IMG/VR virus record: IMGVR_UViG_3300037847_005376
Coordinates: 1 to 21,697 of that record
DNA: 21,697 nucleotides
Reading direction: 5' to 3' (one strand)
Origin: a virus
In this document: piece after piece, positions 1 through 21,697 of the stretch
How positions within the stretch are numbered: the stretch's first letter is position 1
Layout of the letters: every line of letters begins with the position of its first letter
Program-made: the position numbers and the translations under genes
Notes under the pieces: generated by a model
Databases searched by the model: none
What the model saw: the letters and a program-made list of their open reading frames with translations, nothing else
What the model was told of the DNA's origin: nothing

Positions 1-2744
1 GGGTCTGTTTCAAACACAATGACTCCATTTAAAAGGATTATATCAATTTTACAGTTTAGAGTATTTCTTTCAAAAAAAGCTGCACTTTCAGATGGTTCAA
101 TTCGCATTGTCCATCTAGTTTGATTGGCTGTGTTGGGATTACCTGTGTCTTTGTATAAGAAAAAAGTAAACTCCTCGTTCTCATTGTTTTGAGATGGAAC
201 AGTAAATTGATTGACGGTGTGTGTTACACCATGTACTGTATAAGTAATTGATGTTTTAGCCCAGTTTGTTTCTGCATCAGCCCAAAGCTCAAAAGCATTT
301 TTAGTTGATGTCGATTCATAATCATTTTCTACTGTAAAACCTTTTTCGTAATTAAAAGATGGGTCTGCGTTAAAACCATTTAAAGACCAATCAATATCTA
401 TCCTACTTCCTGTGCTTAACTTTAAATCATTGTAAGCTGTCCCATCTGCTTTGATTCTTTGTAAAAACCCAAAAGTGGAATCATCTCCACTATTTTGGCT
501 GATTGTAAAATTACGAGGTAAAGAAGGTAAGTGAACTTTTGTTCTTCTTGATTTTTTACCTCTACTTTTGTGGTCAGTTTGGTCGTAAGAAATAAAATTG
601 TTTGGGTCAAAATCCATACTAAATTTAGATGGTTTTATCTTCATGTGTAACCCAGCCTTTTCTACTATAGGCTCTCCTGAGCCATCAGTGTTACCTTCAA
701 TCCACGATTGCCCAGATGTCAGCTCATCCGTTGCTTTTTTATCTACAACCTCTAAAACTTTGCATTTTACTTCTTCTCCTAGAGCTCCATCATCATCTCT
801 TTTAACTAAAAGCATGGTTCCAGGCTCTACTTTTCCTATATTATTACCTTCTAATGAAATCCATCTGTAAACTCCATCTTCGTAAAAAATTGTTCCAAAT
901 AAATTGTAGTAAACTTCTTTATTTGTTTTTACAAAAAACTTATATCTATTAGCCCAAAAAGGTGGTCTGCTGTTGATTGTTATTTTTGCTCTATTTTGCT
1001 TCATAGAGTTACCTACTGGAACGAATATTTCAGAAGTTGACGTTACGCTTTCTTTTGGTAATAAAACTGAAGTATATCTTCCAAACTCATCTAAATATGT
1101 AATACCAAATTCGAAACTTCTATTGCTTTTTAACGATAAGGTAGAGCCTAATGCTGCAAATGAAGCAACTGTTGTGCTTTGAAAAGTAAACTGATTTTCT
1201 CTAATTAACTGAAATCCTGGGTTTGTGTTATCAGTGCTATCAGCTGGTGTTGTGTCTATAGTAAATGTAATTTTTGGGGCTTTTAAAACAATAGTGGTAG
1301 TCGAAGATGATACTAAAGTAAATTCTCCAAAGTCAGTAGACAAAAGGTTGGTTGGGTTTGTAACAGTTGCTTGAGCAGCAAAGTTTGAATTTAGTGATTG
1401 CAGGAAAATTGAAAAGTCGTCTGAATTTACAAAAGCATTAACTCCAGAATATGTAGCTGTAAGAACTGCTCCTGCTGCAAAACTAGCACTACCATTTCCA
1501 AAAGCAGCAGATAAATACGTATCTTCAGGTGATGTTAAATCTACTCCAAAAACTAACTCACTATTTACTTCGAAAATAATATTACTTACATCTATTGTTA
1601 TATTTTGGTTGCTGTTACTTAGTGTTGTTGTAAGTTGAGTTGCATCAATATCTGTTGATTCTAATTCAACATTATAATCTATTTTTATTGGTGGAGTTTT
1701 GTCATCATTCGTTTGCCTCAAATCATATTGAGAAGTTGTATTTCCAAAAATCAACCTATCTTTTATAAAATCTTGAGTTTTTGCAGTTAAAGGAACGTCA
1801 TCAAATATTCTAAACAACTCATCAGCTGGTAAAGCTTTAAATATTTTTTTGTTGGTAAATTGATATGTTTTAGTCATATCATCTCCAAAATCACTATCTG
1901 CTTTGTTTATGCTTTCAATTACATAAACGGTATTTTGTTTAGCAAACTTAAAACATAAATCAATGTCAGTTACTCTTTTATCTCCAGTATTATATTGTAT
2001 GTTGTAACCATTGTAAAGATTTACCATTCCTTTGTTTTCCATGGTTCCAAAATCAAGTTTGAATGGTGAAGGATGAAACTGATAATTTGTGAAAGATGAT
2101 AATGCTGAATATTGACCGTCTAAGTACTTATACCTGTAGGCAAATGCAAAAAAGTTTTCTTTTATAGAGTTTTCTGTTTTATCATTAGTAAAGAAAGGAG
2201 TAACTTGTGGGGCTTCAAATGGTGGCTTTCTTATCAAAGAAATATCATCTTCTTCAAACCCATTTGGCCCATAAGATATAGCTCTCTCAATATTTACTAG
2301 TTTTGGTGAGTTTAAACCGTCTGTAAACAATAATATATTTTCTTTCTTACTTACATTATATATTACGTTACCATATACTTTGTGCATTACATCAAACTTC
2401 AATACGTTTGTAGCTGCCGCTCTTGTATCCTCTAATATTGTTCTTTGAAAGTTGCTTTGTGTATCGTATTCAAAGACATAACTATGTCCAACATTGTTTA
2501 CAACAAACCAATAAATTCTTTCTGTAGATTCGTCAGTAACACAACCTATAACTCTAGGAGAACCTGTAACACTTATGTTGCTTAGTTGTGTGTTTCCTTC
2601 TGTAGATTGAATTGCTCCTGCGTCACCATCTGCGCTATTTACAACTCTGACATTTAAAGCGTCAATGTACTCTCCCTTTGGTACTATTCTTTCGTCGAAA
2701 TCTTTATTCATTCGACCTGCGGAAAATATATTTTTTATCTTCAT
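1..2744 (-). CDS. Large tail/neck structural protein, C-terminus cut off by the window edge
   Basis: An open frame starts at ATG 2744-2742 and runs off the left edge after 914 codons, so the true end is outside the window. I read the frame through large parts of its length, including the last 1.9 kb to the edge, and met no stop. The N-terminus reads MKIKNIFSAGRMNKDFDERI, followed by VPKGEYIDALNVRV and then a GDAGAIQSTEGN segment. This opening (AGRMNKDxDERxxPxGEYxDALN) is one I associate with large conserved tail-stabilisation or muzzle-type proteins of crAss-like and other marine podophages; that link is from memory. The rest looks beta-rich with no visible membrane segment or signal peptide. 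The start lies one base after the stop of the upstream adaptor-like gene, implying coupled translation. Position after the ring/adaptor genes fits a distal tail-tube or muzzle role. Confidence is high for the gene, moderate for the role. Confidence 0.8.
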   Translation of the reverse strand, partial: MKIKNIFSAGRMNKDFDERIVPKGEYIDALNVRVVNSADGDAGAIQSTEGNTQLSNISVTGSPRVIGCVTDESTERIYWFVVNNVGHSYVFEYDTQSNFQRTILEDTRAAATNVLKFDVMHKVYGNVIYNVSKKENILLFTDGLNSPKLVNIERAISYGPNGFEEDDISLIRKPPFEAPQVTPFFTNDKTENSIKENFFAFAYRYKYLDGQYSALSSFTNYQFHPSPFKLDFGTMENKGMVNLYNGYNIQYNTGDKRVTDIDLCFKFAKQNTVYVIESINKADSDFGDDMTKTYQFTNKKIFKALPADELFRIFDDVPLTAKTQDFIKDRLIFGNTTSQYDLRQTNDDKTPPIKIDYNVELESTDIDATQLTTTLSNSNQNITIDVSNIIFEVNSELVFGVDLTSPEDTYLSAAFGNGSASFAAGAVLTATYSGVNAFVNSDDFSIFLQSLNSNFAAQATVTNPTNLLSTDFGEFTLVSSSTTTIVLKAPKITFTIDTTPADSTDNTNPGFQLIRENQFTFQSTTVASFAALGSTLSLKSNRSFEFGITYLDEFGRYTSVLLPKESVTSTSEIFVPVGNSMKQNRAKITINSRPPFWANRYKFFVKTNKEVYYNLFGTIFYEDGVYRWISLEGNNIGKVEPGTMLLVKRDDDGALGEEVKCKVLEVVDKKATDELTSGQSWIEGNTDGSGEPIVEKAGLHMKIKPSKFSMDFDPNNFISYDQTDHKSRGKKSRRTKVHLPSLPRNFTISQNSGDDSTFGFLQRIKADGTAYNDLKLSTGSRIDIDWSLNGFNADPSFNYEKGFTVENDYESTSTKNAFELWADAETNWAKTSITYTVHGVTHTVNQFTVPSQNNENEEFTFFLYKDTGNPNTANQTRWTMRIEPSESAAFFERNTLNCKIDIILLNGVIVFETD

Positions 2745-2745
2745 G

Positions 2746-3633
2746 CTACTTTATCCACTTATTTTTACCCTTCAATAACTGGGTTAGTTCTCCAAGCTTT
2801 ATAGAGTTGAGCCTTATCTTCGCGTTTCTAAGTGATGCTGAGGCTTGTTTTTGAGCTCTCCTTACAACAAACTCCTGAACTCCAAATTTACCTTTTAATA
2901 TTGTGGAAACAAGGTAATCATACATAAAAGTTTCTGCAAGTTTGTGTATTTTTATTTCGCTTTCAGCATAACCATATAATCCATCTGAAACATATTCAAT
3001 GACTATATTTTTACCTTTTAAATTTGAGCTAAATAAAACAAATCCTTGGTCTTTGTCTATCAGATAGCTACCATTACCATTTGTCGTAGCTGGGTCTAAA
3101 CCATATCTACCTCCAGCATGCTCTCTTGTCGGCTTATCTACATCACCCTCTGTTCCTTCTCTCCAGTTTTCTTCTACTACAGGCGTACCTCTCAAAGCAT
3201 TATCATTGTTATCAAACAAAATGTTCTTGTGAACAGTACCGTCTTGTAAATATGATTTTGGTGTTGAGGAGTTAAAATTTTGATTTATAGTAAATATCAT
3301 CCCATCTTCACTTACATACCCAACCTTCACTAAACTAACAAAGTCGTGTGGTAGTGGTATTTTAAGAGTATCAGGAACCTCAAGTTCAAACCCTTGTATC
3401 TCTCTTAGAGCATCATAATGAAGCTCCTGTATAGCTCTCTTTGCGTGGAATATAACTTCATATCTCTCTACTTTATTTATTAGTTTATCATCCCCAACAT
3501 AGGTTAGTAAAAAATTATTTATAATATCCTCTAGTAACATATACTGATAAGTCCCCCAATTGTCATAGGTTGGATTATCACCACTGTTAGTGTAATACTC
3601 TCTTTGCGTTATTGATTGTCCTATTGTCGGCAT
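2746..3633 (-). CDS. Probable head-tail adaptor / tail tubular protein (P22 gp4 / T7 gp11-like role)
   Basis: 295 residues. The N-terminal third is helical, with NWGTYQYMLLEDIINNF (about 25-41), YVGDD (45-49) and RYEVIFHAKRAIQELHYDA (57-75). It then gives LEVPDTLKIPLPHDFV (84-99), a pattern typical of podovirus adaptor proteins, where a helical bundle is followed by a beta-strand segment. The C-terminus, from about residue 225, is again helical and Lys/Arg-rich, ending KGKNKWIK. The start ATG lies two bases after the stop of the preceding gene and the stop is one base before the next start, so it sits in a tight translational unit. By family and position it would form a dodecameric ring under the portal, connecting head to tail. 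Identification rests on remembered similarity to marine podophage adaptors and on gene order; another ring component is possible. Confidence 0.65.
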   Translation of the reverse strand: MPTIGQSITQREYYTNSGDNPTYDNWGTYQYMLLEDIINNFLLTYVGDDKLINKVERYEVIFHAKRAIQELHYDALREIQGFELEVPDTLKIPLPHDFVSLVKVGYVSEDGMIFTINQNFNSSTPKSYLQDGTVHKNILFDNNDNALRGTPVVEENWREGTEGDVDKPTREHAGGRYGLDPATTNGNGSYLIDKDQGFVLFSSNLKGKNIVIEYVSDGLYGYAESEIKIHKLAETFMYDYLVSTILKGKFGVQEFVVRRAQKQASASLRNAKIRLNSIKLGELTQLLKGKNKWIK

Positions 3634-3635
3634 AA

Positions 3636-4388
3636 TTATGAATTATCTAGTTGTACTTCTTGTTGCTCCTTACCCTGCATAACAGTTACAACATCAGCCT
3701 CTCTTATTGCTAAACCAGCGTATCCACAAATTTTAATAACTAAATCTATTTCATGCGCTTCTGATATTTCAAAAGGCGTACTTGTTGTTGAATTATAAAC
3801 AGGGTCTCCTTGTATAGTGTTATACCCCCATATTGGGTCATTTGGCTTCCTGATATAATTCATTATCAGTGGTATTTCGCTACCTTGTGGTGTTGATGCT
3901 GTATAGTTTATACTGAGAGGTCTAGCATAGATTCTCGAATCTTGCTGGTAATATATAGGGTATGTTAATGATGGCGTATTTAAGTTGCTATCAATAATCA
4001 TATCAAATTTTACTTTCGGTATTTCTTCTAATACTTTTCCGTTATATGTTAAATTGATTAATCTGTAAAAATTATTTGGAAGGTTAAAATAATCTCTAGC
4101 TTCTCCGACACTCGCAACACCTCCGTCTTGTACGTCGTTATAAGTGAGTGTTGCTGAGGTTGAAAAAACATCAATTTTATTTCGAGTTTGTGCTACTATA
4201 TCTCCATAACCTAATGCTCTTTTTCTTGTATTTTGAAGTTGCGTTTGTCTCGCATAATCTCCAAAATATGATTCAAATATTTCTAGTTGAGCTAATTTAG
4301 CATATTGATTATACTCTAGTGGTGATATATACCCTCTATTATCTTTATTTAATAAAAACAATACTGTGTTTCTTACGCTGTTAATCAT
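3636..4388 (-). CDS. Probable neck/ring structural protein
   Basis: 250 residues. It starts MINSVRNTVLFLLNKDNRGY and continues with ISPLEYNQYAKLAQLEIFES, a helical N-terminus shared, as I recall, by a conserved structural family of marine and crAss-like podophages. In those phages the gene sits just before the adaptor-like gene and contributes to the portal-proximal neck ring. The middle is beta-rich, with a segment around residues 105-125 (YFNLPNNFYRLINLTYNGKV). The C-terminus has a helical stretch (EAHEIDLVIKICGYAGLAIREADV) and a Gln/Glu-rich tail ending EVQLDNS. It is the first gene after the second of two terminators, so it either depends on read-through or has its own promoter. No catalytic motifs are visible. 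The role is inferred from position and remembered family resemblance. Confidence 0.6.
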   Translation of the reverse strand: MINSVRNTVLFLLNKDNRGYISPLEYNQYAKLAQLEIFESYFGDYARQTQLQNTRKRALGYGDIVAQTRNKIDVFSTSATLTYNDVQDGGVASVGEARDYFNLPNNFYRLINLTYNGKVLEEIPKVKFDMIIDSNLNTPSLTYPIYYQQDSRIYARPLSINYTASTPQGSEIPLIMNYIRKPNDPIWGYNTIQGDPVYNSTTSTPFEISEAHEIDLVIKICGYAGLAIREADVVTVMQGKEQQEVQLDNS

Positions 4389-4411
4389 GAGTATATTTTT
4401 TACAAAAATAA

Positions 4412-4441
4412 TAAAAAAAGGGGCTCAATAAATGAGACCCC
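4412..4441 (-). terminator. Intrinsic terminator after the 258-residue gene
   Basis: On the minus strand, GGGG-T-CTCA pairs with TGAGCCCC (one bulged base) around a five-base loop and is followed at once by seven T residues. On the plus strand this is GGGGCTCA at 4420-4427, TGAGACCCC at 4433-4441 and an A7 run at 4413-4419. The plus strand has no matching T-run after the stem, so it terminates minus-strand transcription. It lies 30 bp past the stop of the gene ending at 4471. Confidence 0.85.
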
Positions 4442-4470
4442 TCTTTACCCTTCCACGGTTTCTTCTAGTT

Positions 4471-5247
4471 TTATAACTTATTGGTAATGTTTTGCATTAC
4501 ATCTAAACCTTCGTCTGTCTTAAAAAACAAAGCTAAAGCTGAATATACGTTCTCTCCAAAAGGAGCTACCATTACTGTTTTGTTTTTTTCTCCAGCCCAA
4601 ACTACTGTCCTTTGGTCTCCTTTTAAAATTAAAATTCCTTCTTCAATAGCTCTAACTGCTAGGTTTCTTAACTTAAGATTTTCATCGTTCAATAAATTAT
4701 TAAACTCGACAGGGTTATTTCTAGCATATATAATCATATCTCTCCTTAACTCTGAAGATGTTAAATTGCTAACCCCTGACTTCATAACTACTCTTGCGAT
4801 AGCTTCTAAGTCACTAATATCCAAGTCTTTTGCTGCTACTTGCGCATCTAGAGAAGATGTTAAATCTTCTACTTGTTTGTTTGCGTCTCTTTCTGCATCA
4901 AACTCATAAAACTTCTGATTGAAATCTGGATGTAAATACAAAAACTTTACAAGATTTGAGTTGTATTCTTGCACCATTAATTTACCATCTTCAAAGATTA
5001 TTGGTTCAACTGTAGCCAAACCATCTTGCTCATCAACAAAAGGACTCGTCTGATTAGTAGCCCATCTAAGAGCTCTATTCATACTGCCGTCAAAATATAA
5101 AAGAGGTTTTGAATTTGAATGTTTTACAGGTAACATAAACCTTAGTGGTCTTTTGTTTCCGTGTAATAGAAATATTCTAGGTTTTATTTCTAGGTTTGGG
5201 TAAACTGTTTCATACCCATACTTTTGTTTACTATTTGCTTTTGCCAT
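4471..5247 (-). CDS. Conserved phage protein downstream of the capsid gene, function unrecognised
   Basis: 258 residues, no signal peptide or membrane segment. The first 110 residues look beta-rich and contain LRWATNQTSPFVDEQDGLAT (about 60-79) and EPIIFEDGKLMVQ (81-93). The rest is mostly helical, with an acidic/Lys segment (116-145), ELRRDMIIYARNNPVEFNNLL (166-186) and a C-terminal KTDEGLDVMQNITNKL. I have a general memory of similar proteins directly after the capsid gene in uncultured marine phages, but no assigned function. Being isolated between two terminators and next to the major capsid protein, it is likely abundant; a capsid decoration, head-fibre or internal head protein would fit, but this is only inference. 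The start is supported by a long TTTAATTTAATTTTAATAAA leader that is repeated upstream of another gene. Confidence 0.6.
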   Translation of the reverse strand: MAKANSKQKYGYETVYPNLEIKPRIFLLHGNKRPLRFMLPVKHSNSKPLLYFDGSMNRALRWATNQTSPFVDEQDGLATVEPIIFEDGKLMVQEYNSNLVKFLYLHPDFNQKFYEFDAERDANKQVEDLTSSLDAQVAAKDLDISDLEAIARVVMKSGVSNLTSSELRRDMIIYARNNPVEFNNLLNDENLKLRNLAVRAIEEGILILKGDQRTVVWAGEKNKTVMVAPFGENVYSALALFFKTDEGLDVMQNITNKL

Positions 5248-5265
5248 TTTATTAAAATTAAATTA
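5241..5265 (-). repeat. 25-bp leader repeat, copy 1 (start of the 258-residue gene)
   Basis: These 25 bases are identical to 14103-14127. Each copy spans the ATG and first codon (GCN) of a gene and about 18 bases of the A/T-rich leader (minus strand TAATTTAATTTTAATAAAATG). Both genes begin M-A-x-K with no Shine-Dalgarno, so the repeat probably acts as a shared translation-initiation leader; chance in A/T-rich DNA can explain part but not easily all 25 bases. Confidence 0.6.
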
Positions 5266-5301
5266 AATTAAAAAGAGAATAGGGAGCCGAAGCTCCCCTA
5301 T
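5266..5301 (-). terminator. Intrinsic terminator after the major capsid gene
   Basis: On the minus strand, GGGAGC pairs with GCTCCC around a TTCG tetraloop closed by C-G, an extra-stable arrangement. The stem extends through flanking A-T pairs past one bulged G. It is followed by TTCTCTTTTTAATTT. On the plus strand the arms are 5282-5287 and 5292-5297. It lies about 12 bp past the capsid stop at 5313 and would punctuate the capsid message. Confidence 0.85.
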
Positions 5302-5312
5302 CTCACTAAATA

Positions 5313-6704
5313 TTACTGCATTAAGATGAAGTTATTTGCCCCCATCGTAACAAGACATCTCTCTGATAAGAAGTGTACTTGCATTGCATCTAAGTCACTA
5401 CTCATACCAGCAGAACCAGCAGAACCTGTTACCCAGTTTTTATACTTTCTGTCTTCAGATGCAGATTGTCTGTATCTTACGTGTAAGAAAGGTCTCTGAG
5501 CGTTTTGTCCAAGTACTTGGTCATAAACTGTCATAGTACCAGCAGGTACAATAATACCATCAACACCACCAATGTTACCTCTTGTAGAAGCATCATTTAG
5601 GTATTTCCAGTCACTCTTATAAAAGTCATATCCAATTCTAAATCCAGAGAATCCAAGATTTAATGCCATGTCTTCGTCATTGTCAAATAAACCATAAGAA
5701 GCTCCTGAAGAACCAAAGTTGTTCTGAGCTGCTAATACTTTATCAATGTCGAATCCTGTTCCTCTATTGACGAACATTACATTCTCTTGAATTGCACCTT
5801 CTTTGTCTAAAACTTTTGCAATATCTTCTAAGTCTAATCTAGCGTCGATTGTACCAGAAGTTACATTACCATTGTTTTCTACTTCATAGAAAAGACCTTT
5901 AGTACCTTTGAATCCAGCTGATGCAGCAGCAGAACCTGACGCAGCAGGAACACCTTCAACCATAGCTAATTCCATATAGTCTTCGAATCTTAATCTACTT
6001 TCATGCTCTGATTTCAAATACCAAAGGTATCCAGAAGCACCGTTTTCAGTTGTTACCTCAACCCATCCAATGTGAGCTAATTCAGAACCAGAAACTTCAT
6101 ACTTCTCTTTTAAGATGATAGGATTGTTTTCCTTCGCTGCGAAATCTGCATCGTAAGAGCCATCCATACCATTTGTTCCTTTTTTGAATTCAGAACCATA
6201 TACGAACATAGAAACTGCGTCAGAAGCTGTGAAGCCACCAACCGCAACTAATGTCGCTAAATTTAAACAAGCAACATCAACAGCGTCAGCAGCAGAAGCG
6301 TCAGTTACAATTGCGTGTAACGTAGGCCCTGTGCCATCAGTTTTCTTAATGATAATTGTTTGTCCATTTCTAAATTTGTGTGCAGTTACAGCTAACGTGT
6401 TACCGTCTGTGACAGTACCTGTAGCTAAAATATGCAACCTTCCTTGCTCACTCCACTTTATTAAGTCTGAAGAACAAGGTAGCTCAGCGCTTACCATTCT
6501 TAAAAAAGAAGCTACAGAACGATTTCCATATTTTTCAAACTCCTTCTCATATAAGTCAGGTAAGTATTGTTGAGCAAACGTGTAATCACTACTCCCTAAG
6601 TAAGATTTCTGTAGTACAGATTTTACTGGAGCAGGCGTAAGCGAAGTAGAACCACCGACATTTGATATCGATGAACTACCGTCAAAATTAATACTTTGTG
6701 CCAT
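5313..6704 (-). CDS. Major capsid protein
   Basis: 463 residues, a usual length for an HK97-fold capsid subunit. An N-terminal Ser/Gly/Pro-rich arm (1-30) precedes a helical segment LPDLYEKEFEKYGNRSVASF (48-67), followed by LRMVSAELPCSSDLIKWSEQ (68-87). The SDLIKWSEQGRLH motif I recall from capsid proteins of crAss-like and other marine podophages. A beta-rich stretch (about 93-175) could be an inserted domain, followed by RLRFEDYMELAMVEG (about 239-253) and a C-terminal domain ending FLSERCLVTMGANNFILMQ. There is an Ala/Gly/Ser-rich stretch near 253-266. Position after portal and probable scaffold, and the strong terminator directly behind it, fit the most abundant virion protein. No cleavage site was identified. 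Family assignment is from memory and synteny; the major-capsid role itself is well supported. Confidence 0.85.
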   Translation of the reverse strand: MAQSINFDGSSSISNVGGSTSLTPAPVKSVLQKSYLGSSDYTFAQQYLPDLYEKEFEKYGNRSVASFLRMVSAELPCSSDLIKWSEQGRLHILATGTVTDGNTLAVTAHKFRNGQTIIIKKTDGTGPTLHAIVTDASAADAVDVACLNLATLVAVGGFTASDAVSMFVYGSEFKKGTNGMDGSYDADFAAKENNPIILKEKYEVSGSELAHIGWVEVTTENGASGYLWYLKSEHESRLRFEDYMELAMVEGVPAASGSAAASAGFKGTKGLFYEVENNGNVTSGTIDARLDLEDIAKVLDKEGAIQENVMFVNRGTGFDIDKVLAAQNNFGSSGASYGLFDNDEDMALNLGFSGFRIGYDFYKSDWKYLNDASTRGNIGGVDGIIVPAGTMTVYDQVLGQNAQRPFLHVRYRQSASEDRKYKNWVTGSAGSAGMSSDLDAMQVHFLSERCLVTMGANNFILMQ

Positions 6705-6729
6705 TTTAAATAATTTTTAATGTTTATAC

Positions 6730-7884
6730 TTATTTCCTAATTTTCAAACCACCGCTAAAATCATTAGAATCTTGTAAGACTCTAAATTTCGGCCCTGGTT
6801 TAGATGCTTCTACATTTGTTCGAACATTCATATCAACATTTTTGCCGTCTCTAACTACGTCGTTAACCGCATCTGCTTTGCCTTGCTCATAAAAGAACTT
6901 AGCGTAGCTTTCTGGGTTCATAGCCATTGAAAGCGCTGTATGATATTCTTTAGCCTTAACTAAATTTCCATCTTTATCTAAGTATTTTGAAATAAAATTA
7001 CTTAGGTCGGATTGAGCATTTACTGTTTCTTCAATGTTTTTTGGTTTATAAAATAATTTTTTATCACCCATTTTAAATTCAAAACCTTTGAATTCATCAT
7101 TGAAATACGATTTCGTATTTTTAGTGAACAGCTCTCTACTCTTTTCTTCTTTAGCCTTAGCTCTAGTAGACTCATCACTATATTGCTTATAAAAATCTAA
7201 AGCTTTTTTATAATTTTCAGGAACATTCTCGGCACTTGACTCAAGAGGAGCATGGTATTTATCCTTTACATTACTAAAGTATTCTTTAGCTTTTCGCAAT
7301 TCTTTTTTCATAGCTAGAATTTTACCTCGCTTTACATTTTCTTCATCATCTTTTTGATAGCCAAATTCTTGACCCATAAGATAATTTATGTCATCCGTTG
7401 AGTATTCTGGATTTACTTGCGCCATATAATGACCTATTAAATCTATGTCACTCATCTTTGAATAATCTTTTTGTGCAGCGACAAAGTCAGCCATACCTCT
7501 TTTCGTGTCGTTTTTGTACGCAAGGTATTTTTGAACTTCTTCTGGTAATTCTACCTTATCTTCTTTATTTGAAAGAACGTCTTTTAATTGAGCTTCATCC
7601 ATATTATATGTGGATGATAAATACTCTTTTATAATTTTTTCTTTATCCGTGAGGTCTCTTTCTTCAGCCTTTACTTCTTCCTGTGTTTCTTCAGGTTTCT
7701 TTTCTTCTTCAGCTACTTCTTCTTTTACCTCTACGTTTTCTTCAGCCTCATCCTTAACTTCTTCCTTGACTTCTTTTTTGGATTTAGCTTCTTCTTCTTT
7801 TTTTGCTTGATGCTGCTCTTGAATTTCTTCAGGAGTTTTAGTCAAGTCTACTTTGAAGTCAACTTTTTCTTGATTTTCACTCAT
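6730..7884 (-). CDS. Probable capsid scaffold / head assembly protein
   Basis: 384 residues. The first 85 are extremely charged and low-complexity, built almost wholly of Glu, Lys, Val and Ala (for example KEEEAKSKKEVKEEVKDEAE at 29-48). The rest is mainly helical, with STDDINYLMGQEFGY at 162-176, KKELRKAKEYFSNVKDKYHA near 193-212, and a basic C-terminus GGLKIRK. Lack of aromatic-rich beta domains, high helix content, charge and position directly between portal and capsid genes are the usual signs of an internal scaffold. A basic C-terminal tail that could touch the capsid shell is also typical. No protease catalytic motif was seen, so a separate or host protease, or no cleavage, is implied. 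The start has a TAATTTAATTTAATC leader 40 bp after the portal stop. Confidence 0.7.
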   Translation of the reverse strand: MSENQEKVDFKVDLTKTPEEIQEQHQAKKEEEAKSKKEVKEEVKDEAEENVEVKEEVAEEEKKPEETQEEVKAEERDLTDKEKIIKEYLSSTYNMDEAQLKDVLSNKEDKVELPEEVQKYLAYKNDTKRGMADFVAAQKDYSKMSDIDLIGHYMAQVNPEYSTDDINYLMGQEFGYQKDDEENVKRGKILAMKKELRKAKEYFSNVKDKYHAPLESSAENVPENYKKALDFYKQYSDESTRAKAKEEKSRELFTKNTKSYFNDEFKGFEFKMGDKKLFYKPKNIEETVNAQSDLSNFISKYLDKDGNLVKAKEYHTALSMAMNPESYAKFFYEQGKADAVNDVVRDGKNVDMNVRTNVEASKPGPKFRVLQDSNDFSGGLKIRK

Positions 7885-7924
7885 AGTTGATTAAATTAAA
7901 TTATTACAAATTTATATAAAATTT

Positions 7925-10549
7925 TTACATGTTTTGGCCACCCTGTAGTTTAGTCAAAAGTGTTGCTAAACCGCCTTCTTCTTGCTTTGGTGACATCATA
8001 GCTTGTGGTGCTTGAGGTTCCATATTTTGCGGTTGTTCTTCAGGTATAGGCATTGGATTGTTATTATTACTAGGCATCATCATTGGTTTCTTGTCTTGTG
8101 CGCCAATTAGATTTAATCCTGCTGGCCCAAACATATTACCTTTAGATGTCAGTTGTTCTACTTTTGTTTTTTTCTTTGCAAAGTCTTTTGGTGGAAGATT
8201 TTGTTTTCTTTGCGAAATCATCTCACTTTGCTGAGTTGCTTGCATTTGAGTTCTTTTATCTTTTCTATCTTCTTTTGACGCTTCTCTTTTCTTGAGATTC
8301 TTAGAATCTACGTTTCTAAGCTGCATATCATACTCAAACTTTAACTTCATCATTTCTGCTTCTTTTTTCGCTTCTGCCTCCATTTTCTGCATATCAAGTT
8401 GCGCTTTTAATTGTAAAAGCTCCGCTTCACCTTTAGTTTTCATTTGTTCCTCCTGCATTCTACCTTGTGAAGCAGCTTGTGCTGATTGTTGATTAGCTTT
8501 AGCTTGCATCTGAATATTCATTTGCTGTTTCTTCATATCAGCTTTTTCTTTTCTACTTTTTCTAATTTTTAACAATTGGTTTGCTAAAGAGAAGTTTTTC
8601 ACCTCTCTAACATCTATTGCGTCAGAAAAATCTATCATTTTTGCGGCTATAGCTTGTTGTAAGTTGTTTTCGAGAATTTGCTTTTCTTCTTCATCTGGCT
8701 CTAATTCAATATATATACCAAAGTCATGAAGATGCATGTTTTCCATTTCCGCTATAAGTTCCATATTATTCTTACCAATCATTCGTGTAAAGTCTTCAAC
8801 AAAATCTGAATACATAAGTATATCGCTAATTCTGCAAGACATTGCTTCACACAATCTTTTTGTTAAGGATACACCTGAATGTAACACATGTCTTGTGGCT
8901 GTGTTAGAATTTAATGCAGCTAGTTTTTGTACACCAACTAATGCATTTTTATCAGGCATACTACCGTCTCTTGCCTCATTAATACCGGTTACAGAACGTA
9001 TCATGTTTAATTGATAATTATACATAGTTATTAAGCTGTTGATTTTTGCATTAGAACCACTGCTTGTTAATTCTTGTATAGGGACTCTAGCGTTATTAAA
9101 TTCACCATCTTCAGTATAGCTTCTACCTATAACAGAACCTGTTTGGAAATACATAGATAAAGCTTCTGATGGATTATATGAAGCTCCATTACCTAAATCT
9201 ACACTATTCAAACCATCTGCATCTATAAATACACCATCTGGTATCATTTTAGACACTACTTGTTGTAATTTTAAATGGACAAGCTGTATTTGGTCTGCAA
9301 AAGGTATCATTCTTTTTACTAAAGAATCAATATGTCCCTTATCCATTTTGATTGCATTAACTAAATATGGTGGTATCGTTTGTTGAAAAGCTGATTTTGG
9401 TCGAACCATGTTTGACATTAACTGCCATTTTAGTATTCGGTTTGTTCCTAAAACCATAACACCTTCATACCAAACATCTATTCTTCTTGCTACTCTATCA
9501 AATCTTGCCTGAGCTGTTGCTGGTGGATTAAAATCAGCATCTTTTTTTAGTGCTTTTTCACCACCATTCATAGTCTTTTTAACTTTATAAATAATTTCTT
9601 TATCGGTTTTGTAACAAAAATAAAGCAACGATACGTTTGATTTGTCCAAACCACTGTTGGTCTGTAAGTTTATTGTGCTTCTATAACCATCATGTCTTCC
9701 AGCAATTTTAGATATTTCTTCTATTTCTTCTTGTGTAAGATTTGGATTTATTTTTTTTATTTCATTTATGTGCACAGATTTAACCTCTCCGAAGTAATAG
9801 CAATCTCTAAAGTTTGGGTCTTCTGTTTGCGAGTATACAAGATTTATAGGGTCTACATATTCTATTTTTACACCATCATGAACATCAAAAGAATGTTTTA
9901 CCGCTGAAATACCTAACACAACATTATCTTCGTCAACCCTTCTTTTAATCTCATCGTAGTTGTTTAGTTCTAATAAGGTGTTTATTGCTGTTTCTTGCGC
10001 TATTTCAACACCTTGCTTAAACCTTAGCTTCATGTATAGGTTTAATTCTTCATCTGACTGTGGAAGCATTTCTTCATCAAAGTTAAATGCATTCACCCCA
10101 GTTTTTTCTTTTAGCATATTAAGCATTGGTGCTGCAAGCATATCTGCTCTTACTTCTTGCTTGAAGTTTTGCCTTACAACACTAGAAAGCTCGTCAATTG
10201 CTTCTACATCTACTTTTAAAAGTCTATTAGAAATACCGTTTACAACTATGTCAACGAATTTTGGTATGATAGGGACTGGTGTCCAGTCAAGATTAAGGTA
10301 TGACAAATCACCATTAATAGCTAGTTCGTTTTTATACTTTTCTATTGGTTGTTTTCCACGTGCATACAATCTCCTTTTTAGATATTCGGAACGAACCTCT
10401 CCATAAGACGAACTACCATAGTCATTTGAGAACCATTCTGACTCAATTGCTTGGCCTACTCTTAGTCCGTACTCTAAAGATGCTTTTTGCTCATCAGGAG
10501 CGAATTGATTTGGGAAACCACCACCTCCACTATATTTGTTTTTATTCAT
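7925..10549 (-). CDS. Portal protein with long C-terminal coiled coil
   Basis: 874 residues, long for a portal but similar to those I recall in crAss-like podophages. Residues 1-650 form the portal proper: a Gly-rich N-terminus, LDWTPVPIIPKFVDIVVNGI near 86-105, the helical/wing regions, and ARDGSMPDKNALVGVQKLAA near 530-550, a stretch with the character of portal stem/crown segments. From about residue 665 to 790 the chain is a Gln/Met/Lys/Glu-rich helix (for example MKKQQMNIQMQAKANQQSAQ), a strong coiled-coil candidate. The last 80 residues are disordered, Pro/Asn/Gln/Met-rich. The portal forms the dodecameric DNA gate at one capsid vertex and docks the terminase encoded five bases upstream. 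Location between terminase and scaffold supports this. The role of the long C-terminal extension (internal barrel or scaffold/core contact) is inference. Confidence 0.85.
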   Translation of the reverse strand: MNKNKYSGGGGFPNQFAPDEQKASLEYGLRVGQAIESEWFSNDYGSSSYGEVRSEYLKRRLYARGKQPIEKYKNELAINGDLSYLNLDWTPVPIIPKFVDIVVNGISNRLLKVDVEAIDELSSVVRQNFKQEVRADMLAAPMLNMLKEKTGVNAFNFDEEMLPQSDEELNLYMKLRFKQGVEIAQETAINTLLELNNYDEIKRRVDEDNVVLGISAVKHSFDVHDGVKIEYVDPINLVYSQTEDPNFRDCYYFGEVKSVHINEIKKINPNLTQEEIEEISKIAGRHDGYRSTINLQTNSGLDKSNVSLLYFCYKTDKEIIYKVKKTMNGGEKALKKDADFNPPATAQARFDRVARRIDVWYEGVMVLGTNRILKWQLMSNMVRPKSAFQQTIPPYLVNAIKMDKGHIDSLVKRMIPFADQIQLVHLKLQQVVSKMIPDGVFIDADGLNSVDLGNGASYNPSEALSMYFQTGSVIGRSYTEDGEFNNARVPIQELTSSGSNAKINSLITMYNYQLNMIRSVTGINEARDGSMPDKNALVGVQKLAALNSNTATRHVLHSGVSLTKRLCEAMSCRISDILMYSDFVEDFTRMIGKNNMELIAEMENMHLHDFGIYIELEPDEEEKQILENNLQQAIAAKMIDFSDAIDVREVKNFSLANQLLKIRKSRKEKADMKKQQMNIQMQAKANQQSAQAASQGRMQEEQMKTKGEAELLQLKAQLDMQKMEAEAKKEAEMMKLKFEYDMQLRNVDSKNLKKREASKEDRKDKRTQMQATQQSEMISQRKQNLPPKDFAKKKTKVEQLTSKGNMFGPAGLNLIGAQDKKPMMMPSNNNNPMPIPEEQPQNMEPQAPQAMMSPKQEEGGLATLLTKLQGGQNM

Positions 10550-10554
10550 ATAAG

Positions 10555-12777
10555 TTATGATATAATTTTACTAACAAATCCCTTGTTGCTATACTTTGCA
10601 AAGTTAAGATTTATTTGATTATCTTTTTTGTCAACAACTTTTTGTTTAGAAAAGTTAGCCATTATGGCAAATCCTGAACTTACAGTAGCATCAAACCTAG
10701 TTCTATTGTTAATATCGTAGTTTGACCAATCCAAAAGAGTCCTGTTAAAAAACATGGAACCGCAGTTTCCAAAATCCATATTATCTTCATCATTAATAAC
10801 ACCGATATGATTTTGAATATACGCTTCAATATACTCTGCATGCGCTGATATGACTGCTGAAGATGAAGGTATACCACCTAACTCTCTTTCTGCTTTAGAT
10901 AAAACGTTCTTGTGTTTATCAGGCCTATTCAAAGAAAAAGCTCTGTACCCTCTTTCCTTCAAATAATATAAAAGCCTGGGTTTATTATTTTCAACTAATA
11001 TTGGCATACCATAATAATGTAAAGCCATCAAAACGTCTTCATAAAATATTTCAGCTGTAGGGGGTCTAGATATATATTCTAGAAAAAAATAGTTTGACGG
11101 CGCGTCTTCCAAATGAAACTTAGTCATACCATGCAACGAACCCTTTGACCCACCTCCTTGAACCGTACCTGATATGTCATAAGAGTCACAACCAAAACTA
11201 CCTAAGTGCGCATTACCAGGTATTTTTCTTGTCCCTCTGTGTATTACATTATTCGCTAGACTATTAGAAGGAGTCCAAGAAGTAAAAAAACGACCATTAC
11301 TATCAGGAACCCATATAACTTCTGTATCCCTTTGTCCATTCCTCCACGTGAAAGAACCCCTAGTAATACTTGTCTTAATAGCAAAAGAGTCATTATAATC
11401 AATTTGTTCGTATATTTTAGAAAGATTAAATATAGTGTTTTTTGATTCATCTCTAAAAGCATGTGACTCTGTCCTTGGAAACTGTCTGTAAAACTCATTC
11501 AAAGCATCTTGGTCATTTTTCAAACCATCTACTTCATTTTTCCAATGGTCAATTACACCTCCATATATAGCGTCTCCATAAGGGCCAAATACTTCTGTTT
11601 CAGGATTATCGAAAACTGGCCATCCATACTCATCTAAGAAACCTTCATAATTCCACTCCATAGGAATGAAAAACGAATATAATCCAGAATTAGTTTGCCC
11701 ATTTTTATTTCGCTTTGTAACATCTGAATCATAATATAATTTTTTGAAATTATCACCACCTTTATCTAAAGCGTTTGATGTTGAGCCCATCATACATTTA
11801 CCTATAATTCTACTACCGAGCCTTAATGTAGTTTTTGTAACTCTCCAGTTATTCAAAATGTTATTTGGCTTTTCCCATTTTCCGCTTTCATCATGAACAA
11901 GCAGTTTTAATTTTTCTCCATCATAACTATTGTCTCCTGTGTTCTTCCAGTCTATTGTTGTATCCAAACCTGAGAGCTCCTCAACTTTATCTGTGCTTGT
12001 TATATTTCTTCTTGTGAGTTTTGATGCTGGCACCCTATATGCTAGTTCTGATTTTGGTCTATCCATACCGTCTTGTATCGGCTTGAAGAAAAACGGATAG
12101 TTGACTGATATTGGTACAACTTTATCTGTAAACATTTTTTTTGCATCAACCCCTGACTTAGACAATATACCAAATCTAGAATCTGAATTTATTGTGGCAA
12201 GATTTACAGTTTCACCTGACGCCATAAAAGAAAAGCCACTTCTTCTGTTTTTAAGATAACACATACCATAACAACGCTGGTCTGCTTTACACGCTTCCCA
12301 AAAAAAGTAAAATAATCTATTTGACTCTCTAAAATCTGGCTTACCGACATCTATTTTAGACCACTGCAAATACATGTAGTGTGCGCCAGTAATGTACGTA
12401 GGTATTCCTTTATTGTAAAACCAAAAGCCCTCATCTCTTTTTTCAAACTCACTTTCAATATAATCAATGTATTTGTTTTTAAAATCACTTGGGTATTCTC
12501 TCCAATCAAAAATACTTTTAATACGATTGAGCTCTTTAGGGTATTCAGCAGCTTGCCATTTATTTTCTTTGAATCTAAAAACCTTTTTAGGTTTCTTTGG
12601 TAAAGCTATTTTTAGGTTTTGTATTTGATATACTTCACCAATCATTCCTGTTTTCGATATCACGACAACATCATGTTCAGAATTATATCCATACTTCCAG
12701 CTTTTTGACTTATTTAGTTTATTTATAACTTCTTCGTCAATAGGGTTTACAATGCCATATAGAGTTTGTTGATACAT
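10555..12777 (-). CDS. terL: Terminase large subunit
   Basis: 740 residues; ATP-driven DNA packaging motor plus genome-cutting nuclease. The ATPase N-domain has CYLKNRRSGFSFMASGETVN (173-192), matching a deviant Walker A region (no classical GxGKS/T), a Walker B at KLLVHDE (291-297; D296, E297) and a coupling motif-like MMGSTSN (329-335). The C-terminal RNase H-like nuclease shows GSFGCDSYD (526-534) as the first acidic strand, the FYEDVLMALHYYGMPILVEN segment (578-597), and RTRFDATVSSGFAIMAN (692-708) with D696 as the last acidic residue. The N-terminal 130 residues are an extra region before the motor. Its ATG overlaps the stop of the upstream small gene by one base (TAATG), so the two are translationally coupled. 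The overall pattern resembles terminases of crAss-like and related marine podophages as I recall them. Confidence 0.9.
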   Translation of the reverse strand: MYQQTLYGIVNPIDEEVINKLNKSKSWKYGYNSEHDVVVISKTGMIGEVYQIQNLKIALPKKPKKVFRFKENKWQAAEYPKELNRIKSIFDWREYPSDFKNKYIDYIESEFEKRDEGFWFYNKGIPTYITGAHYMYLQWSKIDVGKPDFRESNRLFYFFWEACKADQRCYGMCYLKNRRSGFSFMASGETVNLATINSDSRFGILSKSGVDAKKMFTDKVVPISVNYPFFFKPIQDGMDRPKSELAYRVPASKLTRRNITSTDKVEELSGLDTTIDWKNTGDNSYDGEKLKLLVHDESGKWEKPNNILNNWRVTKTTLRLGSRIIGKCMMGSTSNALDKGGDNFKKLYYDSDVTKRNKNGQTNSGLYSFFIPMEWNYEGFLDEYGWPVFDNPETEVFGPYGDAIYGGVIDHWKNEVDGLKNDQDALNEFYRQFPRTESHAFRDESKNTIFNLSKIYEQIDYNDSFAIKTSITRGSFTWRNGQRDTEVIWVPDSNGRFFTSWTPSNSLANNVIHRGTRKIPGNAHLGSFGCDSYDISGTVQGGGSKGSLHGMTKFHLEDAPSNYFFLEYISRPPTAEIFYEDVLMALHYYGMPILVENNKPRLLYYLKERGYRAFSLNRPDKHKNVLSKAERELGGIPSSSAVISAHAEYIEAYIQNHIGVINDEDNMDFGNCGSMFFNRTLLDWSNYDINNRTRFDATVSSGFAIMANFSKQKVVDKKDNQINLNFAKYSNKGFVSKIIS

Positions 12778-13055
12778 TACTTAGATTTTCTTTCTGCAAA
12801 ACCTGAAAAAGATTTTTGTTTTTCTTCTACTGGCTTACCTTCAATCAATGCTTTTTCTACTTCTATTCTATTTAAAATTTCAAAAGCATCAAATATTGCA
12901 AGCTTTTTTGTAGCTGCTGCATTTTTCAATCTATCTGCAGCAAGCTCGTCTTCAGGGTCAGGCTTTATTATTTCCTCCTCTGCAACCTTAATTAATTGTT
13001 TGACAGCTTCGTGCCCTGCTTTTATTATTCTTTCTTTTATATCATTTACACTCAT
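12777..13055 (-). CDS. Probable small terminase subunit
   Basis: 92 residues, nearly all helical and highly charged. Central segment ELAADRLKNAAATKKLAIFD (37-56) runs on into AFEILNRIEVEKAL; the C-terminus is Lys-rich (EEKQKSFSGFAERKSK). It is small, directly upstream of the large terminase and translationally coupled to it by the TAATG overlap, the usual place for the DNA-recognition (small) subunit. It lacks a clear helix-turn-helix, which many small subunits have, so an oligomerising helical-bundle type or a different packaging accessory protein remains possible. Assignment rests mainly on size and context. Confidence 0.5.
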   Translation of the reverse strand: MSVNDIKERIIKAGHEAVKQLIKVAEEEIIKPDPEDELAADRLKNAAATKKLAIFDAFEILNRIEVEKALIEGKPVEEKQKSFSGFAERKSK

Positions 13056-13059
13056 AAAG

Positions 13060-13620
13060 TTAATTTAAAATTGTACATATATCTCTGGTGCTCATTCTAT
13101 ACATTTTTTCATCATTAATTTCAAACTCATACTCACTGTCTTTTCTAAAGTTTACTTTAGAGCCTTTTTTAATACCTATAGATTCTAAATTTTTATTAGA
13201 GTATGTTACATAGCCTGTGTTTTCTTCTAGCCCCTCCTCATGTAAGTACTTGTGTTCCATTTCAGTAGGTTTTACAAAACAATAATCATCTACAGAATAC
13301 CAGTTTTCACCATCGTGATATAAATAAAATTGATAGGGGTCTATAATATAAACATCACCTTTGAAGTAATTAGGTGATTTCCTTGGTCGTCCTTTCATGT
13401 CGTAATAAATACGAAAGACGTTGTGGTGAACTATAATCGTGTCACCTTTTTTGATTTCTCCTTTGTAGTATGTTGGAGTTTGTAAAACTTCCGCAAACCT
13501 ATTGACATGCATATGCTCAGCAACACTGCTGTTCACAATCATCTTCTGACCTGCCAATGTGATTTCGTTATTGTAATGATTGCCTTTTGATTTGATTAAA
13601 AAATAAAAAGGGGATTTCAT
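13060..13620 (-). CDS. GroES-like co-chaperonin with an apparent domain duplication
   Basis: 186 residues from ATG 13620. A TTG lies one codon upstream, but ATG is preferred because it overlaps the previous stop (TGATG). The C-terminal part reads GIKKGSKVNFRKDSEYEFEI (149-168) then NDEKMYRMSTRDICTIL (169-185). This matches the GroES C-terminal pattern: VGDxVxF, a turn, ExxIDGxxYxxxxxxDIxAVL. The N-terminal part repeats the plan, with NRFAEVLQTP (40-49, GroES-like xGEVVxVGP), EIKKGDTIIVHHNVF (55-69), and DVYIIDPYQFYLY plus a CFVKP strand (89-118), but with a longer insert. GroES-fold proteins cap the chaperonin; phage versions (T4 gp31, RB49 CocO) adapt GroEL to fold the capsid protein. Lying just ahead of the terminase/head operon fits that job. 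No database search was done; the second domain is the firmer one. Confidence 0.55.
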   Translation of the reverse strand: MKSPFYFLIKSKGNHYNNEITLAGQKMIVNSSVAEHMHVNRFAEVLQTPTYYKGEIKKGDTIIVHHNVFRIYYDMKGRPRKSPNYFKGDVYIIDPYQFYLYHDGENWYSVDDYCFVKPTEMEHKYLHEEGLEENTGYVTYSNKNLESIGIKKGSKVNFRKDSEYEFEINDEKMYRMSTRDICTILN

Positions 13621-13844
13621 CAAAAATCAATATTAAATTCAATTGATATAGGCATATTTTTATTAAATTCTTTCCATTGAACAACCTCTCTGTTTCTTTC
13701 TATATATATAATATAAGAATCAGATTTAGCTGAGTATTCAATCAAATGAATTGTATATGTGCCGTTTAAAACTTTTTGCCCTACTAAGTAGTGCATACAA
13801 CTACCTTTGTAGTCGGCACCTACTGAAATTTTACGAATTAACAT
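13620..13844 (-). CDS. Small conserved-looking phage protein, unknown function
   Basis: 74 residues: MLIRKISVGADYKGSCMHYL, then VGQKVLNGTYTIHLIEY, a short Ser/Asp segment, and a C-terminus with EFNKNMPISIEFNIDF. It appears to be a compact beta-rich protein without signal peptide, membrane segment or recognisable motif. I have a loose memory of similar small proteins in marine phage genomes near packaging genes, but none with a function. Its start overlaps the upstream coiled-coil gene by 14 bases and its stop (TGA) overlaps the start of the GroES-like gene by one base, so it is co-translated within this small-gene block. Confidence 0.65.
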   Translation of the reverse strand: MLIRKISVGADYKGSCMHYLVGQKVLNGTYTIHLIEYSAKSDSYIIYIERNREVVQWKEFNKNMPISIEFNIDF

Positions 13845-14109
13845 TTTCCTCTACTTTTTCTTCTAGAGGAATAATAATGCCTGTTTCTAAGTTTAAATTA
13901 CCCTTACCGTGCTTTTCTTCTAACTCTCTCATAATTGCGCTTATTTTGTCCGCAAATTTTCCAATTTCAGTTACAAGTGCAGCCTTATGGGCTTCAACAG
14001 CTCCAACTTCAATTTGAAGTCTTTGTTGCCCTAGTCTAAGGTTTCTTAATTCTTCTAGTGATTTGTCGTCTACTTTAACGACATTAGGTTCTACTTTTTT
14101 TGTTGCCAT
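13831..14109 (-). CDS. Small coiled-coil protein, unknown function
   Basis: 92 residues. Residues 15-68 form one long amphipathic helix (SLEELRNLRLGQQRLQIEVG and on through KFADKISAIMRELEEKHGKG), followed by a short beta-like tail GNLNLETGIIIPLEEKVEEN. Proteins with a single coiled coil and an NLETG-type tail recur in marine phage genomes in my memory, without assigned roles. Its leader and start codon belong to a 25-bp perfect repeat shared with the gene after the capsid gene, suggesting strong or co-regulated translation. It is the first gene of the small-gene block, 35 bp after the nucleotidyltransferase-like gene. It could be a virion or assembly factor; function is not assignable from sequence. 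Confidence 0.65.
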   Translation of the reverse strand: MATKKVEPNVVKVDDKSLEELRNLRLGQQRLQIEVGAVEAHKAALVTEIGKFADKISAIMRELEEKHGKGNLNLETGIIIPLEEKVEENVNS

Positions 14110-14127
14110 TTTATTAAAATTAAATTA
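14103..14127 (-). repeat. 25-bp leader repeat, copy 2 (start of the coiled-coil gene)
   Basis: This is the second perfect copy of the sequence at 5241-5265, again spanning the first codons, the ATG and the A/T-rich leader just upstream. The flanking bases differ on both sides, so the identity is confined to the initiation region rather than being part of a duplicated gene. Confidence 0.6.
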
Positions 14128-14144
14128 TTTACTAATATACAAAA

Positions 14145-14639
14145 TTAATTTAAGGCCAGAGGTTCCTTTGTGTAAGTTCTACCCTTATCATTAAATTTTT
14201 CAGTCATCCAAAACAATCCATCGCTTTTCCATTGACCGTGCCACCTAGGAGCTCTAACACCCCTTCTGTCAGTGTGTTTTGCGAATTCCCATATCCTATT
14301 TGCATTGCCTTTTATTTCATCCAAAGACTTTACATAGTATACATCAAATGGCCCTAGCTTTGTTGCATCTTCCATTAAAGTTGATAGATTATCACCTATA
14401 TCTCCTGTAATACAAATATCTATATCTGTAGTTTTCCAACCCTCTAACAAGCCACCAACTAAATATAATTTATAACCTGTCCAATCTAATGCCAATAAAT
14501 CTTCAACACACCCTTTGTATATTGTGTCTTCAATGCCTTCCAGCCAAGGAACAAATCTAAGCGCTCCATCTATATATCTTACCTCTCCATCAGTGTCAAG
14601 GTTGTAATTATCTATATTTAAATTTTCAAAATATCCCAT
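14145..14639 (-). CDS. Nucleotidyltransferase-fold protein (MNT-like motif)
   Basis: 164 residues. LYLVGGLLEGWKTTDIDICI (59-78) carries the nucleotidyltransferase-fold signature: Gly-Gly at 62-63, then D72-x-D74 nine residues on. A third acidic candidate is D99 in the strand GPFDVYYVKS (97-106). These three acids would bind metal and NTP in this superfamily (kanamycin nucleotidyltransferase, MNT, MenA/AbiEii-type proteins). The chain ends in an aromatic/basic segment (WHGQWKSDGLFWMTEKFNDK) that may recognise the acceptor. The start is three bases after the stop of the big tail fibre and both neighbours are virion genes, so it belongs to the structural operon. Substrate unknown: modification of fibre protein, of a host protein or of a small molecule are all open, as is an inactive structural role. 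Fold call is moderate, activity unproven. Confidence 0.6.
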   Translation of the reverse strand: MGYFENLNIDNYNLDTDGEVRYIDGALRFVPWLEGIEDTIYKGCVEDLLALDWTGYKLYLVGGLLEGWKTTDIDICITGDIGDNLSTLMEDATKLGPFDVYYVKSLDEIKGNANRIWEFAKHTDRRGVRAPRWHGQWKSDGLFWMTEKFNDKGRTYTKEPLALN

Positions 14640-14642
14640 ATC

Positions 14643-17600
14643 TTATATATCATAATCTGTTAACGTAAATACTATTGTTACTGCAACATCTTGCCAATAT
14701 TTACTAGTTGAGCTTTTTTGATAAACTAAAGAAAATTTATCACCAGCTGCGTATGTAATATCACTGTTGGCAGTAGGCGTCCATGATATTGAGGAACTCA
14801 CATGTGTCAACTCACCACTTGAAGAATTACCTGAAACTGAACCATTTTTGTAAGCTTTTAATTCTGTTGTAAATGAAGAACTCTGAGAGCCTGACACTGT
14901 TTTCATTATTACTTTTTTTAATACGCATGCATATGGAATGGTAAAGAAGTGTGGCGCAGACGCACCTGATACGCTTGTTTCTGTTATACTCCCTGCTAAA
15001 GGTATTATTAAATTACTTGTAGAAGATGTTGTATCATCAAAAGACGCATGAATTACCATAGGTACATCTCTTGCCATAGCTATGTCCGCTACCATATTAC
15101 TTGAAAAAAGATTGCTAAAAGAAACTTTATTTACACCTCCAGAATCATTGAATAAAATAGTGGAGCCACTAGTAGGTGTTCCTGTTGATGCACTATTAAT
15201 TACATTATCACTTCCATTGCTATAATCAATAGCTATATCATCTGCATTAGCAGTAATACCATCACCACCTACAACATTTAATGTTGGGTTTACAGTGCTA
15301 GTACCAGATTGTGTCATACCATTGCCAGCTGTTACACTAGTTACTGTACCTGCATTAGATGTTAATCCTGATACAGCAGTATCAATTGCATGCTGTATTT
15401 GAGCACCTGTTGCTAATTTAGATGAATTGCTACCTACGTCAGCAGTATCAGCAGCGATAGTTGGTGTTGTTCCTCCTGTTGATGTTAATGGTGCTGTTGC
15501 GCTTACACTTGTCACCGTTCCTGTATTTGCGGTTGCGCCTGCAGCAATACCATCCAGTTTGGTTCCATCTGCAGCAACGTCTCGCCCATCAATTGTTCCA
15601 CTAGTAATTATATTACCATAAAAAGTAGCGCTTTTGTCAGAGTCTAAAAACAAAACATTTTCTAAAGCAGACCCAGTGTATACCTGCATTTTCATTCTTG
15701 TTTTCTTATCTGAACTTGTAAATACATTATCTGCTTCTACTAAAATAGTACCAACTGTTAAGTCACTTGTAACAACGCTATCTCTTGCTCTAAAATTTAC
15801 TGCACCAACATCATCACCAGTAGAAAAGTTACCGCTACCAGTATGGTCTTTTCTTGTTGAAATATCAAGAACTGCTTTAGACGTTGCATGTTCTTTTCTT
15901 ATAGTAATATCCTTATGGGCTATTTGGCTGGCTGCTAAATATTCATGAACTAAAACATTATCTACTTTGAACTGTATTCTAGTAGAAGCCGCATCATCAT
16001 CAGTATCAGCTTCTATAAACACATATGAGTTAGCTGCTCTAATTCTAAAATCTACATCATTAGTAGTGTCTGTAATTACAATTCTAGGAGTACTAGCATG
16101 AGTAATAGTTAAATCACCAGTCATAGTACCACCAGCTAAAGGTACATGCCCAACTTGAGAGTATGTATACGCTGTGTTCCATTGACCTATTTTCGTAGGG
16201 CTAACAGTAGCGCCACCAATAGTTAAATAACTACTTGTGTGTGCGCTTGCGTCAGCGTGTATTACAAAATCAGCACCACCATTATCCTGTCTAGTAATAA
16301 TCAAATCATTATTATCTGCATTGTAAACTCTAAATTTTATATCGTCATCATCTTGAAAAATAATATGTGGCGATTCACCTGAGCCATCATCTAAAGTTAA
16401 ATCACCTGTTAACGTACCACCAGTTAATGGTAATAATCCACTTAAATCTTGGTCACCAGTATTTGTTCCAGTGTTTGCAGCAGCAAGTGCAGCTATATCA
16501 ACACCATCAACCGTACCAGTTATACTTAAATTACCAGCTATAGATGTATTGTCGTTTATTTCAACACTACCTCCATTAGTATCTATTATAACCTTACCAC
16601 TTGATATTTCATTTGCAATATTAAAATGATTGGTACCACTTGAACCAAAACCTAAATAAGCACTTCTGCTGTTATCTGTGCCTGTTTTGTAAAATTCTGC
16701 ATAAGTATGGTTTGTACCTGCAAGAGCTATTGTAGCGGCATTTTGGGTAAACGTTATTTTACCAGTTGCTGTGTCAGCTTCATCACTTCTCAAGAATGAA
16801 GAAGCGTGTAAATTATCAACCGTATCTGCATTACTAGCTGAACTAGCTGCAACGTTTGTTATATTACTACCATCACCATGTAGATTAACAGCAACAACAT
16901 TTTGCCATCTATACGAACTACTACCTAAATCTTTTGAATTATCTGTTTGAGGAAGAATATCACCTGATGTAGTTATATAATCATCTTGGTGTATTAAAAA
17001 CCTGCTACTTTCTGTTCCAGCTGCTAAAGATTTTATTTCAAAAGACTGCTTGCCAGCATAGTTTTTAGTTTCCATTAATACACCATGCGTTCCGTCATCA
17101 TGAAGCATTTTAATAGTAGAATCTAGTTGGCCAGTATCACCAGAGTTATTATTGTCTCCTCTTAATATTAATGTTGCAGTTCCATTTACTGTTACTTGTA
17201 GTTCACCAGCTATATCAGCGTTACCATTTATATCTAAACTAGTACCTTCTAATTCCGTACCTTGTATTTTACCTGTAGATGTTATAGCTCCAGAACCTAT
17301 TGTTCCAATATTTGCTAAGTTTCTTGATGAGTCTATAACTAATGTACCAGCTACTCTATATCCATTTAAAGCATCAATTTCACCAGCACTTGAACCATCA
17401 TCAGCATATGTTGTTCCAGCATATAAACTACTAACTCTAATTTTTTGAGCACCACCTGTTAATGTTAAAAATGGTATATTAGTATTACTTCTTATACTAG
17501 CAATATTTACTAAGTTTCTACTTAAATCTATGAATTGTGTTTGGCCACCATCACCTATATATAATCCATTTTCACTAGCTGTAGTGCTATCAGACCTAAA

Positions 17601-18263
17601 TTGAAACACATTTCTATTTGACCAAGTTACATCATTCCCAGGAAAACCATAAGCAGTAAAACCACCTTCAGAGGCAAGCACTACATTTTCATTTACAAGG
17701 TTTAGATTATCTTTAATAACAGATTTTGTATCTCCAGCTACAATAGCAACTGTATCGTCAGCCCCTAATGCAATTCCACCTTCTTTACTAACTCTACTAA
17801 GTATTGTTTTTTCTGTGCCGCCTCTATCTATTTTTAACAAGGCTACTTCTGAGCCATATTCACCTGTGTCTGATGTTTCATAGTCAAACACTATATGACC
17901 ATTGGTTGTAGTAAATATAAGATTATCACTCATGGTTGTAGCGCCTAAGCTCAAACTACCATTAATAGTTGGACTTTCTATTACTACACTTGTATTTGCT
18001 CCACCTAATGTTAAGGTTCTTGTTGAACTAGAATCAGCAAATATAGCCATGTTCTGTTCAAACCTAATATCTACAGTGTTTGTACCATCACCAATAAAAA
18101 CATCATCACTACCATTACCAATAATAATATCACCAACAGCATTACTTAAAACTAGGTCATTGCCACTTTGGTCAATTTTACCAGCATTAGCTCCTGCTGA
18201 AGTAGTAAACTGTATATGGTTTTCGTCTTTTATTAGTATGTTATGTAAAAATGGTATTGGCAT
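14643..18263 (-). CDS. Long repetitive tail fibre / receptor-binding protein
   Basis: 1206 residues, rich in Gly, Ser, Thr, Asn and Asp and nearly free of Cys. The N-terminus (MPIPFLHNILIKDENHIQFT) is followed by beta-repeat shaft sequence. KDLGSSSYRWQNVVAVNLHG (about 445-465) is a motif I recall in marine phage fibres. Then come NLHASSFLRSDEADTATGKI (near 480-500) and two PL(T/A)GGT(L/M)TGDLT units (near 614 and 709). A further section has TGTVTSV repeats (near 910 and 970). The last 145 residues, from about 1060, differ: VPMVIHASFDD leads into a beta-sandwich-like domain ending VTIVFTLTDYDI, probably the receptor-binding tip. There is no S74 peptidase-like intramolecular chaperone motif at the end. 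It lies between the G8 protein and the nucleotidyltransferase-like gene. Trimeric shaft and receptor role are inferred from composition and repeats. Confidence 0.8.
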   Translation of the reverse strand: MPIPFLHNILIKDENHIQFTTSAGANAGKIDQSGNDLVLSNAVGDIIIGNGSDDVFIGDGTNTVDIRFEQNMAIFADSSSTRTLTLGGANTSVVIESPTINGSLSLGATTMSDNLIFTTTNGHIVFDYETSDTGEYGSEVALLKIDRGGTEKTILSRVSKEGGIALGADDTVAIVAGDTKSVIKDNLNLVNENVVLASEGGFTAYGFPGNDVTWSNRNVFQFRSDSTTASENGLYIGDGGQTQFIDLSRNLVNIASIRSNTNIPFLTLTGGAQKIRVSSLYAGTTYADDGSSAGEIDALNGYRVAGTLVIDSSRNLANIGTIGSGAITSTGKIQGTELEGTSLDINGNADIAGELQVTVNGTATLILRGDNNNSGDTGQLDSTIKMLHDDGTHGVLMETKNYAGKQSFEIKSLAAGTESSRFLIHQDDYITTSGDILPQTDNSKDLGSSSYRWQNVVAVNLHGDGSNITNVAASSASNADTVDNLHASSFLRSDEADTATGKITFTQNAATIALAGTNHTYAEFYKTGTDNSRSAYLGFGSSGTNHFNIANEISSGKVIIDTNGGSVEINDNTSIAGNLSITGTVDGVDIAALAAANTGTNTGDQDLSGLLPLTGGTLTGDLTLDDGSGESPHIIFQDDDDIKFRVYNADNNDLIITRQDNGGADFVIHADASAHTSSYLTIGGATVSPTKIGQWNTAYTYSQVGHVPLAGGTMTGDLTITHASTPRIVITDTTNDVDFRIRAANSYVFIEADTDDDAASTRIQFKVDNVLVHEYLAASQIAHKDITIRKEHATSKAVLDISTRKDHTGSGNFSTGDDVGAVNFRARDSVVTSDLTVGTILVEADNVFTSSDKKTRMKMQVYTGSALENVLFLDSDKSATFYGNIITSGTIDGRDVAADGTKLDGIAAGATANTGTVTSVSATAPLTSTGGTTPTIAADTADVGSNSSKLATGAQIQHAIDTAVSGLTSNAGTVTSVTAGNGMTQSGTSTVNPTLNVVGGDGITANADDIAIDYSNGSDNVINSASTGTPTSGSTILFNDSGGVNKVSFSNLFSSNMVADIAMARDVPMVIHASFDDTTSSTSNLIIPLAGSITETSVSGASAPHFFTIPYACVLKKVIMKTVSGSQSSSFTTELKAYKNGSVSGNSSSGELTHVSSSISWTPTANSDITYAAGDKFSLVYQKSSTSKYWQDVAVTIVFTLTDYDI

Positions 18264-18272
18264 AATTAAAAT

Positions 18273-21074
18273 TTATATTCTTCCTGATATTCTTTTTTTC
18301 CCAACAGCAAAATTTGCTGATGGTCTAATTGTTACTTTTGCAAAATTCATTGGCCACATTTGCAATCCATTAGCAGGTGCTTTTGACATAGCTACATGTA
18401 TATCTTCTGCTTCAAAACCTTCATGAACTAAATCATGGTCGTTAAAATGATAACCAAATCTTAAATAGTAACTTGTGTATTGAGGCTGTACTGTTAATAT
18501 TTTTGTTTCAAAAGCTCCAATTGCATCTGTAGTGTGTTGCACGTATTCTATAAAACCATTATATAGTTTTCCTTGAGCTTGCGTACTATTTTTTAAATCT
18601 GCTGTTTCGTTTGAATCATCTAAATCTAGATTATCTTGATAAAATATATGATTATTAGAGTTAACATCATATTCATTAGCGCCATATTTTGCGTTAAAAG
18701 CATACGCTGCTATTAGATGAGGTGGAGAAGATGAGTCAACCCCTCTACTTGTTCCATCCCACTCTGTTTCATTTATTTTAATTACAGATTTTATTTTAAC
18801 AGTACAGTTTGCTGGTACTTGAATTATACCAAAAGCGTTAGGATTACCACTCCATGCAGAAGCATATAAGTCACGAGCGTAGCCTTTTAAATTTTTAAAT
18901 CTTGTTATATTGTAATATATAAATACTTTTTCACTTTCTTTAAACCCTTGTTCACTAAAACAACAAACAGCTTTCCAACCAGTACCGCCTCTATATAAAG
19001 CTTGATGACCACTCGCGTGATTTAAAACAACATTTGGGTATTTTCTACCAATAGAACCTGTTTTATATATACTAGAAGTTGCATCCCAAGAATTAGGATA
19101 TATTTTAGAATCATATACATGGAAATTACTAACACTATCAGCTATATACGTTGCTTGACTAAATTTATCGGCAAAAAATCTTTTGTAATGAGGGCCTACG
19201 GTGCTTCCTCCAAAATAAAAAGCATACCCACGTTGATTTTCACTTCTTAAATAAGCAACCAATGTTTGGTCGTTTTGTCTGCCAAGATTATGAAATAAAA
19301 AACCATAATCTTCAGAACTGTAACCCTGCATATATGAGTATTCATTAGCATATTCATACGCAGCTTCATAAGACATGTTAGAATAATTACAGTGTGCTGT
19401 TATATGTCCATGTGATTTTACAAAGTATTGTGAACTCCAATGCCAAATACCTCTACCTGCTCCAACTACTATATGATTTCTATTAACCATACCATAAGGG
19501 TGTCTTACAGTTATACCAATATAAGTTTCACCATCCCTATCATCATTACCAGCATGGTTGTATGCTGTAAAACTACATCCATCTAAATAGTTTTCACCTG
19601 TTTGCGTAATACCGTTACTATTATGTATTGTTGTATTGTCTGCGGCACTACCTGTTGTAGATTTTCTGAAATAACCATTATAACCAGCTATATTTACACC
19701 TGACCTAAAATTTGTACCATCATTAGTGTTATTACCTAACCCTATAAACTCTACATATTTTATTTTAACCCTTCTTGTTGGTGCGTTATTCCAACTGTTG
19801 TTTGTCCAATATTTTACATTAAAAAAGACTCTTGCTGTAGAGTTATCTGCATCAGCTATATCATTACCACTACTATCACAAGCTTTAATAACAATATCTC
19901 TTTTCATTTTTACAACAGGGTCACCTACTGCGCCATTAAAAATTATATCTCTATCAACGGTTATAGTTTTAGCACTAGAATCAACACTTGTTATTGTGTA
20001 GTTAGCTTTGAGCCTCCACTGCCCTTCATTAGCGCTTACCGAAGTGCTTCCAAAACCGCTAGCGCTGTAATAATAATCACCAACAAGATTACCACCAAGT
20101 TTATCAAAACTAGCATGTATATAAACTGTGTCGCCAGTTGAAAAATCAGTTACATCATTAAGTGTAATAGTCCTAAGATTAGTAGCACCTACGTATTCTG
20201 TTGCTATAGCGCTTGCAATTCTTCTGCAGAATTTTCCATCTATGTGATATTTTTCGGTGCCAGTTTGGTATACTTTTGTGCCAATTAAGGAAGGGTCGTT
20301 GTCTACAGTACTACCAAAGGTTATGGTATTTTTGCTTATATCTGTGACACGTAGTACGTTTCTATTACTACCAGTACCAAATATTAAATAATAACCAACT
20401 CTAAATATTTCTGCATCCTCAGATATTGTTATTGTAGAACCACTAACAGACTGTATTGTTGCTTCAGGGCCAACATATCTTCTAACATAAATCCTATCAT
20501 TCGTAGTGTCTACGTCATGAACAAAAAAGCATTCGTCATTTACAAGTGAAAAATCTTCTTCTCTTTTGTAAAGTGATATTCTATCGTTAGCCGCAAAATT
20601 TGAAGCGTCTGCTACTGATATGTATGTAGCGTCTGGCGCTTGATTACCATTAACAGTTGTTATTAAAGTTGGTTCGCTGCCATCTATCTGAACACCACAC
20701 CATCTTCTACTATCAACCTGTATACCGTGTTGTGCAGCTTGGTCGCCTGAAATTTTTATTTCAGTACCACCGACCATACTAAGTAGCGAACCTGAAGTGC
20801 TAGTGCCTTCAACAAATTCGCCAGCAGTATTGTTAGAGTTACTGGTATTTTTAACAGTCATCCGACCATGTAAGTGCATTTTACCACCATTAGCAAAATG
20901 TAAATTACCATCTATAGTAACGTCTCCTGTTCTTGTTGATTGTATATTTGAACTTAAAGTAACTTTGTGGCCATGCGCAATAACCACCAAGTCATCAGCG
21001 GCAGGAACAGAATTTCCTACCCACGTAGATGCCGTAGCCCAATTTCCTGATGAATTACTCGTTATTGTCGCCAT
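18273..21074 (-). CDS. Tail-associated protein with G8-like domain and beta-helix-like centre (possible tailspike)
   Basis: 933 residues. The N-terminus reads as a G8-type domain: SGNWATASTWVGNSVPAADD (10-29) then VIAHGHKVTLSS and a run of short beta repeats (GDVTIDGNLHFANGGKMHLH near 48-67) to about residue 130. A middle region of short, Thr/Asp/Asn-rich strands (150-420) leads to a His/Tyr/Asn-rich section (about 435-680) with features of a right-handed parallel beta-helix. The C-terminus (from about 760) looks like a beta sandwich. G8 domains occur in CEMIP/TMEM2 hyaluronidase-related and bacterial surface proteins; a phage copy beside tail fibres suggests glycan binding or cleavage. No catalytic pair was identified, so depolymerase activity is only a hypothesis. 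The ATG overlaps the end of the 64-residue gene by 20 bases; start is supported because the G8 domain begins nine residues in. Confidence 0.7.
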   Translation of the reverse strand: MATITSNSSGNWATASTWVGNSVPAADDLVVIAHGHKVTLSSNIQSTRTGDVTIDGNLHFANGGKMHLHGRMTVKNTSNSNNTAGEFVEGTSTSGSLLSMVGGTEIKISGDQAAQHGIQVDSRRWCGVQIDGSEPTLITTVNGNQAPDATYISVADASNFAANDRISLYKREEDFSLVNDECFFVHDVDTTNDRIYVRRYVGPEATIQSVSGSTITISEDAEIFRVGYYLIFGTGSNRNVLRVTDISKNTITFGSTVDNDPSLIGTKVYQTGTEKYHIDGKFCRRIASAIATEYVGATNLRTITLNDVTDFSTGDTVYIHASFDKLGGNLVGDYYYSASGFGSTSVSANEGQWRLKANYTITSVDSSAKTITVDRDIIFNGAVGDPVVKMKRDIVIKACDSSGNDIADADNSTARVFFNVKYWTNNSWNNAPTRRVKIKYVEFIGLGNNTNDGTNFRSGVNIAGYNGYFRKSTTGSAADNTTIHNSNGITQTGENYLDGCSFTAYNHAGNDDRDGETYIGITVRHPYGMVNRNHIVVGAGRGIWHWSSQYFVKSHGHITAHCNYSNMSYEAAYEYANEYSYMQGYSSEDYGFLFHNLGRQNDQTLVAYLRSENQRGYAFYFGGSTVGPHYKRFFADKFSQATYIADSVSNFHVYDSKIYPNSWDATSSIYKTGSIGRKYPNVVLNHASGHQALYRGGTGWKAVCCFSEQGFKESEKVFIYYNITRFKNLKGYARDLYASAWSGNPNAFGIIQVPANCTVKIKSVIKINETEWDGTSRGVDSSSPPHLIAAYAFNAKYGANEYDVNSNNHIFYQDNLDLDDSNETADLKNSTQAQGKLYNGFIEYVQHTTDAIGAFETKILTVQPQYTSYYLRFGYHFNDHDLVHEGFEAEDIHVAMSKAPANGLQMWPMNFAKVTIRPSANFAVGKKRISGRI

Positions 21075-21249
21075 CTACTATTAACTCGTTATATTGTTCT
21101 TGATATTGTGATACGTCTAGCGCTATCTCGAATAATAGTTTCTCGCTATTATCTACAATATTTGTTTCGTTTATAACAGCAACTATATCATCATCTTTTG
21201 TTAGCGTTAAAGTAGTATCTTCTTTATTATACTCTACTCTAATTATCAT
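21055..21249 (-). CDS. Small acidic protein, unknown function
   Basis: 64 residues, strongly acidic (MIIRVEYNKEDTTLTLTKDD at the start, VDGDNNE at the end). It begins with alternating hydrophobic/polar residues suggesting beta strands, followed by a helical-looking segment. No motif recognised. It sits four bases after the stop of the partial tail fibre and its final 20 bases overlap the G8 protein gene in another frame (GTAGATGGCG contains the G8 start). Its place between two tail-fibre-class genes suggests a tail-fibre assembly or accessory role, but that is only positional. Coding status is supported by tight packing, a proper start and filling of an otherwise empty gap of about 175 bp. 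Confidence 0.55.
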   Translation of the reverse strand: MIIRVEYNKEDTTLTLTKDDDIVAVINETNIVDNSEKLLFEIALDVSQYQEQYNELIVDGDNNE

Positions 21250-21253
21250 TTAA

Positions 21254-21697
21254 TTACATTACTTTAGTAATAAGAACTCTATAATCGTCATCTGTAACAG
21301 AGCCTGCAAACTCAACTTTAATAGTACTAGTATCTGGTCTTGTTATATCTACATGAACTGTGTCAAATGTTGGAGTACCTGCTGAAATATCTACAACCTG
21401 TACAATTAAGTCTTGTGAGGCCAATCCATGTGTTACTGTATAAGTATTACTTGACTTAGTTACAGCGCTCTCATTTGCGTCTAAATCTACAGCAAATCCT
21501 GTTGCAGCAAGTGCAGCAGCAACACCAGCTGGAGTAACTGCTCTAACTGTGTCTGTACCTGTAGTCGCCTCTGTATTTGTTGCTAATTCTAGAGCTCCTC
21601 TTTTTGTTGTTGACCCTTGGACAACGTTAAATTCTAATTGGTTGCTACCTGGGTTTGTTATTGTAACCCCACCATGCTCACTGGTTGTGCTTAAAAA
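21254..21697 (-). CDS. C-terminus of a tail fibre protein, start beyond the window edge
   Basis: The last 147 residues of a larger protein, open at the right edge, with TAA at 21256-21254. KRGALELATNTEATTGTDTV runs into RAVTPAGVAAALAA, a classic fibre segment (xRGxxxLATxxEAxxGTDxxxAVTPAxLxAA) found in many tail fibres and tail tip proteins. The final part, THGLASQDLIVQVVDISAGT followed by FDTVHVDITRPDTSTIKVEF and YRVLITKVM, is a small beta-sandwich tip of a kind common at fibre C-termini. It is the first gene seen in this direction and is followed closely by the small acidic gene, so the operon starts outside the window. Confidence 0.75.
   Translation of the reverse strand, partial: FLSTTSEHGGVTITNPGSNQLEFNVVQGSTTKRGALELATNTEATTGTDTVRAVTPAGVAAALAATGFAVDLDANESAVTKSSNTYTVTHGLASQDLIVQVVDISAGTPTFDTVHVDITRPDTSTIKVEFAGSVTDDDYRVLITKVM

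Follow-up and report, generated by a model that had tools for sequence, protein, structure and literature searches.

A Cpn20-like tandem GroES co-chaperonin predicted in a marine phage and its relatives, accompanied by a single-domain Cpn10 and usually by a GroEL

Here we analysed a window of 21,697 nucleotides, corresponding to positions 34582-56278 (minus strand) of contig C66, a phage contig of 64.7 kb within the metagenome-assembled genome G000, and we confirmed, by means of predicted models and sequence profiles, that one of its genes encodes two GroES-like barrels arranged in tandem, head to tail (Table 1). The virus carrying this gene is marine with a bacterial host, and an exact terminal repeat was sought in contig C66 and not found. 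The predicted models recover the GroES beta-barrel fold in both domains, and in domain 2 it is additionally identified by profile. The assignment 'co-chaperonin GroES' is not new, as it is already present in PHROGs and RefSeq. What seems to be new is the tandem, Cpn20-like co-chaperonin in phages, as we found no description of a phage two-domain GroES, or of the three-part set to which it belongs, in the literature searched, which covered few subscription papers.

Table 1. Features of the tandem co-chaperonin gene and its neighbours in the window
Feature	Position	Strand	Evidence or remarks
Tandem GroES co-chaperonin gene	13060..13620	-	186 aa from ATG; listed ORF with TTG start, 13060-13623
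Domain 1, GroES-like barrel, residues 2-103	13315..13620	-	AF2 alone; VIA-align; phrog_3188 in elemo relative
Domain 1 mobile-loop core, residues 24-33, AGQKMIVNSS	13525..13554	-	Hydrophobic tripeptide 28-30
Domain 1 insert and most conserved segment, residues 65-88, VHHNVFRIYYDMKGRPRKSPNYFK	13360..13431	-	Between GD strand and VYIID strand
Inter-domain junction, residues 99-112	13288..13329	-	Domain 1 last strand, short turn, domain 2 first strand
Domain 2, GroES-like barrel, residues 105-187	13063..13311	-	hhalign; VIA Z; Pfam Cpn10
Domain 2 loop, residues 121-136, shortened, conserved Y-[LI]	13216..13263	-	Conservation; AF2
Small ORF, 92 aa	12777..13055	-	Lies between the tandem and the terminase; matches no family
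Terminase large subunit	10555..12777	-	phrog_6681, E 2.8e-171
Portal protein	7925..10549	-	phrog_6547, E 5.2e-153
Virion structural protein	5313..6704	-	phrog_13704, E 7e-96

Residues are numbered throughout with the TTG at 13623 as residue 1, following the ORF of the first stage of the analysis. The likely start codon is the ATG at 13620, because the proteins of relatives open with MKSP and the TGA of the upstream ORF overlaps this ATG (TGATG), an overlap that also suggests translational coupling to the preceding ORF. The protein gave a full-length profile match to phrog_13932, 'co-chaperonin GroES' (E 9.5e-23; residues 2-184 aligned to positions 1-197 of a profile of 200), a family that spans both domains in the elemo, phi38:1 and phi18:3 relatives. 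Its members phi38:1 gp089, phi18:3 gp096 and elemo gp30 share with the tandem of the window the two-domain length and the place beside the terminase, such that the window protein is a diverged member of phrog_13932 with no essential difference; the annotation of the family is silent on the two domains. In the case of Pfam Cpn10 (PF00166), the window protein scored 18.1 bits over residues 142-185 against a cut-off of 21.1, which is passed by its relatives from phi38:1 (24.1) and phi18:3 (33.3), and the Pfam match falls on domain 2 in 26 of 32 relatives. Direct sequence search of the solved structures yielded only two weak GroES matches, both to the C-terminal part.

The earlier note on this DNA had recognised two GroES-type units and divided them at residues 120/121. 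The presence of the two units was borne out, whereas the division was not: the boundary lies at about 103/105, because strand NWYSVDDYCFVKP is part of domain 2, and the second half is a full unit of 83 residues and not a 66-residue fragment. A split at 120/121 was rejected, as the only GroES match of the N-terminal profile then lay in the segment assigned to domain 2. Using a profile of 62 representatives, domain 2 matched bacterial and phage single GroES proteins from end to end (hhalign 97.7%, E 9.8e-12), and in fold comparisons it gave VIA Z values of 7.5-9.7 against GroES and gp31 (7.5 for gp31). Domain 1 matched GroES at only 27-35% in the profile-profile comparison, but the match falls on the diagnostic GEV...GD core and outscored each of the 60 column-shuffled controls. 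Modelled alone by AF2 (pLDDT 85.8), domain 1 aligned through its residues 1-102 with GroES 3-95 (Z 7.5, 2.4 Å over 78 residues) and end to end with gp31 (Z 6.5). The best 15 VIA-align rows for the domain 1 model were all GroES, Cpn10, gp31 or Cpn20, and most of the rows below them were GroES-like alcohol dehydrogenase domains. Because these Z values are lower than 8, which we take as weak when standing alone, the sequence cross-check with the single-GroES family phrog_3188 matters: this family matches domain 1 of the elemo relative (residues 14-64, E 3e-4), and domain 2 of phi38:1 (7.5e-7) and phi18:3 (1e-8). In the clade of the window phage, the sequence signal of domain 1 is weak. When the family profiles of domain 1 and domain 2 were compared with each other, the score did not stand out from shuffles (3/60 shuffles reached it), and internal duplication therefore lacks sequence support.

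The AF2 model of the whole protein was of moderate confidence (pLDDT 78, pTM 0.75). Its best fold match was 7ekq_R (Z 10.2 over 153 residues, model 1-187), with an identity of 17% over the structural alignment and an orientation between domains that agrees only loosely (5.1 Å). The structure-library title of this entry reads 'CrClpP-S2c' only; the entry is ClpP from the Chlamydomonas chloroplast in complex with Cpn11/20/23, and its chain R is a two-domain co-chaperonin. The suggestion that a fused double unit would be unprecedented did not hold, as the Cpn20 of chloroplasts and apicoplasts are tandem GroES proteins that serve heptameric chaperonins (PMC5780408). In Chlamydomonas, functional rings with seven GroES domains arise from the tandem proteins CPN20 and CPN23 together with a one-domain Cpn10, while rings made of tandems only, with one site left empty, can be functional too (PMC5780408). 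The phage tandem shares with these proteins the two GroES domains placed head to tail and the company of a single Cpn10 and a Cpn60/GroEL; it differs in being encoded by a phage, in its 17% identity, in the shortened loop of domain 2 and in the conserved insert of domain 1. The phage tandem and the plastid Cpn20 are probably independent fusions.

Examination of the mobile loops indicated that the two halves, both GroES-type as the earlier note held, are unequal. In domain 1 the counterpart of the GroES IVL motif, and with it the mobile loop that the note had proposed to look for, was found at residues 28-30, which are hydrophobic in 100, 98 and 94% of the 62 representatives, respectively, and are followed by [NS]; the elemo phages present SGLIL at this position. 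The loop of domain 2 is only partial in the clade of the window, with positions 126 and 127 hydrophobic in 98 and 90% and AF2 pLDDT values lower than 50 at residues 123-132, and it is nearly lost in the elemo phages. Elsewhere a GroES-type domain 2 loop is kept, as in the phi38:1-like L353 (GSIIVPNSG) and in phi18:3 (LIYIPEDNKEK), these loops resembling the bacterial GGIIIPDTAKEK. Considering the tripeptide of domain 1 and the GroES-like domain 2 loops of other lineages, the sequences indicate that both domains derive from loop-bearing GroES units and that the second loop was reduced in the window clade. With the second loop reduced in this way, GroEL need not be bound by every domain.

The most conserved stretch of the tandem protein is the domain 1 insert VHHNVFRIYYDMKG, in which 12 residues between 65 and 78 are invariant across set A1, and HHN..G across the wider set. 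That the first unit bears a longer insert had been noticed before, and we place it at about residues 66-88, where, in the alignment to GroES, it occupies the position of the Tyr71 loop. Tyr71 of GroES faces the chamber. Neighbouring subunits of a GroES ring are paired through their terminal strands, the last of one with the first of the next. The AF2 model links strands 99-103 and 108-110 by a short turn and, because of that pairing and the short turn from 103 to 108, the tandem fusion may make this contact between subunits internal.

The gene is located, as previously claimed, in a block for head assembly, with terminase, portal and virion structural proteins downstream of it. The terminase was downstream of the tandem in 276/276 fetched copies, some of them being the same contig fetched twice. 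The virion structural protein is probably the major capsid protein and would be a candidate client. Upstream of the head genes lie two very long minus-strand ORFs, at 18273-21074 (933 aa) and 14643-18263 (1206 aa) of the window, that look like tail or fibre proteins.

In another block of the same contig we identified a gene for GroEL (C66:22030-23637, 535 aa; phrog_5725, E 3e-125) and one for a one-domain Cpn10 (C66:23854-24132, 92 aa); Cpn10 and GroEL genes are 8-22 kb away from the tandem. This GroEL retains GDGTTT as well as the catalytic RVDD segment, is devoid of the GGM tail and shares 36% identity with the host-bin GroEL. One-domain Cpn10 was present in 20/20 near-complete tandem genomes (C66, G003, G004, G013, phi38:1, elemoF, MW202828, phi18:3, phi13:2, G030, G031, G033, G038-G044 and G048) and GroEL in 17/19, the GroEL search covering all of these genomes but phi13:2; these counts cover tandem-bearing genomes only. 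In phi18:3 and G039, both with the tandem and the single Cpn10, GroEL was looked for and was absent. In the first contig set, Cpn10 and GroEL are both present on every contig that extends 20 kb or more upstream of the tandem (11/11). On the basis of the 20/20 and 17/19 genomes, the tandem and the single Cpn10 are a constant pair and GroEL is the usual third member.

Departing from the tandem fold shown by prediction and profiles, and from the gene set, synteny and loop conservation that we observed, we consider it fairly probable, by analogy, that the tandem and the single Cpn10 form a mixed lid of seven domains that would close the GroEL of phage or host for the folding of late head proteins. 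The phage has the same parts as Chlamydomonas, namely tandem, single Cpn10 and chaperonin, and this is the simplest reading. Several observations speak against it: the weak sequence signal of domain 1 in this clade, the reduced domain 2 loop, the position of Cpn10 and GroEL in a separate block, and the moderate confidence of the AF2 model with its loose agreement in domain orientation. In this three-part phage chaperonin set of GroEL, one-domain Cpn10 and tandem Cpn10, the inter-domain turn would likely convert the strand pairing of neighbouring subunits into an internal hairpin, with the domains side by side in the ring, and the lid could be composed, for example, of three tandems and one single (3x2+1), which would give seven GroES domains. 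Docking on the GroEL ring would rely on the hydrophobic mobile loops present in domain 1 and in the single Cpn10, with domain 2 as a weak contributor, and the barrel closed by the lid would be the phage GroEL or, for phages lacking one (phi18:3), that of the host. The late head proteins encoded beside the tandem would be the putative clients, at a presumably late time, and the conserved insert of domain 1 may face the chamber. The earlier note had reasoned that a double unit would either halve the subunits needed to cap a heptameric GroEL or form no normal cap; this choice was incomplete, given that the single-domain Cpn10 of the phage permits a mixed ring of seven domains and that the phage also encodes its own GroEL. 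More tentatively, and with somewhat less confidence than doubt, we can envisage a three-part machine independent of the chloroplast system, in which the mixed seven-domain lid would have asymmetric loops (canonical in domain 1, degenerate in domain 2, single in Cpn10) and the insert, facing the chamber, would be adapted to the phage capsid protein.

Whether the single Cpn10 takes part in the lid may be seen differently. Three or four copies of the tandem alone could make a ring of six or eight domains on the seven-fold GroEL, the single Cpn10 being used separately, for instance early, as a standard lid. Cpn20-type proteins alone and GroES concatemers of six or eight domains do function with the seven-fold GroEL (PMC5780408), and the tandem lies in the late block while the single Cpn10 accompanies GroEL elsewhere; we nevertheless regard this arrangement as unlikely, as the one-domain Cpn10 is retained in all near-complete tandem genomes checked, including the two without GroEL.

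A role outside folding would have the GroES barrels repurposed as a packaging or head-assembly accessory, partner of the terminase or the portal, after loss of GroEL binding. The invariant adjacency of tandem and terminase is consistent with such a role, as are the conservation of the domain 1 insert above that of the loop and the degenerate domain 2 loop of the window clade. However, the hydrophobic tripeptide of domain 1 is kept in nearly all of the 62 representatives, the domain 2 loops are GroES-like in other lineages, and Cpn10 always and GroEL usually accompany the tandem, which makes this role quite improbable. That the tandem would be a part of the virion is argued against, weakly, by the phi18:3 record, which labels many virion proteins as seen by MS/MS and in which the tandem is annotated by similarity only. 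Adopting the opposite view on GroEL binding, the tandem could act as a decoy, capping or blocking the chaperonin of the host non-productively and diverting folding to that of the phage, and unequal loops, one canonical and one degenerate, could yield such capping in a phage that supplies its own GroEL; nonetheless, phi18:3 and G039 would thereby block the sole chaperonin usable by them, and we give this idea very little credence.

Placing the mixed lid among the known phage systems, the likeness to T4 gp31 and RB49 CocO consists of a phage-encoded GroES fold, each tandem domain matching gp31 (Z 6.5 and 7.5). Unlike gp31, which has one domain, uses the host GroEL and has no phage GroEL beside it, the window phage has two domains, a phage Cpn10 and, as is usual in these phages, a phage GroEL. 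A phage-encoded chaperonin of GroEL type is also found in phi-EL, OBP and AR9 which, to our knowledge, work without a dedicated co-chaperonin, whereas the GroEL of the window phage is accompanied by two kinds; the phage GroELs described here thus bring their own co-chaperonins, unlike phi-EL. The chaperonins of phi-EL and OBP have been reviewed (PMC5934643), GroEL and GroES homologues have been reported in a Maribacter podovirus (PMC11590407), and chaperonin genes have been noted in the vicinity of some phage DNA polymerases (PMC11348598). Chloroplasts combine tandem and single lids on a seven-fold chaperonin, and these phages, a small but widespread family whose matching set of parts was probably acquired independently, offer a second natural case for comparison. 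The tandem is carried by cultured isolates, such as Cellulophaga phi38:1 and Flavobacterium elemo, and in phi18:3, which has both lids and no GroEL, the function of the lid is accessible to study independently of the barrel.

A crAss-like identity of these phages was considered and dropped, their taxonomy being Pervagoviridae and Pachyviridae with no order given. Contig C66 has 34% GC and the chromosomal groESL contig of the bin (C99), with a GGM-tailed GroEL, has 63%; the phage contig was probably binned with the wrong host, because isolated relatives infect Flavobacteriia. In the alignment to the GroEL of the bin, several apical residues of the GroES- and substrate-binding helices are replaced in the C66 GroEL (L090:2030-3637, the same as C66:22030-23637), as if matched to the phage's own lids. 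Nine further small contigs of G000 carry Cpn10 (C51, C71, C105, C96, C90, C169, C6, C58 and C31), most of their ORFs having 140-216 aa with a non-GroES N-terminal extension, and probably come from other phages. Finally, the viral BFVD entry A0A516L046, of 304 residues, matches the tandem model (E 1.2e-9) and may carry a third domain.

Follow-up and report, generated by a model that had tools for sequence, protein, structure and literature searches.

Introduction

Among the described systems closest to the phage gene considered here, the antitoxin MntA carries a conserved GS-x10-DxD motif, and AMPylation by MntA silences a HEPN RNase (PMC7641770). Nucleotidyltransferases (NTases) and proteins resembling them are also known from phages: the NTase-like protein gp22 of phage fHe-Kpn01 resembles CCA enzymes and has a toxic effect in E. 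coli (PMC7291057), while the NTases of jumbo phages work with RNA ligases in the repair of RNA (PMC7824862).

Here we describe a previously unnamed family of phage NTases in a new genomic context; a literature search found no description of this family. The member taken as reference lies in a stretch of 21,697 nucleotides (positions 1 to 21,697 of virus record IMGVR_UViG_3300037847_005376; hereafter ‘the window’), which forms part of a 64.6-kb phage contig (C66) that was binned with a 4.07-Mb genome assembly.

A predicted minimal nucleotidyltransferase

The gene (14145..14639, minus strand; from an ATG at 14639 to a stop codon whose last base is 14145) encodes an NTase-fold protein of 164 aa, made up of an N-terminal beta-hairpin and helix (residues ~1-50), a palm that holds the active site (~51-103) and a conserved C-terminal part with the motifs WxFAK, GxWK and RxY and a terminal N164 (conserved residues W117, G135, W137, K138, G141, Y156 and N164). 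That it might be a chance open reading frame or a pseudogene is ruled out by its 47 distinct homologues and by dN/dS values of 0.03-0.36 (14 pairs), which denote purifying selection.

The first-pass annotation, made from the letters of the window, had read an intact active site in this protein, and G62, G63, D72, D74 and D99 are all found at the residues that it named. Specifically, the codons of G62-G63 occupy 14451..14456, those of D72-I73-D74, the metal-binding DxD, 14418..14426 (D72 at 14424-14426 and D74 at 14418-14420) and that of D99, the likely third carboxylate, 14343..14345, all on the minus strand. The catalytic acids are conserved with no loss seen among the homologues: the two glycines, D72 and D74 are invariant (47/47), the spacing from GG to DxD is 8 residues in each of the 47 distinct proteins, and D99 is an aspartate in 46/47 and a glutamate in 1/47. 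The superfamily signature, hG[GS]...[DE]h[DE]h followed by a later acid, thus appears as GG-x8-D-I-D in 47/47 and D/E99 in 47/47.

The NTase fold proposed at first pass was borne out by structure prediction. The AlphaFold (AF2) model is confident (pLDDT 89, pTM 0.85), and its best matches in the PDB are MNT (Z 5.6), AadA (Z 5.5) and HI0073 (Z 5.2), with polymerase beta and CCA-adding enzymes next, although such scores are low when taken by themselves (Z <6, Foldseek E ~0.4) and a Z <8 may reflect no more than a common arrangement. Nearly all of the top 50 PDB rows are NTases, and no unrelated fold emerged. A profile of the family matched the terminal uridylyltransferase (TUTase) URT1 in the PDB (E 0.0025); its match to the archaeal NTase AF0614 is weak (E 0.29). 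Matches to Pfam NTP_transf_2 (PF01909) occur in 21/24 family members (best E 0.002) and are all sub-threshold, the window protein scoring 12.8 bits under a gathering cut-off of 21 bits, while PHROG and NCBIfam gave no assignment for the protein. The viral fold search returned one good match only, A0A516ML51 (probability 1.00, TM 0.56, E 7.6e-3). We accept the fold call because of the uniform PDB list, taken together with the motif and the profile matches, and not on the Z values alone; by motif and fold, the protein is predicted to be a minimal NTase of the polymerase-beta superfamily that retains all catalytic residues.

Genomic setting in the window

The gene does lie between tail fibre and packaging genes, as first described. 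Upstream, 3 bases separate its start from the end of the ORF for a 1206-aa tail fibre protein (14643..18263, minus strand; weak PHROG tail fibre match, E 0.013), and beyond the fibre lies a gene for a second large fibre or tail protein (18273..21074, minus strand) with a G8 domain (PF10162, E 6.5e-05), a domain that is to our knowledge uncommon among phage proteins. The C-terminal 140 aa of the tail fibre are modelled as a beta-sandwich knob (14646..15065, minus strand) that is common to the NTase-adjoining fibres. This knob model, of moderate confidence (pLDDT 76), is a TNF/C1q-like jelly-roll, and its fold matches comprise TNF/C1q-like trimers, the phi812 central spike, a tail-needle knob and other receptor-binding tips. 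Because the match scores are ordinary for jelly-rolls, we go no further than to regard the knob as a likely receptor-binding tip.

Downstream, the terminase is reached past four small minus-strand ORFs. Nearest to the NTase is the gene for a core small coiled-coil-like protein of 92 aa (c2/c24; 13831..14109), which in many NTase-free relatives lies directly behind the fibre genes. It is followed by the core small protein c3 (74 aa; 13620..13844), by the GroES-like c4 (187 aa, or 186 from the ATG; 13060..13623; PHROG 13932, E 9.5e-23), which belongs to the core of the terminase block, and by the core small protein c5 (92 aa; 12777..13055), whose position suggests a terminase small subunit. The terminase large subunit itself (10555..12777, minus strand; PHROG 6681, E 2.8e-171) served as the marker of the podovirus clade. 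Besides c4, the window phage encodes, elsewhere on the contig, a 535-aa GroEL together with a GroES of 92 aa (L098:2030-4132). A single tRNA-Glu (TTC) gene was also observed on the phage contig (L097:19693-19764, minus strand).

Distribution among phages

Relatives of the NTase were found at 59 viral loci, two of which (L091 and L092) hold distant relatives only, and on two MAG contigs, one binned with Winogradskyella (L094) and the other with a Woesearchaeota archaeon; most of the records are metagenomic fragments. When four divergent members of the family were compared by tblastn with 50,697 phage records, no believable relative was found. The window terminase is related to those of Flavobacterium phages (~42% identity) and Cellulophaga phages, and shares 62% identity with that of the uncultured podovirus MW202828. 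The annotated regions of MW202828 and of one Flavobacterium phage show no annotated NTase before the terminase block, and tblastn found none there.

The carriers fall into three phage kinds: a podovirus clade, in which the gene is on the terminase side or on the groEL side; a siphovirus with a tape-measure gene (L005, L006, L008, L093); and a group with contigs of up to 114 kb (L079, L081, L083-L085). In the siphovirus and large-contig records that were tested, there was no match to the window terminase. The nrd context (described below) and the groEL context were considered as separate phage kinds and rejected, since their records share the same terminase (~70-78% identity); we claim three kinds and no more because the nrd and groEL records carry the window-type terminase.

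More distant relatives were seen as well. A related podovirus has a 178-aa relative inside its tail operon (L307:1273-1809, minus strand), where it overlaps the start of the next structural gene, and a distant 177-aa family in other marine phages (L091:2167-2700, L214:2776-3309) is marked by TTDIDIC or DDIDIC and a C-terminal KLN, with no recognisable fibre adjoining.

Co-inheritance with the fibre knob

In most loci, and in all three phage kinds, the NTase starts ~0-12 nt behind either the fibre gene or c8, a collagen-like (GXY-repeat) protein that is itself downstream of the fibre. The adjoining genes, which in the relatives were classed by sequence clusters, are thus the fibre or c8 upstream and c2, c17, c32, c24, c3 or c19 downstream, or else nrdB and nrdA. 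Among the podoviruses, 33 of the 34 NTases sit directly behind the knob or c8, and the contig of the 34th begins inside c8, whereas the knob is present in only 2/41 NTase-free terminase-clade loci with visible upstream sequence (this comparison sample was taken from the best 80 of at least 594 terminase relatives). The association of knob or c8 with the NTase has a Fisher p of 9e-18, a value to be read as nominal only, given the relatedness of the sequences and the different ways in which the two samples were obtained.

The distances between sequences point the same way. NTase distance correlates with knob distance at r 0.82, and still at 0.82 when the backbone, represented by c4, is removed (26 loci), whereas its correlation with the downstream genes is 0.51 for c2, which is as near to the NTase as the knob is, 0.33 for c3 and 0.42 for c4 (26 loci); among themselves the distances of c2, c3 and c4 correlate at 0.93-0.97. 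The difference between the knob and c2 correlations is 0.32 (bootstrap 95% 0.10-0.56). Because NTase distance tracks the knob and far less c2, we place an exchange boundary between the NTase and c2. Fibre and NTase thus behave as one unit of exchange among phages. Such co-inheritance suggests, without proving, that the enzyme serves the knob-type fibre or the hosts bound by that fibre; physical linkage or a shared host range can also lead neighbouring genes to be inherited together without any functional coupling.

The presence of the gene is optional. Seventy-four loci with a similar fibre or c8 (61 c8 loci and others) are NTase-free, the next gene being c17 in 36, c24 in 26, c19 in 9 and a 145-aa ORF in 3, and in none of the 74 was another recognisable enzyme found in the NTase slot. 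We also considered a generic hotspot for accessory genes behind fibres, which is unsupported, as the empty sites hold core genes or the 145-aa ORF, and a tie of the NTase to the type of c8 tip, which is rejected, as identical tips occur with and without the NTase (L166 vs L177). From its optional presence and from these identical tips, it follows that the NTase is not required to build the fibre.

The c8 protein (L139-L211) is a widespread fibre companion in its own right, with a conserved 90-aa N-terminus, GXY repeats of highly variable length and several exchangeable tips, and c17 is often the next gene. One phage with c8 in its fibre module also encodes, within its terminase block, a 195-aa protein (L039:5535-6122; also L040:5144-5731 and, cut, L094:3475-3642) that by eye is 2-oxoglutarate/Fe(II) oxygenase-like and has an HxD motif. 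It is possible that this protein is a prolyl hydroxylase of the phage collagen.

Movement of the gene

One podovirus subgroup (L029/L041, L030, L038, L087, L088) carries the NTase between nrdB and nrdA, genes that were identified by eye from their sequences; the arrangement occurs at six loci with five distinct NTase proteins. Records of this subgroup have the window-type terminase (70-72% identity), and c8 is present at the fibre locus in 3/3 contigs that reach that locus, the other three contigs beginning near the terminase, without the fibre locus. A supported branch of the NTase tree (96/88) separates the members that sit at the fibre from those at nrd or c8 sites, which are mingled with one another, and the tree as a whole calls for four context changes; we therefore conclude that the NTase gene has moved. 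The first-pass annotation had remarked on a transferase embedded in a structural operon. The tie to the fibre is not accidental, but the NTase is not simply a part of the structural operon, because it is optional, is co-inherited with the knob and has an nrdB-nrdA location in one subgroup.

Possible targets of the enzyme

Our best guess, held tentatively, is that the enzyme nucleotidylates the fibre or a fibre-linked partner, and we rank a target of this kind first because the NTase is co-inherited with the knob. By homology, NTP-Mg2+ would be bound at the GG, DxD and D99 residues, and NMP would be transferred to a side-chain hydroxyl, or to another acceptor, on a partner tied to the fibre type. 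As partner we favour the fibre itself, its knob or a factor in fibre maturation, and the modification may tune the folding, stability or receptor binding of the fibre. As the protein has neither the substrate-binding domain of AadA nor a HEPN partner, the acceptor should be another molecule, perhaps docked via the conserved C-terminal part. Late expression of the packaging-side operon, which is presumed, would fit a virion target better than an early target. A more specific proposal would be that, in marine Bacteroidota phages, a dedicated NTase covalently nucleotidylates the phage's own receptor-binding knob, or the maturation partner of that knob, and so acts as a host-binding switch that is swapped as a fibre-plus-enzyme cassette; in this full form we think it rather unlikely.

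Almost as likely, and just as tentative, is a target in the host, where the enzyme would nucleotidylate a component of the cell or of its defences (a HEPN RNase, a translation factor or a tRNA, for example) and would travel with the fibre either because the two are bound to one host group or because a defence senses tail proteins. The silencing activity of MntA, which belongs to the family with the best fold match, and the toxicity of gp22 (see above) are consistent with such a role, as are the patchy presence of the gene and its moves between fibre and nrd sites, which are those of an accessory gene, and a common host range would also tie enzyme and knob together. A HEPN defence that is set off by a minor tail protein does exist in Tha, but a late-expressed inhibitor failed to block it (PMC11087260), and the window gene lies in a presumably late operon. 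Moreover, a PADLOC search gave no meaningful match to the family, its stray single-member matches leading us to reject membership of a defence system, and a purely host-directed gene would have no need to keep its place immediately downstream of the fibre and to diverge along with the knob.

Co-inheritance would also be expected of an enzyme that alters the receptor, which would be passed on together with the knob that binds this receptor. In that case an AadA-like transferase of small molecules or glycan precursors would modify a surface-glycan or nucleotide-sugar precursor and thereby alter the fibre's receptor in infected cells, leading to superinfection exclusion or to progeny freed from debris. 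AadA and ANT proteins are tied with MNT as the best fold matches and align over more residues (113-115, Z 5.0-5.5), but the C-terminal substrate-binding domain of AadA is missing, the match stopping at AadA residue 146 of ~260, and no glycan gene was recognised adjoining the NTase; we consider such an activity unlikely.

The profile match to a terminal uridylyltransferase, the LVGG...DIDI signature and the joint action of NTases and RNA ligases in jumbo phages might instead suggest RNA-end repair or tRNA nucleotidyl transfer in the style of RlaP or CCA-adding enzymes. This seems very unlikely, as an RNA ligase (PF09414) was found in 0/15 NTase-carrying viral records (many of them fragments; controls were positive), no RNA-binding domain was recognised in the NTase, and the linkage to the fibre module would be left unexplained. 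A role in nucleotide metabolism, which the six nrdB-NTase-nrdA loci might imply, is most improbable of all, since most of the 47 distinct NTases are at the fibre and form a separate clade, and the mixture of nrd and c8 sites on the tree looks like one gene relocated.

We know of few phage enzymes that modify the phage's own receptor-binding proteins, and our literature search found no report of a nucleotidylated tail fibre. An intact predicted NTase and a co-inherited fibre knob, recurring across unrelated phages, thus make a specific pair that can be tested. Should the fibre be the substrate, this would be a new way of controlling host binding; should the target be a host one, the association with the fibre points to a defence or a receptor that is specific to a host group.

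Comparison with known nucleotidyltransferases

The Autographivirus NTases (PHROG 1614; fHe-Kpn01 gp22, LKD16, DU_PP_II) are, like the protein described here, small phage NTases of the same superfamily, and the LKD16 and DU_PP_II proteins turn up in the viral fold search at Foldseek E >2. However, similarity to PHROG 1614 is negligible (best E 0.2, in 2/24 members), and these genes belong to another phage group and another context. The RNA-ligase-associated (RlaP) NTases are likewise phage members of the polymerase-beta group, but the NTase-carrying records examined here, many of which are fragments, lack the RNA ligase (PF09414; 0/15).

With AadA, or ANT(3'')(9), and AAD(9) the protein shares an NTase domain that aligns over 107-118 residues (Z 4.8-5.5), and it stops where that domain stops in AadA (AadA 4..146 aligned to 35..164). 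In contrast to AadA, it has no C-terminal substrate-binding domain, and it sits in a phage fibre module.

The first-pass annotation had also raised an antitoxin role of the MNT type. In the strict sense this was not upheld: GG-x8-DxD is found in 47/47 homologues, not the GS-x10-DxD of MntA (PMC7641770), and no HEPN partner was recognised near the NTase, the window proteins having been scanned and the small neighbours of the relatives judged by sequence clusters. The MNT antitoxins (MntA, HI0073) are nonetheless the best fold match (Z 5.6 and 5.2, within the low range noted above), and like them the phage NTase is a single small domain with a polymerase-beta palm, G-G/S...DxD and a later acid, from which it departs by ~60 more residues that carry conserved motifs of their own.
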